The notes beneath the pieces are model-generated. The model was not told the origin of the DNA and did not search any database. It saw only the letters and a list, made by a program, of their open reading frames with translations. DNA of 64,000 bases from the NCBI GenBank assembly GCA_021772055.1, contig JAETNR010000015.1:1-64000 (forward strand). The letters are read 5' to 3'. Positions 1 to 64,000 of this stretch are shown here, piece after piece; position 1 is the first letter of the stretch, and every line of letters begins with the position of its first letter. The position numbers were made by a program, and so were the translations under genes. The DNA is from Blautia sp. GTDB taxonomy: Bacteria; Bacillota; Clostridia; Lachnospirales; Lachnospiraceae.

Positions 1-113
1 CAATGTCAGTTAGTTAACGATTAAGGTGTTTGACCTTCTTTGGGATAAAGCATTGGTCACGTTCCTGCAACCACTATTCAGGTGAAACTGGAGATTTTCT
101 TGCTATTTATGGT

Positions 114-143
114 ACGACAAAAAGACAGATTGCACATCTGCCT
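114..143 (-). terminator. Probable terminator after the IS4-type transposase
   Basis: Short stem CAGAT/ATCTG (126-130 with 136-140) followed, in the leftward direction, by a run of Us (complement of 119-124). It sits just downstream of the transposase stop and would end leftward transcription. Positions 1-113 hold no gene I can support. Confidence 0.5.
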
Positions 144-170
144 TTCAAAGAGTTATAATGATAAAGATGT

Positions 171-1514
171 TTATGCAGCCCGATATATGAAATATCGTGG
201 TTTCCGGAAATGAGCTGTTTGAAGCCTTGGGTATTGGCGGTCATTTCGGATAGGGATCAATTCTCTTTGCAGTAGAGACATCACATCATATTGGTCTTTC
301 TCCGTGGTCAGACGGAGAAAGACTCTGCAGATATGTGCAGCCATTGTAAAATTGACTTTATACTCATGTTTTGTGTCATGTGTTTCCAGTACCGTACAGT
401 TTATCATGGTTTCCGTTATGTTATAGGCAATGAGTTTTGCCCATATCTCCTGTTCGATATACTGTGGTTTATAGGAATGAAAATTGCTCAGTCCTATCGT
501 GTATTTTAGCTTTCTAAAAGAAGATTCGATTCCCCATCTGGCATAGTACAGCGCTTTGATACGTTCCGGCGGAAACTCATCACGTGGCAGATTCGTAATG
601 ATGCATTCATAGGTTGACTCGCTGAGAGGAAATCTTATAATCCGAAATGCAAGTTCATAGGTGTCATAACTGCCAAAAGCGATGTAATCAAAAGTAGATA
701 CCTGATCCACAAAGCGTTTGTAAGTGCCAGGATTGGTCAGGACTTTTCTTGAATGGCTCCGGACCAGGGTAACCTGGACATCGATATCAAAAGATTCTTC
801 TTCCGGAAAGTCGAAATTGCCAACTAAGCCTTTGGAGTGGATATCTTTGGTACGGAACAGAAAGAACTGATTTTGTTCCATCACATGTGCCATGTTGTTG
901 TAAGAACAATAGCCACGGTCACCAATATAGACGTTCTTTCTTCCTTCGAGAACCTCATGGCGGTCAACCATGTCACAGAAAGCGCCAAATTCATTTTTGC
1001 AATGGACAGGCTGGATCAGGGCATCCGTATAGGTGTGTGTTGTAAGGTCATAAAAAGCATTCAAATGCATGCTGTAGACCCCTCTGATGGAATTTCCGGG
1101 TGAGCAATAATAGTCAGCTGATGAGAAAGATGGTGTACTGAAATAAGTGCAGGTCGAACCGTCGGCAGCCAGAAAGCGGTATTTGTCATCGTTAAAAGTA
1201 CTTGGGAGCAATCCCATGGCAGATGAATTAAAATGTTTGAACACAGCTTCCAAGGCAGCCGGTTTCAGCTTTTGACGCTGCTGGTTAAGAGCGGAAGAAG
1301 TAGGCATGGAAGAATCGTCCAATCCCCAAAAGTCAAGCATTTCAACTTTGGTGGAGGAAGAGCCCTGTGAAACGAGAAAAGAAATAAGTTTTTGAGATGA
1401 GATCTTTCGATTCCTTTGAAAATCAATATCCGGATGAATGGAATAATCCGAAATATCAGAACAAATATGTTCTACAGATGACTCAAACAGATCTTTGATT
1501 TTTTGATGGATCAT
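171..1514 (-). CDS. IS4-family DDE transposase
   Basis: A 447-residue transposase that would cut and rejoin the ends of its insertion sequence. The three acidic positions of the DDE site are visible: Asp in the LAADGST segment (about residue 117), Asp in YIGDRGY (about 198), and Glu in the YYARWGIESSFRKLKY segment near residue 330, which matches the IS4 Y-(2)-R-(3)-E-(6)-K signature. Length fits the family and no internal stop or frameshift is seen, so the protein looks intact. A ribosome site (AAGGAGGCAC) precedes the ATG. Terminal inverted repeats could not be identified, so the element's limits are unknown. It lies just downstream of the IS66-type copy in the same orientation. Confidence 0.9.
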   Translation of the reverse strand: MIHQKIKDLFESSVEHICSDISDYSIHPDIDFQRNRKISSQKLISFLVSQGSSSTKVEMLDFWGLDDSSMPTSSALNQQRQKLKPAALEAVFKHFNSSAMGLLPSTFNDDKYRFLAADGSTCTYFSTPSFSSADYYCSPGNSIRGVYSMHLNAFYDLTTHTYTDALIQPVHCKNEFGAFCDMVDRHEVLEGRKNVYIGDRGYCSYNNMAHVMEQNQFFLFRTKDIHSKGLVGNFDFPEEESFDIDVQVTLVRSHSRKVLTNPGTYKRFVDQVSTFDYIAFGSYDTYELAFRIIRFPLSESTYECIITNLPRDEFPPERIKALYYARWGIESSFRKLKYTIGLSNFHSYKPQYIEQEIWAKLIAYNITETMINCTVLETHDTKHEYKVNFTMAAHICRVFLRLTTEKDQYDVMSLLQRELIPIRNDRQYPRLQTAHFRKPRYFIYRAA

Positions 1515-1557
1515 AATGGTGTGCCTCCTTGAAAAAGTGATATATCGCTAATTCAAG

Positions 1558-1602
1558 GGCCGCTCTCGTTACCTCTAAAAACAATCAGTAACGAGAGCGG
1601 CC
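1558..1602. terminator. Strong hairpin between the two transposase genes
   Basis: A perfect 15-bp inverted repeat (1558-1572 with 1588-1602, arms GGCCGCTCTCGTTAC) around a 15-nt loop. It lies between the stop of the IS66-type transposase and the start of the IS4-type transposase. It could block read-through into the IS4 gene or mark an element end. There is no long U tract, so a classical intrinsic terminator is not proven. Confidence 0.6.
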
Positions 1603-1623
1603 GCACATTCTGGTGTGTTTGTC

Positions 1624-1646
1624 AACCATTTTTATAAAAAATGGTT
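1624..1646. repeat. AT-rich hairpin just past the IS66 transposase stop
   Basis: Perfect 10-bp inverted repeat AACCATTTTT (1624-1633) / AAAAATGGTT (1637-1646) with a 3-nt loop. A further AACCATTTT copy lies at 1667. In the leftward direction the stem is A/U rich. It may be a terminator or part of the IS66 end. Confidence 0.45.
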
Positions 1647-1653
1647 AGACCCC

Positions 1654-3183
1654 TTATTGGAAATCTAACCATTTTAGATATACGACGCTAACTAAATGAC
1701 ATTGGCGACAAGTTTCGATATATGTTCGGTTGAGTGCATGGTTATCAGCGGCGGCTTCCGATTCAAACTGACCTGATATTTTCATGTGGGACTTAACGCC
1801 TCGAAGTCCGCGCTCGCTGAGATTGTTGGTGGTCGGCAAGCTGAAGTCCTCTACCCAAAGGAAATAGTTCCTGCGATATTTGGCAATACGGTTAAGCAGG
1901 GTCTGTTCAAATGATGCTCCGTAGTTGCCTGGATCAGCTTCGTTTTCCTTCCAGCCGTTTTCAAGGTATTCATCTACCTTACGATGGAACTCGTTAACGT
2001 AGGCTTCGCTGAAAGATTCTTCTCCCCGGGCTATGGAATCATTGCGGTCCTTAATGGTTGTGCTGATATGTTCCTTCAAATCATCCGACCATTGATGGCA
2101 GGTATCATCTGTATTCTTCTGGCAGTCACGCTGAAGATGCTGATTACATTCAATGTTTTCAAAGCTGTACTTGTCGTTATAGTTTACGGTGTTATGGTCA
2201 TGCATGGTCTTTGTATCAGATGTCAGGAGGTTCAGAACATTGTCATCATCAAGGCTCTCCATGTCCTTATGAGCATGCGCTGTATAGTAAGCAATGGATT
2301 CATCTCCGTAGAACCGGAAACATGCTCTCTCCGCAAGAATGAAGATGACAGTATCGTCCCAGTAAACAATCTTTCTTGTGATCAGGGCAAGCTTTAGATC
2401 CTCACGGAACTGGCGGAGCCCTTTTGCGGCACGTGCCTGGAGCTTTGCAATGTATCCCTCACAGGGAGTTAATTCACCGCCGGTAATTCCGGCAAGAAAC
2501 ATGGATGCTTTGTTCATGGCGGCGTTAACTGTGTTTGTGAGGGATAAAGCAAAAGCCTGCAATCCACTGCCATACTGAACCTTCTCCTTAAGGCTCGGAG
2601 GTATCTGCGAACGGAACACTGTACCGCAGTTCTTGCATTCATAATAAAAGAATTCGTGTTTGATCTTAACAACTTTGATGCGCACATCGTATTCGTATTT
2701 TACCTCGGATTCTCCGGTTGGAATGCAGTCAGTAAGTCCGCACCTGGGGCAGCATTCATCATCCTGCAATGGATGCCCGACAGTATCTGTGATTTCGGAT
2801 TCATCCGGTGCCTCAAGGGAGGCTTTTGTATGGCCGGTCTGTCCTCCCTTGGGTTTTCCTGTATTGCGGCGAGAGTTTGGGATAACCTTGTTTTTATTTA
2901 TCGGTGTCTGTGATGTGGGAGTACCGGTATTACTGCCATCGTGATTAAGAAGAGCCTCTGCGTGAGCAAGGCGGTTCTGTAACTCCTTGATAATGGCATC
3001 TTTTTCAGCAAGCGATTCCGTATATTGTTTTTTGTCGGACTCTTTAGACCGCCTAAGGTTTCTGACCGAAGTCTGCAGAGAAACGATCTGTTCCTGATAC
3101 CCCAGGATGCGGTCCTTCAGTTTTGTGATTTCCTCAGTTGCCTTTTCAAAGTCGAGGCGCAGATTGCCAGTAAATTTGATCAT
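1654..3183 (-). CDS. IS66-family transposase (TnpC-like)
   Basis: About 509 residues. The N-terminal third is a coiled coil (residues 10-75) followed by a basic stretch with a GGQTGH motif typical of IS66 transposases. Next comes a zinc-binding stretch (CCPRCGLTDC, later YECKNCG) and then the catalytic core, with YWDDT near residue 290 and the C-terminal NNLSERGLRGVK block. I chose the ATG at 3183 because it overlaps the TGA of the upstream small gene as ATGA, indicating translational coupling; the upstream extension is out of keeping with the family start. The copy is intact. The usual TnpA/TnpB partners of IS66 are replaced by one small protein. Confidence 0.88.
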   Translation of the reverse strand: MIKFTGNLRLDFEKATEEITKLKDRILGYQEQIVSLQTSVRNLRRSKESDKKQYTESLAEKDAIIKELQNRLAHAEALLNHDGSNTGTPTSQTPINKNKVIPNSRRNTGKPKGGQTGHTKASLEAPDESEITDTVGHPLQDDECCPRCGLTDCIPTGESEVKYEYDVRIKVVKIKHEFFYYECKNCGTVFRSQIPPSLKEKVQYGSGLQAFALSLTNTVNAAMNKASMFLAGITGGELTPCEGYIAKLQARAAKGLRQFREDLKLALITRKIVYWDDTVIFILAERACFRFYGDESIAYYTAHAHKDMESLDDDNVLNLLTSDTKTMHDHNTVNYNDKYSFENIECNQHLQRDCQKNTDDTCHQWSDDLKEHISTTIKDRNDSIARGEESFSEAYVNEFHRKVDEYLENGWKENEADPGNYGASFEQTLLNRIAKYRRNYFLWVEDFSLPTTNNLSERGLRGVKSHMKISGQFESEAAADNHALNRTYIETCRQCHLVSVVYLKWLDFQ

Positions 3184-3557
3184 AGGACACAGGGAGCCTT
3201 TCCTAAAGCATTGGAGATGGACGCACATACTTTTTCGTACGATCTGATGGTGGCTTTTAAGGCCTTCACTTCAGACTGTAGAGAAGCGATTTCGGCTTCT
3301 TTCTCGGATATGGTTTTTTGGAGATTAGTGATCTTAGCTGAGGTAGTACCTTCTTCTGTGGCGGTTACATTTTTAGAAGATGATGTTCTGCCCCGACGAC
3401 CGGAGGAAGGAATAAGTTCTCCTGTTTCAGGATCGAGTGTACCCAGATATTTTCTCTTGGGTCTCGATTGTTTGGTGACAGGATCATAGTGGGGAGTAGA
3501 CTCGTAAACACGGGTCTTTCCGGTTTTCTTGTCGTAGTGTTGAACGATGGTCGGCAT
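3180..3557 (-). CDS. Small IS66-associated protein
   Basis: 125 residues beginning MPTIVQHYDKKTGKTRVYE. The N-terminal half resembles the short segment found at the start of IS1634-type transposases and in small proteins upstream of some Firmicutes IS66 copies. The C-terminal half (residues 65-115) is a predicted coiled coil, like the N-terminus of the adjacent transposase, which suggests the two may pair. The ATG at 3557 is preceded by AAAGGAG at 8-nt spacing. The stop overlaps the transposase start (ATGA). Its biochemical role is not known to me. Confidence 0.7.
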   Translation of the reverse strand: MPTIVQHYDKKTGKTRVYESTPHYDPVTKQSRPKRKYLGTLDPETGELIPSSGRRGRTSSSKNVTATEEGTTSAKITNLQKTISEKEAEIASLQSEVKALKATIRSYEKVCASISNALGKAPCVL

Positions 3558-3573
3558 AGTGCATTCTCCTTTC

Positions 3574-3639
3574 AATAGTGGTTATATTTATTATATTACA
3601 ACCACTATTAAATGTCAAGAAATAATGGTTATATTTATT
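3574..3639 (-). promoter_or_regulatory. Consensus promoter of the IS66 operon with repeated decamers
   Basis: On the minus strand TTGACA (3613-3618), a 17-nt spacer and TATAAT (3590-3595) form a perfect sigma-A promoter. The decamer AATAGTGGTT occurs at 3574-3583, inverted at 3600-3609 inside the spacer, and as AATAATGGTT at 3621-3630, so copies flank and split the promoter. The layout suggests an operator for autorepression of transposition. Confidence 0.7.
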
Positions 3640-3675
3640 TTGAAATGCAATCACCATATATAGTGCAATATGCCA

Positions 3676-3702
3676 ATAAAAAGAAGCCCCAACGGGACTT
3701 CC
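3676..3702 (-). terminator. Terminator at the left end of the prophage
   Basis: Leftward transcript GGAAGTCCC-GTT-GGGGCTTC followed by TTTTTATT. One internal mismatch in an 8-bp stem. It follows the interrupted small membrane gene and separates prophage transcription from the IS66 promoter. Confidence 0.7.
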
Positions 3703-3720
3703 TTAAAAATCAGATATTAA

Positions 3721-3918
3721 TTAGCTGTGAATAGTAACTCTTGAGGAAGATATGTTTCTTGCAATTAAACCACAAATAATACTAATAATAAGCCACATAA
3801 CAAACATAATATTGGCAAACTCCTTTCCGTATTGATTCCTATATTTTACCAAATGTATCAAATATTTCAATAGAATAGGTAAAATTTGCTATATTATTAT
3901 TTCTATTGTCTCTTTCAT
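3721..3918 (-). pseudogene. Small membrane protein gene interrupted by an amber codon
   Basis: A strong site (AAGGAGGAATAGT) precedes ATG at 3918. The frame runs 65 codons to TAA at 3721 but carries one in-frame TAG at 3889-3891 (codon 10). The downstream part encodes two hydrophobic stretches (ILPILLKYLIHLV, FVMWLIISIICGLIA), so the intact product would be a small membrane protein. Translation could restart at ATG 3807, where AAAGGAG lies 12 nt upstream, giving a 28-residue single-span peptide. The position at the end of the phage operon fits a holin-like or accessory membrane protein, but no family was recognised. Confidence 0.45.
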
Positions 3919-3974
3919 ACTATTCCTCCTTGTTTTTTTTACATTATACCACTCATCCCAACAAAAAGAAATAG

Positions 3975-3988
3975 TACCATATATGGTA
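3975..3988. promoter_or_regulatory. 14-bp palindrome near the left prophage end
   Basis: TACCATATATGGTA is a perfect palindrome between the rha stop and the small membrane gene. A near copy, TACCATATCTGGTA, is found at 45199-45212 beside the XRE/integrase region at the other end of the prophage. Confidence 0.4.
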
Positions 3989-3998
3989 GTGAAGCGTT

Positions 3999-4667
3999 TT
4001 ATGCAGGAAGTTGTACTTTCTGATTCAGATACGTAATTTGCATAAACTGCTCTACTTTCTGCTTGCAATCTTTATATATATCCTTATAGTGCATTCCCAT
4101 TGACATATCAATTCTGATAGTCTGTAGGATAATATTTTCCACAAGGGTTATATTATTAAGCTGCATCACATCCGCATTGTCACGCTTACAATCAATTACA
4201 GTGTTAGCAAGTTTTGTATAAACGATATAAAGTTTGTTCGAATGGGTACTTCCCTGTTTTTCTGCATATTCAGCCAGCAATTTTATCACATCTGTTTCTT
4301 TCAGACGGTTTGCCTTGCTTGCAAGCCTTGTATCATTCCACAACTTAGACTGTTTTTCGATAAGGAACCGACGCATGGAGTAAAACTGCCGGACTAATTC
4401 TTTCTTGAATTTAACAACAACTTTTGAATTTCTCAGAAGAGTAATAACAAAGGTTGCCTGCTCTTCATTGAGATAATATACCCTTTCCGGCTGACCTCTT
4501 TTCCCCGATTTTAAATCGGAGAAATCAATGTTTCCAAAATCTGATATATCATTCTCGTATTTTCGAATAATAGCAACTATTGATTCATGCTGGTTGTTTG
4601 TTCCCTCAGCAATAATTTTGCTGTTTGTAAATACATCATTTCTTCTTACTTCTACTAATTCATACAT
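3999..4667 (-). CDS. Phage regulatory protein, Rha family
   Basis: 222 residues. The N-terminal ~100 residues match the Rha domain: MYELVEVRRNDVFTNSKI, then a KSGKRGQPERVYYLNEEQAT segment and the VVKFKKELVRQFYSMRRFL helix. Rha proteins are phage-encoded regulators; their target here is unknown. The C-terminal part, with a TRLASKANRL helix, resembles the extension seen in many phage regulators. Start at ATG 4667 with AAGGAAGG upstream; an in-frame ATG at 4700 has no such site. A CTATCA-N4-TGATAG inverted repeat (4694-4709) sits just upstream and could be its operator. It is unusual next to tail genes, since Rha is normally in early regions. Confidence 0.8.
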   Translation of the reverse strand: MYELVEVRRNDVFTNSKIIAEGTNNQHESIVAIIRKYENDISDFGNIDFSDLKSGKRGQPERVYYLNEEQATFVITLLRNSKVVVKFKKELVRQFYSMRRFLIEKQSKLWNDTRLASKANRLKETDVIKLLAEYAEKQGSTHSNKLYIVYTKLANTVIDCKRDNADVMQLNNITLVENIILQTIRIDMSMGMHYKDIYKDCKQKVEQFMQITYLNQKVQLPA

Positions 4668-4693
4668 AGCAATACCTTCCTTTCTTTTGGCTA

Positions 4694-4709
4694 CTATCAT
4701 TTTTGATAG
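4694..4709. promoter_or_regulatory. Inverted repeat upstream of the Rha gene
   Basis: CTATCA (4694-4699) and TGATAG (4704-4709) separated by 4 nt, immediately upstream of the ribosome site. A possible operator; no other copy was seen in the window. Confidence 0.35.
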
Positions 4710-4785
4710 GCAGTCTTAATACGCTATTCTTTAATTTTTCAAAAAGGAGTGTGAAAATTTTTATACCCCTCCATGTTTTATGCAC

Positions 4786-4862
4786 AAAAAAGACAGCCTT
4801 TCGACTGTCTTTCAATATTATTATTTGTAAATAAAAAGCACTCAGGTCTCCCCAAGTGCCTT
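4786..4862 (-). terminator. Tandem hairpins downstream of hicB
   Basis: Two stems after the hicB stop in the leftward direction. The first is GCACT/AGTGC (4838-4858 region) followed by TTTTTATT. The second is AAAGACAG/CTGTCTTT (4789-4812) followed by a T run. Together they isolate hicAB from rha. Confidence 0.65.
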
Positions 4863-4867
4863 TCATC

Positions 4868-5263
4868 TTACATATTCACTTTCTGCATCAACGCTTCCTG
4901 CAAAACCTGGGAGAAATTGATATCCTGTCTTATAGCAGCATCATTCAGCCACTGAGGAATTGTAAGTGTCTTTTTTACCGCCCTATTATTGTGCATCCTT
5001 GCATACTCCACTGTGTCGCATGCCACATAGTTTACAAAATCTCCGTCTGATTTTTCTATACTTTCTACTTTTGATGGTTCCGGAATTTCTTTTCCTTCCG
5101 TTTCGTAACCATAAAGCACAAATGCTAAAACGTCATTTGCCATAAACAGTGCGTCCTGCAAATCGTCTCCACAGGTATAGCATCCTTCCAGATCTGGAAA
5201 GAACACGGAGTATCTTCCTTCTTCCTCTGGTGTAAAAATTGCCGGATATGCATATTTTGCCAT
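4868..5263 (-). CDS. hicB: HicB-type antitoxin
   Basis: 131 residues. The N-terminal ~50 residues form the degenerate RNase H-like HicB fold (YPAIFTPEEEGRYSVFFPD, then LEGCYTCGDDLQDAL). The C-terminal TLTIPQWLNDAA stretch with the helices that follow it is a ribbon-helix-helix DNA-binding domain, so the protein should bind both HicA and the operator. It lies 44 nt downstream of hicA on the same transcript. It was probably carried as a phage maintenance or defence module, since it sits between the tape measure gene and rha with its own promoter and terminators. Confidence 0.88.
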   Translation of the reverse strand: MAKYAYPAIFTPEEEGRYSVFFPDLEGCYTCGDDLQDALFMANDVLAFVLYGYETEGKEIPEPSKVESIEKSDGDFVNYVACDTVEYARMHNNRAVKKTLTIPQWLNDAAIRQDINFSQVLQEALMQKVNM

Positions 5264-5307
5264 TTCATAACTCCTTTCTCATCATTTTATATCCGGATAC
5301 CGGGGCT

Positions 5308-5493
5308 TTACCTCAGCCCCGCATCCTTCAATATTCTGTTTGCTGTTCCAGTCGCTATCTCCTTGCTTCCGTGCCTTGGAATCATGAAATTCTTTCCAGT
5401 AATATCACTGTGCCATTTATCGTGCTCTTTTCCATGTTCTACGAGATAACAACCATTTTTCTTTAGCAGCTTAACCAGCTCTGATGCTTTCAT
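5308..5493 (-). CDS. hicA: HicA-type mRNA interferase toxin
   Basis: 61 residues, the usual HicA length, with the double-stranded-RNA-binding-like fold. It starts MKASELVKLLKKNGC, and the active-site histidine lies in MIPRHGSKEI. The family cleaves mRNA independently of ribosomes and is blocked by HicB. The gene comes first in the operon, the common order for hicAB. Start ATG 5493 has GAAAGGGGG upstream. Confidence 0.88.
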   Translation of the reverse strand: MKASELVKLLKKNGCYLVEHGKEHDKWHSDITGKNFMIPRHGSKEIATGTANRILKDAGLR

Positions 5494-5515
5494 TGTATCC
5501 CCCTTTCATGGTATT

Positions 5516-5544
5516 ATTATAGCACGTATTGACACGTGTGTCAA
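5516..5544 (-). promoter_or_regulatory. hicAB promoter with embedded operator palindrome
   Basis: Minus-strand TTGACA (5539-5544), 17-nt spacer, TATAAT (5516-5521): perfect consensus. The -35 box is half of the inverted repeat TTGACAC-AC-GTGTCAA (5529-5544), so a HicB-type repressor bound there would cover the -35. Further ACACGTATT-like half sites occur on both sides. Confidence 0.7.
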
Positions 5545-5572
5545 GTTTTATAATACATATTTACACGTATTT

Positions 5573-8500
5573 TTATCTTCTCCCCCTGTTTCTTCGGATC
5601 GTCACCGCCGCACTTTCCTGGCTCAATGCAGGCTGTATTTGTCCTACAAGCACATCCTCATTGATGTAAACCCCCATGCCGCTTATAATCTCTACCATCG
5701 TTTGCATCCCCGTCATAAACTGCTGCATCATCCCGGCAACGCTGCTGTTATCTACATTGACAATAGGAGCCGCTGGCTGATAAGCAGTTAATGCATTGTT
5801 TAGTGCTGTAATTCCGGATGTATCAAGTATGGCCATGTCGGCACTGAGAGAAGCCTGTTGGTTTGCAAGCTCCTTTTGAGCCGCGGCAAGGGTATTGCGG
5901 ATAACATCTCTTGAGGTGTCTTCAAGCGTTTCCGCACTTTCTTTAAGTCCAGTTCCAACGCCTGCCCCCATTTGCAATCCGATTGCGCGATTAAACAACC
6001 TGCTTGGACTATGGATCTCGGCTTCGTTTTCCATTGCGCGCTTTATAGAGTTTACAACATTGACAGACGCTTTCTTGATTTTATCTTCGTCCTGCAGACC
6101 TGCAAGCAATCCATCAAGAGTATTTTTCCCGATCAGTTCTCCTTGCGGTACCAATTCCTCAAGTCCATCTGATAAGGTATTTACCGCAGCATTGGTATGT
6201 TTATAGGCGTCAACACTGTCAGACTGCTTTTTTATTCCTTTTACAAGTCCGGCTACGGCATCTTCCCCTACTTTTCCTGCCTTGGAAATCAGTGCAGATA
6301 GTTCCGTGGAAATACTCTCTGTCGTTTGCTTTATTGATTCTTTATATGTTTTGTTCAACTCAGCAAGTTCTTTTTCCGCATCTTTCTTTAGCTGTGATAT
6401 CTGTTCGTTTGTTTCATTCCGTAACGGCTCGTTTTCCTTGATAGCCTGAGAATTTGCCAGGGCTGCCTTTTGCTCCCATAACTTCACATACTGGTCAAGC
6501 TGTTCCTTCGTCATCTGATTAAGCGACCAGATATTTGCTGCTGCATCAGGTCCGAGGGACTGCAGTTCTTCCATCAGAGCGCCAGTAACGCCTTTCTGTC
6601 CAAGCTCTTCTAACTGCTGTTCCCAAAGAGCAAGCCCCTTTACCTGAGTTTCCAGATTGTACAGTAATGTGTTTCCATCATATCCAGTAGCATCAAATGC
6701 TTCAAACAGATCCATGGAGGACATGATCTCGTTCTTTCTGGACTTCACGGCATCGCTGTATGCGTCCGTAAGCTCATTTACCGATTTTTCCAGTTCATCA
6801 TTGATTTCCTGGTATTTCTCTTTATAATCTGTATCAAGTTCTTCCAGACGTTCATAATACGCCTGCTTTGCTTCGAGGTATTTTGTGTCTGCATCAATAC
6901 GTTCTTGGGTGCCTGCCTTAAATTGTTTTCTGGCTTTGTCCCAATACTGCACTTCTGCTTTTTCGGACATCTTATAATAAATCTTATAATTATCCAGTAG
7001 TATTTGCTGATTCCTGGCTGTCTGTGCCCGCTTATCCGCTTCCGCCTGGGTAATAGCTTCTTTAGCTGAGTTTATCTCTTTCTGCGCATCATACCAGGCC
7101 TGTGTCCCTTTCTTTAGACGTTTCTGTACGCCCTGCCAGTAGGTCAGTTCCTGCTTGGCGGACACCGTATGCAAGGTTTTATAATTATCAAAATACGTCT
7201 GTGCCGCTGACTGAATATCCCTGTAATAAGTCTCCGCATCCTTTTTGACGGTCTTCTTATTCTTCCCTGTGCCTTCTGTGGTATATTGGGATACGCCGAA
7301 CTTATTGACAACGCTTTTGGCAAGCTCATAAGTCAGTCCGTTTTTTCTAAGTCCGGCAATAGATGCTTTTTTTGCTGCATTATTGTAAGCGGCCGTACCT
7401 TTCTTTGCATGGGCCGCTACTTGCTGCCAATACCATTGTTCGTCTGCAAGGGAAACTTTGTGGGTCTTTTTATACTTCGTGAGCCATACAGTTGCCTTGG
7501 CGTATACTTTTTTGGACATTTTATCTGCCGCGCTTGAAGCAAGTGAAGCGTTTTTACTGATACCAAACGCAGTACCTGCGGAAATCTGTCTACCTACATC
7601 CCTCTCAAACTTTTTAGAAGGGCTGTGGATCTCCAATCTGGCTTTAGCTGCAGATAATGCTCTTCCGGCCATATTCGCCGCAGCATTGATTGCATGGGAA
7701 GCTCCGGCATTAATACCGCTTGCAAGTCCGGCAGCCATGTTGATTCCGACAGAATAAAAAGATCCGCTGTATGATGCCGCTCCATTATATGCCGCCGACC
7801 CAAGAGAACTACCGGCAGAAGCCGCCTGCCCACGAGCGGCGCTGATAGCATTAGCGTATGCCTGCGCCTGCGCTCTGCCTGCTTCCTGCATCTGAGATAA
7901 TTGCTGCATGATTGAGCTCAATGTGGCATCACTTAATACTTTGCCGGAATTCTGTGCGTCATTTGCTTTGGACGTCAATCCTTCTGCAAGTGCGGTTCCC
8001 AGTTGTTCTCCTGCCGCTTGATAATCCCCTGCTTTCCCTGTAATACTTTCCGCATCCGGACTGAGCGCATCATTGATGTTTTTTTGCTGTTCCTGCAAAC
8101 CGGAAACTACAGCCTCTCCAAGGGTGCGTCCTGCAGCCTGGTAGTCACCCTCCTTGTCGCTGATGCTGTCTGGATTCAGGATCACAGAACCACTGTCTGC
8201 TTCAAGGCTTTGTTGTAGCCCTTCTGAAACGGCTTCTCCCAGGGAAGTTCCGGCTTGAACGTATGATTCTTTCTGTTCTGCGATTGCGTCCGCTCCAGAC
8301 TTTAATGCATTCGTTACAGTCTCTGGGATTTGCTTTGACCATTCTTCGATTCCTTTCCCTATCGATTCTCCAAGCGCCTTGGATTTTTCTCTGTATGTCG
8401 GTGCTGCTTCCGTAATAGCGTCAGCACCAGGCTTCACACTGGATTCAACGCTTGACTTTACGCCATCAGTTTTAGCGCCATCTTCAATTGCTTTCTGTAA

Positions 8501-11500
8501 TTCCGGGCTTTTCCCTGCAATCTGCTGTACTAACTGGCTGATTGCATCAACAGCTTCCTGACCACCTGCTTTAACACCGGCCGCAAGTTCTGGTGGAACT
8601 TCTATCCCGGCTTCCTTTGCCATCTCGCTTAATCCTTCAAAGGTTCCTTCGATGCTTCCTTTCAGTTGCGAAATAGCTTCCTGTGGCGATATCTCGCCAC
8701 TAGCGATTCCCTCCGCAAGCCCATCTGGGATTTTTATGCCGCATTCTTTTGCTGCCTGGACGGTTTGCTCCAATGCAGTTTTTGTTGCCTCCGGAGGGTT
8801 GTTCCATCCCTCTGCCGCCGAAGAAACTGCTACATCTATGGAATCCCGCAATTCAGAAAAGTCCACATCCGTAGAGCCGAGTTCTCCCATAGCAGCTTCG
8901 TACGCTATCTTATTTGCCGCTCCAACTTCAGCAATTCCACCTGTTAAATCCAAGGATCTTAAATACTCATCATTAAATGCTTTGACTTTATCAGAAAATT
9001 CCCCAGGTGTTTCATCCAAAGTTGCAAGGATATGTTTCAGGGTGTTATCCCCTTCCATTCCCATACTCTCAAGATATTTCATAAATTCCGGCGAAATTTC
9101 TTTTCCAACTCTCTCCTTAACAGCCGCCAGTCTTTCAGCGTATCGTTCAAAGGCTTCGTTCTGGCTTTCGAGGTTTTTTGTCATTTCCTCGACTGTAAGA
9201 TCTTCGCCGCTGTCTGCAGTATCAAACTTTTCAAATGGATTTATCTTATCCTGCAGGTCAGATTTTATTTCATCAACGTATCCATGGTACGTGTCCAGAA
9301 TAGATTTTGTAGCTTCTTTCTGTGTTTCCGCACTGGCTTCTGTTGATTTTATAATGCTATCAGCTGCTGCCTTTATTTCCTCTGCGGTTTGCGATGCTGC
9401 TTTTCCAAGTTGTTCCTGGGAGTCAGCATTATCATCTGCGGCGTCTGAATTATCATTGAGGGCATCTTCTTCCTGCTCAAGCGAATTAACTCCATTCTCC
9501 ACAGCTTTTGCAGTTCTGTCATATCCAGTTTGCAGTTCCTCATGAGCTTTTTCCAGCTCTTCGATTTCCCCGGCCGCCTCACCAGCTATCTCGGAATATT
9601 CAGAAGTCTTCTGCCCGGTATATATCATAAACTGATATACATCGTTTCCGCTGGACTGCAGTTCCTTCATTGCCTCTTCATATTCCTCGAGACTGATCTT
9701 ACCATCATCAAAAGCCTGTTTAAGGGCATCGGGAATATTCCCTACGCGGTCAACGTATTCATTTAGGCTTTCTCCATTAAAATCACCGTGAACCCATGTA
9801 TCGTTCAACTCCATCAGAGACTGATTCAAGCCTTCCCAATAATCACGCTCTTCATTTGCTGCTTCGGCTGCAATCTTGGCTTTCTCTAGTACCACGGTGC
9901 TCTCTGCAAGAGTATTCGCTTCTTCCTGCATAGCAGCTTCCATTGCATTAACCACAAGGAGTTCTTTTTTAGTACTAATCAGATTCTTTATGGCATTATC
10001 GGATAATTCTACCTTACCGCTTTCCTCGTTGTAAGCGTTGGTAAGTTCTGGAATATCTGCACTTAACTGATTAACGATCTCTTTTAACCGATATCTCTGC
10101 CCTGCGGACATCTCTTCAATGCTATTCAAATTAAGCAGCTGGTCTCCAAGCATTCCAATTTTTGCAGCGCTTGCTTCTGCATCGCCGACAGAATCATTTG
10201 CGGCGTTCAAAGTCTGCTCGACTTCCTCTCGCATCTTTTTTGTATCGTCAATGCATTGTTCTAGCGCATCTTTCTGTGGAGAAACTGCATCGCCAATACC
10301 ATTCACTACATCTGTTGCTTTCTGAAACAAGCCGGTAATCACAGGTAATGCCTTATCAGCAATCGGCGCAACTATATTTTCCTGCACGGCAGCTCCGAGA
10401 CCTGATACAGCAGTTTCCAGATCGCTGTATTTCGTGCTTTTTAAATCGTCCATCGCATTTCCTATACTGGAAATACCACCCTCGATATTTGTCAGTGCCT
10501 TTACGCCAGTTAAGCCAAGGTCTTCCCACATCGTTCCAAACAGGTCAACTCCTGCCTGATTCTGCTTTACCTCGTCATCCATATTAAAGAGGGCGTTCAA
10601 CACTATCTCAGTTGCTTCTTTTGCGCTATCGCCGCCTTTTGCAAACTTCCCTCTCATTTCGTCCGCATCCAAACCAAGAAGCTTGTACGCTTCATCTGTG
10701 GTTGTTGCAGTATCTTTTACTCTGATTCCAAACTCTTTGTATGCATCACCAAGCTTATCGACGGAAAATGTTCCTGCATCTGTTCCGTTTTTCAGCGAAT
10801 TGAAGAAATCTTCTGCGGACACCCCCATCTGGCTGTAATGTACGGAATATTCATTGATTGTATCAAGCAGGTCTCCGTTTTTATTAAGCCCCTGCTGTGC
10901 TCCCTGGACAATCAGATTGAATGCCTGCTCACTTGACACACCAAACTGATCAGTAAGCATTTTTACGGCACGTAAAGATTCCTGATAATCCATATCAAAA
11001 GTATCCCTGAGCGTAATTGCGTTCTCCGTCACATCCTTTAGTTCCGTCTCATTCAGTTCTCCCATAGTCTGTATCACTACAGCCATGGCGTCAGATACGT
11101 CTCTGTAGTCTTCCCCGAAGTTATTTCCACGGATTGAAAGCATAACGCTTTTATAGGATTCCATCTGCTGTGTTGTTGCCCCTGTTTTGGCAGTAAGGTT
11201 TGCGGATGCCCCACTGATATCATACATTGATTCTTTTACAGCTTCTGCGCCTTTTGCAGCAATTTCCAATCCCTTTGTTATTGCCGATCCTGCAAGATTT
11301 CCTTTCAGTACTCCTTCAAAAATATCAGTCTTGTCACCTGCATCTTCTAATGTATTTGCAAAGTCAGATATTTTCTGTTTTGCATCACCTATGTCTTCAG
11401 ACGCGTCCTTTACCTGCTTTCCCATATTATCAATGGACGTCGCGCAATGGTCAGTGGCGCTCTCTGCTTCTTTCAGATACTGTTCGTTCTGGTCAAGAGC

Positions 11501-12001
11501 CTTGTTTGCTTTTTTTAATTCCCCTTCGGACTCTGAAACCTTTTTATTCCAATCCGTTACCCGTCCTGATGCTTTTAAAACATTAACGTTCTGCTTGTCG
11601 ACCGCGTCAGAAAGTTCATCCACCTGCTTGCATTGGTTTTTGTACGCATCTGACGTTGTGTCGCCTGCATCTTCCATTTTTTGCTGTGCCTTTTTTGCTT
11701 CCTCAAGACGTTTCCTTAAATCCTCCAATGCATCAGACTGTTGGTTATAGGCCTTTTTGGCATTATCTAATCCAGCTTTCGCAGTATTCAATTTCCTCTG
11801 GTATGCATCCTGCTGCTTTGCGAGAGCTTCCTGTTTTGCTTTCAAGGCATTCATGGAATTGGCGTTTTCTGAAAATTCCTGCGATAAATTTTTCAGTTCA
11901 GTCTTGTACAGATTTGTTTCTTTTTTTGCATTCTGTAATGCCTGGGTGAATTCCTTTTCTCCATCAAGGGCCAACACAAGCCCGATTTTTTTTCCTGCCA
12001 T
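5573..12001 (-). CDS. Tail tape measure protein
   Basis: 2142 residues, the structural ruler of a long non-contractile tail. The N-terminus (to about residue 215) is a long coiled coil. Residues about 265-430 match the TP901-type tape measure core (MESYKSVMLSIRGNNFGEDY and the following helices). Around 1200-1340 there are four imperfect repeats of the form Y-x-x-AG-x-x-LGEAV-x-x-GL. The motif IHSPS(K/R)xFxRxxG occurs twice, near residues 1458 and 1995, as in other tape measure proteins. The start ATG has GGAGG upstream and lies 12 nt after the gpGT frame. No distal tail gene follows; the next gene is hicA. Confidence 0.95.
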   Translation of the reverse strand: MAGKKIGLVLALDGEKEFTQALQNAKKETNLYKTELKNLSQEFSENANSMNALKAKQEALAKQQDAYQRKLNTAKAGLDNAKKAYNQQSDALEDLRKRLEEAKKAQQKMEDAGDTTSDAYKNQCKQVDELSDAVDKQNVNVLKASGRVTDWNKKVSESEGELKKANKALDQNEQYLKEAESATDHCATSIDNMGKQVKDASEDIGDAKQKISDFANTLEDAGDKTDIFEGVLKGNLAGSAITKGLEIAAKGAEAVKESMYDISGASANLTAKTGATTQQMESYKSVMLSIRGNNFGEDYRDVSDAMAVVIQTMGELNETELKDVTENAITLRDTFDMDYQESLRAVKMLTDQFGVSSEQAFNLIVQGAQQGLNKNGDLLDTINEYSVHYSQMGVSAEDFFNSLKNGTDAGTFSVDKLGDAYKEFGIRVKDTATTTDEAYKLLGLDADEMRGKFAKGGDSAKEATEIVLNALFNMDDEVKQNQAGVDLFGTMWEDLGLTGVKALTNIEGGISSIGNAMDDLKSTKYSDLETAVSGLGAAVQENIVAPIADKALPVITGLFQKATDVVNGIGDAVSPQKDALEQCIDDTKKMREEVEQTLNAANDSVGDAEASAAKIGMLGDQLLNLNSIEEMSAGQRYRLKEIVNQLSADIPELTNAYNEESGKVELSDNAIKNLISTKKELLVVNAMEAAMQEEANTLAESTVVLEKAKIAAEAANEERDYWEGLNQSLMELNDTWVHGDFNGESLNEYVDRVGNIPDALKQAFDDGKISLEEYEEAMKELQSSGNDVYQFMIYTGQKTSEYSEIAGEAAGEIEELEKAHEELQTGYDRTAKAVENGVNSLEQEEDALNDNSDAADDNADSQEQLGKAASQTAEEIKAAADSIIKSTEASAETQKEATKSILDTYHGYVDEIKSDLQDKINPFEKFDTADSGEDLTVEEMTKNLESQNEAFERYAERLAAVKERVGKEISPEFMKYLESMGMEGDNTLKHILATLDETPGEFSDKVKAFNDEYLRSLDLTGGIAEVGAANKIAYEAAMGELGSTDVDFSELRDSIDVAVSSAAEGWNNPPEATKTALEQTVQAAKECGIKIPDGLAEGIASGEISPQEAISQLKGSIEGTFEGLSEMAKEAGIEVPPELAAGVKAGGQEAVDAISQLVQQIAGKSPELQKAIEDGAKTDGVKSSVESSVKPGADAITEAAPTYREKSKALGESIGKGIEEWSKQIPETVTNALKSGADAIAEQKESYVQAGTSLGEAVSEGLQQSLEADSGSVILNPDSISDKEGDYQAAGRTLGEAVVSGLQEQQKNINDALSPDAESITGKAGDYQAAGEQLGTALAEGLTSKANDAQNSGKVLSDATLSSIMQQLSQMQEAGRAQAQAYANAISAARGQAASAGSSLGSAAYNGAASYSGSFYSVGINMAAGLASGINAGASHAINAAANMAGRALSAAKARLEIHSPSKKFERDVGRQISAGTAFGISKNASLASSAADKMSKKVYAKATVWLTKYKKTHKVSLADEQWYWQQVAAHAKKGTAAYNNAAKKASIAGLRKNGLTYELAKSVVNKFGVSQYTTEGTGKNKKTVKKDAETYYRDIQSAAQTYFDNYKTLHTVSAKQELTYWQGVQKRLKKGTQAWYDAQKEINSAKEAITQAEADKRAQTARNQQILLDNYKIYYKMSEKAEVQYWDKARKQFKAGTQERIDADTKYLEAKQAYYERLEELDTDYKEKYQEINDELEKSVNELTDAYSDAVKSRKNEIMSSMDLFEAFDATGYDGNTLLYNLETQVKGLALWEQQLEELGQKGVTGALMEELQSLGPDAAANIWSLNQMTKEQLDQYVKLWEQKAALANSQAIKENEPLRNETNEQISQLKKDAEKELAELNKTYKESIKQTTESISTELSALISKAGKVGEDAVAGLVKGIKKQSDSVDAYKHTNAAVNTLSDGLEELVPQGELIGKNTLDGLLAGLQDEDKIKKASVNVVNSIKRAMENEAEIHSPSRLFNRAIGLQMGAGVGTGLKESAETLEDTSRDVIRNTLAAAQKELANQQASLSADMAILDTSGITALNNALTAYQPAAPIVNVDNSSVAGMMQQFMTGMQTMVEIISGMGVYINEDVLVGQIQPALSQESAAVTIRRNRGRR

Positions 12002-12013
12002 GCCGTCCCTCCA

Positions 12014-12558
12014 TTATGGTAGATCATCAATTCCAGATTTCTCTTTTTTCAAACCGTTCAACTCAAGGTACTCTTCGTAGATCCGGAAAAACTTCCTTGG
12101 GGTCATCCGGAATAGTTCGTCCTCCGAATATTTCAGTTTTGTTGCCCCAACAAAAAGCAGCCTGGCCACATTCAATGGCTCAAGCTGCTCTATTGGTTTG
12201 GGTCTTCGTCTTCATCCGTATCCGGAATGGATATCCTGTATGCGATCAGTATTGCACTTGTCACTTCATCAATATTGTCGACTGTTACAAGCCATCCAGC
12301 TTCTTTTTTGGATACCTCCGGAAGCTTTGAATTCTGGTCTTTCCACCGTGCGCGTTCTGCTTCGTCCGTCAGAAGAATTGATGTAATTGTCTTAATAACT
12401 TCCGGCATCTTTTCCTGATCGGAGATATCCTGTAGTACCTCTATTACCGTTTTCCCATACTTTTCCTGTATCGCATCAATCGCATTAAGGGTGAAGAGAA
12501 ATTCTCTCTCCACCCCGTCAAAATTCACTTTTACTCCTTGCGGCCTTAAATCACTCAT
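12014..12558 (-). CDS. Tail assembly chaperone, frameshifted gpGT-type product
   Basis: The 122-residue gpG-type protein (12190-12558) ends in an acidic tail, DTDEDEDPNQ. Eleven nt before the TAG end, the codons C-CCA-AAC form the heptamer CCCAAAC (complement of 12196-12202), a canonical X-XXY-YYZ site. A -1 shift there continues for 60 codons to TAA at 12014, giving a product of about 181 residues with the segment FRMTPRKFFRIYEEYLEL typical of gpT extensions. Frameshifted gpG/gpGT pairs load tape measure protein during tail assembly, and this pair lies, as expected, between the major tail and tape measure genes. Confidence 0.85.
12190..12558 (-). CDS. Tail assembly chaperone, unshifted gpG-type product
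   Basis: 122 residues, produced when no frameshift occurs. The core (KVNFDGVEREFLFTLNAIDAI and following helices) matches small siphophage chaperones that bind the tape measure protein. It begins 5 nt after the major tail protein stop. Confidence 0.85.
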   Translation of the reverse strand: MSDLRPQGVKVNFDGVEREFLFTLNAIDAIQEKYGKTVIEVLQDISDQEKMPEVIKTITSILLTDEAERARWKDQNSKLPEVSKKEAGWLVTVDNIDEVTSAILIAYRISIPDTDEDEDPNQ

Positions 12559-12563
12559 TCAGA

Positions 12564-13112
12564 TCACACTCCCGGCGTAGCTGTGATACCAACTTTCTCG
12601 TTCAGCCAAGATTTTGCTGCTGCAAGGGTATCAAATTCTTCCCGAAGCTTCCATTCTCCGTCTTCCGGAATCAGAATTGTTCCTTCCAGAGTAACGTGAG
12701 TAAAGGTTGTGTTTTCCTGCTTCGTCTGGTTCTCATCGTTTGGCTCGCTGAACTGCACCTTCTTGTAGAATTTTGCAACATGTTTGTTGCCACTCTTTCC
12801 AATGGCACCGCACCCCACGTATGGCGGCGTGTCATTGACATTATAGGAAATTTCGCCGGATTCTGCCTTCTCATGCCCCAGCAGGAACACGTAAATTTCA
12901 TCCTCGTCATTGTTTAATTCGACGGATAATGTTCCGCCGGTAACGGAATTATCCGTTTCCAGGGCACGATTATCACCGTAGTCTGTTACAGATGCCTTGG
13001 TTGGTGTTCCGTTAAAATTCGCAACGGGGCTCAAATATTTTCCGCCGCTGTATGTACCATCTTTTTCATTCAGCAGTCCGAATACTGCATATTCAATTCC
13101 TTTTTTTGCCAT
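12564..13112 (-). CDS. Major tail protein, phi13 type
   Basis: 182 residues forming the tail tube. The sequence MAKKGIEYAVFGLLNEKDGTYSGG and the later LSVELNNDEDEIYVFLLG match the phi13/TP901-1 major tail family (beta-sandwich tube subunits). Position between the tail terminator and the chaperone genes agrees. A downstream Ig-like domain, seen in some relatives, is absent. GGAGGAATAAGA precedes the ATG. Confidence 0.88.
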   Translation of the reverse strand: MAKKGIEYAVFGLLNEKDGTYSGGKYLSPVANFNGTPTKASVTDYGDNRALETDNSVTGGTLSVELNNDEDEIYVFLLGHEKAESGEISYNVNDTPPYVGCGAIGKSGNKHVAKFYKKVQFSEPNDENQTKQENTTFTHVTLEGTILIPEDGEWKLREEFDTLAAAKSWLNEKVGITATPGV

Positions 13113-13116
13113 CTTC

Positions 13117-13482
13117 TTATTCCTCCTGTACTAATAATTCGTCTTCATTTTCTATTTCGCATTCAAATACCAAGTGCCGTATTCTATCCTCTGTGATTGT
13201 TGCGTCTGTTACGTCCGGATATGTAAAACCTGCATCAAACAAAGCTTTTCTGACTTTTTTCTTCACAGTAAGATAGTCTTTATCCATCGGAGCAAAATAG
13301 TGGATCTGCATGTACGCCACTACATTAAGTGGTGCATTATCTCCAAATTCCTCCGCCCGATCATCCGCATAATTGAATGTAAAATATTCCTTCTTATCTC
13401 CGCCGAAAAAATCCGGTGTTATTGGAATCCCAAAAGGCGTAAGTGCTTTGATAATCGTCTCATTTACCGTCATGTTAGCCAC
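13117..13482 (-). CDS. Tail terminator / tail completion protein
   Basis: 121 residues starting MANMTVNETIIKALTPFG and containing NVVAYMQIHYFAPMDKDY. Size, order and the mixed alpha/beta pattern fit siphophage tail-terminator (gpU-like) proteins that cap the tail tube and join it to the head. It overlaps the gp10-type gene by 8 nt. The assignment rests mostly on position. Confidence 0.7.
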   Translation of the reverse strand: MANMTVNETIIKALTPFGIPITPDFFGGDKKEYFTFNYADDRAEEFGDNAPLNVVAYMQIHYFAPMDKDYLTVKKKVRKALFDAGFTYPDVTDATITEDRIRHLVFECEIENEDELLVQEE

Positions 13483-13933
13483 CTACTATCTTGTCCACTG
13501 CTTCGTTGACTTTCTGTTCCACCATAGCCTCACACGCCGCTTTTGCGCTGTTAATAGCGCTTTGTCTCCATGGTTTAGGCTTCATTGTTGTCGCGGCACG
13601 CTTCATTGAGTGCCTTTTATACCCGCCTTTGCGACCATACTCAAACTGTGCGGCAAGATCTGCATTGCTCATCGTCTTTCCGCCTTTCAATTCAAAATCC
13701 CCGGTCGGCCTAACAACAGAATACACACCCATGCTGTTTTCTTTTGCTGGCGTCCTTGTAAATGATTTAGCAAGTCTGCCAGAATTTGATGATGCCTTTA
13801 CTGCTGCCTGTGTGGTTTTTTCCAGTATTTTGGCAGCTTCATTTACAGCATCCTTTGTTATCTTCTCTGGATGACTTAATTCTTTCAGGATATCATCCCA
13901 TGCGTCGATTCCTTCAATTTCCAAATGCGCCAC
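13475..13933 (-). CDS. HK97 gp10-type tail-joining protein
   Basis: 152 residues. The ITKDAVNEAAKILEKTTQAAVK helix and the C-terminal KRAATTMKPKPWRQSAINSA block match the HK97 gp10 family, which acts at the head-tail join. I place the start at GTG 13933, 4 nt after the stop of the upstream gene and preceded by AGAAAGGGTG. A longer version from 13993 would overlap that gene by 56 nt. Confidence 0.82.
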   Translation of the reverse strand: MAHLEIEGIDAWDDILKELSHPEKITKDAVNEAAKILEKTTQAAVKASSNSGRLAKSFTRTPAKENSMGVYSVVRPTGDFELKGGKTMSNADLAAQFEYGRKGGYKRHSMKRAATTMKPKPWRQSAINSAKAACEAMVEQKVNEAVDKIVGG

Positions 13934-13937
13934 GCTA

Positions 13938-14285
13938 TCACACCCTTTCTGACAGATCTGTCCAGATTTCCATATATTCTTTGCTATCTCCATATGGATT
14001 GACGTATTTTATATCGTGGTCTTTTCCTTTGTATCGCACAATCATATCCGTATTGATTTCCGTCTCCGTGAATCGTATCAAGAATCTTTTTTTAGCCTCA
14101 GCAAATTCAGAGTTCGCTTTAATGATTTCTGATCCACTTGTATTCGATACCTTTGCCCAACATTTTCTAATTATCTTTTCTGTTGGCGGAATCGGAAATC
14201 CATTGCTATTCACTCCCTCTGGAATAAATTGTATAATCTGAATATGCTTATTTAACTCTCCAGGGTTTACATACATCTCAACCAC
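13938..14285 (-). CDS. Head closure (head-tail adaptor) protein
   Basis: 115 residues: MYVNPGELNKHIQI then a CWAKVSNTSGSE turn and KYKGKDHDIKYVNPYGDSKE-like strands. This is the usual pattern of the SPP1 gp16 / HK97 head-tail joining family, a small beta barrel that closes the head after packaging. Gene order supports it (connector, closure, gp10, terminator). Confidence 0.83.
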   Translation of the reverse strand: MVEMYVNPGELNKHIQIIQFIPEGVNSNGFPIPPTEKIIRKCWAKVSNTSGSEIIKANSEFAEAKKRFLIRFTETEINTDMIVRYKGKDHDIKYVNPYGDSKEYMEIWTDLSERV

Positions 14286-14286
14286 C

Positions 14287-14568
14287 TCACAAAAGATTTA
14301 CACAGTGCATACCAAGAATCGTATCAACAACCTTGTTAAGATTACTCTTATCAACATACATACACCGATTATCATACATGTCCTGGCATAGGATCATCAC
14401 AACGATATAAAAATCATCACGTTTATTAATCTCGTCATCAGTTAATCCGGTATATGACCGGATGAATTCCTTTGCGGAGTCTAGTATCGCCGTAAGTTGG
14501 TCTTCGTCAAATTCATCAAGTCTCAAATATTGAGCAACATTCTCAGTCTTAATTTCCTTGACCTTCAT
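14287..14568 (-). CDS. Head-tail connector, gp6-like
   Basis: 93 residues, helical, with LRLDEFDEDQLTAILDSAKEFI followed by the short YTGLTD motif. This is the hallmark of phage gp6-type connectors that stack under the portal. It overlaps the stop of the upstream small gene by 20 nt. Confidence 0.83.
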   Translation of the reverse strand: MKVKEIKTENVAQYLRLDEFDEDQLTAILDSAKEFIRSYTGLTDDEINKRDDFYIVVMILCQDMYDNRCMYVDKSNLNKVVDTILGMHCVNLL

Positions 14569-14743
14569 TTTTCTTCACGCTCCTTTTTCGGGTGACTTTC
14601 TTCTGGTCTGAATTTTCCGTAACTTCGATCACATATCCGGAAGCTGTTAAGTCCGCAAGCACAGTTTCATTGCTATACTCACGGACTTCTCCTTTTGCCA
14701 TTGAAAGTACACCACAGAAGCTTTTCAATGCTTCAATTCTCAT
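14549..14743 (-). CDS. Small conserved protein between capsid and connector genes
   Basis: 64 residues, MRIEALKSFCGVLSMAKGEV, with a basic tail (KKVTRKRSVKK). Small proteins of this kind are often found directly after the major capsid gene in HK97-like phages; no function is established that I know. The site GGAGGTAGCCA supports the start. Confidence 0.7.
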   Translation of the reverse strand: MRIEALKSFCGVLSMAKGEVREYSNETVLADLTASGYVIEVTENSDQKKVTRKRSVKKNEGQGN

Positions 14744-14757
14744 TGGCTACCTCCGCA

Positions 14758-15924
14758 TCAACCTCCCTGCTGGGCGGCTGCTTTCATTTTCAAGACAGCA
14801 ATTTTCTGCTCATTTTCGATCTTTGCATCCATTTCCAGCCATCCGACAACGCCAATTGCGTGCTCTGTTGCAAATTTTTCGCGCAGCACCTCAATATTCA
14901 TGTCTTCCGAAACCTTCACTGCAAGTCCGGACATGTCTCCGTAGACAATTGCAGTCTTTCCTTCTGCCATCTTTGGCATGTTATCAGAGCAATAAACGTC
15001 AGCTCCAAACAACTTGTAACCCCATTTTGCAGTCGCATCCTTATTCAGGATGTAATCACCATCGGAATCTTTCAGTTTACGGATCGCTGTTCTGGTTGCT
15101 TTGTTCATGATCCAAATGCAGCCCGGCTGGAATACATCCGGAATAGTCTCCTGAAGGTCAATAAGCTCATCCGCTGTGATTGCTGTAGCGGCTGCTGCGG
15201 TAACAACTTGCTTACAACCAGAGATACCATCAATTTTGTTCGAAGTACCATTCAGCAATTCTCCTTCAATCCATTTCGCGATATTTTCCGCCATCTGGTT
15301 GATAACAAAATTAGTAATATTAAACTGGTTATTATTTACAAGGGATTTCGATACCTTTGTAAGAGCACCTGCAAGGAATCCTTTCAGTTCAATACTCTTG
15401 AATTTACCGGAATTAGACTCAAGTTCCGTAAATTCCGTCGCATACGCCATCGTAATTGCAGTTGTACTCTCATCGTAATACGGAATGGAAAGAGTTCCGC
15501 CAATGTTGTACCTGGTTGCAAGCTGGTAGATCGGGCAGACCTCAATCACCTTTTTAATGATTTTGTTTGCAATAGATGACGGAATCACTGCGCCGTTATC
15601 ACCGACCGTCAGATTGGAAGCTCTTTCCTCGGAAACAATACCTCTGATGTAATTCTCAAAAGCTCTTTCCTCCTGCGCTTCTTTCTCCTCTGCACGCAGC
15701 TCTTCTTTTTTCTTGTCATCCACAACATTCAACCCAAGGTCCCTTGCTCTTTCCTCGGCTTTGATAGTTCGATCAATCCCTTTGATCTTTCCTTCCAGCT
15801 CATTAAACTTTGTTTCTTCTTCCTCTGTCAGAGCCCTTTCTTCGGTCTCTGCCTTATCAAGGATCCCCTGCATTTCTGCACGGAAAGCTTCTCTCTGCTC
15901 TCTCAATTTCTTAAACTTGTCCAT
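14758..15924 (-). CDS. Major capsid protein, HK97 fold
   Basis: 388 residues. Residues 1-100 are a charged coiled coil (MDKFKKLREQREAFRAEM and onward), the scaffold-like delta domain normally cut off by the prohead protease. The mature part begins near residue 105 (SNLTVGDNGAVIPSSIANKI) and has the segments expected of the HK97 fold (QLATRYNIGGTLSIPYYDE, then IWIMNKATRTAIRKLKD). The ATG at 15924 has AAAAGGAG at 6-nt spacing, preferred over the upstream in-frame ATG. The protease gene is immediately upstream. Confidence 0.93.
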   Translation of the reverse strand: MDKFKKLREQREAFRAEMQGILDKAETEERALTEEEETKFNELEGKIKGIDRTIKAEERARDLGLNVVDDKKKEELRAEEKEAQEERAFENYIRGIVSEERASNLTVGDNGAVIPSSIANKIIKKVIEVCPIYQLATRYNIGGTLSIPYYDESTTAITMAYATEFTELESNSGKFKSIELKGFLAGALTKVSKSLVNNNQFNITNFVINQMAENIAKWIEGELLNGTSNKIDGISGCKQVVTAAAATAITADELIDLQETIPDVFQPGCIWIMNKATRTAIRKLKDSDGDYILNKDATAKWGYKLFGADVYCSDNMPKMAEGKTAIVYGDMSGLAVKVSEDMNIEVLREKFATEHAIGVVGWLEMDAKIENEQKIAVLKMKAAAQQGG

Positions 15925-15950
15925 CCTAATCTCCTTTTCTGCAAAAATAG

Positions 15951-15970
15951 AAGGAGCCTTCAAGCTCCTT
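15951..15970 (-). other. Hairpin in the leader of the capsid gene
   Basis: AAGGAGC (15951-15957) pairs with GCTCCTT (15964-15970) around a 6-nt loop. It sits 27 nt upstream of the capsid start, followed by CTATTTTT in the leftward RNA. It could protect a processed capsid message or act as a weak terminator. Confidence 0.45.
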
Positions 15971-15984
15971 TTTTGCTATAAATA

Positions 15985-16581
15985 TTATTTGTTTAATGTT
16001 TCCAACCGGTTCTTGAAGGCCGAATTGTCAAAATGTTTTTCGTTTGTCTCCGTTTTTACTTCTGCAAATTCCGTATCAAGGTAAATTGCCCTGGTTTCTA
16101 CCTCTTCCTCCTCTGCGTCTGCCCGAACCTCAATGGAAGTCGAAGAGTAAACCGGAACTTTATTCATAACAAGAGTGATTTCGTCCATATCGAAATCTTT
16201 TACATGCCTGATCGGAAGTCCTTCAGCTCTTTCTTCTATGGAATCCACAACATTTTTCATGTTAAACGACCATCCTTTAAGACGCCCTTCCTTTGCACCG
16301 GCAATGACCGCTTTGTCCGTGACAAGGGATTCTGCCCTTAAGCCAACCTCATCCTCGCGCACATTTAATGTCCCATCTGATGTTTCGGCAAGAACATGGT
16401 TTTTGTCATGATCCAAAAGCATCCTGATTCCACCAGAACGCTCAATTGCCCTTGCAAAAGCCCTCTGTTCTATGATCTCAATCACTTTTCCTCTAGGAGT
16501 AAGCACAGGACGGGACTCTCTGCCAGGAACATTTACGTATCCGGAAATATGCAGCCCGTCAGCTCTTAGTTCTGCTCTCAC
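15985..16581 (-). CDS. Prohead serine protease, HK97 family
   Basis: 198 residues. His in MLLDHDKNH and Ser in LKGWSFNM are the expected catalytic residues of the herpesvirus-like prohead protease fold, followed by FDMDEITLVMNKVPVY, the conserved strand near the end of the domain. The last 45 residues are acidic. The start is GTG at 16581, overlapping the portal stop (GTGA), with AAAGGGGGTG upstream. It should mature the capsid delta domain. Confidence 0.9.
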   Translation of the reverse strand: MRAELRADGLHISGYVNVPGRESRPVLTPRGKVIEIIEQRAFARAIERSGGIRMLLDHDKNHVLAETSDGTLNVREDEVGLRAESLVTDKAVIAGAKEGRLKGWSFNMKNVVDSIEERAEGLPIRHVKDFDMDEITLVMNKVPVYSSTSIEVRADAEEEEVETRAIYLDTEFAEVKTETNEKHFDNSAFKNRLETLNK

Positions 16582-18251
16582 GATCCTTCACCCCCTTTCC
16601 AATTTTCAAACCATTTGTCAATCAGCGAATAAAATCTTTCCTTGTCTGGTCTGGTTTTATCATTTTTGACGCGTTCCATACAAACCTCTTTCGAAGTATC
16701 CATCACCTTTAGTTCCGCATTCAAATAAACCTGCCACTGCCTGAGAACTGCAATGTCCGTTTCCGTGGTAATTACATAGCACTTGGAGGAATTTTTCCTT
16801 TCCGCTAGTGCCTTGTATACCGCATCACGCACCACGGTAAGCATCGGAACAATTCCTTCGGCCTGCCCATGAAATTCATCATTTCCAAGCAATGCACACT
16901 TAATAGCATCCAGATCCAATACCATTTCACCAGGTTTCATATTTTCATGCACCCACGTTGTCTTTCCAGATCCTGGAGCTCCGGTTATAATCAGATTTTT
17001 CCCATCAAATGTCCGACTTTCTTGGATAAATCCAGCTTTCATAGTGTTCATATCCTGCAGGGCATTTGTGTTTGGAGTATAAATCTGACCGGTTCTTGGA
17101 TTAAACAGCACCTGATCCAGTCCAAGTGTGATCCATTCAAATCCAATTGGCTCCAGGTCTTCTTTTTCCCGCACCTCGTCAATCTGCAAGAAATTCTTAT
17201 CTAAACCGATTTTGTAGGCCTCATACCGCTCTTTTATGTTACCTCTGGTCAATTCCTTCGTGTCAAATGCCCAATAAAAACGACCTTTTTCCGTTTCCAG
17301 AAGAAAGTCACGATCTAAACTGCATTCGATGTCGTTCATCACCATAGTGCAGGTCCGTATGAAATTGTCAATGTCTTTATCTGCCGGATTGCCATTTACC
17401 ATGCCATCCGGAATGCCGAATATCTTGCAGATTTCCGTCGTATTTACTTTTTTATTTTCATTGAGCTGCATCTCCACAGATGTATTTGATGCCTCCTGGA
17501 ATTCTATCCCTTCATTCAGGACAACCACATTCTCATCGGCATTTCCGTACAACCTCCTGAATGCCGCTTTCAAAGCATCAATGGCCGCCTGCGTAAGCTT
17601 CTTTGGGGACTTTAGGAATCCTCTTTTATTTCCACCCTTCCGCACAAGATTTTCTTCGTAAACAAGTTCACTGTGTGACACCCCGATAATAAGCGGATTA
17701 TCTTCCGTGATACTTCTGGATTTCATCCCATCCTTTGTTTTTCTAAGAATTTTCAAAAACTGGTATGGATGATATGATATTCCTTGTACAAGAATATCAT
17801 AGTCCTTAAAAATAGGATCCGTATTCTTCTGAATGGAAATGTACTCTTCATCAACATAATGAATACTTCTTACGTCCATTCCGTTCCAATTGATGTAGGC
17901 ATATCCACCTTTTCCAATGTAATAGTCTTCAAGCATCGCCCTCCAGAACTGTGTTGCAGTCAGAGTATCGCCCGTGTCATTGTTCAACAAAAATGTCCTC
18001 TGGTCTCGTACTTCCTTCACCTTTCCATCTTTGCATTTTTCGTACAAATTAATCGGCAATGATGATATAGTTCCTGCAATCAGGTTAATGCACGCTTGTA
18101 CTGTCGGAATTTCAAGTGTTTTTTCTTTTGTAACTACATTTCTTCCAAGAAGTGCATTCAACAACACATCTGATTCAACTACATCTCCAGTTTTTTCATT
18201 TGTGTCGGCTCTCACTTCTTCCTTGTGTTTGCCAAATGGCCATATGTTCAT
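16578..18251 (-). CDS. Portal protein with a C-terminal P-loop NTPase domain
   Basis: 557 residues from ATG 18251 (AGGAGAGC upstream). Residues 1-405 are an HK97-type portal (VQACINLIAGTISSLPINLY; KIFGIPDGMVNG; DRDFLLETEKGRFYWAFD), the dodecameric DNA channel. After the usual portal end (PRTGQIYTPNTNALQDM) the frame continues into a second domain, residues about 412-557, with Walker A GAPGSGKTTW and VLDLDAIKCALLG, resembling small polynucleotide-kinase-like P-loop ATPases. In related phages such an ATPase is, to my knowledge, a separate small gene here; in this copy I see no stop, start or ribosome site between the parts. Confidence 0.88.
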   Translation of the reverse strand: MNIWPFGKHKEEVRADTNEKTGDVVESDVLLNALLGRNVVTKEKTLEIPTVQACINLIAGTISSLPINLYEKCKDGKVKEVRDQRTFLLNNDTGDTLTATQFWRAMLEDYYIGKGGYAYINWNGMDVRSIHYVDEEYISIQKNTDPIFKDYDILVQGISYHPYQFLKILRKTKDGMKSRSITEDNPLIIGVSHSELVYEENLVRKGGNKRGFLKSPKKLTQAAIDALKAAFRRLYGNADENVVVLNEGIEFQEASNTSVEMQLNENKKVNTTEICKIFGIPDGMVNGNPADKDIDNFIRTCTMVMNDIECSLDRDFLLETEKGRFYWAFDTKELTRGNIKERYEAYKIGLDKNFLQIDEVREKEDLEPIGFEWITLGLDQVLFNPRTGQIYTPNTNALQDMNTMKAGFIQESRTFDGKNLIITGAPGSGKTTWVHENMKPGEMVLDLDAIKCALLGNDEFHGQAEGIVPMLTVVRDAVYKALAERKNSSKCYVITTETDIAVLRQWQVYLNAELKVMDTSKEVCMERVKNDKTRPDKERFYSLIDKWFENWKGGEGS

Positions 18252-18261
18252 GTTTGCTCTC

Positions 18262-18399
18262 CTATTCATCCTCAATAATCTCGTCAAAATTTACTATTCT
18301 TCCGCATCCATGGCATTTATTCGAATAAAATTCAGTTGCCTTCTTACACCATGGACAGATACCCCATTTCACAATCATGTGCCATCTTATGCGTTTCAT
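18262..18399 (-). CDS. Small zinc-ribbon protein
   Basis: 45 residues starting MKRIRWHMIVKWGICPWCK. Two CxxC pairs (CPWC, CHGC) are spaced as in a zinc ribbon. The start at 18399 has GGAGGTG upstream and sits between the terminase and portal genes. Function is unknown to me. Confidence 0.7.
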   Translation of the reverse strand: MKRIRWHMIVKWGICPWCKKATEFYSNKCHGCGRIVNFDEIIEDE

Positions 18400-18415
18400 T
18401 CGCACACCTCCAAAA

Positions 18416-20101
18416 TCAACACTGCACAACAAATCCATCGTCAAATATAATATCTTGTTGTAAAAGATAAATCGCATTTATCAAAGATACAACCATATCA
18501 ACTTTGCCATTTGACTTTTTCTTGTTGACATATCTGTTCATATTCGTATCGTATGTACATCTTGCATTCTCAAAATTAATTTCCAGCAATCGGTTCTCAA
18601 TATACTGGAACTTTCCGTTTACAATTTGCTCATACAATAATTTTGTTGGCGGATGCAAAGTATCTGAATGCTGCCGCACTTCTACGACTGTATATTTCTG
18701 CCCCCATTTTTGTGCGGAAGAAAGTGCGTTATATCTATCGTAAGCTATCCCCACCACATTTACGCCATACTTTTCCTCAATTGCAAAAACAAAATCCTCA
18801 ATCACTTTATAGTCAACTGTCATGTCGCCACAGGCGATACACTTCATTGCCCTGATAAACTCCCTATAATCAACTTTCTCAAACTTTGATTTTTCATCTA
18901 TTCTTCCTTCTGGAATAAAAGCAATTGATTCTGCCAAGATATTATTATCATCATCTGCAGCCGCCATACTCACAGAACAGTTATCATTTGATATTGACAA
19001 GTCAACCCCGACATATACATTTCTTCCTGTCCAGTCAATCTTTCTAACTTTACATTTCTTCACATCGTCAACAGATACATAAGATTCCGTTCCAATTCCC
19101 TGATAGATGATATTGCAATGCTTTGTGATAAAATTTTCTCTTTTTGATTCTATCTCGATTGCTTCACGGCGTTTATCAATCAGATCATCCCATACCTCTG
19201 GTATCTCCAGCGCAAGCGGATTAACATGGGCAATGATATCATCATTTGTCGCCCAGTTTTTTGTATCGTCGGGTTCATAAAGAAGACTAAATACTTTTTC
19301 ATCATCGCTCAAGCCATCAAGGATCTTCTTTGAATATGCAACTTCATCTTCAAATGGATTCTGTGTGGTTGGATATTTGGTGGAAATAATAAAGCCAAGT
19401 TTATTTAATACGAGTAGCTGGCCAGATCTCATTGCTTCAATCGGATATGCGCTTGGTAATGCACCAACCTCATCAGCAATAAATACACTCGGTTCTTTTC
19501 CATCAAGTCTATTGGTGGAATAATTTAACGGAGTATATTTGGATTTCGTTGGTTTATGGAGTATGTAATCTCTCAGTACCTTAAACTCGCCATCCTCAAA
19601 GACATCAATATTTGTATTAATCAGCGGTTCGATTGCTTCTTTGATTTCTCTGGCAAGCTGACCGTCCGGTGCAACTGAGAAGAACCTGGAATAACTCGGC
19701 TCCAGATAAAAAAGAAGAATGAACAGAACAGCAACAACAAATGTTTTTCCGTTCTTTCTCCCAATTTCCAAAACTACTTTTTGATACCTCCTCCGCTGTT
19801 TGTCCTCTCTATGTACTGTACATAATACAGCCGTGATCAACAACCACTGATATCCCGCCAATGATTTATAGATTGACTTTCCAACTTTTGGGCCTTTGGC
19901 CATTTTTAGTATTTTTGAAATTTTATATATCTTGTCAAGAAGCTTTTCATTTATACAATATTTATTGCTTTTCCCCTTCCATATCCTGAGAAAATCAGCG
20001 CATTGTAAAATTACATATTTTGGTGCCTTTATTCTTCCACTAATAACTCCTTCAGCGTATTCAGCGGCCGGATGTATCTTATTCATCATCCTCATCTTCA
20101 T
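18416..20101 (-). CDS. Terminase large subunit
   Basis: About 561 residues, the packaging motor. The ATPase domain has a Walker A-like EIGRKNGKT (near residue 112) and Walker B VFIADEVG. The nuclease domain has Asp in YVGVDLS and the late acidic residue in KVDMVVSLINAIYLL. Order (HNH, small subunit, large subunit, portal) is that of cos-packaging HK97-like phages. The exact start is uncertain: four in-frame ATGs lie between 20101 and 20086, and the last (MNKIHPAAEY) resembles the usual family start. The 5' end overlaps the small subunit gene. Confidence 0.93.
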   Translation of the reverse strand: MKMRMMNKIHPAAEYAEGVISGRIKAPKYVILQCADFLRIWKGKSNKYCINEKLLDKIYKISKILKMAKGPKVGKSIYKSLAGYQWLLITAVLCTVHREDKQRRRYQKVVLEIGRKNGKTFVVAVLFILLFYLEPSYSRFFSVAPDGQLAREIKEAIEPLINTNIDVFEDGEFKVLRDYILHKPTKSKYTPLNYSTNRLDGKEPSVFIADEVGALPSAYPIEAMRSGQLLVLNKLGFIISTKYPTTQNPFEDEVAYSKKILDGLSDDEKVFSLLYEPDDTKNWATNDDIIAHVNPLALEIPEVWDDLIDKRREAIEIESKRENFITKHCNIIYQGIGTESYVSVDDVKKCKVRKIDWTGRNVYVGVDLSISNDNCSVSMAAADDDNNILAESIAFIPEGRIDEKSKFEKVDYREFIRAMKCIACGDMTVDYKVIEDFVFAIEEKYGVNVVGIAYDRYNALSSAQKWGQKYTVVEVRQHSDTLHPPTKLLYEQIVNGKFQYIENRLLEINFENARCTYDTNMNRYVNKKKSNGKVDMVVSLINAIYLLQQDIIFDDGFVVQC

Positions 20102-20546
20102 TCAAAAGATCCATGATCGTTTTCTTTTTTTCTGATCCTGGCTTAACTGTTGATATTGATAGCTTCGCCCGACTCTGCGGAGAAAGGCATAATTCATTGC
20201 AACATCTGAAAAAATCCTTCGAATACTTATCCTTTCCGGCCATAAAGGCATTATTCCGAATTAGATCAGGATTATCATTTATCTGCTTTTCCAATTTCTG
20301 CACCCTGTCAACACAAACAGCTGCCTGAGAAAGAACAAATAAATCAAGATTTCCTAAAATGTCAGCTTCTTCCAATTCCGTCATTATGTAATTAAATATC
20401 TTCATCTGGTCGTCTGTCAGATACAGTGGCGGCACAAGCTTTTCCCTGCCTCCTTTTAACTTGCTCTCAATTTGTAATCTCTGTTGCTGCTCTTCGTTGC
20501 CAATTTTTCCTGTTTTTGTTGCTATTGCCTTAGCAGGTCTTGCCAT
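20079..20546 (-). CDS. Terminase small subunit, P27 family
   Basis: 155 residues: MARPAKAIATKTGKI, then LYLTDDQMKIFNYIMTELE and a helical core ending in the SPQSRAKLS motif near the C-terminus. This is the standard pattern of P27-type small subunits, which recognise the packaging site. The last residues are very acidic (NEDEDDE). Confidence 0.9.
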   Translation of the reverse strand: MARPAKAIATKTGKIGNEEQQQRLQIESKLKGGREKLVPPLYLTDDQMKIFNYIMTELEEADILGNLDLFVLSQAAVCVDRVQKLEKQINDNPDLIRNNAFMAGKDKYSKDFFRCCNELCLSPQSRAKLSISTVKPGSEKKKTIMDLLNEDEDDE

Positions 20547-20662
20547 GATACCATCACCTCACATTTAGATTCTCATTTTTGGCATTTTTTATCTTTGAAT
20601 GAGCATACGTAAGTCTACACAATTCTCACACAATTCAATCAATTACCCAGGGGGGATAGCTT
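20547..20662. other. Candidate cos region
   Basis: The 116-nt gap between the small terminase and HNH genes carries a 9-bp direct repeat ACACAATTC (20617-20625 and 20628-20636), spaced 11 nt apart (one helical turn), and a G run in CCCAGGGGGGATAG (20646-20659). Repeats for small-subunit binding beside a GC-rich nick site are what a cohesive-end packaging site would look like. No direct proof. Confidence 0.45.
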
Positions 20663-21055
20663 TTATGTGCCCCACTTCGTCTCCTGCTCATCAATAATCC
20701 CCTTGACTACCTCATACGGGATCTCTCCATCCTCACACATCCTGTGATGCATCTGACATACTGTCAGCAAATTATCATCATCCAGACGCCTGTCAAAGTC
20801 CGTGTTGATAGGAATGGCATGGTGTACAGAAAGCTTGTCATAATTGTACTGTCTGAGCGTATTGTACAGATTCCTGATACAGATCTGGCAAAGATAGTTG
20901 TCCCTTCTTTTAATCTCTATGGATTTTTCCGTCCAGTCCCTTGTACTTCGGAAGCGGTCAGCTTTTGTATATTTTATTTTCTTGCGGACTGGTTTCTTTC
21001 CGCAGTTGTATTTGCTGTCATGCACCTTCCCACAATATTTGCATGATTTAAGCAT
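20663..21055 (-). CDS. HNH endonuclease next to terminase
   Basis: 130 residues. N-terminal CKYCGKVH is a zinc finger. The HNH core is CQICIRNLYN, then LSVHHAIPI, then NLLTVCQMHHRM. HNH proteins encoded beside terminases take part in cleavage at cos in several siphophages; that role is inferred here from position. The N-terminus also has a basic linker (KKPVRKKIKYTKADRF). Confidence 0.88.
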   Translation of the reverse strand: MLKSCKYCGKVHDSKYNCGKKPVRKKIKYTKADRFRSTRDWTEKSIEIKRRDNYLCQICIRNLYNTLRQYNYDKLSVHHAIPINTDFDRRLDDDNLLTVCQMHHRMCEDGEIPYEVVKGIIDEQETKWGT

Positions 21056-21132
21056 GCCTAAGCCACCTCCTCGTCACTACACAGGAAAGACACATCTTTC
21101 TGTTAAGAGATAGTTTAATTACCTATCCATGC

Positions 21133-21297
21133 TCATATGTCACTTTTTAACTTTTCCAGTTTCATTAACTCAACAACAAACTTTCCAAGGAGTTCCTCTT
21201 CTTTTTCTTCATCATCATTCTCAACGATTTCATCTATGACAGAAGCGGTTTCCCTTAGCCCATCCGCAAACTTCTTCATTTTCTCTTTGTCATTCAT
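21133..21297 (-). CDS. Small acidic helical phage protein
   Basis: 54 residues from MNDKEKMKKFADGLRETA, strongly charged and helical (VENDDEEKEEELLGKF). Start chosen at 21297 because AAAAGGAG lies just upstream. It heads the late region. Not recognised. Confidence 0.55.
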   Translation of the reverse strand: MNDKEKMKKFADGLRETASVIDEIVENDDEEKEEELLGKFVVELMKLEKLKSDI

Positions 21298-21316
21298 AGC
21301 GACTCTCCTTTTGTGC

Positions 21317-21344
21317 AAAATAAAAGCACCTGATTTCTCAGATG
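21317..21344 (-). terminator. Terminator after the ArpU-like gene
   Basis: GCATCTGA-GAAA-TCAGGTGC followed by TTTTATTTT in the leftward RNA (arms 21325-21332 and 21337-21344; one G-T pair). It separates the early operon from the packaging and structural operon, so the late genes need their own promoter or antitermination. Confidence 0.7.
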
Positions 21345-21435
21345 CAATAAACTTCACATAAACAAAAAAAGTGAGCAAAGAAACAATTCAATTATTTCTC
21401 TACCCACTTATATCAGTTTATACTATACCATAATT

Positions 21436-21894
21436 TCAACTGCATTTCAATGCATTTTTTAAAATTATGTACAGATTTTTTAATCCATCTCCATGATACT
21501 CATACACCTTCCTTACGCATTTACCTATCCTGTCTGCAATATCATCCCAGTCCATTCCCTTAATATACCTGCAGAAAATCACATCTCTTTCATCCGCTGT
21601 CGGAAGCTGTTCAATCGCATCATGTATTTCCTCAAACACTACGATACGCCTGTATCTTGCGTTCCATATCTTCTGCTGCAATTCCTGTCTGCGAATTATG
21701 TAATTGGATAAATCTGACTGACCACCGCTTCCTTTAGGCATATCGGAATATGCAATTCCTGGTGCCCCTTCCTGCAGTTCAATCAGCTCATCTAGCTCCT
21801 CAGTATATCTCTTGATGTCTCTTTTTGCGTTTCCATACCGCCACAGCCATTTCTTGACTTGTTCATTATGTTCTATAATTTCTTGCTTGTCCAC
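21436..21894 (-). CDS. ArpU-like late transcription regulator
   Basis: 152 residues from GTG 21894 (AAAGGAG 8 nt upstream). The N-terminal half is helical, and the C-terminal segment LPTADERDVIFCRYIKGMDWDDIADRIGKCVRKVYEYHGDGL is a sigma-region-4-like helix-turn-helix. Proteins of this type (ArpU, RinA and relatives) end the early operon of Firmicutes phages and activate late genes. The terminator 90 nt downstream and the late operon beyond fit that role. Confidence 0.8.
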   Translation of the reverse strand: MDKQEIIEHNEQVKKWLWRYGNAKRDIKRYTEELDELIELQEGAPGIAYSDMPKGSGGQSDLSNYIIRRQELQQKIWNARYRRIVVFEEIHDAIEQLPTADERDVIFCRYIKGMDWDDIADRIGKCVRKVYEYHGDGLKNLYIILKNALKCS

Positions 21895-21908
21895 AGAAAC
21901 CACTCCTT

Positions 21909-22184
21909 TCAATCTGGAAGCAACATTTCGATTCCTTTCTTTTTAAGCTTAGTTTTCACATTTTCCCTGCATTTCTGGATAATCTTATTTCCATCAATAT
22001 CGACATATGTATCAACATCTTTTCTGAAGAATCTCTCGCACTCTTGAATACTATATTTTGCCTTATCTTTTTTTATTTTGTTTTTTTCCGTATTGTATTT
22101 ATAAAGAGCACCTTCGTAGTCATCTACTGCTCGTCTCACGATAGCAACGCAAAGATTACGCGCTCCAGTATCCGTCATACTCAT
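21909..22184 (-). CDS. Conserved small phage protein before the late activator
   Basis: 91 residues from MSMTDTGARNLCVAIVRRAV, start supported by GGAGGTGATTTTACA. A helical, basic protein (KKDKAKYSIQECERFFRKD). It lies immediately upstream of the ArpU-like gene. I recognise no function. Confidence 0.6.
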   Translation of the reverse strand: MSMTDTGARNLCVAIVRRAVDDYEGALYKYNTEKNKIKKDKAKYSIQECERFFRKDVDTYVDIDGNKIIQKCRENVKTKLKKKGIEMLLPD

Positions 22185-22191
22185 TGTAAAA

Positions 22192-22380
22192 TCACCTCCA
22201 AGTCCGCTTCGTCTTCCTGCCTCTAACAACAACTCTACCAACAATCTCATACCCCAACAATCCAGCTACTTCCCGGAACATTTTACGCAACCAACGAATA
22301 TTATCCGGTTCCTTGTCTACTTCCTTAATCGCTTCACCTGCCGTCGGATCACGATATCCCTCTTTGCTTCTATAACTCAT
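22192..22380 (-). CDS. Small phage protein, MSYRSKEGYRDPTAGEA type
   Basis: 62 residues, start at 22380 with AAAGGAGGAG upstream. The N-terminal DPTAGEAIKEVDKE motif recurs in small proteins of Lachnospiraceae phages; the C-terminus is basic (RGRKTKRTWR). Function unknown. Confidence 0.6.
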   Translation of the reverse strand: MSYRSKEGYRDPTAGEAIKEVDKEPDNIRWLRKMFREVAGLLGYEIVGRVVVRGRKTKRTWR

Positions 22381-22723
22381 GTTCTCCTCCTTTCGATTGA
22401 TACGGCTCCGGCAATGGCATCCATGCAACAACCGGGAAGAATCTTGGATGATTCTCACCTACTCCAAATGGTTTGCCTGGTATTTTAAGTTCTGTCATAA
22501 TATGGATATTTCCTTTTGCATCACAGGTTAATGCTCGCTCTCCCCATTTAGGAAGCCGCTCCTCCACCGGAATCCACTCACGAACGGTCGGCTGATCTTC
22601 AATCATCTGTCTAAATGAGCGCTTGCACTCATTAACAACTGTTGTTTGCTTGGGATTCCCAGTAATTGCAATAAACAAATGCATTACCTCTTCGTCTAAA
22701 GCATCCGCATCAATCAATCTCAT
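22370..22723 (-). CDS. DUF551-like phage protein
   Basis: 117 residues beginning MRLIDADALDEEVM. It contains EWIPVEERLP and, later, PVVAWMPLPEPY, the two conserved blocks of the DUF551 domain found in many phage accessory proteins. Biochemical role unknown. It overlaps both neighbours by a few nucleotides. Confidence 0.75.
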   Translation of the reverse strand: MRLIDADALDEEVMHLFIAITGNPKQTTVVNECKRSFRQMIEDQPTVREWIPVEERLPKWGERALTCDAKGNIHIMTELKIPGKPFGVGENHPRFFPVVAWMPLPEPYQSKGGEHEL

Positions 22724-23214
22724 TCTTCATCCCTCCAATCTATGTGTTGGCCGCAATTAGGGCAATATCCATAATCATCATAATCAACTTCATACGCCTT
22801 CCCACAGTAAGGGCAAATCCATGTATCATAGACTAGCTGCCCATCTGCATACCCATCGCCTTCATAATATGGCTCTTTCGCCTTCTGCTTCTCCACTGCC
22901 TCCTGGACTTCTTCCAGGGTGCCAAGCCGCTTATATCCTTCCCATAAATCAACATGCTCATCTGTAAGTATTCTTGATTTTATTGGTTTCCCAATATCAA
23001 TACCCTCATGTCTCGCAAGTCCATCAACTACAGTCTTTAAGAGTCCATCACATTCGCCATACGATTCATTAAGTTTCTGCTTGTACTCCTGTAACTCCTG
23101 CATGGCTGAAATAGCTACATCACAAGCCGTGCATAATTCTTTTCCGCACTCTCTCGGATCACTGTTTGGTTTATTTTGTTTTAAGATTTCAATCGCTTCC
23201 TGATAATCCATCAT
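22720..23214 (-). CDS. Zinc-ribbon phage protein
   Basis: 164 residues from ATG 23214 (ATGA overlap with the preceding stop, GGAGG upstream). An N-terminal helix with CGKELCTACDVAI and a C-terminal zinc ribbon, CPYCGKAYEVDYDDYGYCPNC, with the four cysteines in place. Related to phage proteins of unknown function that combine a helical domain with a ribbon. Confidence 0.65.
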   Translation of the reverse strand: MMDYQEAIEILKQNKPNSDPRECGKELCTACDVAISAMQELQEYKQKLNESYGECDGLLKTVVDGLARHEGIDIGKPIKSRILTDEHVDLWEGYKRLGTLEEVQEAVEKQKAKEPYYEGDGYADGQLVYDTWICPYCGKAYEVDYDDYGYCPNCGQHIDWRDEE

Positions 23215-23354
23215 ATATCCTCCATATACCTGCAATAATCATCATCCAATGGTGATAACTGTATTGATTTATAATAATCATAGTCATCATCCAGAGGAGT
23301 AATATCGTTACCATTCTCGTCAAGCACAGTGTTGCTATTATCCTGATAATCCAT
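23211..23354 (-). CDS. Small acidic protein
   Basis: 47 residues, MDYQDNSNTVLDENGND then an imperfect repeat PLDDDYDYY / PLDDDYCRY. Start supported by AAGGAGGACTAACG. Strongly acidic; small acidic phage proteins may mimic DNA or bind host factors, but that is only a possibility here. Confidence 0.55.
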   Translation of the reverse strand: MDYQDNSNTVLDENGNDITPLDDDYDYYKSIQLSPLDDDYCRYMEDI

Positions 23355-23370
23355 CGTTAGTCCTCCTTGA

Positions 23371-23784
23371 TTACAATTCTTCCAACATTTCCGGCGTGTC
23401 AAAAATATTTCCAATAACCTTGCATCCTCTATTTAGTACTTCGTAACTCTCTGCCGAAAACCTCTCTGTCACCTGGAAAGAGGCTGTTTCTTCGTCCCAT
23501 GCTGCCTGTCCTCTGCAGTAATGTTCCGAATATCCGTTTTCTGTACTGGAGTAGTCAATAAATCCTACGATATCACTCTCATATATCTTCTTTCCATTCT
23601 CATCACACAATCCAGTGCACTGGCAGATGGTGGACTGGTCAACCTCATAAATAGCAAGCACATCTGGTGGCTCAACGCACTTCTTGTGTATTTCATATTT
23701 CCCAGATGGATAAATTACAAGATATCCTTCCACCCATTCACCATTGTCTATCCGCTTTGCGCGGAACATATATCTGTCGTTCAT
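23371..23784 (-). CDS. YopX family protein
   Basis: 137 residues. MFRAKRIDNGEWVEGYLV, then TICQCTGLCDENGKKIYESDIV and the C-terminal CKVIGNIFDTPEMLEEL give the three blocks of the YopX family. YopX proteins are beta-rich phage accessory proteins of unknown function. ATGA overlap with the upstream gene. Confidence 0.88.
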   Translation of the reverse strand: MNDRYMFRAKRIDNGEWVEGYLVIYPSGKYEIHKKCVEPPDVLAIYEVDQSTICQCTGLCDENGKKIYESDIVGFIDYSSTENGYSEHYCRGQAAWDEETASFQVTERFSAESYEVLNRGCKVIGNIFDTPEMLEEL

Positions 23785-24320
23785 CGCTTATTACCTCTAA
23801 CCTGCTTCAACAGCCCATCAATATCAATATGGTGCCTTGTCTTTACAACCTTGCTTTTATACCATTCTTCTATACATCCATTCTCCGTAAAAACCCCAAA
23901 TGTCTGTCTTTGTATATCCATCACCACGGCTTTTATTCCACCTTCTGCCTCAACCACGTCGCCAACCTTAATCTCCTTTGCAGCTTCCCATGCTTCGATT
24001 TTGGCTTTGGCTGCCTGTGGGGTCATTTCCCACAAATGTTCTGTCCGTCCAAATATTTCTTCCAATTCTGTAGCGTTAAAGCCACCTTGCGATGGATATA
24101 AAAAAACTTTTTTCGCAATCTCCCAGGCCTCCTCGGCGGTCATATCAGCAATAGCATCTTCTCCAATCTCGATAGTTTTACCTTTTTCAACTCCTACGCC
24201 TTTCCATTCATTCTTACTTACCACTGTTGCCGAATATGGCATATTCGGAAATGTTCCATCGTTTACTTCGCTGATCGTAGCTTTTACCAATACCTTATCT
24301 CCAACTTTATATTTGCCCAT
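23781..24320 (-). CDS. Phage protein with two small beta modules
   Basis: 179 residues from ATG 24320 with AGGAGG 8 nt upstream. Two similar SH3/KOW-like segments, MGKYKVGDKVLVKATI and EIKVGDVVEAEGGIKAVVMDI, flank a helical region (MTAEEAWEIAKKVF). Not assigned to a named family. Confidence 0.55.
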   Translation of the reverse strand: MGKYKVGDKVLVKATISEVNDGTFPNMPYSATVVSKNEWKGVGVEKGKTIEIGEDAIADMTAEEAWEIAKKVFLYPSQGGFNATELEEIFGRTEHLWEMTPQAAKAKIEAWEAAKEIKVGDVVEAEGGIKAVVMDIQRQTFGVFTENGCIEEWYKSKVVKTRHHIDIDGLLKQVRGNKR

Positions 24321-24323
24321 CAC

Positions 24324-24602
24324 TCATTCCTCCTCATCATAAATATGGATTCCCAACTTACCACCAAGCCAATCAAGTCCCTCTCTGGTCAGCCAGTACA
24401 TCCGTCCGCCGTATCTATCTTTCTTTCCGGCTTTTGCATAGCCTGCTGAAACCATCACGTCCCATGTATCCACGTCTGCTCCTCCTGCATCATAATAATT
24501 CCGGTACGGACGGTAAAAGTACCGACCATGCCGTTTATATGGTTTCTTGTAGTCAAGGCCGATGCAGTGGGATGCTAGATCTATACATATGTTTTCTGTC
24601 AT
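24324..24602 (-). CDS. Small phage protein of unknown function
   Basis: 92 residues from ATG 24602 (ATGA overlap with the preceding stop). It contains KPYKRHGRYFYRPYRNYYDAG and a C-terminal winged-helix-like WLTREGLDWLGGKLG. Similar proteins occur in Firmicutes phages. Confidence 0.55.
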   Translation of the reverse strand: MTENICIDLASHCIGLDYKKPYKRHGRYFYRPYRNYYDAGGADVDTWDVMVSAGYAKAGKKDRYGGRMYWLTREGLDWLGGKLGIHIYDEEE

Positions 24603-25030
24603 TTCTCCAATCCTCCAATCAGATCTTTGTAACAAGTCTCACAACCGATTGCATCCACCAGACTGCAATCTATATATCCATCCTGAAATACCTGCACATT
24701 GCACCGTAAGCACTCTTCAATCCGGCTCCCCGTATATTTCACGAATCTCTCACAGTAATGCTCTGGATAGAATACTCCACCACGGCACCAGTGTGCCTGT
24801 TCACCCAGCTTGTTCCAGTTACTCCATGTGGTCCTTGGTGGCTCATCTGGATGCTCCTTATCATATGGATTCTCTTTTGCCCGGAGATCGTCATAGCAGC
24901 CACCGTATGGGCATCTGCCGCTCCACCAGTACAGACAACTCATACAGACGCATGATCCGCAACTGGGAAATCTGCCGTCTCTGGTGGATATGTATTCAGT
25001 TATGGATATCTGGCCGTCTATCTGCTTCAT
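24599..25030 (-). CDS. Cysteine-rich phage protein
   Basis: 143 residues with about 14 cysteines in pairs (CGSCVCMSC, CPYGGC, CLRC, CETC), suggesting metal binding. The first part resembles the short domain that follows helicase or recombination genes in some phages (ISITEYI, then cysteine cluster). No clear function. It precedes the terminal part of the accessory cluster. Confidence 0.55.
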   Translation of the reverse strand: MKQIDGQISITEYISTRDGRFPSCGSCVCMSCLYWWSGRCPYGGCYDDLRAKENPYDKEHPDEPPRTTWSNWNKLGEQAHWCRGGVFYPEHYCERFVKYTGSRIEECLRCNVQVFQDGYIDCSLVDAIGCETCYKDLIGGLEK

Positions 25031-25039
25031 GTTGTGTTC

Positions 25040-26671
25040 CTATCCAAATGTTACCTGTCCATTCCTCTGCATATATACCATCGGTGCCGGCTGTCTCTCT
25101 CCAACTTTTAGATACGGGCAGTTCGCTTTTACCAATACTTCAGCCATCACTGGCACCACACTGTTCCCGATTCTTTTCACCTGTTCGCATACCGGATACT
25201 TCTGCCAGTTGTAATCCCGGTCGATAATGTAGTCCCTCGGAAATCCTTGAGCCAACTTCAATTCCTCTGGTGTCAACATCCGGAGGAAAATGTCAAGTAT
25301 CGCATATTCATTTCCCAGTACTGTAATCAGTGCGAATCTGTCCTTTGTCACAATGGTATGTAATGGTTCATTCAGACTCTGTCCGGTTCCTGCCCCGTAA
25401 TACTCCATGATAAATTCACTTACCCATGTGGCTTTCTGTGCTGTCTCTTTGTCAATTCCTGCTTCCTGAAGCGCTTTCCAATCCACCGCCAGAACAGATA
25501 CCTGTCCGAAGTGCCCCGGGCTCGTGGTTATTGTATGGATCGGCTCTGCAATGCTCTGCCCGGTGCCTGATTTGTAGAATTTTTCAAGAAAGGCAATTAC
25601 CAGTCCGTATCTGTTGCTGGTGTCTATCGTCTGCAATGGATCCGTGGCGGCCTGTCCTCTCACACCTTTCTTCGTGGTTTCTGAATGGTACTGGATCAGT
25701 AATGGCGTGACCAATCTGTTATGATCCACAGTCGTAATTGTGCTTACTGGCTGATTCATTCCACTCCCCGCGCCTTTATAGTTTCCACCATAGGTTTTAT
25801 CGATAAATGGAACTGCAACTGGCGTAATCATCCCAAATCCATGTTTCTGTGTTATGGTTGGCATCGGGGCGTAAATACTCTGTCCACGGAAGTTATCACC
25901 AGAGTGATTGACCTGTATAATAAATGGTTCAGGATTGTTAAATACAAACTTCTCCAGTCCCCTGGCTGTTCTTCTCATCGTATTCTCGGCAAGCGGTTTC
26001 TTCCGTCCAAAGATAGACTTGCCAATGTCTGAGAAATCCAGCACTGATGATACCGGCACCCATTTCTTTCTCCCGTCTGTTCCGGTCTTGCTGTGCGTTG
26101 GTTCCGGCCAAGCAATAGGTTTTCCATCACGCCTGAATATCGCATACCAGCGTTTCCGTGTAGTGGGAGCACCATAATCCGCAGCAACCAACTCCCGGCT
26201 ATCAAAGTCGTATCCAAGAGACTGCATGGAACCTATAAACTTCTGATATTCCTCGCCCTTACGATCCTGTATTGGTCTTCCGTTCTCATCCAACGGGCCC
26301 CACTGCTGTATCTCCTCCACATTTTCCATAATGATTACGTCTGGCAGAATCTTTTTAGCATGCTTATACACTGCCCATGGAAGAATCCGTAGTCCCTGTT
26401 TTCTTGGCTGACCGCCTTTGGCCTTGCTGTGGCTGGTGCAATCCGGACTCGCCCACATCAGAGCTACATGCTGACCCTGAACATATTTTTCCAAATCAAC
26501 CTTGAAGATGTCCTCTGTTAGATGCAATGTCTGCGGATGATTGGTCTTATGCATCCGAATAGCCTGTGGATCGTGATTGATGGCAATGTCTACCGACCTG
26601 CCAAGAGCCATTTCTATTCCGACGGATGCTCCACCGCCGCCGGCAAAACAATCTATAATTAACCCATTCAT
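25040..26671 (-). CDS. DNA (cytosine-5) methyltransferase
   Basis: 543 residues. Motif I is DCFAGGGGAS (7-16). The catalytic Cys is in ASPDCTSHSKAKGG (Cys78, a PDC variant of the usual PC motif), motif VI is MENVEE, and motif VIII is APTTRKRW. Motif IX (ML-TPEELKLAQGFP) and X (RIGNSVVPVMA) follow at residues 465-510. Between VIII and IX lies a region (251-452) of five imperfect repeats of about 35 residues with the core GxGQSxxxPxxTITT, the likely target recognition domain. No restriction gene is nearby, so this is probably a solitary phage enzyme that shields phage DNA. ATGA overlap with the PP-loop gene. Confidence 0.9.
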   Translation of the reverse strand: MNGLIIDCFAGGGGASVGIEMALGRSVDIAINHDPQAIRMHKTNHPQTLHLTEDIFKVDLEKYVQGQHVALMWASPDCTSHSKAKGGQPRKQGLRILPWAVYKHAKKILPDVIIMENVEEIQQWGPLDENGRPIQDRKGEEYQKFIGSMQSLGYDFDSRELVAADYGAPTTRKRWYAIFRRDGKPIAWPEPTHSKTGTDGRKKWVPVSSVLDFSDIGKSIFGRKKPLAENTMRRTARGLEKFVFNNPEPFIIQVNHSGDNFRGQSIYAPMPTITQKHGFGMITPVAVPFIDKTYGGNYKGAGSGMNQPVSTITTVDHNRLVTPLLIQYHSETTKKGVRGQAATDPLQTIDTSNRYGLVIAFLEKFYKSGTGQSIAEPIHTITTSPGHFGQVSVLAVDWKALQEAGIDKETAQKATWVSEFIMEYYGAGTGQSLNEPLHTIVTKDRFALITVLGNEYAILDIFLRMLTPEELKLAQGFPRDYIIDRDYNWQKYPVCEQVKRIGNSVVPVMAEVLVKANCPYLKVGERQPAPMVYMQRNGQVTFG

Positions 26672-27777
26672 GGCATTACCTCCGGAAAATCCGCGATGTT
26701 CATTTGTACTTCCGGTACATCCTCCCAGCTAACACCAATATAATCCAGTACTCTTCCCCATCCGAATTTTTCACCAGTTTCCTTATTAGTACAACACTTA
26801 TACATCCAAAACTCCCATTCCTTCGGGTTTTGCTCACGGAGCAGATCAAACCGGTGTGGACGTTTCTCCATATGAATTCCAAACCCACACATGGAACACC
26901 CGGTACGTTGTGCCTTAGTGGTATACAGTGTTCCGTCAGACTTCTTTCTAATTTCTCCATAGATTTCTGGCACTGGTACATTCAGATCAATTGCAAGCTG
27001 AAGAATATCCTGTCTCAAGAACGGAGCAAATGGCGCTGATCTCATGGTTGTCTTTCCGTAATAGTTGCATCCATGTTCCACTAACGCTTCTTCTCTCTGA
27101 CCACCTTCGCTTGCCATAATCCCAAGATATGGCCAACTATTGTGTGCTTTCGCCCAGTCATCCGCCGGTTTCTCCTTTAAGTAATAGCAGCATTTATTCG
27201 ATACCAAAAATGGTGCTGTCTTATAATTCGTCTCGTAATTTTGATTTTCAATGCCGCCGAATAGCTCAAGCCATTTCTTCGGTAGCTGCATCCGGCTATT
27301 CTTTGCGAAATGCCCCTGTGCTCCACATTCTCCGGTCATGATAGCGTGACGTACCGTTTTATTCCTTTCAGTTGGATGCTGCAACAGATCTATTCTCCCT
27401 GCAATCTTTTTGCTGATTACTGGAAATCCCACCTCATTCAGAACTTCTACTTTGGTTTTGTACGGTTTAATCGGAATAATTCCCAGCTGCTTATGCACTC
27501 TCTGTATGCTCTTGTCTTCCAGAATGCTGCAGGATACCGCTGGCACATCAATTCCGATCTTTCTCAGGAACAAAAGCAAGGTAATACTGTCAAGCCCTCC
27601 AACACTCACATGACATTCATATCCCATGTCATGAATCTCATTATAAAATTCCCATGCTCTAAGCTCCGCACGCTTAACTTTGATGTTATACGGTAGTCTC
27701 TGCATTGTCTGAAACTTCATCTGTTTTTCACGTTTCTGCTTTTTCCACTCTTCAGTGCTTAATTCCTTTTTACTCAT
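26668..27777 (-). CDS. PP-loop (PAPS reductase-like) protein
   Basis: 369 residues. The PP-loop motif SVGGLDSITLL (residues 58-68) corresponds to SGGxDS of the PAPS reductase / adenine-nucleotide alpha-hydrolase superfamily. A cysteine motif GCSMCGFGIHMEKRPHRFD follows at about residues 287-305, as in phage PAPS-reductase-like proteins and DndC relatives, which may hold an iron-sulfur cluster. The substrate is unknown; coupling with the methyltransferase by ATGA overlap suggests nucleic-acid modification or counter-defence rather than sulfate assimilation, for which no partners are present. Confidence 0.82.
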   Translation of the reverse strand: MSKKELSTEEWKKQKREKQMKFQTMQRLPYNIKVKRAELRAWEFYNEIHDMGYECHVSVGGLDSITLLLFLRKIGIDVPAVSCSILEDKSIQRVHKQLGIIPIKPYKTKVEVLNEVGFPVISKKIAGRIDLLQHPTERNKTVRHAIMTGECGAQGHFAKNSRMQLPKKWLELFGGIENQNYETNYKTAPFLVSNKCCYYLKEKPADDWAKAHNSWPYLGIMASEGGQREEALVEHGCNYYGKTTMRSAPFAPFLRQDILQLAIDLNVPVPEIYGEIRKKSDGTLYTTKAQRTGCSMCGFGIHMEKRPHRFDLLREQNPKEWEFWMYKCCTNKETGEKFGWGRVLDYIGVSWEDVPEVQMNIADFPEVMP

Positions 27778-27855
27778 TTTTCTTCAGGAAGCCGCTGCAG
27801 CTTTTATCCCGGGAAGCTTCGGCTCCTTTCTTGTTATTTATCTACCTACTCAATC

Positions 27856-28014
27856 TCAATGCCCAGCCAGAAACGTCCGCATCATCGCCTGCTTCCATTC
27901 TGGTTCTTTATCACGGTGTTTCTCACACCCATCATCGTCTTCTACCAATATTCCTTTCCGATCGCACAACCCACAATCATTGTCGATGCAGGTTCCACAT
28001 GTCTTCTCAGTCAT
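27856..28014 (-). CDS. Small cysteine-rich phage protein
   Basis: 52 residues: MTEKTCGTCIDNDCGLCDRKG with CxxC-x4-C-x2-C and a later Cys, a compact metal-binding module. Its start overlaps the preceding gene's stop and GGAGG lies upstream. Such small ribbon proteins are common in Clostridia phages; function unknown. Confidence 0.6.
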   Translation of the reverse strand: MTEKTCGTCIDNDCGLCDRKGILVEDDDGCEKHRDKEPEWKQAMMRTFLAGH

Positions 28015-28096
28015 CTGCCTCATCCTCCTTGTTCAGAAATTCCTGGATTTCTTCCTCTGTCGCCGATTTGCCAATCTGCCCAATTATCTCAATCAT
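28007..28096 (-). CDS. 29-residue phage peptide
   Basis: MIEIIGQIGKSATEEEIQEF and an acidic end (NKEDEADD). GGAGGAGG upstream and overlaps with both neighbours support translation. Not recognised. Confidence 0.5.
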   Translation of the reverse strand: MIEIIGQIGKSATEEEIQEFLNKEDEADD

Positions 28097-28199
28097 CCTT
28101 GTCATCCTCCTCCCTTCTGTCCGCCGCACATAACGCCCATGTAATGACAGACAGGGCTCCAAATAATGCGCCAAGTCCAAATATAACTAATTCGCTCAT
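28089..28199 (-). CDS. Small single-span membrane protein (DUF3789-like)
   Basis: 36 residues: MSELVIFGLGALFGALSVIT, one hydrophobic helix, then a charged tail (CAADRREEDDKDD). GAGGAGCAACT precedes the ATG; ATGA overlap with the upstream gene. Matches the look of DUF3789 phage peptides. Confidence 0.6.
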   Translation of the reverse strand: MSELVIFGLGALFGALSVITWALCAADRREEDDKDD

Positions 28200-28405
28200 A
28201 GTTGCTCCTCCTCTACCTCAACTTCTCTCAGCAGATATCCCTTGTTGCGCCCACTGACATCCTGCTTCCCATTCCGATTCCTACTGAGTTCTTCGATTGT
28301 GGATCTTCTGCTTCTGGAAAGCTTGTTTGCTAACGCATAAGCCTGCGCTTCCACTACTATAGGCAGCTCATACCTATCTGCTGTCACAGCCATATATAGG
28401 GTCAT
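28196..28405 (-). CDS. Small phage regulator-like protein
   Basis: 69 residues. MTLYMAVTADRYELPIVVEAQA followed by an ALANKLSRSRRSTIEELSR helix-turn-helix-like segment. Related small proteins are frequent in Firmicutes phages and ICEs. Function inferred weakly. Confidence 0.6.
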   Translation of the reverse strand: MTLYMAVTADRYELPIVVEAQAYALANKLSRSRRSTIEELSRNRNGKQDVSGRNKGYLLREVEVEEEQL

Positions 28406-28806
28406 AGTCCATACCTCCTTACTAATTCCCTGTGTCCTTCATCAAAGCAAAATCCGTACTTTTCCTGTAGCTCGTCCATCATATCCGTAATGGTTCTCTC
28501 GCCACTATTTGCTTTCGCAACATACTCATTTGCCTTTTTGACGATTTTCAACATAACCTCGCCTTTCCAGTGGTACAGTTCGTTTATTGCCAACATTGTA
28601 GTCACTGTATTCACGATATTTGACCATTCCTCCGCTTCGTTCCATGCGTCATCCCATATCTGTTTTTCCATCTGCTCAAGCTGTTGCCGCGTTGCATGGA
28701 ACTGCATAGCCATATGCTGCGACTGCATATTTGAGAATGGTATGATACTTGGCGTATTATTTTTTTGTCTGGACTTCTCTGCCCTCCTGCGTTCCGCTCT
28801 ATTCAT
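28402..28806 (-). CDS. Phage protein of unknown function
   Basis: 134 residues, helical, starting MNRAERRRAEKSRQKNN (a basic N-terminal helix seen in small phage proteins). The end is TDMMDELQEKYGFCFDEG. Overlaps both neighbours by a few nucleotides. No family assigned. Confidence 0.6.
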   Translation of the reverse strand: MNRAERRRAEKSRQKNNTPSIIPFSNMQSQHMAMQFHATRQQLEQMEKQIWDDAWNEAEEWSNIVNTVTTMLAINELYHWKGEVMLKIVKKANEYVAKANSGERTITDMMDELQEKYGFCFDEGHRELVRRYGL

Positions 28807-29050
28807 AATTAACTTCTTTCCTCCTCATAATCTGTGCACGCTGTTCGCTTTCAATATACCGATGCAATCCAAGAAGCAATTCCTTACATAGAGGATCCGG
28901 AAATTGTTTGTGCAGCGTATCTAAATAATCAATTACTTCCGCGGAATATTCCTCTGTAATCTCTACGCCATAAAATTTTTTTATTGTATTCCAGAATACC
29001 CCCATGAATTGTTGTATCTCTGGAATATCAGATGCATTTACACTTGCCAT
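28799..29050 (-). CDS. Phage protein of unknown function
   Basis: 83 residues, helical (IPEIQQFMGVFWNTIKKFYG). It ends next to the gap with the repeat array. It lies directly downstream of the helicase-primase cluster, so a replication link is possible but unproven. Confidence 0.55.
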   Translation of the reverse strand: MASVNASDIPEIQQFMGVFWNTIKKFYGVEITEEYSAEVIDYLDTLHKQFPDPLCKELLLGLHRYIESEQRAQIMRRKEVNYE

Positions 29051-29063
29051 ATCATCACCTCTT

Positions 29064-29260
29064 GTTACCGTATTTTTTTAAGTGGGTAACATTTCGGTAA
29101 CAAAAAAATCCAGTAAAATCAATGGTTTCCGGGCTTTGTTACCGTGTTACCGCGTTACCGAGCGTTCTCCTTATATAGAGACACTATTACTTGTCGTGCG
29201 AAAATATATTTATTTTATATATATATGTATTTTCATCCGGTAAACTCGGTAACGGGTAAC
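29064..29260. repeat. GTTACCG iteron array, candidate replication origin
   Basis: The 7-mer GTTACCG occurs at 29064-29070, 29138-29144, 29146-29152 and 29154-29160, the last three at an exact 8-nt period. Its reverse complement CGGTAAC is at 29095-29101 and 29247-29253, with variants at 29085 and 29254 (GGTAAC) and 29238 (CGGTAAA). The copies flank a very AT-rich stretch (29200-29235). Iterons around a melting region next to the helicase gene suggest an origin; the only alternative I see is an operator array. Confidence 0.6.
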
Positions 29261-29262
29261 AA

Positions 29263-31176
29263 TTACTTAAAAACAAGTCCATCATCGTTCTTGTTTAATT
29301 GATTTTTCTGCTTTTCTATATATTCATTCAGATCATCAACAACCTTGATGCAACAAAACTTTCTAGTCTTCTTTGTGACGGAATCCCGTTTTACTATGTT
29401 CCCGTACTTATCCTTCGCGATTACAAGTTTCTTTTTCATCCCCCAGGATAAAAAAGCTTTCTTTGAAAATCCACCATTCTTACAGATATTTTCTAGCGCT
29501 GTCGGATAGAAATAAACCATTCTGCACCCAGAATCACTGTCGATCTCTATAGGATCTCCCCATTTCTCACATATCGTATTAACATCAAAACGCTGCTCAT
29601 TCATTGATATCATGTCCACCAAATACTCATAGCACCGTTCATTCGGAGAAACATCGGAAACGTCTGCAAGCGTACTTTTTGCGTCAGTTATATCAATATA
29701 CTGACCATCTTTAAAAAGCATCTCCGTAGCAATCCTGTCGGCTGTCAGAACAATAGATAGAGACAATAGCTGTTTTTCAGTTTTATCTTCAGACGTAATT
29801 GATTTTTGAATATCCTGCTGCAACCTCCGAATATTGTCCACTCCAAGTTGCTTGACTGCCTTTACAAAATCTTTTCCGGCAAAACCATAGTTTTTTTTAA
29901 GTATATCAATCGTTTCTTGCGGCCTATAAAATAACCTGTCATGTGTACACTCAACTTCAAGTATTCGGTTTATCGCTCCGCCTTGCGCCATGTAAGACTG
30001 CAAAGGATATTCGCCATTCGTGAGAATACATAATTCCCAAGTGTTTTCTTTGTTTAGCCCAAGCTCTTTGTTTGAACGGGTTTTTCCTTGGCCAGAACAT
30101 AAATCATATACAATTCTTTCGAAGTTCTTTTCCGTCCTTTCATCCTTCTGGCTTGTATCATCAATGATAAACGGAAGATTATTGAGCATATCAGGCCTTA
30201 CTTCATATCCAACATCCGAACTTTTAAAATTGCTGATATACTTCTTTTCTCCAGGATCAGCCCAGATAGAAGCCGCCAGCATATGAGTGATGGATTTTCC
30301 GTTTCCAGTCAATCCCCACAGATCCACAAAAAACGGAAGCGCATTCAACGGTTTGATTAGAACACTCGCAAACGATGCTGCAATCATGAATTTGATTTCA
30401 AATTTACCAGACTTTCTTAATTTCTTGACATGCTCATACCATATATCGCGCCTCCCATGCTCTTTTATTGAATGAAACAACTGCCTGAATCTTGCATCAC
30501 CATCAAATACGATTTCTGTATCATACGGCAAAAATCCATCCCCAATCCATCCTAACTTTCCAGACGAATACTGAATTTTGATATAATCATCATTTGCATT
30601 TTCCACATCCGACAAGTAACGCACCAGATACTTCGCGGTCTCGGAAGTAACCGCTACTCCCCGTGCTGCAAGACCTACAATTTTTGATGCAGATGCAACA
30701 ATCGTTTTTGGGACTATGATTTCCTGCCAGGAATAATTTCGCTTGAATGCTATCTTGAGTTGCTCTTCACCAGTTTCCAGATTTTTTAACCGTTCAACCG
30801 GAAGAATTGGATGATAACATGCCCTCATATCAGTTATGCCCGTAGTCGGATTCCAAGTATATACTCCATCATCAGAGGCAATCCAGTTCTCACAAGCCAT
30901 ATTGTCATAGGGACTGTTCGAAAAGTTTGTGTAATGCTCAACAAGACTATTGTTTTTCCGCTGCTCTTCCTTTTCCTGTTTCTTAATTTCCTTGATTGCA
31001 CGCTTATATGCAGCAACCACTTCCGAAAATTCTTTTTTGCATCGAAGCTCGGACGCCCGAAGCGCCAAACTCGCCAGAAGCTCAGCCTTATATATTTCGT
31101 CTTCCTGCCCAAATACTTCGTCCAGTACATCTCTTGACATTATGGATCTTGCGTCCAATTGGTTCAAAGGAACCAT
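29263..31176 (-). CDS. DUF927-type phage replicative helicase
   Basis: 637 residues from ATG 31176 (AGAGGTG upstream). A helical N-terminal part is followed by the DUF927 block (IVPKTIVASASKIVGLAARG and KLGWIGDGFLPYD). The P-loop ATPase follows with Walker A GLTGNGKSIT (about residue 284) and LPFIIDDTSQ as a Walker B-like strand. The C-terminal 100 residues look like a winged helix. With the CHC2 primase encoded next to it, this would supply the priming and unwinding steps of phage replication. Confidence 0.82.
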   Translation of the reverse strand: MVPLNQLDARSIMSRDVLDEVFGQEDEIYKAELLASLALRASELRCKKEFSEVVAAYKRAIKEIKKQEKEEQRKNNSLVEHYTNFSNSPYDNMACENWIASDDGVYTWNPTTGITDMRACYHPILPVERLKNLETGEEQLKIAFKRNYSWQEIIVPKTIVASASKIVGLAARGVAVTSETAKYLVRYLSDVENANDDYIKIQYSSGKLGWIGDGFLPYDTEIVFDGDARFRQLFHSIKEHGRRDIWYEHVKKLRKSGKFEIKFMIAASFASVLIKPLNALPFFVDLWGLTGNGKSITHMLAASIWADPGEKKYISNFKSSDVGYEVRPDMLNNLPFIIDDTSQKDERTEKNFERIVYDLCSGQGKTRSNKELGLNKENTWELCILTNGEYPLQSYMAQGGAINRILEVECTHDRLFYRPQETIDILKKNYGFAGKDFVKAVKQLGVDNIRRLQQDIQKSITSEDKTEKQLLSLSIVLTADRIATEMLFKDGQYIDITDAKSTLADVSDVSPNERCYEYLVDMISMNEQRFDVNTICEKWGDPIEIDSDSGCRMVYFYPTALENICKNGGFSKKAFLSWGMKKKLVIAKDKYGNIVKRDSVTKKTRKFCCIKVVDDLNEYIEKQKNQLNKNDDGLVFK

Positions 31177-31192
31177 ATTTATCACCTCTTTT

Positions 31193-31678
31193 CTAATATG
31201 GAACGCCTGTTAATTCACCGTGCACATACAATGCTTTTTGAAGTTCATTCATGCAGAAGCACCACCGGTCCGACATCGGCTCCCACCGCTCAATCTCGGC
31301 TCTGTAGAAGTCAATATCACAAATACATTCCTGTAATGCCGCCTTTTTTTCGGACTCCTTTTGTCTTCGTTCTGCCACAGCGGCTCGTGCCTTTTGGATG
31401 TCCCGCTTTCTCTCGGGAGTCAATTTCCCATATTCTCCACCAAGTTGCAGGAATGCTTCCTTAAAGGAGCAATTATCCATTTCTTGGACAAATTTGAATA
31501 TGTCCCCGTTCCAGTTACACCCAAAGCAGTGCGCGTCATGGGCATAAATCTTCATGGATGCCGTTCTGTCTCCAGAATGGAAGGGGCATTTAATATACCC
31601 CGCTCTATTTGGCCGGAAGCCATACTGTTCCACGATATCCCTCATGGAATAGGTTTGTTTAATTTGGTCTTTATCCAT
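31193..31678 (-). CDS. CHC2 zinc-finger primase-like protein
   Basis: 161 residues. N-terminal MRDIVEQYGFRPNRAGYIKC-PFH then CFGCNWNGDIFKFV gives the CHC2 zinc finger (Cys, His, Cys, Cys), as in DnaG. The rest is a charged coiled coil; the Toprim catalytic domain is absent. It probably acts with the adjacent helicase in primer synthesis or DNA recognition. Confidence 0.88.
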   Translation of the reverse strand: MDKDQIKQTYSMRDIVEQYGFRPNRAGYIKCPFHSGDRTASMKIYAHDAHCFGCNWNGDIFKFVQEMDNCSFKEAFLQLGGEYGKLTPERKRDIQKARAAVAERRQKESEKKAALQECICDIDFYRAEIERWEPMSDRWCFCMNELQKALYVHGELTGVPY

Positions 31679-31683
31679 GTGAC

Positions 31684-32214
31684 TTAACCTGTTAGGAGCT
31701 CTATGATGCGTTTCCCCGTATCATTCTTACAGCAAAACTCCCATTGAATCCCATATTTTTCCGACATGGTCCGCATCATTTTAGCTAAGCGTGGACCTGG
31801 CGTAGGTTGTTTCTGCCCTCCGTGTTGTTCAAACAGCCAGATGTTATTTTCAATCCCGCCATCTGTCGGGATTCCATATTTCCGGCAGTATTGGTACCGT
31901 CTGGGATTAATCCATTTTTCTACATCCCCCAAAGATTTCACCTTCGTTCCATCTTCCACCAGGATAATCAGCTTAATTCCAAGCTCCTGGGCTTTCAGTG
32001 CTTCCCTGCGGAACCGATCATGCTGCTGAGTGAGATTGCTGCATACTTCCGTGAGGTTTTGTTTCCGATCTACGATCACCCTGGGATTATCATAGTTCAT
32101 GTAGTCCCCCACGATCAGTTTGCTTATCGGATGCTGTATTCCCTGACGGTCAAATTCTGCTTCTATTTTCTTGATCGCCCTGGATTTCTCACGGCTATCC
32201 ACCTGTATGATCAT
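31684..32214 (-). CDS. ERCC4-type nuclease (first copy)
   Basis: 176 residues. MIIQVDSREKSRAIKKIE, then LIVGDYMNYD and VIVDRKQNL supply the D-GDY-(D/E)RK catalytic pattern of XPF/ERCC4 nucleases. No helix-hairpin-helix domain. The end, CCKNDTGKRIIELL, is like that of a second ERCC4 protein at 36265-36708. Likely structure-specific endonuclease in phage recombination. Overlaps the next gene by 4 nt. Confidence 0.88.
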   Translation of the reverse strand: MIIQVDSREKSRAIKKIEAEFDRQGIQHPISKLIVGDYMNYDNPRVIVDRKQNLTEVCSNLTQQHDRFRREALKAQELGIKLIILVEDGTKVKSLGDVEKWINPRRYQYCRKYGIPTDGGIENNIWLFEQHGGQKQPTPGPRLAKMMRTMSEKYGIQWEFCCKNDTGKRIIELLTG

Positions 32215-32645
32215 GATATCTCACCTCCCCTTAACAACTCCGGATCATCAATGACATTCCCAATCCGCTCCACCACCGGTAACCAATACGCCACATCATT
32301 TCTCATGTCGTGATATTTATCCTGCCACTCTATATAGAATCCAAGGTGCTTGGAATTAAATAGACCATGCCGGATTACGCCGATAGCTTTGCCGTCCGTA
32401 ATGATGTCGTTCTCCCAGAATGGCGCTGGTGTATCCAAATCCACTGCCCGGCAGATGGTATTTGCTTTCACCTCATGTATGATAATTAACTTTCCAATCT
32501 CAACATTCACATTCACTCTGTTACATATTGGATGAATATATGCTTTTCCACCAGAATGGATAAGATCACCATAAACCCAGGAATTGTTAAATGCATATCG
32601 TGAACTATCTTTTGGCGTTGTTCTGGCTTTGAATTGCGCTTTCAT
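32211..32645 (-). CDS. YopX-like protein (second, divergent copy)
   Basis: 144 residues. MKAQFKARTTPKDSSRYAFN, WVYGDLIHSGGKAYIHPI, FWENDIITDGKAIGVIRHG and the end VVERIGNVIDDPELL follow the YopX order, with weaker conservation than the copy at 23371-23784. Start at 32645 with GGATGGTGAT upstream; an ATG at 32660 is possible. Function unknown. Confidence 0.7.
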   Translation of the reverse strand: MKAQFKARTTPKDSSRYAFNNSWVYGDLIHSGGKAYIHPICNRVNVNVEIGKLIIIHEVKANTICRAVDLDTPAPFWENDIITDGKAIGVIRHGLFNSKHLGFYIEWQDKYHDMRNDVAYWLPVVERIGNVIDDPELLRGGEIS

Positions 32646-32663
32646 CGTTGTTATCACCATCCT

Positions 32664-32930
32664 TTAGGCAAAAGGCAAATCGTTGTTAAGCGTATATTTG
32701 TCTTCCACTACTGCAAATGTTGCTTCCGGATGTTTTAATAGGCACCAGATAATCTGTATGGAACTTGGACAAGTTTCAAAAACTTCCTCTGCAATACATT
32801 CTTTTCGGATCCCTGTGTCTTTAATCAGCCTTACAACAACTTCCCTATGCAGACTAACTGCTTCATCTACTACAATTGGACACTCATCTTTTGTTTCTGT
32901 GCTTCCGTTTCTATATAAAATTGTACTCAT
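32664..32930 (-). CDS. 88-residue protein ending in an SSB-like tip
   Basis: A short helical protein (VSLHREVVVRLIKDTGIRKE, with CPSSIQIIWCLLKHPEATF) ending LNNDLPFA, the same tip as the phage SSB (DDSELPFA). The last residues of bacterial SSBs bind partner proteins, so this protein may bind or compete for them. Otherwise not recognised. It lies between the YopX-like gene and the HNH gene. Confidence 0.6.
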   Translation of the reverse strand: MSTILYRNGSTETKDECPIVVDEAVSLHREVVVRLIKDTGIRKECIAEEVFETCPSSIQIIWCLLKHPEATFAVVEDKYTLNNDLPFA

Positions 32931-32933
32931 AAA

Positions 32934-33458
32934 TTATGCCTCCTTTAACCTCTCGTTACTATATTTCCGAACACTGTATAAATCAGCAAAAGACCACATA
33001 TATCCACCGCAAGATTTATGTTTGTTTCTACAACACGCTGAAATCCCCTGATATTTCAATCCAAGTGTTTCCGCTGCTTCCTTTGCACTTTCCCATATAC
33101 AAATTGCGTTACCTGCCATATCGTACTGAATTATTCTTGAATTGCGTATTAATGCACCTTTTCCATATCTTGCATTATATTGATAGGTACACCATTCAAG
33201 ATTATCAGCATGATTATTCATCTTGTTTTCGTCTTTATGGTTTACGCACATAAATCCGTATGGGTTAGGAATAAATGTCTCTGCAACTAGTCGATGTATA
33301 AGTACGTACTTATTTATTCCATACCCCAATTTGATGTGCAAATATTCTCCGCTTCTTGATGGGGATAATATCTGTCTTGTAAGTGCGTTCCTTATACGCC
33401 CTTCATTACTTATTTGATATATTCCTTTCCCGATTGAAATGTCTTTCCAAACTTCCAC
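32934..33458 (-). CDS. NUMOD4-HNH homing endonuclease
   Basis: 174 residues. NUMOD4-type start MEVWKDISIGKGIYQISNEG, then the HNH core IHRLVAETFIPN...CVNHKDENKMNNHADNLEW and a C-terminal NUMOD1-like segment (YDMAGNAICIWESAKEAAE). Free-standing homing endonucleases of this kind spread between phage genomes. It sits right after ssb and has no role in replication that I can see. Confidence 0.88.
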   Translation of the reverse strand: MEVWKDISIGKGIYQISNEGRIRNALTRQILSPSRSGEYLHIKLGYGINKYVLIHRLVAETFIPNPYGFMCVNHKDENKMNNHADNLEWCTYQYNARYGKGALIRNSRIIQYDMAGNAICIWESAKEAAETLGLKYQGISACCRNKHKSCGGYMWSFADLYSVRKYSNERLKEA

Positions 33459-33470
33459 AAAATCACATCC

Positions 33471-33908
33471 TCACGCAAATGGTAATTCAGAATCATCAAT
33501 ACCGTCTGGAATCTGCATAAAATCTGTCTCTGTATTTTCCTGCTGCCCGCCATTTTTCTTGTTTCCCACACCATCACCAGACTTCTTGCTTTCCGCAAAC
33601 TCCTGATCCTCGATAATAACCTTTGTGGTATACACTTTCTGTCCATCACGGTTGGTGTAGCTTCCCGTCTGGATATGCCCAGACACCGTAATCTTTAATC
33701 CCTGGCGAAAATATTTCTCCGCAAATTCTGCAGCCCTCCCAAACGCCGTGCAGGATATAAAGTCTGCGCTGTCCTCACCATCGCGCTTATATCTTCGGTC
33801 AACTGCCAGAGTGTAATTGGCGATTGCCATTGGGTTATCTCCATGGGAATAACGGACTTCCGGATCTCTGGTTAGGCGTCCCATTAGAATTACTTTATTC
33901 ATGTCCAT
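33471..33908 (-). CDS. ssb: Single-stranded DNA-binding protein
   Basis: 145 residues: MDMNKVILMGRLTRDPEVRY, an OB fold with FISCTAFGRAAEFAEKYFRQG, and a disordered linker ending in the acidic tip DDSELPFA. The tip follows the DDxxxPF pattern used to recruit replication and repair proteins. It overlaps the upstream DUF4317-like gene by 14 nt, so the two are coexpressed. Confidence 0.95.
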   Translation of the reverse strand: MDMNKVILMGRLTRDPEVRYSHGDNPMAIANYTLAVDRRYKRDGEDSADFISCTAFGRAAEFAEKYFRQGLKITVSGHIQTGSYTNRDGQKVYTTKVIIEDQEFAESKKSGDGVGNKKNGGQQENTETDFMQIPDGIDDSELPFA

Positions 33909-35034
33909 TTTCTCCTTTTAGATCAATTCCATTCACGGTCAGATGTGAATTAACCGGAATAACAAGGCATCTCTGACCATCAATAATCTTCTCGGAAATT
34001 CCGTCTGAATACCACGGTTCCACCTTAATTTCAGCATTTCCACATTCAATAGCCAGCTTCTTTCCGCCTGCGATATTCTGAACTGGAAGAGAAGCGTCTT
34101 TTCCTACGTGCTCATCCCATGATTCATTGAAACAAATTTCTGTTACTTCTCCGCCCCATGCATCATCAACGATAAGTTGTTCTGCATCAGACTTACTTAA
34201 TAAACATTCCTGTCCGCTCCATTCAGAGCCTTCCAACCTTTCACAAATCTCTCTATAAACTGAAAGTAAATCTTCGATTTTTCCGTTGCTGCCGACTGTA
34301 TCTACCAGAACGTTTTTGAACGCATCATTCTGGTCATCTGCACTCATTTCCAATGCACATCCCAATACGTTTTTTACAAATTCAACCTGCAAAACATCAG
34401 ACTTTTTGATGTAATAAAGGCATCCATGAATATCTGTCTGGCGGTCATTGAATGCCGGGAATATAAATCCAGTTAATGGTGCATTTACAATCCAGTTTGG
34501 AGCATGGTTTTCAATCTTGCTCGTCAAAGTATCATAGAATAATGCTGCCTTTGACAGTTTAACCGGGCAAATGCTGCACATGATAAATTCGTAGACATCA
34601 TCCGAAGAATCAAACATTTTGACATTATCAGATGTTTTGCCTGGAATGTCATACATAGCATGAATCAAGATAATATAATACGGTTCAGAAGAAATATAGT
34701 TCTCGATAACTGCATCATAAAATTTATCCGTCAGATCATCATCCGCAAGTTTGCTTTCCCTTAAATCCATAAGGAAATTATGCGGTGTATTTACTGCCTC
34801 CTGCGCAATGGTATATTCCACACTCATAAGATTCTTTCCAGTCTGTCCAGAAAGCGTCTTCTTGAATATATCCATATATTTAAACATTTCATCTTCTGGA
34901 AACGATAAGAACGCTTCCTTCATTGATGTTTTCTTATTCTTTTCCGAATCCACATAGCATCCGCAAATTCTTGTGATTGCACAGTTCTCTGGTGAAAACT
35001 GCTTTCGGATCTCGGCTATTTCCTTTTTATTCAT
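33895..35034 (-). CDS. DUF4317-like protein
   Basis: 379 residues beginning MNKKEIAEIRKQFSPENCAI. The block ITRICGCYVDSEKNKKTSMKEAFLSFPEDE matches DUF4317 proteins, which are typically chromosomal in Clostridia. The C-terminal 100 residues (GGEVTEICFNESW) look like a separate domain. AGAAAGGAATGAGCC precedes the ATG. Function unknown; presence inside a phage early operon is notable. Confidence 0.75.
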   Translation of the reverse strand: MNKKEIAEIRKQFSPENCAITRICGCYVDSEKNKKTSMKEAFLSFPEDEMFKYMDIFKKTLSGQTGKNLMSVEYTIAQEAVNTPHNFLMDLRESKLADDDLTDKFYDAVIENYISSEPYYIILIHAMYDIPGKTSDNVKMFDSSDDVYEFIMCSICPVKLSKAALFYDTLTSKIENHAPNWIVNAPLTGFIFPAFNDRQTDIHGCLYYIKKSDVLQVEFVKNVLGCALEMSADDQNDAFKNVLVDTVGSNGKIEDLLSVYREICERLEGSEWSGQECLLSKSDAEQLIVDDAWGGEVTEICFNESWDEHVGKDASLPVQNIAGGKKLAIECGNAEIKVEPWYSDGISEKIIDGQRCLVIPVNSHLTVNGIDLKGENGHE

Positions 35035-35081
35035 GGCTCATTCCTTTCTTCCGCCCACATTTCTGCGGGCGGATCATAATT

Positions 35082-36098
35082 CTACTCTCCATCTACAACT
35101 ACAGCATCCGCTCCCTGGACAGTCACCCATCCATGCTCCTGCCGTGCTTTCGCCAGCTCCATATCAATCAGCTCCTGTGTGATAGACTGGCTTAATTCTT
35201 TATTTGCTTCTGCCTGGGCGTTTGCCTGTATCTTAGTGGCTTCTGCATTAGCTTCTGCCGCAATCTTCTTTGACTTCGCTTCCCCTTCTGACTTTTTGAC
35301 CTTCGCATCAGCTTCTGCCTTTGCCTGTTCCACAGCCTTTTTATTCTCAATCTGCTGTCTTTCATAGGCCAACTGCGCATTCTGTTTCTCGGCGATGGAG
35401 GCGTTATAGCTCTCATCAAAATCAGCACTTGCAATCACAACCTTATTAACGATGATTGTCCCTTCCCCGTATTTCCCGTCAAGGGATCTCTGGATATTCT
35501 GCATGGACAAAGGCTCTATTTTCCCTCTGTTAGTCGCATCAATATCCGACAGAGCCTTACTGCTTTCTTTGAGCGCTGATGCTACCAACGGCTGTGATAT
35601 TAACCTGATGTCGTAATTTTGGACATTTGCGTATATCCAGGCAGATTTTTCTCTGGCGATCTGATATGTAACTGTGATTCCGTCATAATAGATAGCCGTC
35701 CGGTCAGCTGTCTCACTCCAAATCTGCCCATCAAAGGTAATGTCTTGCTGTTTGTTATTGACTTTCTTGATGCTCTCAACAAGCGGAATCTTAAAATTCA
35801 TTCCATTGGGCATGGTCTTTTCAGATACTTGTCCAAACTTAATCCTTACTCCGGTGTAGCCACTGGGGATTACGGTAATACTGGATGAGATCAGGATGAC
35901 CAGAAATCCAGCAAGTATTAGCAGAATGCTTTTCTTTGGAGTCTTCGGTGCAACTGGTGCGTCAATCTCCAACCCACCGCGTTTCTTTCTCTCATACATT
36001 TCCAGTTCATCCGCATATTTGATTTTTGCCATGACCACCACTACAATTCCTGCGGCGATCAATAAGATTCCTAAGATTGTAAAAATAATGTTTAACAT
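35082..36098 (-). CDS. SPFH/band 7 membrane protein
   Basis: 338 residues. Two hydrophobic spans (residues 3-26 and 58-80), then the SPFH domain (IPSGYTGVRIKFGQVSEKTM, with YYDGITVTYQIAREKSAWIY) and a long Ala/Glu/Lys coiled coil (250-315) typical of prohibitin- and flotillin-like proteins. Such proteins oligomerise on the membrane. In a phage early operon it may alter the membrane or anchor replication; this is inference. Confidence 0.85.
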   Translation of the reverse strand: MLNIIFTILGILLIAAGIVVVVMAKIKYADELEMYERKKRGGLEIDAPVAPKTPKKSILLILAGFLVILISSSITVIPSGYTGVRIKFGQVSEKTMPNGMNFKIPLVESIKKVNNKQQDITFDGQIWSETADRTAIYYDGITVTYQIAREKSAWIYANVQNYDIRLISQPLVASALKESSKALSDIDATNRGKIEPLSMQNIQRSLDGKYGEGTIIVNKVVIASADFDESYNASIAEKQNAQLAYERQQIENKKAVEQAKAEADAKVKKSEGEAKSKKIAAEANAEATKIQANAQAEANKELSQSITQELIDMELAKARQEHGWVTVQGADAVVVDGE

Positions 36099-36114
36099 GT
36101 TTTTTGTCCTTTCT

Positions 36115-36260
36115 TAATTCTTTTGTCCCGGCAGGCACATCCCCTCGGGACTTGCGTAAATCCGGCTTTACGGTCGGCAGCGCAGGCAGTATAGATGTGC
36201 ATCAGCCTGCTTCCGGCATTGGTTAATAGTTTCTATATAAATTTTACCGGTAAAAATTGT
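36115..36260. other. Intergenic stretch with hairpins and a short reading frame
   Basis: The gap before the SPFH gene holds GTCCCG/CGGGAC (around 36124-36150) and GCAGGC/GCCTGC stems. On the minus strand a 36-codon frame from ATG near 36201 overlaps the SPFH start; its weak start site gives it little support. Otherwise nothing clear. Confidence 0.25.
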
Positions 36261-36264
36261 TGTA

Positions 36265-36708
36265 TTAAATTGTTGCTTCTAATATTTCTACGATTTTCCT
36301 CCCTGTATCCTTCTTGTTGCAAAACACGAATTCAATGTTATATGCCACTTGAGCTGCATACATTTTTTCCATTAATTTCCGTCCAGACACCTTAGAAAAA
36401 TCATCTTTATATCTGGCAACATCTCTTATAGTTCTGTATCCTTCTCCATGTTCACATAGAATATAAAACTTGACCTTATCTCTGTACGAACGTCTTATTT
36501 CCTTCCAAAATCGACTTCTGTCAGAGGAGCACAGATTTGTCAGAAGCTCATGAAGATTTTGTTTCCTGTCTACTGTGATATCCATTCTTTCCAAAACCAT
36601 GTAATCCCCTGTTTCCAGACACTTTTCTATGTACGGAATTCCTTTCTCGCGAAAATATTGGAGGACATGTGCGTTTTTTTGCTCGCGTGTATCACAAATA
36701 ATCGTCAT
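36265..36708 (-). CDS. ERCC4-type nuclease (second copy)
   Basis: 147 residues: MTIICDTREQKNAHVL, CLETGDYMVLERMDITVDRKQNL and the end CNKKDTGRKIVEIL. The D, GDY and DRK residues are all present. It is a paralogue of 31684-32214, roughly 30% identical by eye with the same C-terminal signature, but lacks the KWINPRRYQYCRK segment of the first. Likely structure-specific endonuclease. Confidence 0.85.
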   Translation of the reverse strand: MTIICDTREQKNAHVLQYFREKGIPYIEKCLETGDYMVLERMDITVDRKQNLHELLTNLCSSDRSRFWKEIRRSYRDKVKFYILCEHGEGYRTIRDVARYKDDFSKVSGRKLMEKMYAAQVAYNIEFVFCNKKDTGRKIVEILEATI

Positions 36709-36720
36709 ATTGAGCTGCCC

Positions 36721-37212
36721 TTATTCTTTATCTCCATTCATCTTTTCTTTTGCTTTTTTCATACACTCCAGGCACAAAACCCGGCCTGTATTACGTTTTG
36801 ATATCTCTACCAATTCTGAAACACTCTTGGAAGCAAGTGCCGTAATAATATTTCCACAGTCATCACACTTTATTTCCGTATATTCCTTGATCCGTATTCC
36901 AGTGGTTGCCTTTCCGGCAACTTTTACATTTGCCACATACAATATAACCTTTTTACCAATGCAGTCACGTGGTCTGGATCCATCAGCTCCAAACAATTTC
37001 ATAAGTGTTTTTGTATTGGTTTTGTTAAGAATCATCGGTTTGCATTCTTCAAAAAATAACGACTGCTTCATACTCTTAGAATTGCTTTTCTGATCAAAGG
37101 CTTCTTTAAAGTCTATATCCTTGATCGTTACAACTCGTTCCGCACCAACGTCACCTATTAACTCAGCATTAATAAAATTGGGATCCAGAACTTTTTCCCA
37201 TGTCTCTATCAT
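36721..37212 (-). CDS. Phage protein with C-terminal zinc ribbon
   Basis: 163 residues. The N-terminal part (FINAELIGDVGAERVVTIKDI, then IGKKVILYVANVKVAGKATTGIRIKEY) is a beta-rich domain seen next to phage recombination genes. The C-terminus has CDDCGNI and CLECMKKA, a zinc ribbon. Position beside the RecE-like nuclease suggests a role in recombination. The stop overlaps its neighbour by 1 nt. Confidence 0.65.
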   Translation of the reverse strand: MIETWEKVLDPNFINAELIGDVGAERVVTIKDIDFKEAFDQKSNSKSMKQSLFFEECKPMILNKTNTKTLMKLFGADGSRPRDCIGKKVILYVANVKVAGKATTGIRIKEYTEIKCDDCGNIITALASKSVSELVEISKRNTGRVLCLECMKKAKEKMNGDKE

Positions 37213-37994
37213 TACAAATCCTCCTCCATCAGTTCCGTTGCAATATTCATAGGTCCCTCATATCCATACCAATTACCTGTTTCTTTACAGGAATGATATA
37301 TTCCAATAAGTTCCCGAAACTGGTCATATCCCTGAGCCACAAATTCAGGAGAACAGAAGTATACCCTCACGGCATATGGCGCTTTCTTTTCCTGGGCTAT
37401 AAAAGCAAACCCATACTGTTCAAAGGTGTTCTGGAATACACCTTCCGTATACATCCCTGCCTGGAATTTATAACCATACTTCCTACAGGAGCGTTCAAAA
37501 TGTCCATCTTCGCATGAATCTGTGCTTTTATAATCCACGATGTATTTCAGTCCATCGTATTCAGTCAAGCAATCAGGCCTGCACTTACATCTCTCGCCAG
37601 TCATATCATCTGTCCAGAAGAAATCCTTTTCATGATCCCCCGCAAGAAGCTGCTTTGCCAATGGATTGGCCATTACTGCATCATACATAGCAATAATTAC
37701 CGACATATCGTCACGACTCACCAGTTCCTTCTCATGCTCAAATGCTTCCACCTGATAACGTTCATATTCTTCTTTCCCGGCTTTAGTTCTTTTGTTAATT
37801 TCCGGCAGAACAATAAAATCATTGAAAAAATCATCTTTTTCCAAAACATATTTATGTAACGCCCTGCCAAACGCCAACGATTCCGAATCTACCGGATTTT
37901 CCATTGAATATTTAAAATGCAACGGCGAACGGGCAATTTTAAAGAGCTCCGATCTGCTTATACCTTCTTCTGCCCTGTATTCTTTCTGTGACAT
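37212..37994 (-). CDS. RecE-like PD-(D/E)XK exonuclease
   Basis: 260 residues. MSQKEYRAEEGISRSELFKI, AFGRALHKYVLE, CKCRPDCLTEY and YIVDYKSTDSC give the catalytic pattern (Asp in RPD and the DxK motif of VDYKST) and the Q in FQAGMYTE of RecE/RecB-like nucleases. Such enzymes resect double-strand ends for phage single-strand annealing. No RecT-like annealing protein is evident in the window, although the SSB and the ATPase 38006-39436 lie nearby. Confidence 0.85.
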   Translation of the reverse strand: MSQKEYRAEEGISRSELFKIARSPLHFKYSMENPVDSESLAFGRALHKYVLEKDDFFNDFIVLPEINKRTKAGKEEYERYQVEAFEHEKELVSRDDMSVIIAMYDAVMANPLAKQLLAGDHEKDFFWTDDMTGERCKCRPDCLTEYDGLKYIVDYKSTDSCEDGHFERSCRKYGYKFQAGMYTEGVFQNTFEQYGFAFIAQEKKAPYAVRVYFCSPEFVAQGYDQFRELIGIYHSCKETGNWYGYEGPMNIATELMEEDL

Positions 37995-38005
37995 CTTTTC
38001 CCCTC

Positions 38006-39436
38006 CTACAATTCATAAACAGTCAATTCGTTCTCATCAGTTGTCCTTGTAGAGATAAACTGCAAGCCTTTTTCTTTACATTTTTTGTAAAGGCGCTCCC
38101 TCATATTGGTAGACAGCTTCTCAACTCCATCAATTAGGATAATCTGCAAACCTGACGGGTTTTGAATCGCCACGTCAATGCACAGATCCAGTCTCTCCCC
38201 TTCTGATAAATTGCTAACCGGAAGCCCATTAATTAATGGAATCCCATTTTTTACGGTAAGTCCGTCAATCGGTATTGTTGCTGTTTCGAGTATCTCCCCT
38301 GGAAGTGTTCTCGCTTTTTCAATCTTTTTCGTAAGCAGATTAGACTGTTCTGAGAGATTCTCTACATCTTTTTCCAACAACAGCATTCTTCTCCATTCAT
38401 TGACGTGGGACTTCATTTTCTCAACTTCCGCTGCCTGCTTCTGCAGGCCATCAATCGGTTGCGTTTCTTTATCTGCATATTCGGAATATGATGCAACCTC
38501 TTTGTCAAACTGCGCCACATCTTTTTCATATTTACTGTTAATTACAGAGATCTTGTCCTTTTTGATTCCATCAAGCCCAGCTTTCTCTTTTTCCAACGAA
38601 ACAATTCGCTCTCTCAGTGTTGCCAGATCCGTATCAATAGCGTTGCTCTTTGACGTAATCTCACGATCAAGTGCCGCCATAGCAATTTCTCTATCAGCTT
38701 CAAATTTTCTGATTTTACCGTCGCGTCCATCTTTCAGCCTTTTTGCAGTCTCAATCTGTTCATTTTCTATCCTGATTTTTTCGATATCAGAATACAGATT
38801 ACTTAAACTCACATCCTCCCACTGTTTTCCATCGTATCCAACAGGGAGAGCCGCTTTAATCTCTTCGATTACAGCCTTTTTTGCCCTGGCCGTCCGGTTA
38901 ATATCTTGCCGCGTCTGAAAATATACACCATCCTCCGCCTGTATATCATTGAGTACAGCAAGAATATTTTGATCGTAATTTACATCTGCCGGAAGTTCTC
39001 CAAACCATTCTTTTATCGTATCCAGTGTCCAAGGGTAATCAATCATATCAAGAATAATAGCATTCTGCTGCTTTGGCTCCATAGCCATGAATTCCACAGG
39101 AGAAAGCTGCAGAGGAGTAATGATCTCCTTTAAAAAAGACTCCGGACTTGGAACGGACAGGCCATTCTTTTTGACAGATTTATAATCAGACTGGTTCGTA
39201 CGCGATTTGCGATTAATCATAAGCCCAGAATCTGTCTCAATTATGATTTCTCCTTCAGTTTCTCCGTTTCGCACAATGTACTCACGGCTCGATTTATTGG
39301 TAAGCGCATACCGTATTGCATCAATTACAGATGTTTTTCCCGTTCCATTTGCTCCAGTCAGTTCACGATCACTGGAATCTGCTTCATACTCTTTGATTCC
39401 AAATAAATTCTTAATTTTTATCTTTGAAATTTTCAT
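38006..39436 (-). CDS. SbcC/Rad50-like AAA ATPase
   Basis: 476 residues. Walker A GANGTGKTS (residues 28-36), a coiled coil (180-370) and the ABC signature NLSEGERLDLCID with Walker B IILIDGVEKL near the end. This is the arrangement of SbcC/RecF-like ATPases but with a short coiled coil, as in phage recombination proteins. It may act with the RecE-like nuclease and the ERCC4 proteins. Confidence 0.87.
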   Translation of the reverse strand: MKISKIKIKNLFGIKEYEADSSDRELTGANGTGKTSVIDAIRYALTNKSSREYIVRNGETEGEIIIETDSGLMINRKSRTNQSDYKSVKKNGLSVPSPESFLKEIITPLQLSPVEFMAMEPKQQNAIILDMIDYPWTLDTIKEWFGELPADVNYDQNILAVLNDIQAEDGVYFQTRQDINRTARAKKAVIEEIKAALPVGYDGKQWEDVSLSNLYSDIEKIRIENEQIETAKRLKDGRDGKIRKFEADREIAMAALDREITSKSNAIDTDLATLRERIVSLEKEKAGLDGIKKDKISVINSKYEKDVAQFDKEVASYSEYADKETQPIDGLQKQAAEVEKMKSHVNEWRRMLLLEKDVENLSEQSNLLTKKIEKARTLPGEILETATIPIDGLTVKNGIPLINGLPVSNLSEGERLDLCIDVAIQNPSGLQIILIDGVEKLSTNMRERLYKKCKEKGLQFISTRTTDENELTVYEL

Positions 39437-39439
39437 AAA

Positions 39440-39721
39440 TTACTCCTTTTCTTCACTGTTTTCGCCACAGCACTTCCCCTTCTCAAGAATCCCAAGAATG
39501 TGTTCCTTTGCCTTTTCATAATTTCTTGCTGATTCATCAGCCAGTACAGGATCTTCATAGATGGAATATGCTCCATCCAGTTTCTTCTCGGAATCAAATC
39601 CATTGTCCTGAATGTTGATATCGGTATTCGCACCCGTGCAGTACCTAACTGACATATAAGCATTTGTTTCTTCCTGGACTCTCAGAAATAAGTCCAGTAA
39701 TTCTCTTTTTTTCCTGCTCAA
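39440..39721 (-). CDS. Small phage protein of unknown function
   Basis: 93 residues, MSRKKRELLDLFLRVQEETN, helical; the middle contains NTDINIQDNGFDSEKK. The probable start is TTG at 39721 with GGAGG 13 nt upstream, which is a weak spacing. It ends 4 nt before the ATPase start. Confidence 0.5.
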   Translation of the reverse strand: MSRKKRELLDLFLRVQEETNAYMSVRYCTGANTDINIQDNGFDSEKKLDGAYSIYEDPVLADESARNYEKAKEHILGILEKGKCCGENSEEKE

Positions 39722-39772
39722 ACACTTGGTTTTTCCTCCAATTCCGCCTATACTAAGGCTGGGTTAAATTAT

Positions 39773-39994
39773 TTAAGTCCTCATTTGCTTGCCGGCGTGA
39801 GGGCTTTTGTGTTTGTAGTGGCAATCCACTACTTCCATCGTGTCCTTGTCGATGATTTTCAAGCTCCCGTCATCCTTGCTGACAATATGCAGATAATCAT
39901 TATCCTCAAACTTGTACATCCAGTTTTCCGGATTCAAGCCACACTTGGAAAGTAGTATCTTTTGATTCCTCAAAAGCTTTTTCGGCTGCTTCAA
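39773..39994 (-). CDS. Small phage protein, DUF6906-like
   Basis: 73 residues. From TTG 39994 the protein starts KQPKKLLRNQKILLSKCGLN (first residue Met) and continues with PENWMYKFEDNDYLHIVSK, the pattern of a small conserved phage family that begins with a helix and a GLNPENW motif. GGAGGAGGAAAGAGA lies upstream of the TTG. It overlaps the end of the preceding membrane protein gene by 89 nt in another frame. Confidence 0.65.
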   Translation of the reverse strand: MKQPKKLLRNQKILLSKCGLNPENWMYKFEDNDYLHIVSKDDGSLKIIDKDTMEVVDCHYKHKSPHAGKQMRT

Positions 39995-40202
39995 TCTCTT
40001 TCCTCCTCCTTTCCTCCAGGGCGTTTTCATGAGCTTCTTTGCGCTCTGCTGCTGCCCATAATCTATATCCAACTGCTGCCACCGCGAACGATGCTGCTGT
40101 AAGGATTGCACAAGGTTTTGCTGTGGGGCCATCAAGGCCGGATCCGCAGATTAGGAAGGCGAGTGCTCCGGATCCGAATAAAACTAAACTACTTTTTCTC
40201 AT
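39906..40202 (-). CDS. Small two-span membrane protein
   Basis: 98 residues: hydrophobic segments at residues 6-22 and 30-48 then a charged helix (HENALEERRRKEIEAAEKAF). The DNA encoding that helix is purine-rich and doubles as the ribosome site for the overlapping DUF6906-like gene. No function known. Confidence 0.6.
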   Translation of the reverse strand: MRKSSLVLFGSGALAFLICGSGLDGPTAKPCAILTAASFAVAAVGYRLWAAAERKEAHENALEERRRKEIEAAEKAFEESKDTTFQVWLESGKLDVQV

Positions 40203-40522
40203 ACTCCCTCGATTCTTACGGGCTTATTTTCCCATCCGATAATTTTCGAAATTTCAGCAGGATTAAACACCGGAACATATTTTCTTGTATTCTTCTCGCG
40301 TAGCCTGCGCCTGTATGTCATATAGTCGATAAATACCAATACATTCACCAATACTATATTCCCATCATTGATAATCGCATAATCGCTGTAACGCCCGTTC
40401 CGGATTTCTTCTTCAATTTCTTTCAGCCTAGAATAAACTGTTGTTTTTCCAATATGGAATTCATCTGCCAGTTGTTGCTTTGGCATATACGGATATCCTC
40501 TGATGGATTCTATGTAAGTCAT
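40199..40522 (-). CDS. Helix-turn-helix phage protein
   Basis: 107 residues. QLADEFHIGKTTVYSRLKEI is a clear helix-turn-helix, followed by a beta stretch (YAIINDGNIVLVNVLVFIDY). The C-terminal EISKIIGW helix resembles excisionase-like or DNA-binding phage proteins. Likely early regulator or a replication initiator accessory factor; the exact role is not known. Confidence 0.7.
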   Translation of the reverse strand: MTYIESIRGYPYMPKQQLADEFHIGKTTVYSRLKEIEEEIRNGRYSDYAIINDGNIVLVNVLVFIDYMTYRRRLREKNTRKYVPVFNPAEISKIIGWENKPVRIEGV

Positions 40523-40539
40523 AATAGTAACCCTTTCGC

Positions 40540-40737
40540 TTAATTTTCTTCCTTTCGATACTCTACGTTTTCTGCGGCAAATAAAATCGCTTTACTTGCA
40601 ACCTCTCTGAAAGACATTGCGCTTTCGTTAAAAATATCAACCAAAGCGTTATATGCTTCAGGCGTTACCTTAACAACGCAGTCTTTACTCTCTGAAACCT
40701 TCTGTCGTTTCTTTGCCTGAATTATGAATTTATCCAT
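40540..40737 (-). CDS. Ribbon-helix-helix-like small protein
   Basis: 65 residues from MDKFIIQAKKRQKVSESKDC. CVVKVTPEAYNALVDIFNESA followed by SFREVASKAILFAAENV fits a ribbon-helix-helix. The ATG at 40737 has AGGAGG upstream. Overlaps the next upstream gene by 8 nt. Confidence 0.6.
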   Translation of the reverse strand: MDKFIIQAKKRQKVSESKDCVVKVTPEAYNALVDIFNESAMSFREVASKAILFAAENVEYRKEEN

Positions 40738-40924
40738 GACTTTTACCTCCTGCATTTTTCTTCTTTAAAAAATTCATCAGCGTGTTGCGAAGAGATTCAT
40801 CTTTACAGTGGATTTCTGTATTTACTTCAATCACAACATCATCTCCATAAAAAATATCTTTATTCGTATCCGCTTCAAATTCCGGACAATTGTGACATCT
40901 ACCCATAACTTTTAAAGTAATCAC
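40730..40924 (-). CDS. Small cysteine-containing phage protein
   Basis: 64 residues from GTG 40924 (AGAGG site). MGRCHNCPEFEADTNKDIF, a CxxC-like pair, later EIHCKDESLRNTL. The size and motif are common in Clostridia phage early regions. Function unknown. Confidence 0.55.
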   Translation of the reverse strand: MITLKVMGRCHNCPEFEADTNKDIFYGDDVVIEVNTEIHCKDESLRNTLMNFLKKKNAGGKSHG

Positions 40925-40979
40925 TTTATTACCTCTTCTTTCTATAAAAGCTTTCAAAAAATAATCGTATATCAGGACA

Positions 40980-41165
40980 TTAATCAGAAGTGGTAAACCA
41001 TGCACCAAGAAATATAAGTCCTGAAACCCCAAGCGACACAAGCCAAGCTATTAATGCTTCTGAGCCTTCTAAACCAATGCCAACAGTTAAGCCAGCGAAT
41101 ACTAATATCAAAATCAAAGATCCTATTATCTTCCGTTTCATATTCCGTTTCATATTCACCCACAT
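40980..41165 (-). CDS. Small two-span membrane protein
   Basis: 61 residues with hydrophobic helices ILILVFAGLTVGIGL and ALIAWLVSLGVSGLIFLGAW. The start could be the ATG at 41165 or a later in-frame ATG (41153). No family recognised. Confidence 0.55.
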   Translation of the reverse strand: MWVNMKRNMKRKIIGSLILILVFAGLTVGIGLEGSEALIAWLVSLGVSGLIFLGAWFTTSD

Positions 41166-41178
41166 CCTACTTTCTGAA

Positions 41179-41331
41179 TCATACTGATATATCGCTGAAT
41201 ACTCTTCGTCCCATATTTGCCAATGTATTTTTTAGTTTCTCAATTTGGTTTTGTACTTCCACGATTAAGCCAAGAGTGTTCTCCTTGTCTACTTTCACAG
41301 ACAAATACATTCTATCTTCATGTTCCCACAT
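41179..41331 (-). CDS. Small helical phage protein
   Basis: 50 residues: MWEHEDRMYLSVKVDKENTL, an EVQNQIEKLKNTL helix. GGGGTG lies upstream. It is divergently arranged with cassette A and about 130 nt from its gene. Not recognised. Confidence 0.6.
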   Translation of the reverse strand: MWEHEDRMYLSVKVDKENTLGLIVEVQNQIEKLKNTLANMGRRVFSDISV

Positions 41332-41385
41332 ATTTTTCACCCCGCTTTCTGTTTATGAAAGAAAGTGTATTTTACTCACCTTCGG

Positions 41386-41443
41386 TTGATTTAGTGTTTA
41401 ATATCTCCTATAATTAAAGTACAGGCACTGCCATGCCGAGTAC
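41386..41443 (+). promoter_or_regulatory. Cassette A promoter and leader hairpin
   Basis: TTGATT (41386-41391), 17-nt spacer, TATAAT (41409-41414), then 4 nt and the element GTACAGG...CCGAGTAC (41419-41443). In the RNA it folds as GUAC / A bulge / GGCA-CUGCCA-UGCC / GA / GUAC. It is followed by AAAGGAG and the start of a DUF2513-like gene. Same design as cassettes B and C. Confidence 0.75.
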
Positions 41444-41464
41444 TGAAGAAAAAGGAGCAATCTT

Positions 41465-41872
41465 ATGAAACTTAGTCTGAGTTGTATTCGCGATACCCTT
41501 GTTACTCTCGAGGATTGGCTTATACTAAATAACAACCTAGAGTTCATATCCCTTAGTTTGGATGAAATTTGCAAATCGTCCGAAATGCTAAAACATTCCA
41601 AATCAGATATCGCTTATACTCTTGTAATATTAAATGAAGCAGGATTTATAGAAGCTATAATTGATTATGGCGACTTCAATTGCATCTGCGAATTGGAGGT
41701 TATACGTCTCACGTATTCCGGTCATCAATTCATTGATGCCATACGTCCGCAAGCAACATGGGATAAAATTTATGATGTTGCTGAAAAAACTGGGTTAAAA
41801 TCAGTTTCTGCCATAATGAAAATAGCAGATGCCTTGCTTCCAGAAACCATAAAACATGCGCTTCATCCCTAA
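41465..41872 (+). CDS. DUF2513-like phage protein (cassette A)
   Basis: 135 residues. MKLSLSCIRDTLVTLEDWLI, ITYTLVIL-like strand, YSGHQFIDAIRPQATWDKI and the end AIMKIADALLPETIKHAL follow the DUF2513 pattern, a winged-helix-like phage family of unknown function. It is transcribed against the early operon from a cassette promoter with a leader hairpin. Converges with the small gene at 41889-42077. Confidence 0.8.
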   Translation: MKLSLSCIRDTLVTLEDWLILNNNLEFISLSLDEICKSSEMLKHSKSDIAYTLVILNEAGFIEAIIDYGDFNCICELEVIRLTYSGHQFIDAIRPQATWDKIYDVAEKTGLKSVSAIMKIADALLPETIKHALHP

Positions 41873-41888
41873 GCCCACGCGGAGTCTA

Positions 41889-42077
41889 TTAGATTTCTGG
41901 TGGACTCCCGCAAAAAACTGCGGTTTTCATATATTTTTGTATCCCTGCGTCATTGCTCTCATTCACAGTTTTCTCAAAAATGTTTGCAATTGATTTAGCG
42001 TCTACAGGAGAAACTTTTCTTTTATTCAGTACATCAATTAATTCTTCCACAACTTCTATCATTTGATTTCTGTTCAT
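41889..42077 (-). CDS. Small helical phage protein
   Basis: 62 residues starting MNRNQMIEVVEELIDVLNKR. TGGGGTGAGATAA precedes the ATG. Converges with cassette A. No family recognised. Confidence 0.55.
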   Translation of the reverse strand: MNRNQMIEVVEELIDVLNKRKVSPVDAKSIANIFEKTVNESNDAGIQKYMKTAVFCGSPPEI

Positions 42078-42267
42078 TTATCTCACCCCACTTTTTCTCC
42101 GAGTCAACTTCCTGTGCTTCTTTCATGATGCTCATTCCCTCGGCTACGCCAAGAAGTCGTTCCTTCTTTGCGTCTGGAAGATCAGATACGATATCTGAAA
42201 GTCTTTCTATAATCTGTTTTTTCTTTTTCTGACATTTTTTCACCTCCAAATATGATAGTATTGACAT
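42034..42267 (-). pseudogene. Frameshifted paralogue of the 49-residue gene at 43572
   Basis: From ATG 42232 (GGAGGTG upstream) the first codons read MSEKEK as in the paralogue at 43572-43721, but one extra nucleotide in the A run then shifts the frame (MSEKEKTDYRKTFRYRI stop). The other frame continues QIIERLSDIVSDLPDAKKERL and LLGVAEGMSIMKEAQE, nearly identical to the paralogue. A product in one piece would need the unsupported start at 42267. I treat it as a broken duplicate unless a frameshift rescues it. Confidence 0.6.
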
Positions 42268-42319
42268 TTTGGCTCTCTACTCCTATTCTTGAGTTACAGG
42301 TTTTACCAAAACCGAGTTT
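42261..42319 (+). promoter_or_regulatory. Cassette C promoter and leader hairpin
   Basis: TTGACA (42261-42266), 17-nt spacer, TATTCT (42284-42289), 4 nt, then TTACAGG (42294-42300). The stem is GGTTTT (42299-42304) with AAAACC (42308-42313) around ACC, followed by GA and GT. It shares the ACAGG...CCGAGT flanks and the internal A/GA bulge with copies A and B, but the stem sequence differs (GGTTTT/AAAACC in place of GGCA/TGCC), keeping pairing. Confidence 0.65.
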
Positions 42320-42339
42320 ATAGAAAGGAGTATAAAATA

Positions 42340-42546
42340 TTGGTTGATAAAGAAATAGTTAAGGACACTATTATCGAAGCTACTAACGATATTCATTTCG
42401 AAACAGTTGCCAGCTTGTCTAAAGATGAATTTATCGAAGTATTATCTTCTGCAATTTCAGGTGTGATGAACAGTTCAGCATTTTCTGAAAGCGTATCGGA
42501 AGATATGGCGTCCCGTTCTGTCCGTAGAAGTCGTGGTAGGTTATAG
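42340..42546 (+). CDS. Small cassette C protein
   Basis: 68 residues from TTG 42340 (AAAGGAG 9 nt upstream). It starts MVDKEIVKDTIIEATNDIHF and ends in a basic tail (SRSVRRSRGRL). A mostly helical protein of unknown role. The same frame is open further upstream, but the leader would then be translated and no better site is present. Confidence 0.6.
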   Translation: MVDKEIVKDTIIEATNDIHFETVASLSKDEFIEVLSSAISGVMNSSAFSESVSEDMASRSVRRSRGRL

Positions 42547-42612
42547 TTTCAACTTCTGCCATATCGCTACCGAGGATTCCTTTTTTTAAGTTGAACCTAG
42601 GTAGCTGGCTTC

Positions 42613-42780
42613 TTATTTCTCTGCATCAGCATCTTCCAATACTTCCTTGCTTTTTCCTGCAAGCTCATGTCTAACGCTCTCTGTTTCCACAAGAAGATTC
42701 CTCGCCAGCCTTTCTATCTCATCTAGCTTTCCAAGGACGCTCTCTCTGTCAACGTCGATTTCAATTCTCATTGTTCTCAT
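42613..42780 (-). CDS. Small charged helical phage protein
   Basis: 55 residues: MRTMRIEIDVDRESVLGKLD, ELAGKSKEVLEDADAEK. GTGAGGTG lies upstream of the ATG. Downstream partner of the KilAC gene (5 nt between them). Function unknown. Confidence 0.55.
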   Translation of the reverse strand: MRTMRIEIDVDRESVLGKLDEIERLARNLLVETESVRHELAGKSKEVLEDADAEK

Positions 42781-42785
42781 TTGTT

Positions 42786-43565
42786 TCACCTCACTTTCTC
42801 TTCTAGCAAAAACTTATTAATAAAATACTGTTGTCCCTTTCCAGTAACCTTCGTTGTTCGGTTGATTCTTACAGAACCATCTGGATTATTAACAGTGGAT
42901 TCTTTTACTTCAAACAATCCCTGTTCCATAGCCCTCTGTGTTGGCATATTTCTGTCTGCACCATTGCGCTTAATCAGGTATCCGTTTTCACGCATCCATT
43001 CAAACAGCCTCTTTTGCCCTGTCTCGATTCCGTTCTGCCTAATAATCTTCGCAAGGTCTCCAATCAGGATGGATGTACGACTGGTTGATACGGCATCTGC
43101 GAAAATCTCTTTTGGCTTCATGCGCTTCACATCTTCCTGAAGAAGTTTGTTCTTTTCACGTTCTTCTTTCAGTGCGGTGAATGCCTTGATTGCCATGTCT
43201 GGATTATTCAGAAGGTCATCCACAGCATACATGCCGTGCTTTCGGATAGAAGGAAGAACTTCTGATGTTACCCAGTGCTTGAACTTCTTTGCGGATTCAA
43301 GTTTGCTGGAAAGAATCAGGCTGTATAGACCGGATTCGTTGATAAGAGCTGTCTGTGTTTTTACCACATTCCCGTTTTGGGAATCTGCTTCTAATGTCTT
43401 TAAAATACGGTCTTCTTCGTTTACATGCGTGGAAACTGCTTTGCTTGCATTTGAGTATCCAAGTGCAACCGCCACATCTTTTCCAACAAACCAAGGCTCA
43501 TTATCAATAGTTACTGTTCGGATTTCGCCGAATTCTTCATTGCTGAAGATCTGTAAATCACTCAA
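42786..43565 (-). CDS. KilAC/BRO-type phage antirepressor
   Basis: 259 residues. BRO-N domain (MSDLQIFSNEEFGEIRTVTI, then WFVGKDVAVALGYSNASKAV, HWVTSEVLPSIRKHG) at residues 1-110, then a KilAC-type C-terminal domain (LIGDLAKIIRQNG, RLFEWMRENGYLIKRNG). Antirepressors of this kind inactivate phage repressors. It is part of the leftward operon that starts opposite the XRE repressor. Confidence 0.88.
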   Translation of the reverse strand: MSDLQIFSNEEFGEIRTVTIDNEPWFVGKDVAVALGYSNASKAVSTHVNEEDRILKTLEADSQNGNVVKTQTALINESGLYSLILSSKLESAKKFKHWVTSEVLPSIRKHGMYAVDDLLNNPDMAIKAFTALKEEREKNKLLQEDVKRMKPKEIFADAVSTSRTSILIGDLAKIIRQNGIETGQKRLFEWMRENGYLIKRNGADRNMPTQRAMEQGLFEVKESTVNNPDGSVRINRTTKVTGKGQQYFINKFLLEEKVR

Positions 43566-43571
43566 TTCACA

Positions 43572-43721
43572 TCATCCTTTCTTACTAGAATCATTTTCCT
43601 GTGCTTCTTTCATGATACTCATTCCTTCTGCTACACCGAGAAGTCTTTCTTTCTTGGTATCAGGCAGACCGGAGACGATATCTGAAAGTTTTTCCATAAT
43701 CTTCTTTTCTTTTTCTGACAT
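43572..43721 (-). CDS. Small MSEKEK protein
   Basis: 49 residues: MSEKEKKIMEKLSDIVSGLP, KERLLGVAEGMSIMKEAQ. AAGGAAGTGT lies upstream. A broken paralogue is at 42034-42267. The sequence is helical; similar short proteins occur in Clostridia prophages upstream of antirepressor genes. Function unknown. Confidence 0.6.
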   Translation of the reverse strand: MSEKEKKIMEKLSDIVSGLPDTKKERLLGVAEGMSIMKEAQENDSSKKG

Positions 43722-43740
43722 TGTTACACTTCCTTTCTGG

Positions 43741-43797
43741 TTGATTTAATGATTGATGTCTCCTATAATCTATGTACAGGCACTGCCATGCCGAGTA
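43741..43797 (+). promoter_or_regulatory. Cassette B promoter and leader hairpin
   Basis: TTGATT (43741-43746), 17-nt spacer, TATAAT (43764-43769), 4 nt, then GTACAGG...CCGAGTA (43774-43797): GUAC, A, GGCA-CUGCCA-UGCC, GA, GUA. The run from the -35 to the element is almost identical to cassette A. It leads into a 52-residue gene. Confidence 0.75.
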
Positions 43798-43816
43798 ATA
43801 TGAAAGGAGAATACAT

Positions 43817-43975
43817 ATGGATAGAACATCTTTTAACAAAGATTTAGATGAAATCCTTGACACTCTTGAATCTGCTGGAACTTTAGAAAATTTAAAATTC
43901 ACAAAAGACCAAGCAAGATTCATAAATCTCTTGATTTCATTGGCTATTGAAAAATATGACAAAGAGAACAAATAG
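43817..43975 (+). CDS. Small cassette B protein
   Basis: 52 residues: MDRTSFNKDLDEILDTLESA, helical and acidic, ending IEKYDKENK. AAAGGAG 8 nt before the ATG. Transcribed from cassette B against the early operon. Not recognised. Confidence 0.6.
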   Translation: MDRTSFNKDLDEILDTLESAGTLENLKFTKDQARFINLLISLAIEKYDKENK

Positions 43976-43980
43976 TGTTT

Positions 43981-44139
43981 TCAATAACCAAGTTCTTTAA
44001 GGATTTTTTCTGCTTCTTCAATAGCCTTATGGCCGTTCTTTTTCAGATTTTCTTTTTCAACTATCCGCTCCTGTTCTGCACGTTCAAGAGCGGATATTCT
44101 TTTATTGAGTGAATTCCACTGTTTTCTCGAAAACCACAT
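43981..44139 (-). CDS. Small coiled-coil phage protein
   Basis: 52 residues from MWFSRKQWNSLNKRISALER; the rest is a coiled coil. AGCGAGGTG upstream. First gene of the leftward early operon, opposite the repressor, so its expression is controlled by the repressor operators. Confidence 0.6.
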   Translation of the reverse strand: MWFSRKQWNSLNKRISALERAEQERIVEKENLKKNGHKAIEEAEKILKELGY

Positions 44140-44158
44140 TTTCTTCACCTCGCTTTCT

Positions 44159-44272
44159 TTAACTAAGTTATACTTTATCATAACTAATTTATGTTGTCAA
44201 CATTTTTTTCATAACTTAGTTATGTTTTTATTGACTATTATTTAAACTTATGGTACACTTAACTTAGTTAAG
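44159..44272. promoter_or_regulatory. Divergent repressor/early promoters with four operators
   Basis: Four palindromes: TTAACTAAGTTATA (44159-44172), CATAACTAATTTATG (44179-44193), CATAACTTAGTTATG (44210-44224) and CTTAACTTAGTTAAG (44258-44272), consensus ATAACTWAGTTAT. The rightward promoter TTGACT (44231-44236), 17-nt spacer, TACACT (44254-44259) overlaps the last. The leftward TTGACA with a TAAAGT -10 overlaps the second copy. This is a typical lysis-lysogeny switch. Confidence 0.75.
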
Positions 44273-44284
44273 GGAGGTGATAAA

Positions 44285-44659
44285 GTGAATTCATATGGCG
44301 AAAGAATTTCAGAATTAATTACTAAATTAGGAATTACTAAAACAGCATTTGCAGATAAATTGAATATTACTCAACCATACGTTAGTAAATTAATAAAGAA
44401 TGGAACGCCAAGCGACAGACTTATTGAGGATATATGTGAGAAATTCAACGTAAACGAAAAATGGCTACGAACTGGAGAAGAAGAAATGTTCCGCCCATTA
44501 AACAGAAATGACGAGATAGCAAAACTCACGTCAGACCTATTCAAAGGTGAAAAAAATTCATTCAAAGAGCGTTTGATTCTTGCTCTTGCCGGACTGGATG
44601 AAAGCGAATGGGAAATGCTTGAGAAGATTGCAGAAAAAATTGCAAAAGAAAAGGACTGA
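44285..44659 (+). CDS. XRE-family phage repressor
   Basis: 124 residues from GTG 44285 (GGGAGGTGATAAA upstream). Helix-turn-helix at residues 18-55 (ITKTAFADKLNITQPYVSKL), then an IEDICEKFNVNEKWLRTG linker and an acidic helical C-terminus (LAGLDESEWEMLEKIAEKI). It lacks the LexA-like peptidase domain that gives self-cleavage in many phage repressors. It faces the leftward early operon across four operators, the arrangement of a CI-type repressor. Confidence 0.85.
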   Translation: MNSYGERISELITKLGITKTAFADKLNITQPYVSKLIKNGTPSDRLIEDICEKFNVNEKWLRTGEEEMFRPLNRNDEIAKLTSDLFKGEKNSFKERLILALAGLDESEWEMLEKIAEKIAKEKD

Positions 44660-44674
44660 GTTAAATCTCAGTCC
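44653..44674. terminator. Hairpin between convergent genes
   Basis: GGACTGAG (44653-44660) pairs with CTCAGTCC (44667-44674) across the ends of the repressor and the 35-residue gene. There is no U tract on either side, so it may be a two-way block or an RNA stabiliser. Confidence 0.5.
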
Positions 44675-44775
44675 AGTAATCTCACGATAATCTTATAGAT
44701 GAATGATAATGTTTCTTCATCATTTACTTTGTTGATGAGTTCATGTAATTTCTTGCGTATTTCTTCTTTCCTCAT
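44668..44775 (-). CDS. 35-residue phage protein under SOS-like control
   Basis: MRKEEIRKKLHELINKVNDE, then a hydrophobic helix (TLSFIYKIIVRLL). GGAGGGTAGTACAT precedes the ATG at 44775. Its upstream region carries two GAAC-N4-GTTC boxes. Small proteins of this length and composition are found beside prophage repressors; I do not know a function, but an induction role would fit the control region. Confidence 0.6.
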   Translation of the reverse strand: MRKEEIRKKLHELINKVNDEETLSFIYKIIVRLLD

Positions 44776-44801
44776 ATGTACTACCCTCCGTTCTTTAGTG
44801 T

Positions 44802-44861
44802 GAACGTTTGTTCTTAAATAATAATACCACATTTGTATCACATTTTTAAGAACAAATGTTC
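44802..44861. promoter_or_regulatory. Two SOS-type (LexA/DinR) boxes
   Basis: GAACGTTTGTTC at 44802-44813 and GAACAAATGTTC at 44850-44861 both fit the Gram-positive LexA consensus GAAC-N4-GTTC. They flank a possible leftward promoter (TTAAAA, 17-nt spacer, TATTAT) for the 35-residue gene. The strand of that promoter is the minus strand. Confidence 0.65.
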
Positions 44862-44954
44862 TGATTTCATCCCGTTTTATTGGTATATAATTAATACGGA
44901 TACGGATTTAAAATCTCACGGAGGTAAGGAGAATCGTCCGAGATCTCGGACACT

Positions 44955-45152
44955 TTATTTATAAGGGGATTCATACAGGTCTGAGATATGAATTTTAAGA
45001 CCTTTGGCTATTTTTTCCAGAGTGTCAAGTCGCGGGCTGCTCCTTTTGTTTATAATATCTTCCAATGTGGAACGTGGAACGCCTGTAAGTTTGACTGCCT
45101 GGCGTATAGATAAGTTTTTATTGTATAGTATTTCGCCAAGTAGGATTTTCAT
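44955..45152 (-). CDS. XRE-family regulator, apparently leaderless
   Basis: 65 residues from MKILLGEILYNKNLSIRQAV; helix-turn-helix NLSIRQAVKLTGVPRSTLEDI. No ribosome site precedes the ATG at 45152; instead TACAAT ends 6 nt before it and TTGATA lies 18 nt upstream of that box, so transcription should start at or next to the ATG. Likely a small regulator of integrase or lysogeny genes. Confidence 0.7.
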   Translation of the reverse strand: MKILLGEILYNKNLSIRQAVKLTGVPRSTLEDIINKRSSPRLDTLEKIAKGLKIHISDLYESPYK

Positions 45153-45188
45153 GAATCTATTGTAATACCATTGGCATCGAAATATCAA
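45153..45188 (-). promoter_or_regulatory. Promoter of the leaderless XRE gene
   Basis: Minus-strand TTGATA (45183-45188), 18-nt spacer and TACAAT (45159-45164), directly followed by AGATTC and the ATG. Confidence 0.6.
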
Positions 45189-45198
45189 TGGAAATTAC

Positions 45199-45212
45199 TA
45201 CCATATCTGGTA
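45199..45212. promoter_or_regulatory. Palindrome next to the XRE gene
   Basis: TACCATATCTGGTA, an imperfect palindrome just upstream of the XRE promoter, one mismatch from TACCATATATGGTA at 3975-3988. Possibly the operator of this regulator. Confidence 0.4.
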
Positions 45213-45229
45213 ATATTATCTATCTTTTA

Positions 45230-45339
45230 AATAAAATAAAACCGCCCGGTGCGCCAACACCGGGCGGTCTCAGTCAAAACTCTAGGGCTGTACGCCAATA
45301 CCGCCCTTGCAAAGTAATCCGAAGATATACTTTGCAACC
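45230..45339 (-). ncRNA. Candidate small RNA antisense to the integrase leader
   Basis: A minus-strand promoter TTGACC (45370-45375), 18-nt spacer, TACAAT (45346-45351) predicts a start near 45339. The RNA then forms TTGCAAAGTA/TACTTTGCAA (45307-45316 with 45328-45337, loop 11 nt), a GGGC/GCCC hairpin, and a perfect 11-bp terminator ACCGCCCGGTG/CACCGGGCGGT (45241-45251 with 45258-45268) followed by UUUUAUUUUAU. Length about 110 nt. The loop of the first hairpin is complementary to sequence upstream of the start (45352-45361). A short frame for about 21 residues is possible near the start, but no ribosome site supports it. Confidence 0.6.
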
Positions 45340-45460
45340 AAAATCATTGTATCATCTTCGGAAGTGCCAGGTCAACCGAAACATACGGTCGGGTATTATT
45401 TTATATGTTTTTTTAGTTGTGCCTAAAAATCTGACTATAAAATCAAAGGAGGATGATAAA

Positions 45461-46564
45461 ATGTGGATTGAAGAAAGGAATGGAAAATTTAAGTTCTCAG
45501 AACGCTACGAAGACTATCTGACAGGGCAAATAAAGAAGATTTCTGTCACACTTGAGAAAAACACTGCACAGAGCAGAAAAATGGCTCAGAAGATGCTTAA
45601 TGAACGAATAGCGGCATTGCAGGAGGTTACTCCTGTGCGTGAAATAACTTTTGGTGAACTCGTTAACGAATACAGGGAACACCAGAAGCTCTCAGTGAAG
45701 GAAGCAACCTACACACGTAATTATCATACCTGCAATACTATGATTGAATTGTTCGGCAAGGACACCATCGTCAGCAGAATGACTGTCAATTACATCAATA
45801 AGAAGCTTCTTGGATCAGGGAAAAGCATTGGAACTCTCAATGAGTATTTGACACGTTTTCGTGCTCTGATTCGTTGGGGATACAAGAACGATCTGATTGA
45901 TGACATACGTTTTCTTGACAAGCTGGATAATTTCAAAGACCGGCCGCACAAAGAAAAAATCCAGGATAAGTATCTCGAACGGAATGAGCTGAACTATCTT
46001 CTGTCGCAGATGAAGCATCCTGTTTGGAAGCTTGTTACCCAATTTATGTCCTTGTCCGGTCTGCGATTCGGAGAAGCTGCAGCTCTGCAAAAAGCGGATA
46101 TTAATTTTAAAACCGGAGTAATCCATATAACAAAAACATTGGATTCGGTCAATCAGATAATCACTACGCCTAAGTCTCTTTGTTCCATCAGAGATGTTTA
46201 TATGCAGCCGGAACTTCGTGCCGTCTGTTCTCAGATCAGTCTCCACATGAAAAAGCTGGAAGTCATGAACGGTGTAAGAACTGATTTATTCCTTCATTCG
46301 AACGCAGGTGAATACATTTCATTTTTTAATTTTAATAAATATATTCGCAATCTGTCAGGGAAGGTCCTTAACAAACCAATTACCACACATGCTCTTCGCC
46401 ACACCCATGCTTCGTTGCTCCTGGAGAATGGAGTAAGCATTGATACGATCTCCAGGAGGCTAGGCCACGAAAATAGTAAGGTCACAAGAGAAATTTATTT
46501 GCACATTACAAAGACTCTGGAAAAGAAAGATAATACCCAAATAGAAAAAGTGAAAATACTTTGA
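45461..46564 (+). CDS. int: Tyrosine recombinase (phage integrase)
   Basis: 367 residues from ATG 45461 with AAAGGAGGATGATAAA. N-terminal arm-binding domain (KFKFSERYEDYLTGQIKKIS), a SAM-like core domain, and a catalytic domain with R in LSGLRFGEA, HALRHTHAS, the later GH in LGHENSK and Tyr in TREIYLHIT. The full RHRHY set is present. Transcribed toward the tRNA-Leu gene, whose 3' end lies 150 nt downstream. Confidence 0.93.
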   Translation: MWIEERNGKFKFSERYEDYLTGQIKKISVTLEKNTAQSRKMAQKMLNERIAALQEVTPVREITFGELVNEYREHQKLSVKEATYTRNYHTCNTMIELFGKDTIVSRMTVNYINKKLLGSGKSIGTLNEYLTRFRALIRWGYKNDLIDDIRFLDKLDNFKDRPHKEKIQDKYLERNELNYLLSQMKHPVWKLVTQFMSLSGLRFGEAAALQKADINFKTGVIHITKTLDSVNQIITTPKSLCSIRDVYMQPELRAVCSQISLHMKKLEVMNGVRTDLFLHSNAGEYISFFNFNKYIRNLSGKVLNKPITTHALRHTHASLLLENGVSIDTISRRLGHENSKVTREIYLHITKTLEKKDNTQIEKVKIL

Positions 46565-46713
46565 TTTTTCACAAGAATCTATGGGAAGACAGGGGGCAAA
46601 TTGGGGGCAGAAAATCTGAAAGCCTTCGAATCGAAAAAAATGCGAAAGCGCCGAAACCCAAGTAAAATCAAGGGTTTTGAACGCTCTCGCATTCTCTTAA
46701 GTTCCTTAATGGA
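46565..46713. other. Probable attachment region between integrase and tRNA-Leu
   Basis: 149 nt with the direct repeat GGGGGCAAA/GGGGGCAG (46592-46609) typical of the sequence after integrase genes in such phages, and the hairpin listed separately. The attachment core should lie here or in the tRNA 3' end. No second copy of the tRNA 3' sequence was found near the left end of the prophage. Confidence 0.45.
46632..46693 (-). terminator. Terminator of the tRNA-Leu transcript
   Basis: AATGCGAGAGCG/AATGCGAAAGCG arms (46639-46650 with 46682-46693, one mismatch) plus an inner AAACCC/GGGTTT stem; the leftward RNA ends in TTTTTTT (complement of 46634-46640). Confidence 0.6.
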
Positions 46714-46798
46714 TGCGGAAGATGGGACTTGAACCCACACGAGCGCAATGCTCACAAGATCCTTAGTCTTGCTCGTCTGCCAGTTCCGACACTTCCGC
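46714..46798 (-). tRNA. tRNA-Leu (anticodon AAG)
   Basis: 85 nt without encoded CCA. The acceptor stem is GCGGAAG/CTTCCGC, and the anticodon stem CAAGA/TCTTG encloses the loop CTAAGGA, so the anticodon is AAG. A long variable arm (GAGC...GCTC) and the TPsiC sequence GGGTTCAAGTCCC confirm a class II leucine tRNA. Confidence 0.9.
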
Positions 46799-46847
46799 AT
46801 ATCGCATTTCCCGGGATGTTTTCTTTTGTTCCCTCGCGACAAGTGAT

Positions 46848-46876
46848 AGTATAGCAAAACGAATCTAAAAAGTCAA
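46848..46876 (-). promoter_or_regulatory. tRNA-Leu promoter
   Basis: TTGACT (46871-46876), 17-nt spacer, TATACT (46848-46853), just upstream of the tRNA 5' end. Confidence 0.75.
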
Positions 46877-46924
46877 CACCTTTTTTTATTTTTTTTAAAA
46901 GTTTTTTGCATCTGCATTGAAGCC

Positions 46925-48220
46925 TTACACCAGCTCCGCGATTCTGCTCACTCCTACATAGATTTCCTGGATTTTGTACCAGGTGGAATAATCGGTTATT
47001 CCGGTCCGGGGCAGGCCGAAAACACTCTGGAATTGTTCCACTGCTGCTTTTGTCCTGCTGCCGTAAATGCCGTCCACAGCAATGGTAGGAAGTGCGGGAT
47101 AATCTTCCGCTATCCGGTTTAGCTGTTCCTGCATCTGACGCACTTTATCACCTGTGGCTCCGATATCCAGATCATACCCCGGCCAGGAGGACGGGATACC
47201 GGAAATTTCCTCCGCAACATTGATATACATATCATTTCCGTAAAAATACCGCAGAATCTGAATTGCAGAATATCCCTGGTCTCCAAGTTCCTTGCTTCCC
47301 CACTGGGTCATCCAGCCGCGGCTTTGGCATTCCACCTGACGGCCGTCACAGTACTGGGTCAGAATCGGCTGACGCACATTTGGCCTGGAAAGATAATTTT
47401 CAAAAAGCTCATCCACGATTCTGGAAATGCTGTCAAAAATATTTCTTCCCCGCATCCATTTATGGTCATAAGCCGTTGAGGATGTGATTGTAAAATCATA
47501 TCCCTTATTCCTGTACCATTCCGTATATACCCGGTTTAAAGTAAAGGACATAATCGCCAGCACATTCGCCCGAATGGTATCGTCAGGCCATGTGGCGTAG
47601 ATTTCACTGCATGCTACGTTTTTGATATAATCCCGATAACGGACATAATAATTCTGGACAGAATTGTCCCGCACAGGTCCGTCATGCACTACCACAAATT
47701 CCGGTATTACGACTCTGCTCAGTACAATTTCACCGGTTTCATTCATTGGCTTAATTTCCGCTTCCTCAATCTTTGGCGGATAAACACCGAACAGCGTATG
47801 AGGCGGAATCACGATTCTTCCAAACTGGCCTGCCGGCCCCGCAACTGGGTTCAGCTGAACTCCCTGCTCTGCAAGCACCGAAGGCAGTACCTCTGTACCT
47901 GCTACTTCCTCCTGTTCGAACCCCTCTGCCAGCACCTGTACCGTATATTCTGAATAGGGCTGCGCCTCTTCATTGATGTCCAGGCTGTACTCCAAAGGAG
48001 GCGTTTTCAGATCCAGCACAGGAGTCTGCCCGGAGGAATCCGTACGTACCTCTTCCACCACGCTGTCCGGAACCCCGGTATAGGAAATCCGCACAAGCGC
48101 ATGATCCACCGGGTGATTCCCCTCTGCCGACCGCACCGTCACCTGAAGTTTCCCCTGGTCAACATTATCCTGCATAGCCCGCACATTCCCATAAGAACGT
48201 TTCTTTCCATATGAATACAT
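46925..48220 (-). CDS. Peptidoglycan-binding protein with SpoIID-like domain
   Basis: 431 residues. N-terminal beta-rich segment, then a middle domain (ACSEIYATWPDDTIRANVLA and TITSSTAYDHKWMRGRNIFD) that resembles a SpoIID-like cell-wall domain. The C-terminus is a peptidoglycan_binding_1 repeat (GATGDKVRQMQEQLNRIA, with VDGIYGSRTKAAVEQFQ). No clear signal peptide. Host gene; cell wall or spore coat remodelling is likely. Confidence 0.72.
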   Translation of the reverse strand: MYSYGKKRSYGNVRAMQDNVDQGKLQVTVRSAEGNHPVDHALVRISYTGVPDSVVEEVRTDSSGQTPVLDLKTPPLEYSLDINEEAQPYSEYTVQVLAEGFEQEEVAGTEVLPSVLAEQGVQLNPVAGPAGQFGRIVIPPHTLFGVYPPKIEEAEIKPMNETGEIVLSRVVIPEFVVVHDGPVRDNSVQNYYVRYRDYIKNVACSEIYATWPDDTIRANVLAIMSFTLNRVYTEWYRNKGYDFTITSSTAYDHKWMRGRNIFDSISRIVDELFENYLSRPNVRQPILTQYCDGRQVECQSRGWMTQWGSKELGDQGYSAIQILRYFYGNDMYINVAEEISGIPSSWPGYDLDIGATGDKVRQMQEQLNRIAEDYPALPTIAVDGIYGSRTKAAVEQFQSVFGLPRTGITDYSTWYKIQEIYVGVSRIAELV

Positions 48221-48281
48221 AAAAAGCTCCCGCTAATGCTTTCCTATGATTCTATGCGTCAGATTCCGCTTCTATTCCGGC

Positions 48282-50135
48282 TTATTCCCGGGAAATAGTG
48301 TACTGCTCTTCAAAATAAACTTTATGCCATACCAAAAACATATAAACTGTCCAAATCTTCCTGCTGTTATCCCGGATTCCATCCTTATGTTCTTCCAGAA
48401 GCTTCAATATCTGCTCACAGCGGAAATATTCCCGGGCAGTATCGCTTTCGAAAGCTTCCTTCACTGCAAGATAGCAGGGTTCTTCCCGAAGCCACACCCG
48501 AATAGGCACAGGAAAGCCCAGCTTCTTTCTGTCCGCGCTCTCTTTGGGAAGGTATTTTTCCGTTACCCTGCGGAAAAGATACTTTGTCTGATTTTTTCTG
48601 GTTTTCGCATGGGATGGCATTAACTGCGCAACTTTAAAAACCTCTTTATCCAAATAGGGAACCCGAAGTTCCAGAGAATGGGCCATGCTCATTCTGTCCG
48701 CATTCAGAAGAATATCCCCTTCCAGCCAGCAGGTAAGATCAATATACTGCATTTTATCCACATCCTTAAGGCCTGCCGCTTTCTCATAATACTGCTTTAA
48801 TAATTGTTCCGTAGGGAGAGCCGCTGTGGACTCCCGCAGGATTTCTTTCCGCTCTTCGTTACTGAAAATGTTGGCATTTCCGATAAAACGCTCTTCCACA
48901 TCCTTTGCTGCACGGATCAGGTAATTTCTTCCTCTCAGGTTCTCCGGCAGTCTACGGGCAAGATCTCCGATCTTCTGCCGAATGTTCCCGGGAATCCAGT
49001 GCATCCATTTCAGTGCATCCGGTTCCAGATAAATGTTATAACCGCCAAACAGCTCATCTGCTCCTTCTCCCGAGGTGACTACCTTCACATACTTCGCAGC
49101 CTCCTGGGACACGAAATAAAGCGCTATGGCAGATGCATCACCACTTGGCTCATCCAGATAGTACATCACCTTTGGAACAGCCTCAAAAAATTCCTCCCGG
49201 ACAATATTTTTCGTATGATGCTCCAGTTTCAGCTTCTCCGCCAGTTCCCTTGACTCCTGGATTTCATTATACTTACTGTTTTCATCCATAAAACCTACTG
49301 TGAATGCTTTGCTTCCAGTGAATTCCTCAGCCACAAAGCCGGAATCTACGCCTCCTGACAAAAAAGCGCCGATTTCCACATCACTGACCATGTGAGTGCA
49401 TACAGACTCCTTCAGCACCGTTTCCAAACGGTCCATGATCTTCCGGTCGCCATGGAGCTTTTTGGGAGTAAGAACAGGGTCAAAATACTTTTCTATCTGA
49501 ATCTGCCCATTCGTATAGGTTAAAAAGCTTCCCGCAGGAAGCCGGTAAATCCCTTTAAAAAAGGTTTCATCCAAAATGGAATACTGAAAAGAAAGATACT
49601 GTTCCAAAGCTTCCCGGTTTACCTCTCTTTTGCATCCCGGAAATTCCAGAATACTCTTGATTTCCGACGCAAACACAAAACAGCCGTTGATCACAGCATA
49701 ATAAAATGGCTTGATTCCAAAGAAATCTCTGGCAGCAAACAGCTGCTTTTTCTTCTCATCCCAGATAGAAAAGGCAAACATTCCCCGCAGATGGTCTGTA
49801 ACGTTAGTTCCATATTCCTCATAGGCATGAAGGACTGTCTCAGAATCCGAATGGCTTGCAAATACATGGCCGGACTTTTCCAGTTTTTCCCGCAAAGCCT
49901 TATAATTATAAATCTCTCCGTTAAAAACCAGCCCCAGATCTCCCGTCTCATTCTCCATGGGCTGCATTCCGCCCTCCAGATCAATAATACTCAGTCTGCA
50001 AAAGCCAAGAGCCGCATCACCTTTTATCCGCGCTGCCTGCCCGTCCGGGCCCCGATGCCGGATGGCGTGAAGCATGTGATTTATCACTTTCTCTTTCTGT
50101 TCCTGCTTCCCAATAAAACCACAAATTCCACACAT
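48282..50135 (-). CDS. asnB: Asparagine synthetase (glutamine-hydrolysing)
   Basis: 617 residues. Class II glutaminase domain with Cys2 exposed after Met removal (MCGICGFIGKQ), then the PP-loop domain with LSGGVDSGFVAEE and the conserved YNIYLEPD and RADRMSMAHSLELRVPYLD-type segments. Converts aspartate to asparagine with ATP and glutamine. The glutaminase core RHRGPDGQA is present and the length is usual. Confidence 0.94.
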   Translation of the reverse strand: MCGICGFIGKQEQKEKVINHMLHAIRHRGPDGQAARIKGDAALGFCRLSIIDLEGGMQPMENETGDLGLVFNGEIYNYKALREKLEKSGHVFASHSDSETVLHAYEEYGTNVTDHLRGMFAFSIWDEKKKQLFAARDFFGIKPFYYAVINGCFVFASEIKSILEFPGCKREVNREALEQYLSFQYSILDETFFKGIYRLPAGSFLTYTNGQIQIEKYFDPVLTPKKLHGDRKIMDRLETVLKESVCTHMVSDVEIGAFLSGGVDSGFVAEEFTGSKAFTVGFMDENSKYNEIQESRELAEKLKLEHHTKNIVREEFFEAVPKVMYYLDEPSGDASAIALYFVSQEAAKYVKVVTSGEGADELFGGYNIYLEPDALKWMHWIPGNIRQKIGDLARRLPENLRGRNYLIRAAKDVEERFIGNANIFSNEERKEILRESTAALPTEQLLKQYYEKAAGLKDVDKMQYIDLTCWLEGDILLNADRMSMAHSLELRVPYLDKEVFKVAQLMPSHAKTRKNQTKYLFRRVTEKYLPKESADRKKLGFPVPIRVWLREEPCYLAVKEAFESDTAREYFRCEQILKLLEEHKDGIRDNSRKIWTVYMFLVWHKVYFEEQYTISRE

Positions 50136-50396
50136 TCTTTATCCTCTGTTTTTCTGCAAATTTCTCCTAATATCATAGTATACATAGGCTACATTCTATC
50201 ATATTTCTTAACATTTTCCACATATTTATTTAATATATTTCATATTTTACACTTGTTTCACCTGAATTACACAAAAGCATTTTAACATAATAGTTTACAG
50301 CTCGTGTAATCCCGGCATCACTTCTGCCTTTCTCTCCAGAACCTTATGGACAGAAAAACAGCCAGGCAATCATGCCTGGCTTAAAAATGTATCAGA
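50136..50396. other. Intergenic region between asnB and glgB
   Basis: 261 nt. The part upstream of asnB (50140-50290) is AT-rich and probably holds its promoter. It also contains the glgB terminator. No gene or repeat was found. Confidence 0.4.
50360..50381 (-). terminator. Terminator after glgB
   Basis: AGCCAGGCA (50360-50368) pairs with TGCCTGGCT (50373-50381); the leftward RNA continues with TGTTTTT. Confidence 0.75.
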
Positions 50397-52175
50397 CTAT
50401 TCTGCAATATAATATCTTCCGGTAAATGGGGGCAATTCCAATGTCCTATCTTTTTGCCCATCTTTACTCTTTTGTTTTTGGGAGGAAGTTTTGCCTCCAT
50501 AACATTCCCAATTGCTGTCAAAAAGCAGCGTCAGATTCCTGCTGTCCAAAATCTCATACTCCTGCACCTGTTCAGAAAAGTTAAATACCGCCAAAATCGT
50601 CTGCGTACTGCATCTGCGTTCAAACACATACACATTCTTTTCTTCCTGATGACAGTCAATCCACCGGAACCCATTTCTGTTGTAATCCTCTTCGGAAAGA
50701 GCAGGATTCTCCAGATAACATTGGTTCAGTTCCTTCATAAAACAATGAAAAGTATCATGAACCGGATAGTCCAGGATACACCAGTCCTGTTCCCTCCGCT
50801 CATCCCACTCCCGAAGCTGCCCGATCTCATTTCCCATAAAATTCAGCTTTTTCCCCGGATGTGCATACATATACATATATAATGCCCTTGCCTGAGGGAA
50901 TTTTCTCTCATACTCTGTGCCCATCTTCTGCAGGATCGTCGCTTTTCCATGAACCACCTCATCATGAGAAAGAGGAAGCAGAAAATGTTCATCATAAAAA
51001 TACTGCATGGAAAAAGTCAGCTTATGGTAATTCCCGGTTCTGTACTCAGGCGGCATGGAAAAATAAGCCAGAGTATCATTCATCCATCCAAGATCCCACT
51101 TGTAATCAAATCCAAGCCCGCCTTGTTCCGCAGGTTTTGTCACGCCTACCCATGAGGAAGAGTCCTCTGCGATCAGCATCACCTCCGGTAAGCGCTGCTT
51201 CAGCCCCTGATTCATCACCTGCAGAAAGTTTATCCCTGGCTTACACTCTCCCCTTCCCACATCTCCCTGCCAGTAAATGAGATTTCCCACCGCATCCATA
51301 CGAAGACCGTCAAAATGATATTCCTTCAGCCAAAAATAGGCTGCTGACTGCAAAAAGCTGCAGGTTTCTCCCCTGGAATGCATAAAGTTGCAGCTTCCCC
51401 ATTCATTTACCCCAACAGCACTATTCGGATATTCAAAAAGTGCCGTTCCGTCATAATTCCAGAGAGCATAATCATTCACTGCAAAATGCACAGGCACAAA
51501 ATCAAGAAGCACACCGATTTCATTTTGATGGCAATAATCCACAAACCGGCAAAGTCCTTTTGGGGTGCCGTACCTGGATGTTGGGCTGAAATACCCGGTT
51601 GCCTGATAGCCCCAGGAGGCATCACAGGGGTATTCCCCAAGAGGCATAAGCTCCACATAGTTGTACCCGTTTTCCTTCAGATAGGGAACCAGAAGCTGTG
51701 CCAGCTCCTCATAGGAATACCAGCCGTCCTCCTCTTCTGTCTTCTTCCTCCAGGAACCAAAATGCAGTTCGTAAATATTCAATGGTTCCTGCATCATATC
51801 CTTTCGCTTTTTCATCCATTTCTCATCGTGAAATTCGTTTTCACTTCGGTCATAAATGATGGATGCGGAAGCAGGGCGCAGCTCCCCATAAAAGGCATAA
51901 GGATCCGCATGGTCAATAAAACTTCCGTCCTGTTTATAAATACGGTATTTATACATCATTCCCGGAAGTGCTCCCTCTATGGAGCATTCCCAGAAATTCC
52001 CGTCATAAACACGGCACATGGGCGTTTCCGTCCATCCGTTAAACTCCCCGATCACTGCAATATGCCTTGCAGAGGGAGCAAAGGTTCGAAAAACAGTTCC
52101 TCCCAAATAGACATGTGCACCCAGATACTCCTGCGCCTCAAATTCTTTTCCTGTGTAAAAATGATAAAAGTCCAT
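50397..52175 (-). CDS. glgB: 1,4-alpha-glucan branching enzyme
   Basis: 592 residues, GH13 type. A CBM48-like N-terminus (VFRTFAPSARHIAVIGEFNGW), then the barrel with VPVHF-type strands, nucleophile Asp in DGLRMDAVG, acid/base Glu in LIAEDSSSW, and Asp in LPLSHDEVVHG. Makes the alpha-1,6 branches of glycogen. It stands alone, divergent from a TetR gene, rather than in a glg operon. Length is a little below that of many GlgB proteins. Confidence 0.88.
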   Translation of the reverse strand: MDFYHFYTGKEFEAQEYLGAHVYLGGTVFRTFAPSARHIAVIGEFNGWTETPMCRVYDGNFWECSIEGALPGMMYKYRIYKQDGSFIDHADPYAFYGELRPASASIIYDRSENEFHDEKWMKKRKDMMQEPLNIYELHFGSWRKKTEEEDGWYSYEELAQLLVPYLKENGYNYVELMPLGEYPCDASWGYQATGYFSPTSRYGTPKGLCRFVDYCHQNEIGVLLDFVPVHFAVNDYALWNYDGTALFEYPNSAVGVNEWGSCNFMHSRGETCSFLQSAAYFWLKEYHFDGLRMDAVGNLIYWQGDVGRGECKPGINFLQVMNQGLKQRLPEVMLIAEDSSSWVGVTKPAEQGGLGFDYKWDLGWMNDTLAYFSMPPEYRTGNYHKLTFSMQYFYDEHFLLPLSHDEVVHGKATILQKMGTEYERKFPQARALYMYMYAHPGKKLNFMGNEIGQLREWDERREQDWCILDYPVHDTFHCFMKELNQCYLENPALSEEDYNRNGFRWIDCHQEEKNVYVFERRCSTQTILAVFNFSEQVQEYEILDSRNLTLLFDSNWECYGGKTSSQKQKSKDGQKDRTLELPPFTGRYYIAE

Positions 52176-52270
52176 AGAGCAACCTCCAGAAAATAATAGA
52201 CAACCGTCGGATTTATAATTATAATATAAACAGTTTTGAAAAGAAAATCATCCAACACCTTACGCAAACT

Positions 52271-52284
52271 GTTGGAAAACCAAC
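52271..52284. promoter_or_regulatory. Palindrome in the glgB-TetR intergenic region
   Basis: GTTGG-AAAA-CCAAC, a perfect inverted repeat between the divergent genes, upstream of the TetR start and with a suitable shape for an operator. Confidence 0.45.
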
Positions 52285-52311
52285 GATTTTCAATGATTGT
52301 CGGAGAACCCC

Positions 52312-52839
52312 ATGGATAAACGAGTACAAAAAAGCAAAAACAGTATTATCAACACCTTTTTAGAAATCAGGGCTAAAAAGCCTCTGGAAAAAATCACCGT
52401 AACAGAACTATGCAGAAAAGCCGAAATCAATAAATCTACTTTTTATGTCCACTACCATGACATTTATGATCTGTCCGATCAGTTGGAAAATGAAGTAGTG
52501 GATTCTATTCTGCAGTCTATCCGGCACCCGGAGAAGGTTTTTGAAGAACCGGAGCAGTTCACCAGCGAACTTTTTCAGGCTTATCAGGCAAAAAATTCCA
52601 TGATCCGGATCCTTTTTGCAGATACCCGCAGTATGCTTCTGCCCCAGAAGACATCACAGGCCATCAAAGATCTCCTTTTCCGCCTCCGTCCGGAATACCA
52701 GACAGATCCGGAAAAAAATATCCGCTTCACCTATCAGATTTACGGCGGATATTATGCTTACAAGGAAAGCCAGCAGTATGACCACACCTACACGGTCTCT
52801 ATCATCAGCAGTCTGACCAGACAAACCATGCAGTTATAA
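52312..52839 (+). CDS. TetR-family regulator
   Basis: 175 residues from ATG 52312 (GGAG upstream). Helix-turn-helix (TVTELCRKAEINKSTFYVHY) at residues 35-55, TetR-like C-terminal domain. Divergent from glgB, so that gene is a possible target. Ligand unknown. Confidence 0.85.
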   Translation: MDKRVQKSKNSIINTFLEIRAKKPLEKITVTELCRKAEINKSTFYVHYHDIYDLSDQLENEVVDSILQSIRHPEKVFEEPEQFTSELFQAYQAKNSMIRILFADTRSMLLPQKTSQAIKDLLFRLRPEYQTDPEKNIRFTYQIYGGYYAYKESQQYDHTYTVSIISSLTRQTMQL

Positions 52840-52875
52840 AAAATGCAGCTTCCTATTGGGAATCTGCATTTTTTC
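52837..52875 (+). terminator. Terminator after the TetR gene
   Basis: AAATGCAG (52841-52848) and CTGCATTT (52864-52871) arms with a GGGAAT-containing loop, followed by TTTTT in the rightward RNA and T-rich on the reverse side. Confidence 0.7.
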
Positions 52876-52898
52876 ACCGGTTATTCTTTTGTCTTTCT

Positions 52899-54185
52899 TT
52901 AAAATATCCGAAGAATATCATGGTACATAACCACAACCATCAACATCATCAAAAACATCAGTCCCGCAAAATGAACCATTCCCTCCAGCTGGCGGTTCAC
53001 AGGCTTCCTGCGGATGGCTTCCAAAATCAAAAATACCAGTCTTCCTCCATCCAGTGCCGGAAAAGGCAGAAGATTCATCACTCCCAGGTTTGCGCTAAGC
53101 AGCACTGCCATATACAACATATTCATCCATACCATCAGCATTCCCTGACTCTTGCTTTCCTCATAGGTGGTACCGATGGCATCCACCACACCCACAGGGC
53201 CGCTCAGATCCTTCACCCCAAGTCCTCCGGTAAACAGCTCCCGGAGGCTCACAAGGGTGGAACGCAGCATATATTTCACTTCCAGGGCACCGTATTTCAG
53301 CACCTCAAATCCCTCCGCCTTCACACAGTTTCCCCGATAGGAAAAACCGGAATCTGCCGTGCGGTACTCTGCCGGAGTAATGGTCGCTTCATACTCCAGC
53401 CCGTCTCTCATATAGGTGATATCCACAGGCTCATCCGACAGAGGATGTTCCTGAATATAAGCATCATAAGCAGCGCCGTCTGCTATTTTAACACCATTGA
53501 TCCCGGTGATCACATCCCCCTGTTTCACCCCTGCATCCTCCAGAGGCATTCCCTCTATCAGGGAGGTAACCTCCATACTATCTGCCGACCGGTTCAGCCC
53601 CAGAAGGTAACGCACATTTACATCCGGCGTAAAAGAAGTCTCATATTCCTTTCCGTCACGCTCATATACAATGTGGATCACCTCATCTGCCTCCAGCTGG
53701 TTCAGATAACTGTAAAGGTATAAGTCCTTTCCAAGGTCAATATGATACCCCTGATATTCCTTGATAATATCACCGGGGCGAAGTCCTGCTGCCTCTGCCG
53801 CAGAACCCTCTTTTACCTGCATGATCTCCGCAGGATTGTAACCCACAAATCCCACGATCAGTACAGACAGCACAAAAGCCAGGATAAAATTAAATACAGG
53901 TCCTGCTGCCACCACGGAAATCCTTCCCCACACAGGTGCCGCATTAAAGCTCCCCGGCAGCTGCTCTTCCTCCGTATCTTCTCCCAACATGGCACAGGAG
54001 CCCCCTATGGGCAAGATTTTCACAGAATAACGAGTTCCGCCGCGAACTGTGCTCACCAGACGAGGCCCCATTCCCAGGGAAAATTCCGTCACAACGATCC
54101 CGTTTTTCTTTGCCAGAAGGAAATGTCCCAGTTCATGTATCAGGACGATCCCACTAAATATTAAAATTGCAATAATAATCTTCAA
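52899..54185 (-). CDS. rseP: Site-2 zinc metalloprotease RseP
   Basis: 428 residues from TTG 54185 (AGGTGG site within the dxr end). Zinc motif HELGH in span 1 (VLIHELGHFLLAK), two PDZ domains (about residues 130-200 and 210-290) and the LDG motif of the S2P family in LLPFPALDGGRL. An inner-membrane protease that cuts membrane-anchored anti-sigma factors and signal peptides. The start is 1 nt after the dxr stop, consistent with coupling in the dxr-rseP pair. Confidence 0.9.
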   Translation of the reverse strand: MKIIIAILIFSGIVLIHELGHFLLAKKNGIVVTEFSLGMGPRLVSTVRGGTRYSVKILPIGGSCAMLGEDTEEEQLPGSFNAAPVWGRISVVAAGPVFNFILAFVLSVLIVGFVGYNPAEIMQVKEGSAAEAAGLRPGDIIKEYQGYHIDLGKDLYLYSYLNQLEADEVIHIVYERDGKEYETSFTPDVNVRYLLGLNRSADSMEVTSLIEGMPLEDAGVKQGDVITGINGVKIADGAAYDAYIQEHPLSDEPVDITYMRDGLEYEATITPAEYRTADSGFSYRGNCVKAEGFEVLKYGALEVKYMLRSTLVSLRELFTGGLGVKDLSGPVGVVDAIGTTYEESKSQGMLMVWMNMLYMAVLLSANLGVMNLLPFPALDGGRLVFLILEAIRRKPVNRQLEGMVHFAGLMFLMMLMVVVMYHDILRIF

Positions 54186-54186
54186 T

Positions 54187-55329
54187 CTACCACCTGCTTT
54201 CAATCCAACGATAAGTCTCTTCCTCTACAGCAAGGATTTCCTCCAGACTGGGATTTTCAAATTTTGTATGTCTGCTCATAGACTGCCCGATTATTTCATA
54301 AATATCCAGAAATCCGATTTCCCGATGCAGAAATTTCTTCACGGCGAGCTCATTTGCAGCATTAAATACCGTAGGCATGGTACCTCCTGCTTTGGAAGCT
54401 TCTATTGCCATGGGAAGGCCCAGGAATGTTTCCATATCCGGCTCCTCAAAGGTAATGAACCCAAGCTTTGCAAAATCCAGACGATCTCCATCCAGATATC
54501 TTCTATGAGGATAATAAAGGGCATACTGGATGGGCAGGCGCATATCCGGTGTCCCAAGCTGCGCCATAATTCCTCCGTCTTTAAATTCAATCATGGAATG
54601 GATCACGCTTTGGGGCTGCACCACCACCTGAATGTGCTCCAGGTCCATGTCAAAAAGCCAGCGTGCCTCCATAACCTCCAGACCCTTATTTACCAGCGTT
54701 GCGGAATCCACTGTAATCTTCTGCCCCATCACCCAGTTAGGATGCTTCAGCGTATCCTCCAGAGTTACCCGGGAAAGTTCCTCACGTTTTCTCCCGCGGA
54801 AAGGCCCGCCGGAAGCTGTGATCAAAAGTTTATGTACCTCTTTTTTATGTTCTCCGTTCAGGGCCTGGAAAATGGCGCTGTGCTCGCTGTCCACCGGAAG
54901 GATGCGCACTCCGTATTCCTCTGCCATAGGCATAATCAGATGTCCTGCTGTTACCAGAGTTTCCTTATTGGCAAGAGCAATATCCTTTCCCGCACGAATA
55001 GCCTCCATGGTAGGACGGATTCCCAGCATCCCCACAATGGCAGTTACCAGGATCTCCGTTTCCGGCATAGCCGCCAGTTCCAGCAGTCCATCCATGCCGG
55101 AGAGAACCCTGACATCCAGATCTGAGATCCTGATCTTCAGCTCCTCCGCCGCTTTTTCATCCCAAACAGCCACCAGGCGGGGATGAAACTCCCGTGCCTG
55201 TTCTTCCAGCTTCCGGATATTTCTCCCTGCGCTGATTCCAAGCACCTCAATATCCCCATTGGCCCGGACCACGTCCAGGGTCTGTGTTCCAATGGAACCT
55301 GTAGAACCTAAAATTGCAATTTTTTTCAT
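54187..55329 (-). CDS. dxr: 1-deoxy-D-xylulose 5-phosphate reductoisomerase
   Basis: 380 residues from ATG 55329 (AAAGGGCAGC upstream; the in-frame extension to 55380 has none). NADPH-binding MKKIAILGSTGSIGTQTLDV, then NKETLVTAGHLIM and LPVDSEHSAIFQ, which carry the metal and substrate residues. Makes MEP in isoprenoid synthesis. Confidence 0.93.
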   Translation of the reverse strand: MKKIAILGSTGSIGTQTLDVVRANGDIEVLGISAGRNIRKLEEQAREFHPRLVAVWDEKAAEELKIRISDLDVRVLSGMDGLLELAAMPETEILVTAIVGMLGIRPTMEAIRAGKDIALANKETLVTAGHLIMPMAEEYGVRILPVDSEHSAIFQALNGEHKKEVHKLLITASGGPFRGRKREELSRVTLEDTLKHPNWVMGQKITVDSATLVNKGLEVMEARWLFDMDLEHIQVVVQPQSVIHSMIEFKDGGIMAQLGTPDMRLPIQYALYYPHRRYLDGDRLDFAKLGFITFEEPDMETFLGLPMAIEASKAGGTMPTVFNAANELAVKKFLHREIGFLDIYEIIGQSMSRHTKFENPSLEEILAVEEETYRWIESRW

Positions 55330-55369
55330 AAGCTGCCCTTTCTTTCTTAAAAAACATCCCCTTGGATCA

Positions 55370-56164
55370 TTATATGCCAAGAACCAATTTTGCCAGATAA
55401 TAAATCACAGGAGCCGTAAAAATAACACTGTCAAACCGGTCCAGGATGCCTCCATGCCCGGGAATCAGTTTCCCGTAATCCTTAATTCCCTGGTTTCTCT
55501 TAATTGCGGAAGCGGCCAGATCACCAACCATGGAGATCAGGGCACCGACCCCGCAGATCAGCGCATATTCTGCCATTTTTCCGTCGGTTGCCGCTGCATA
55601 AGCCGCACCCAGAAGAGCAGCTCCAAGGACACCGCCCACTGCCCCCTCCACGGATTTCTTCGGGCTTAGTACAGGTGCCATTTTATGCTTGCCGATCAGC
55701 ATCCCCACACAGTATGCACATGTATCGCAGCCCCAGGAGCAGAGGAATATCAGCCATACCAGAAATTTCCCATCCGGAAGGTTTCTGGTAAGAAGAATAA
55801 ATGACAGCATCACAGCCACATAGAAAAATCCGAAATACACTGCCATCACCTGATCAGCCTTGAAGCGGGGATAGGAGAATACATATACAAACATGATCAG
55901 CACCAGTGTGGCGATCATGGCCATCGTTCCGAACTTCTCAAAATCAACTGCTGCTGCCCCATAATAAAGAACCGCACCTGCATATCCGGCGATTTCCAGA
56001 ATGGAGAACTTTTCTTCCCGCACCTTCATGGCGCGATACAGCTCATTCATTCCGATCACGGAAATACTTAAAAGAGTAAACAAAAGTACATAGCCGCCGC
56101 TTATAATCGTAAGAAGCGCTGCACAAACCAAAAGAATCCCGCTTAGAAGCCTGGTTTTAAACAT
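55370..56164 (-). CDS. cdsA: CDP-diacylglycerol synthase
   Basis: 264 residues, about seven membrane spans; the CdsA signature is in the C-terminal part ([28 protein letters not shown]-type block, here [20 protein letters not shown] then DRFDSVI). Makes CDP-diacylglycerol for phospholipid synthesis. AAAGGAGGAATAAAA precedes the ATG. Confidence 0.93.
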   Translation of the reverse strand: [264 protein letters not shown]

Positions 56165-56166
56165 TT

Positions 56167-56874
56167 TTATTCCTCCTTTACCCCGCCGTATCTGCGATCC
56201 CGTTCATTGTACTTCTCAATTGCCTTGATCAGCTCTGCTTTATGAAAATCAGGCCATGCTACATCTGTAAAATAGAATTCCGTATAGGCCATCTGCCACA
56301 GCAGAAAGTTAGAAAGCCTCTGCTCACCGCTGGTGCGGATCAGAAAATCAGGATCCGGAATTCCTACCGTATCCAGATAATTTCCGATTGTATTTTCGTC
56401 AATATCTTCCGGAGAGATCCTGCCTTCTGAAGCATCCCTGGCCATGCGGCGCATTCCTCTTACGATCTCGTCCCTGCTTCCGTAATTCAGTGCGATCTGA
56501 AAATGCAGTTCCGTATAATCCTTGGAAAACTCCTCCAGTTCCGCAATTTTCTGCTGAATATCATCATCAAATGCAGTAACGTCTCCAATGATCTTCACAC
56601 GCATTTTATTCTTTTCGGAAATCTTAATACATTTCTTCAAATAGTTGCGGAAAAGCTTCATCAGCCCCTCCACTTCTTCTCTGGACCGCTTCCAGTTTTC
56701 CGTAGAAAATGCATACACTGTCAGGTATTTTACCCCCAGTTCCTTCATATCATCACAGATTGTCTCCAGATTGGCGCAGCCCTTTACATGGCCGTAGCTT
56801 CTTGGCATTCCCTTTGCCTTTGCCCAGCGGCCGTTGCCGTCCAGGATGATCGCAATATGATTCGGTACGTTCAT
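56167..56874 (-). CDS. uppS: Undecaprenyl diphosphate synthase
   Basis: 235 residues. Catalytic Asp in ILDGNGRWAK, then YGHVKGC, YAFSTENWKRS, and the C-terminal FLIRTSGEQRLSNFLLWQMAYTEFYF block. Makes the C55 lipid carrier for wall synthesis. Adjacent to cdsA with 2 nt between them. Confidence 0.95.
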   Translation of the reverse strand: MNVPNHIAIILDGNGRWAKAKGMPRSYGHVKGCANLETICDDMKELGVKYLTVYAFSTENWKRSREEVEGLMKLFRNYLKKCIKISEKNKMRVKIIGDVTAFDDDIQQKIAELEEFSKDYTELHFQIALNYGSRDEIVRGMRRMARDASEGRISPEDIDENTIGNYLDTVGIPDPDFLIRTSGEQRLSNFLLWQMAYTEFYFTDVAWPDFHKAELIKAIEKYNERDRRYGGVKEE

Positions 56875-56920
56875 GTTTTCTCCTCTTCCCTGTTCTTTGC
56901 CTTCTTTTTGACTTTACATG

Positions 56921-56950
56921 GAAAGAGAGCCCTGTTGATGGCTCTCTTTC
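56921..56950 (-). terminator. Hairpin between frr and uppS
   Basis: GAAAGAGAGCC (56921-56931) pairs with GGCTCTCTTTC (56940-56950) around an 8-nt loop. U tract is weak, so read-through into uppS is likely. Confidence 0.55.
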
Positions 56951-56963
56951 ATATCCGTTCTCA

Positions 56964-57515
56964 TTATACGGTCAGGATTTCTTTTGATTTCTTATCAACA
57001 GCCGCATCAATGTCCTTGATATATTTATCTGTGAGTTTCTGGACTTTGTCGCCCAGGTCCTTTATTTCATCCTCGGAAACATCCTGCTTGGACAGCTTCT
57101 TAAATGCATCATTGGCATCTCTTCGTACATTGCGGACTGCAACTTTGGCAGCTTCCCCCTTCTTCTTTACATCCTTCACAAGGTCTTTACGACGCTCTTC
57201 CGTAAGCTCCGGAAGTACCAGACGGATGGATTTTCCGTCATTGCCGGGGTTCAGCCCAAGGTCTGAAGTTAAGATTGCTTTCTCAATTGCTTTAATGAGG
57301 CTTGATTCCCACGGCTGGATCAGGATCATACGTGCCTCCGGCACTGTAATATTGGCTACCTGCTGAAGTGGTGTGGGGGAACCGTAATAGTCTACGGTCA
57401 GCTTGTCAAGAATATGCGGGTTTGCACGTCCTGCACGGATCGTTGCAAGCTCTGCTTCAAATCCGCTTAATGTTTTTTTCATTTTGTCTTCATACTTCTG
57501 AACTCTTTCATCCAT
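56964..57515 (-). CDS. frr: Ribosome recycling factor
   Basis: 183 residues. ATIRAGRANPHILDKLTVDYYG and PELTEERRKDLVKDVKKKGE are standard RRF segments. It splits ribosomes after termination with EF-G. Downstream of pyrH, as usual. Confidence 0.96.
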   Translation of the reverse strand: MDERVQKYEDKMKKTLSGFEAELATIRAGRANPHILDKLTVDYYGSPTPLQQVANITVPEARMILIQPWESSLIKAIEKAILTSDLGLNPGNDGKSIRLVLPELTEERRKDLVKDVKKKGEAAKVAVRNVRRDANDAFKKLSKQDVSEDEIKDLGDKVQKLTDKYIKDIDAAVDKKSKEILTV

Positions 57516-57581
57516 GTTTCTAATCTCCCTCTCCTGTTTTTGCTGTATTCTATTGGGTAATGCTTTAAAACCAATCCTTCC

Positions 57582-58283
57582 TTATACAGTAACCTTCGTA
57601 CCGGAGAATTTGCCGTGAACCGCATTCACAATACTATCCTCCTCCTCCAGGCCAAACACCAGCATAGGCATTTTCTGCTCCATGCACATGATTGATGCGG
57701 TAAGATCCATTGCAGCCAGCTTCTTTGAAACCACTTCGTCGATGGTGATCTCATCGTATTTTACGGCATTCGGGTTCACCTTGGGGTCACTGTCATAAAT
57801 ACCGTCCACTGCCTTTGCAAGAAGGATGGCATCCGCTTCGATCTCTACTGCACGCAGTACCGTCGCTGTGTCTGTGGAGAAATAGGGATGTCCCGTTCCT
57901 CCGGCAAAAAATACAACCTTTCCTTCTGCAAAATCCTTTTCCACCTCATCCTTACAGTACAGCTTCGTAAAAGTACCACAGGCAAAAGGGGTATAGATTT
58001 CTGTCTTTAATCCCAGATAACGACAGATATCCGAAACATAAATACAGTTCATGATCGTAGCCAGCATTCCGATCTGGTCAGCCTTATTGCGGTTGATGGT
58101 TTCACTGGTACGGCCTCTCCAGTAATTCCCCCCGCCAATGACGATTCCTACCTCAAGGCCCTCCTCTGCAATAGCGCGGATCTGCTTTCCTACGCCGATC
58201 ACCGTTGCTTCATCAAACCCGGTCTTTTTTTCTCCTGCAAGAGCCTCACCGCTCAATTTCAGTAACACTCGCTTCATATCCAT
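57582..58283 (-). CDS. pyrH: UMP kinase
   Basis: 233 residues: KLSGEALAGEKKTGFD, VIGGGNYWRGR, and the FFAGGTGHPYFSTDTAT block. Bacterial UMP kinase making UDP. First of the pyrH-frr-uppS-cdsA-dxr-rseP series. Confidence 0.95.
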   Translation of the reverse strand: MDMKRVLLKLSGEALAGEKKTGFDEATVIGVGKQIRAIAEEGLEVGIVIGGGNYWRGRTSETINRNKADQIGMLATIMNCIYVSDICRYLGLKTEIYTPFACGTFTKLYCKDEVEKDFAEGKVVFFAGGTGHPYFSTDTATVLRAVEIEADAILLAKAVDGIYDSDPKVNPNAVKYDEITIDEVVSKKLAAMDLTASIMCMEQKMPMLVFGLEEEDSIVNAVHGKFSGTKVTV

Positions 58284-58309
58284 AGTTTTTTACCTCAGTT
58301 TTCTATTTT

Positions 58310-59242
58310 TTACCATACACCGGATACGATTTCGTTGCCGTCCTCGTCCACGGTGGTGGATACGGTAAACGTATCATAATAGTGATAACCGGTTTCTCCT
58401 GTTTCCGGTTCTTCCTGATAATCACTTCCTATCGGCTCTCCGCAGACACCTATCAGCGTATCCAGCGACTGCCCGATACAGCTTTCTGCTGCCTTGATCT
58501 CGTCAGTTTTCGGAAGTTCGTCCGGGTCAGCCGGCTCCTCCGGCGCCTGTGTCACGTCCGGTGTAGGTGTGGTCTCAGGCATTTCGGTCGGCTCCGGTGT
58601 TTCCGTTTGCTCTTCATCCTCAGTATCATCCTCGGAATCCAGAAGCCCCAGTCTCTGTTTTACCTCATTCAAAGTAGAAAATTCTTTTTTACTGGTTCCG
58701 CTTAAATATTTTGCATAAGGAATGGAAGAATCCCCTGACTCATCCATGCACAAGGTAATCTGGCTGATATTCTTCAGCGGAAGTTTTCTGAAATAGCACT
58801 CAGACCTGTCTTCCTCTGTATAAACAATACGGATATCATAGGTAGAGACTGTATTTCCATCTTCATCTTTTTGATTGGGATCAAAGTAATAGAGGGCTTT
58901 TTCACTGTTTTTCAGGACAAATTTTCCCTGAACCAGTTCACTTCCCCACTCTTCGTCATCGTCGATCGTAGGTCTGACGTAAATTGATGCAACATCCCCG
59001 CCTGTCTGATTGATCATAATCACCTTCGATGCGGTTGACGTCTTCTCTCCAATCACATTCTTAATATCGGAATTCTCAGACTTCTGCATTTGTACCAGGG
59101 CTCCCTGTGTCGGTGCCGATGTTGGCACAGGTGTTGCAGTTGCTGCAGGAGGCTCTGCCTTCGGTTCTTCCTTCTTGCCACAGCCGACAGCCGCCAGACT
59201 GAATGTCAGGACTGCTGCCAGCATTACATATCTTTTTTTCAT
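58310..59242 (-). CDS. Putative lipoprotein
   Basis: 310 residues. Signal peptide with a lipobox-like SLAAVGC (Cys21), then a Pro/Thr-rich linker, a beta domain (KVIMINQTGGDVASIYVRP) and a Thr/Pro/Glu-rich low-complexity stretch (about residues 205-245). The end has CIGQSLDTLIGVCGEPIGSDY. Not assigned to a family. It follows pyrH on the same strand, though it may be separate. Confidence 0.7.
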   Translation of the reverse strand: MKKRYVMLAAVLTFSLAAVGCGKKEEPKAEPPAATATPVPTSAPTQGALVQMQKSENSDIKNVIGEKTSTASKVIMINQTGGDVASIYVRPTIDDDEEWGSELVQGKFVLKNSEKALYYFDPNQKDEDGNTVSTYDIRIVYTEEDRSECYFRKLPLKNISQITLCMDESGDSSIPYAKYLSGTSKKEFSTLNEVKQRLGLLDSEDDTEDEEQTETPEPTEMPETTPTPDVTQAPEEPADPDELPKTDEIKAAESCIGQSLDTLIGVCGEPIGSDYQEEPETGETGYHYYDTFTVSTTVDEDGNEIVSGVW

Positions 59243-59371
59243 TTATATTCCTCCCAAACAATGGTCTCATTCACTGTCACTATTTTCATTATACAGAGTA
59301 TCCTTTTCTTGTCAACAAAACTGCGGAGGATTTCATACAATTTTTAGACTTTTGGTTTCCTGTTTCCGTGT

Positions 59372-60121
59372 TCAGATCTTCGTATTCCGATACTCATTGG
59401 CCGAAATCCCCTGGATTTTCTTAAACACTCTGGAAAAATGTGCAACATCAGTGAAGCCCACCATTTCCGCTATATCTGCAATGCGGTATTCCGGTTCCTT
59501 CAAAAGCTCCCTTGCATGGGAAATCCGGATCTGGCTCAGAATTTCCGAAAAATTCCTGCCTTCCTGTTTATTCAGAAGCTTGCTTAAGTGCCACTGGCTC
59601 ACATAAGTCTTTTCTGCCACAAGACTCAGGGAAATCTTTTCCCGGTAGTGGTCTTCCATATACTGCAGTGCATTTTTTACAATAAAACTTCCTGCAATAT
59701 TATCTTCCTGCGGTTCTCTCTCAGTTTCCGGGCCCTGGGGATATTTTTTATGCAAAGTCTCCGCCATAGCCGCCACAGCCTCTTCCAGTTCTCCCATATT
59801 GGACGGCTTCAGCAAAAAGCGGGATACCCCAAGGCGAATCGCCTGCTGGCAATAATCAAAATCCCGATACCCTGTTAAAATACTGATCTGCATATCCGGG
59901 AACTCCACTTTCAGCGCAGCGATCATCTGCAGTCCATCCAGCCCGGGCATGGCAATATCGGAAAACAGAATATCCGGCTTCTCCCTGCGGATGATCTGAA
60001 GTCCTTCCTTTCCGTTATGCGCACAGGCAGTCACTGTACAGTGATATTTTTCCCATGGGATCAGTCTTGTAAGTCCCTCCACAATAATCGGCTCATCATC
60101 GATGATCACTACTTTATACAT
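59372..60121 (-). CDS. Response regulator with AraC-type output domain
   Basis: 249 residues. Receiver domain (VVIIDDEPIIVEGL; phosphoacceptor Asp in DILFSDIAMPGLDG; Lys in LLKPSN) and C-terminal AraC helix-turn-helix (SLSLVAEKTYVSQWHLSKLL, IADIAEMVGFTDVAHFSR). YesN-type, commonly paired with a YesM-type kinase to control sugar transporters; the kinase is at the right edge. Confidence 0.9.
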   Translation of the reverse strand: MYKVVIIDDEPIIVEGLTRLIPWEKYHCTVTACAHNGKEGLQIIRREKPDILFSDIAMPGLDGLQMIAALKVEFPDMQISILTGYRDFDYCQQAIRLGVSRFLLKPSNMGELEEAVAAMAETLHKKYPQGPETEREPQEDNIAGSFIVKNALQYMEDHYREKISLSLVAEKTYVSQWHLSKLLNKQEGRNFSEILSQIRISHARELLKEPEYRIADIAEMVGFTDVAHFSRVFKKIQGISANEYRNTKI

Positions 60122-60186
60122 GTGTTATCCCCCTGAATTCTTTTTTATTATACCTCTTTTTCGTTCAAAAGAAAAGGTAATGGTAT

Positions 60187-60226
60187 AAAAAAACCAGGCA
60201 TCCGTCTCTTACGAATGTCTGGTTCT
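60187..60226 (-). terminator. Terminator after the ABC transporter genes
   Basis: AACCAGGCAT/ATGTCTGGTT arms with one mismatch around a ~13-nt loop, and a T run (TTTTTTT) in the leftward RNA. Confidence 0.7.
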
Positions 60227-60238
60227 CTTTTCCGGCTG

Positions 60239-61099
60239 TCAGCCTTTCACCGCACCTGCTGTCATTCCCTTGATAATATACTTCTGTAAAAAGATATATA
60301 CGATGATCACGGGAATGACCACCAGAGAAACTGTGGATGCCATCAGTCCATAATTTGTTCCCTCTTTCGAGGTCAGCATCTGCATCAGTCTGGTAATTGC
60401 CCAGTATTTTTTGTTTCTGAGGAAAAACATCTGTGTAAACAGATCATTATAGCTCCAAAGGAAAGAAAATATGGAAACAGTTGCAAAGGACGGCTTTGTC
60501 AGCGGTACCACAACCTTAAAAAAGGTCTGAAACGCATTGCTTCCTTCCATATAAGCCGCTTCCTCAAGTTCTATGGGCAGGCTCTTAATGTACCCCGTCA
60601 GCACCACAATGGCAAAGGATAAATTTCCTGCGATCTGAGGCAGGATGACGCACAGCAAATTGAGAAACAGGGAGCTGGAAGCTGTGATTCCTATTTTGCT
60701 CTGCATCTGGTAAACAGGGATGATCGTGGAAAATACCGGAAACATCATTCCTGCAACCACCAGGCTCATCAGTGTCCCCCGAAGCTTAAATTGATAACGG
60801 ACCAGTCCGAAAGCCGCCATTCCGGCCAGCAGGATCACTGCAGAAGCTACTGTAAAGGAAATCAGAAGGCTGTTCCTGTATGCAGTGAAAATTCCAAGTC
60901 TGTCAAAAGCCATTTTATAATTGGCAGTGGTAAACAATTCTCCCAAAGGAAGTGAAAAAGAGTCCACAATGATCTTATCTTTCACTTTGAAGGAATTCAG
61001 CACTACCCAGACAATGGGATAAATGGTCGTAACAGCCCATACCGTCAGCACTGCATAAATCAGCACAGTCCCAGGGGAAAATTTTTTTTCTTTTTTCAT
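60239..61099 (-). CDS. Carbohydrate ABC transporter permease, MalG type
   Basis: 286 residues with six spans. MSLVVAGMMFPVF... and the EAA loop EEAAYMEGSNAFQTFFKVVVPLTKP identify it as a CUT1-family permease that carries sugars with the partner permease. The ATP-binding subunit is not in the window (often a shared MsmX-like protein). Confidence 0.9.
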   Translation of the reverse strand: MKKEKKFSPGTVLIYAVLTVWAVTTIYPIVWVVLNSFKVKDKIIVDSFSLPLGELFTTANYKMAFDRLGIFTAYRNSLLISFTVASAVILLAGMAAFGLVRYQFKLRGTLMSLVVAGMMFPVFSTIIPVYQMQSKIGITASSSLFLNLLCVILPQIAGNLSFAIVVLTGYIKSLPIELEEAAYMEGSNAFQTFFKVVVPLTKPSFATVSIFSFLWSYNDLFTQMFFLRNKKYWAITRLMQMLTSKEGTNYGLMASTVSLVVIPVIIVYIFLQKYIIKGMTAGAVKG

Positions 61100-61114
61100 G
61101 CCTCTTCCCCTCCT

Positions 61115-62002
61115 TTAGTAATCCGCTTCTTTAAATACGGCATTTACCACCTTGGACGTAACGATCCCAAGGACTACGATCACAACTGCAATGGCACTTC
61201 CGTAATCCACATTCATCGCCTCCATGGTGTGGTAATACATATAAGTGCCTGTAAGGAAGGTCGTTCCCTGGGGCATTCCCTTTGGAAACATTACCCAGGG
61301 CAGATCAAATACCTTCAAAGCCCCCGTCACTGCCAGAACCACGCAAGTACACATCACATTCCGAAGAAGAGGGATGGTAATATAGCGGACTCTCTGCCAT
61401 CTTGTAGCTCCGTCAATGGATGCCACCTCATATAAATCTTCAGAAATATTGTTAAGACCTGTGATAAGAATGACAAAATAAAAGCCTACATACTGCCACA
61501 TAACAGGTATCATCATCGTGACAAGCGCAATTCCTTTTGCCTTCCAGTCTATCAGTTCCCCAGCCCCCAGATGTTCCAGGAGCTGGTTGATCATCCCTTT
61601 ATTATAAAGAAAGATCAGGTTAAATAAAAGTCCCAGGGCTGTAGCGGAAATGACAATGGGGAAAAAATATACGGTACGGAAAAACTTTGCCCCCCGTCCG
61701 ATATTGTCCACCAGAATAGCAAGGACTATGGCAATTCCCACCTGCCCCACAATGGTCACTGCCATCATGATCAGCGTATTCACAAGCGCCGTATGCATAT
61801 TTTTATCCGTCAGCATATTCGTGTAATTCAGATACCACGGATCATTCCATCCTTTTGCCGCCGTTCCAAGCCTGCCGATTTTCTGAAAACTGTTCACAAT
61901 GTTCATGAAAAAAGGATAATACAAATATACCAGCATGAAAAGAAAGGCAGGCAAAAGGAAAAATATCAGGGGCTTTTTATTTTTATAAATATTTGCGCCC
62001 AT
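61115..62002 (-). CDS. Carbohydrate ABC transporter permease, MalF type
   Basis: 295 residues, six spans, with the EAA loop YEVASIDGATRWQRVRYITIPLLRN. The partner of the next permease, 15 nt apart. Confidence 0.9.
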   Translation of the reverse strand: MGANIYKNKKPLIFFLLPAFLFMLVYLYYPFFMNIVNSFQKIGRLGTAAKGWNDPWYLNYTNMLTDKNMHTALVNTLIMMAVTIVGQVGIAIVLAILVDNIGRGAKFFRTVYFFPIVISATALGLLFNLIFLYNKGMINQLLEHLGAGELIDWKAKGIALVTMMIPVMWQYVGFYFVILITGLNNISEDLYEVASIDGATRWQRVRYITIPLLRNVMCTCVVLAVTGALKVFDLPWVMFPKGMPQGTTFLTGTYMYYHTMEAMNVDYGSAIAVVIVVLGIVTSKVVNAVFKEADY

Positions 62003-62005
62003 TGC

Positions 62006-63328
62006 TTATTCTGCACTTTCCGCGTAGATTGCAAAGCCTTCTGCTACAGCATCTGCTGCGGAAACCTCACCTGTCACGATATTCGGCATGCCGTCAAAGG
62101 TAGGCACACGGCATTCGCCCTGGAAATTATCCTGAAGTGCAGGGGTATAAGAGGTTACTTTTGCACCGAAATCAATGGCTTTGATCTGGAGGCTGTTCAT
62201 TACAGAAGTATCAGCCTCAGGAGCCTCTTTCAAAGGACTTGCGGAATGCTGTGCAAATTTCAGGATCATATCGTCGCTGGTCATGTAATTGACAAAATCA
62301 ACTGCTGCATCCTTTTTCTCCGGATCTTCCCATGCTTTTGCAGTGATATAGTATCCCATGGAGAAACCGCCGATCAGGTCGCTTGCTTTTCGAACATCAT
62401 TTTTAGACGGAACAAAGGTCACGTCAAATTTGTCAAGGGCTTCCGTATCCAATGTAGACGGATCATCCGGGTCAGACTGACATGCACCTGCAATGCCTCC
62501 TACTTTCCAGGAACCATCCAGGAGAAATGCTGCTTTATCCTGTGTAAATAACTGGAATGTTTCATCATCTGTTGCAGATAAGGTATTTTCCGGGAAGCAG
62601 CCTGCCTCGTACATGGCTTTTACCTCTTCCATACCTGCTACCCATGCATCCGCTTCCTCTGCTGCCGGAATTTCCGCATGTTTTGCAAGATCTGCCTGGT
62701 TGTTAAAGATGGAATACTCCCACCAGTAATGAGGAATATTTCCAAGGGCTGCTGCCACAGGCGCATAGCCTTTTTCTTTGATTGCTGCGCAGTCTGCCAT
62801 AAACTGATCCCAGGTATAATTCTCGTCAGGCATCTGGACACCGCAGTCATCCAGAACTGTCTTATTTACAAACATTGCTTCCCAATAGCCGTTTGTGGGA
62901 ACTGCATAAGCTTTGCCGTCTACCATGGAAACAGGAATTTTTGCATCATCCATATTGGAGGCATACTCCGGATATTCTGCACGGATGTCTTCAATAGAAA
63001 CCACCTTGCCTGCTTCCACAAAAGAATTGGCATCAGCGCCTGTAAAGAAGAATAATACATCCGGCTCCGCATCCATTTCGAAATCAGAAACAACGGTAGT
63101 CTTAAATGTTTCATCCGATGTAGCGGAATTATCATTTACCGTATTGCCGGTTGCTTCCTCCCAGCCCTTAAGGCCTTCCTGATAATTTTTGGCATTGGAA
63201 TCTTCCCCTGCAAAGGTGGTCACCACGTTCAGTTCTACAGAATCAGCATGCACCATCAGCGCACCTGCGCTGACCATAGAAACCGTCATTGCTGTGCATA
63301 ATAAAGCGGATACCATTTTCTTTCTCAT
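62006..63328 (-). CDS. Extracellular sugar-binding protein of the ABC transporter
   Basis: 440 residues. Signal peptide (MRKKMVSALLCTAMTVSMVS) with cleavage predicted near MVHA; the region has no lipobox cysteine, unlike most Firmicutes binding proteins, which are lipoproteins. The mature part follows the family 1 solute-binding fold (VTTFAGEDSNAKNYQEGLKG and, later, DKAAFLLDGSWKVGGIAG). It would deliver an unidentified oligosaccharide to the two permeases just downstream. Confidence 0.87.
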   Translation of the reverse strand: MRKKMVSALLCTAMTVSMVSAGALMVHADSVELNVVTTFAGEDSNAKNYQEGLKGWEEATGNTVNDNSATSDETFKTTVVSDFEMDAEPDVLFFFTGADANSFVEAGKVVSIEDIRAEYPEYASNMDDAKIPVSMVDGKAYAVPTNGYWEAMFVNKTVLDDCGVQMPDENYTWDQFMADCAAIKEKGYAPVAAALGNIPHYWWEYSIFNNQADLAKHAEIPAAEEADAWVAGMEEVKAMYEAGCFPENTLSATDDETFQLFTQDKAAFLLDGSWKVGGIAGACQSDPDDPSTLDTEALDKFDVTFVPSKNDVRKASDLIGGFSMGYYITAKAWEDPEKKDAAVDFVNYMTSDDMILKFAQHSASPLKEAPEADTSVMNSLQIKAIDFGAKVTSYTPALQDNFQGECRVPTFDGMPNIVTGEVSAADAVAEGFAIYAESAE

Positions 63329-63399
63329 AAAAATTCCTCCAATCTTTCTTTTACTTTCCGATGGAATTTTCCTCCCGGAAGTTCTTGTTTGTAACTATA

Positions 63400-64000
63400 T
63401 TATGCCGTAATATTTGAGGAATTTGAATAACTGGAACTGCGATTTCTTGTATTTTCTTGTTCTGTTTGCACATTTTTGATCAACAGCCTGGAGACAACCC
63501 GGTTCTCACCCTCACGGCTGATGGAGAGCCCGCAATCGTCTCCATACAAAATCTTCAGTCTCTGGTTCACATTGGCAATGCCCAGGTTTCCGGAGGATTC
63601 TTTGCTGGTGTCATACCCCGGAGAAAGAAGACGGCTGATTCTGTTTTCGCTCTCTTTGGTCATTTCTCCGTCATTCTCTATTTCAAGAATGAGAAACTCC
63701 TCTTTAAAAAAGCTTCTGATGGTAACCGTACCGCCTCCTTTTGGGACAACACCATGTTCTACCGCATTTTCGATGATAGGCTGCAGGATCAGCCTTGGAA
63801 CAGGGTACTGCATAGTCTCTTCCTGAAGCTCTTTGATCACCTTCAGCCTCTTTCCAAGGCGTTCTGAAGCAATATAAAGATAGGCATTCACATAGATCAT
63901 TTCCTGGGACAAAGGCACCTCCGGAAGCTTTCTTCTATCCATAGCAGCATCCATAAGCGTGGAAAGGGCTTCGATCATCCTGGAAACCTTTTCGTTTCCC
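63400..64000 (-). CDS. Sensor histidine kinase, YesM type (partial)
   Basis: Runs off the right edge; only the C-terminal ~200 residues are visible. The frame stays open past the ATG at 63978 to the window edge (GNEKVSRMIEAL), so that ATG is internal. Conserved blocks are the ENAVEHGVVPKGGG N box and GIANVNQRLKILYG. The His-bearing helix lies outside the window. Its partner should be the response regulator at 59372-60121. Confidence 0.88.
   Translation of the reverse strand, partial: GNEKVSRMIEALSTLMDAAMDRRKLPEVPLSQEMIYVNAYLYIASERLGKRLKVIKELQEETMQYPVPRLILQPIIENAVEHGVVPKGGGTVTIRSFFKEEFLILEIENDGEMTKESENRISRLLSPGYDTSKESSGNLGIANVNQRLKILYGDDCGLSISREGENRVVSRLLIKNVQTEQENTRNRSSSYSNSSNITA

Follow-up and report, generated by a model that had tools for sequence, protein, structure and literature searches.

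Phage morons are autonomous accessory genes of prophages, and to our knowledge classical morons have no RNA leader in common. The genes described here are moron-like in that they are small, stand singly, have roles that are unknown or defensive, and sit among conserved phage genes under promoters of their own, often pointing against the operon, but a structured leader and a dedicated promoter box are common to unrelated genes in unrelated phages, and an obvious terminator was seen for only 19/148 of them, compared with 32/781 other genes. The phage coat and TRAP 5′ stem-loop operators, which serve translational control, are likewise short hairpins with bulged purines near a ribosome-binding site, whereas the present leader has no run of (G/U)AG repeats, a start codon outside the hairpin and a reader that is only putative. 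Stem-loops that stabilise an mRNA from its 5′ end are a further precedent, ompA being one case.

A general stabilising effect of 5′ stem-loops is described in the available part of PMC3997798, where papA and B. subtilis aprE are cited; these resemble our leader in having a hairpin at the 5′ end, combined in aprE with ribosome binding, but in that excerpt they are one-gene cases whereas the present leader forms a family in which bulge, loop and spacing are all conserved. The dfn hairpin recognised by LoaP is another small 5′-leader RNA hairpin in Bacillota, though in the accessible sections of PMC12691694 it is of UNCG type and stands ahead of a terminator and a giant operon, while here the loops are mostly of YGCC/YGCA type and a Shine-Dalgarno sequence and a small gene follow at once. 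HK022 put, a phage cis RNA that also lies where the transcript begins, is presented in the excerpt of PMC9378689 as about 70 nt with two stem-loops, ahead of early phage genes. We found no description of the leader in the portions of the literature searched (PMC2864571, PMC10072058 and PMC10197239 included), and it may be one of the 3161 gut RNA candidates mentioned in the available part of PMC8040213. Against Rfam 15 (4227 families) the window yielded only a tRNA, and between 41300 and 43900, at E values up to 5, only the S15 leader (20.2 bits, cut-off 39.5) and sR60 (15.3 bits, cut-off 50) appeared, both below cut-off.

Three cassettes in a Blautia window

The window is the whole 64,000-nt stretch of Blautia sp. 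contig JAETNR010000015.1 that was analysed, and its features are collected in Table 1. A preliminary description had proposed three rigidly built promoter-hairpin elements, each driving a different gene against the early operon, and both proposals hold for all three. Four nucleotides separate the −10 box from GTACAGG in elements A (from 41419) and B (from 43774) and from TTACAGG in element C (from 42294); CCGAGT extends to 41441, 43796 and 42317 in A, B and C, and AAAGGAG and a start codon follow in each (ATG at 41465 in A, where AAAGGAG reads AAAAAGGAG; ATG at 43817 in B; TTG at 42340 in C). The pattern TACAGG-N6..26-CCGAGT occurs three times in the window against a mean of 0.02 in 100 shuffles, none of which held three, and a covariance-model search of the 4.64 Mb assembly of the host (E ≤ 5) recovered A, B and C and nothing else. 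Folding of the single leaders gave nothing remarkable in any of the three (z −1.51, −0.61 and −0.91), so that these three alone say little about an RNA, and the support for one comes from relatives. Gene B is weakly tied to small proteins behind other leaders by iterated profiles, in a database of 190 proteins whose E values are optimistic.

Table 1. Features of the three cassettes and of two neighbouring genes in the window.
Feature	Position	Strand	Detail	Basis
Promoter A	41386..41414	+	TTGATT 41386-41391, 17 nt, TATAAT 41409-41414	sequence
CTCC box of promoter A	41405-41408	+		kept in relatives, almost exclusive to leader genes
Leader hairpin A	41420..41442	+	UAC A [GGCA CUGCCA UGCC] GA GUA	covariance model, 34.8 bits
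Shine-Dalgarno A	41450..41457	+	AAAAGGAG	sequence
Gene A	41465..41872	+	135 aa, DUF2513 (PF10711), phrog_585	family matches
Promoter C	42261..42289	+	TTGACA 42261-42266, 17 nt, TATTCT 42284-42289	sequence
CTCC box of promoter C	42280-42283	+		sequence
Leader hairpin C	42295..42318	+	UAC A [GGUUUU ACC AAAACC] GA GUU	covariance model, 26.1 bits
Extended Shine-Dalgarno C	42323..42330	+	GAAAGGAG	sequence
Gene C	42340..42546	+	68 aa, TTG start	no family match
BRO-N/KilAC antirepressor of opposing early operon (context)	42786..43565	-		family matches
Promoter B	43741..43769	+	TTGATT 43741-43746, 17 nt, TATAAT 43764-43769	sequence
CTCC box of promoter B	43760-43763	+		sequence
Leader hairpin B	43775..43797	+	same as hairpin A	covariance model, 31.9 bits
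Extended Shine-Dalgarno B	43802..43809	+	GAAAGGAG	sequence
Gene B	43817..43975	+	52 aa	no match in Pfam or PHROG
XRE/CI-like repressor (context)	44285..44659	+		family matches

Covariation and geometry in relatives

Relatives comprised 179 promoter-bearing copies gathered without a stem filter and 51 copies taken from whole genomes with a covariance model, 36 of them new and 15 at loci already in the first set. The first scans fixed TACAGG, CCGAGT and the Shine-Dalgarno, and the genome-record scan fixed the promoter, which is why these letters are invariant in the A2 alignment. The copies gathered with no stem filter or by covariance model, and the Shine-Dalgarno counts on unselected copies, were meant to lessen this selection. 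Copies from the first viral scans are those among the matches listed, so the copy number is at least that collected; many first-scan matches, lacking promoter and stem, were set aside as chance. Eight covariance-model matches without promoter and gene were dropped by eye (L285, L286, L287, L303, L262, L263, L267 and L273; L285 and L286 are alike, leaving seven distinct), the order-level matches G042 and G046 were left out of inspection, and the doubtful L264 was kept in the 51-copy pair counts and omitted from the Shine-Dalgarno and 16S-tail counts.

Across the 83 sequences of the A2 alignment 95.6% of cells were paired (81.0% when shuffled), 97 cells were changed on both sides (28.0 when shuffled), and the covariation score was 0.363, compared with 0.080 for shuffled alignments and 0.091 for the best slide. 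The hairpin is single and mostly 23–25 nt, with a core of 14 or 16 nt in 162/179 copies, as if whole pairs had been gained or lost. Past the fixed GG/CC, and with no stem filter, the stem pairs are Watson-Crick or G-U in 80/80 of the 14-nt cores, and each pair is so in 78–80 of the 82 16-nt cores. The tetraloop is mostly of YGCC/YGCA type, and its closing pair is a wobble in most copies, C·A in 113 and U·G in 30 of 162, as against C-G in 3 and U-A in 1. These results uphold the compensatory change, and with it the RNA, that had been read from the three window elements, and the covariance search then proposed has returned more copies with paired covariation; pairs that co-vary among relatives are what a structured cis-acting 5′ leader would show.

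An operator in DNA had been left open, meaning that a repressor would bind an imperfect palindrome where transcription starts, and the element does overlap the probable start site and has some palindromic character. We favour RNA because stem pairs co-vary, G-U is tolerated and C·A swaps with U·G, an exchange and a tolerance that are meaningless in DNA, where symmetry without RNA-specific pairs would be expected. The arms also differ in their bulges (A versus GA), and the element is carried by phages with few common genes, leaving a DNA operator scarcely credible.

Positions outside the pairs are conserved while stem sequences vary: the bulged A is kept in 51/51 model-found copies, with GA (42) or AA (9) on the 3′ side. 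The outer pairs UAC/GUA are nearly invariant and are compensated in 1/51 of these copies; a scan of viral_contigs for a compensated outer helix, TGCA..GAGCA, gave 14 sites, no one of which had both a promoter and a stem. Because the outer pairs are almost never compensated, UAC/GUA may be read as sequence.

In order, the cassette has a −35 box, the CTCC box and the −10 box; after five bases comes UACA-hairpin-GAGUA, and after a gap that is usually 5–6 bases come the extended Shine-Dalgarno GAAAGGAG and the start codon. From the end of TATAMT to the T of TACA there are six positions in nearly all of 170 copies, a set that required three stem pairs where the 179-copy set made no such demand. Given this −10 spacing, we infer that the element is in the transcript, which likely starts within its first bases. 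The Shine-Dalgarno lies 8–10 nt from the hairpin base in 122/141 copies, at both stem lengths and in scans that permitted 2–24 or 2–12; with this distance and the loop types found, the leader does not match the LoaP-recognised dfn hairpin, with its UNCG tetraloop and downstream leader terminator, in the part of that work available. In copies unselected for a Shine-Dalgarno GAAAGGAG was present in 27/38 and 32/50, with GGAG in 29 of the 38, while among comparison genes with GGAG it was preceded by GAAA in 80/715. Complementarity to the 16S tail of at least 8 nt was seen in 34/50 leader genes against 192/1003 others; the tail itself, CCTCCTTTCT, was found in 7/9 relatives searched and not in the host's own draft assembly. 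Predicted openness of the Shine-Dalgarno is moderate (mean 0.49 unpaired, 136 leaders). The CTCC box is near-specific to leader genes (83 with the leader versus 5 without) and suggests a factor at the level of transcription, outside our main reading; the leader is kept while the promoter type differs in L302 and L309, which by eye have extended −10 types.

Driven genes and the phages that carry them

Genes were called with a simple ORF finder. The driven genes comprise 173 frames (a few of them, L126, L128 and L129, doubtful), with 15 more elements lacking a clear frame. The driven genes are small (median 73.5 aa), mostly without known function, and fall into 99 BLAST clusters. Both flanking genes are on the opposite strand for 130/168 driven genes versus 243/2059 other genes, a count spanning 168 of 221 elements at partly redundant loci; the same holds for 118/156 distinct driven proteins and in 4/4 deposited phage annotations. 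As judged from sequence, they have their own promoter and an orientation independent of their neighbours, as morons do, and each leader probably heads a single-gene transcription unit. A rival is a nascent-RNA element that would act on RNA polymerase as HK022 put does, by conferring resistance to pausing or termination. The extreme 5′ position, the many phages and the needlessness of a dedicated trans factor would suit it, but one short hairpin before so small a gene leaves no long operon to antiterminate and departs from the two stem-loops and about 70 nt of put as given in the excerpt cited above, and we regard it as improbable.

Among 96 representatives, matches to 22 Pfam families include no CI-like HTH or integrase, PHROG matches include one 'DNA binding protein' among 25 of 35 families, and candidate defence genes are a TIR effector and matches to PDC models. 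No core lysogeny gene using the leader was seen among the driven genes. DUF2513 genes have the leader at 2/14 loci, both from the family to which the host belongs, and since the other loci lack it the leader appears to follow the phage pool and not the protein; scans with single proteins yielded few relatives, with the leader at 2/3, 1/6 and 3/3 loci, matches that include the query's contig or near-identical ones. One leader on 99 clusters, together with the consecutive cassettes on alternating strands in L302, could also mark a recombination seam, in which promoter and leader are a common end for swapping accessory genes and have little function. Compensatory stem change and fixed spacings require selection for the RNA, beyond homology, and make this a very improbable account.

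Titled genome records with the leader are from Lachnospiraceae in 32/37 cases, and it occurs in isolated phages of Ruminococcus gnavus (phiRgPS_6), Blautia (Montmirail, of Blautia coccoides) and Acetoanaerobium. A few copies came from other families or from phyla-wide host samples; to account for these, phage transfer, contamination of assemblies or a reader that is conserved widely has to be invoked. Two CRISPR spacers closely resemble the leader, one of which, from a same-genus genome, matches the window at 43767-43799 (leader hairpin B) in 31/33 nt; a search of viral_contigs for exact spacers gave none. The three elements in the window are real, and the scope first given to them was too narrow: many unrelated phages use the element as a signal, and it is not a repeat confined to one lysogeny module.

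A possible reader of the leader in trans

A regulator in trans, shared by the three genes, had also been proposed, and in its general form an RNA-binding host or common phage protein would bind the hairpin and repress or activate the translation of every leader gene jointly, in a post-transcriptional regulon. Conserved unpaired positions on variable stems (the bulge, its GA or AA partner and the loop types), a hairpin that abuts a Shine-Dalgarno at fixed distance, the dedicated CTCC box and the absence of CI-like HTH and integrase families all speak for it. Our survey of partner genes did not bear it out: in 20 phage records (one covered over 56% of its length, the other 19 over 86% or more) only repressors of the ordinary XRE type came close to being universal (19/20), the next families reached 15, 14 and 13, and one representative of each of these three had no match in the window. 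No candidate regulator emerged, the host's own genome has no further leader site, and a cis role on the ribosome or mRNA decay fits equally. We consider a trans regulator a serious possibility, held somewhat tentatively.

The reading we prefer, at a probability of roughly 0.45, is that the leader is the 5′-terminal RNA of a single-gene unit, read by conserved host machinery and attached to moron-like genes expressed in the lysogen. Transcription would begin no more than a base or two from the A of UACA, and the hairpin would cap the 5′ end of the mRNA and adjoin the ribosome's binding site. The hairpin would be read by the ribosome, or else by a factor that binds or degrades RNA, and in the lysogen these short mRNAs would thereby be protected and their translation sustained. 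The driven genes, accessory and some of them probably for phage defence, would be on as long as the lytic operon opposite them is off, and would be shut down once the lytic genes on the other strand are transcribed. An element that only stabilised mRNA, however, would have no need of conserved unpaired bases, and would not explain why the leader was seen on no core lysogeny gene. Action on translation and mRNA lifetime of accessory genes expressed in lysogeny is nonetheless our best reading of these sequences. A bolder form, which we think doubtful, is a phage-wide post-transcriptional regulon, in which temperate phages of Lachnospiraceae and other Clostridia, though unrelated to one another, would use a 30-nt leader to address one conserved RNA reader of the cell and so confine superinfection and defence genes to the lysogen.

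What is new is a common gut-phage RNA element with strong covariation, outside Rfam 15 and the literature searched, and it points to an undescribed control signal shared by unrelated viruses of gut bacteria. This raises the question of which cellular factor so many unrelated phages address jointly, and the isolated phages that carry the leader open it to study now. Because it is independent of protein family, the leader is a handle for prophage accessory genes, mostly unannotated and including candidate defence genes. If the regulon reading is true, the leader would be distinctive enough for hosts to hold CRISPR spacers against it, and could serve as a tag for hundreds of unknown prophage accessory genes.

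Copies of the leader and their prophage setting

The three promoter and hairpin copies that the preliminary description placed within 41386-43797 are all as it gave them on re-reading of the sequence (see the table). The bare motif is found 3 times in the window against 0.02 expected, and the three copies are the sole matches in the host's own genome, at E ≤ 5, to R1, a covariance model built from 83 distinct elements. The window prophage has tape measure, capsid, portal and terminase-like frames (named from reading of their sequences), as well as an antirepressor, an XRE repressor and an integrase, and adjoins a tRNA-Leu. Its early genes are on the minus strand, with the driven genes A (DUF2513), C and B interspersed on the plus strand, the same strand as the repressor and integrase. 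A second copy of the tRNA region was looked for in the window and not found. The two related small genes that lie divergently upstream of leaders C and B suggest a duplicated cassette.

Features discussed in the text, by window coordinates unless a locus outside the window is named
Feature	Location	Strand	Remark
Copy A	41386-41443	plus	drives gene A
Copy C	42261-42319	plus	drives gene C
Copy B	43741-43797	plus	drives gene B
Small gene	42034-42267	minus	divergent, upstream of leader C; weak phrog_24426 match
Small gene	43572-43721	minus	divergent, upstream of leader B; weak phrog_24426 match
tRNA-Leu(AAG)	46710-46799		beside integrase gene; plausible attachment site
Early-region frame	35082-36098		like prohibitin/SPFH membrane protein (reading alone)
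Two left-end frames	171-3228		transposase-like (reading alone)
Spacer	L261:1344-1376		17 repeats; same-genus genome
Best place for L261 spacer	43767-43799		at copy B
Spacer	L294:4095-4128		23 repeats listed in stretch
Second leader of Blautia phage Montmirail	L403:4112-4134		precedes plus-strand start; deposited annotation there has minus-strand genes only
RG-TP1 leader locus	L405:3531		annotated start codon falls within the leader

In an alignment of 170 copies on the element, TTG occupies −34 to −32 and a T-rich region follows; TCTCC then spans −16 to −12, TATAMT −11 to −6 and KTA −5 to −3. Transcripts usually start 7 nt past the −10 box, and a start there, as predicted from the spacing, would fall on the A of TACA. 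Behind the promoter TTG-16-CTCCTATANT the leader is present in 83 cases and missing in 5, and the pattern occurs 4 times in the reversed reading of the same loci; by eye, one of the five leader-less cases is cut at a contig end and three seem to have broken or variant leaders. At two loci outside the window, L302 and L309, the leader lies behind other promoters, by eye of the extended −10 type, and it is therefore a unit in itself. Before each of the four leaders of L302, a separate conserved element close to TGGAATATTTTGTAATATTGTG and then an extended −10 replace the −35 and CTCC boxes.

The hairpin is usually followed by 5-6 nt and then GAAAGGAG, found in 27/38 one-genome-per-species copies and 32/50 R1-found copies (neither set selected for it), compared with GAAA ahead of GGAG in 80/715 other GGAG-bearing genes of these phages. 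The 16S tail to which GAAAGGAG is complementary, CCTCCTTTCT, was read in 7 of the 9 relatives searched; the tail pattern had no match in the own draft assembly. Hairpin and Shine-Dalgarno are 8-10 nt apart in 122/141 leaders, at both stem lengths, and this constancy fixes the hairpin just upstream of the ribosome-binding site.

Evidence that the element acts as RNA

In a set not filtered for the stem, 252 TACAGG..CCGAGT places were listed, 179 of them with a correctly positioned −10 box. Of these 179 promoter-bearing copies, 162 have a core of 14 or 16 nt; core length is scattered in places lacking the box. Pairs 3 and 4 of the 14-nt cores (n = 80) are Watson-Crick in 78 and 78, G-U in 2 and 2 and never otherwise; pairs 3, 4 and 5 of the 16-nt cores (n = 82) are Watson-Crick in 75, 78 and 77, G-U in 3, 2 and 3 and other in 4, 2 and 2. 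Distinct cores alone (28 of 14 nt, 48 of 16 nt) give similar figures. Compensatory change in the stem, as originally proposed, is thus borne out, with pairing kept across copies while the bases vary. The loop-closing position (n = 162) is C·A in 113, U·G in 30, G·G in 7, A·G, C-G and C·C in 3 each, and U-A, A·A and U·C in 1 each. This variation is mainly an exchange of two isosteric wobble pairs, C·A and U·G, which is meaningless for DNA. These comparisons indicate that the element functions as RNA.

A set found with R1, free of fixed scan letters, holds 51 elements, 36 of them new. Its basal two stem pairs likewise show compensatory or G-U changes, each being G-C in 46, A-U in 1, G-U in 3 and A·C in 1; the bulged A is conserved in 51/51 and the opposing bulge is GA in 42 and AA in 9. 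Apart from one compensated change among the 51, the outer three pairs hardly vary and may be recognised by their sequence; a dedicated scan for the compensated form gave chance places only. The mean predicted probability of stem formation is 0.83 (145 leaders).

No Rfam 15 family matches the element at curated scores. It is unlike put, which has two stem-loops and is about 70 nt long, and unlike the LoaP hairpin, which is of the UNCG type. The literature searched, with the PMC8040213 motif tables outside that comparison, yielded no description of a family with a common structured leader.

Distribution and driven genes

Pattern scans found many copies in viral contigs (among the matches listed) and in a one-genome-per-species set, where 32 of 37 stretches are, by record title, from Lachnospiraceae or from genera belonging to that family; the other five are titled Eubacteriales, Clostridia, Eubacteriaceae, Eubacterium and 'uncultured bacterium'. 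With R1, the own genome counted throughout and matches judged real or false by eye on promoter and gene context, 16/60 same-genus genomes matched at E ≤ 1 (one a CRISPR spacer, some of the weakest false). Matching genomes in the order number 25/392 at E ≤ 0.05, of which at least one is false and two are uninspected. The class sample gave 7/391 at E ≤ 0.02, and of four beyond the order one genome with two copies (G778) alone looks real; the phylum sample gave 3/299, the own genome and two real-looking matches. Among 39 IMG/VR phage contigs (32-69 kb) picked for carrying the element, it is single in 28, double in 8 and triple in 3. BLAST matched four R. gnavus phage records in addition to the annotated phages named below.

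Two R1 matches lie in CRISPR spacers. The L261 spacer agrees with copy B at 31/33 nt, better than with any other place compared, and the L294 spacer with its best phage copies at 29/34 nt; a search of viral_contigs for exact protospacers found none. Of the 8 best distinct copies matching the L294 spacer, 4 have the GAA of GAAAGGAG immediately after the match; its reverse complement, TTC, is the motif of type I-C systems. PMC10072058 reports arrays of this type in R. gnavus.

The downstream frames (n = 173) fall into 99 BLAST clusters, with an ATG start in 153/159 and a median length of 73.5 aa (154 complete). Matches to Pfam, PHROGs or PADLOC are few among 96 representatives and include DUF2513, KTSC, DUF2321, DUF2188, DUF1883 and zinc ribbons, together with a TIR effector and PDC candidates; iterated profiles, on a small database, grouped 123/190 proteins in families of at least 4. 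Both neighbours are on the opposite strand for 130/168 driven genes versus 243/2059 other genes, and both on the same strand for 3/168 versus 1147/2059. Deposited annotations of the four phages examined (phiRgPS_6, RG-TP1, Montmirail and ANDSL2_ph1) agree with this opposed orientation, and at L302 four leader genes, the third missed by the ORF finder, alternate with opposite-strand early genes.

What may read the leader

In function the element is like morons and 5′ stabilising stem-loops, and our tentative reading, at a probability of about 0.45, is that it acts in cis on translation and stability. The conserved unpaired bases speak against this, as does the predicted openness of the Shine-Dalgarno, only moderate at a mean of 0.49 unpaired. 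A dedicated trans regulator is only slightly less likely. Among 20 phage records, of which 19 were read over at least 86% of their length and one over 56%, no phage gene is shared by all; the XRE type is in 19, REP-like in 15, RNase H in 14 and one unnamed family in 13, and one representative each of the last three had no match in the window. The leader accompanies DUF2513 at 2/14 loci, both within the host's own family. Given this restriction and the lack of a universal phage gene, the leader belongs to the phage pool of a host group, which favours host machinery as its reader, with the ribosome, decay enzymes or an RNA-binding protein of the host as candidates.
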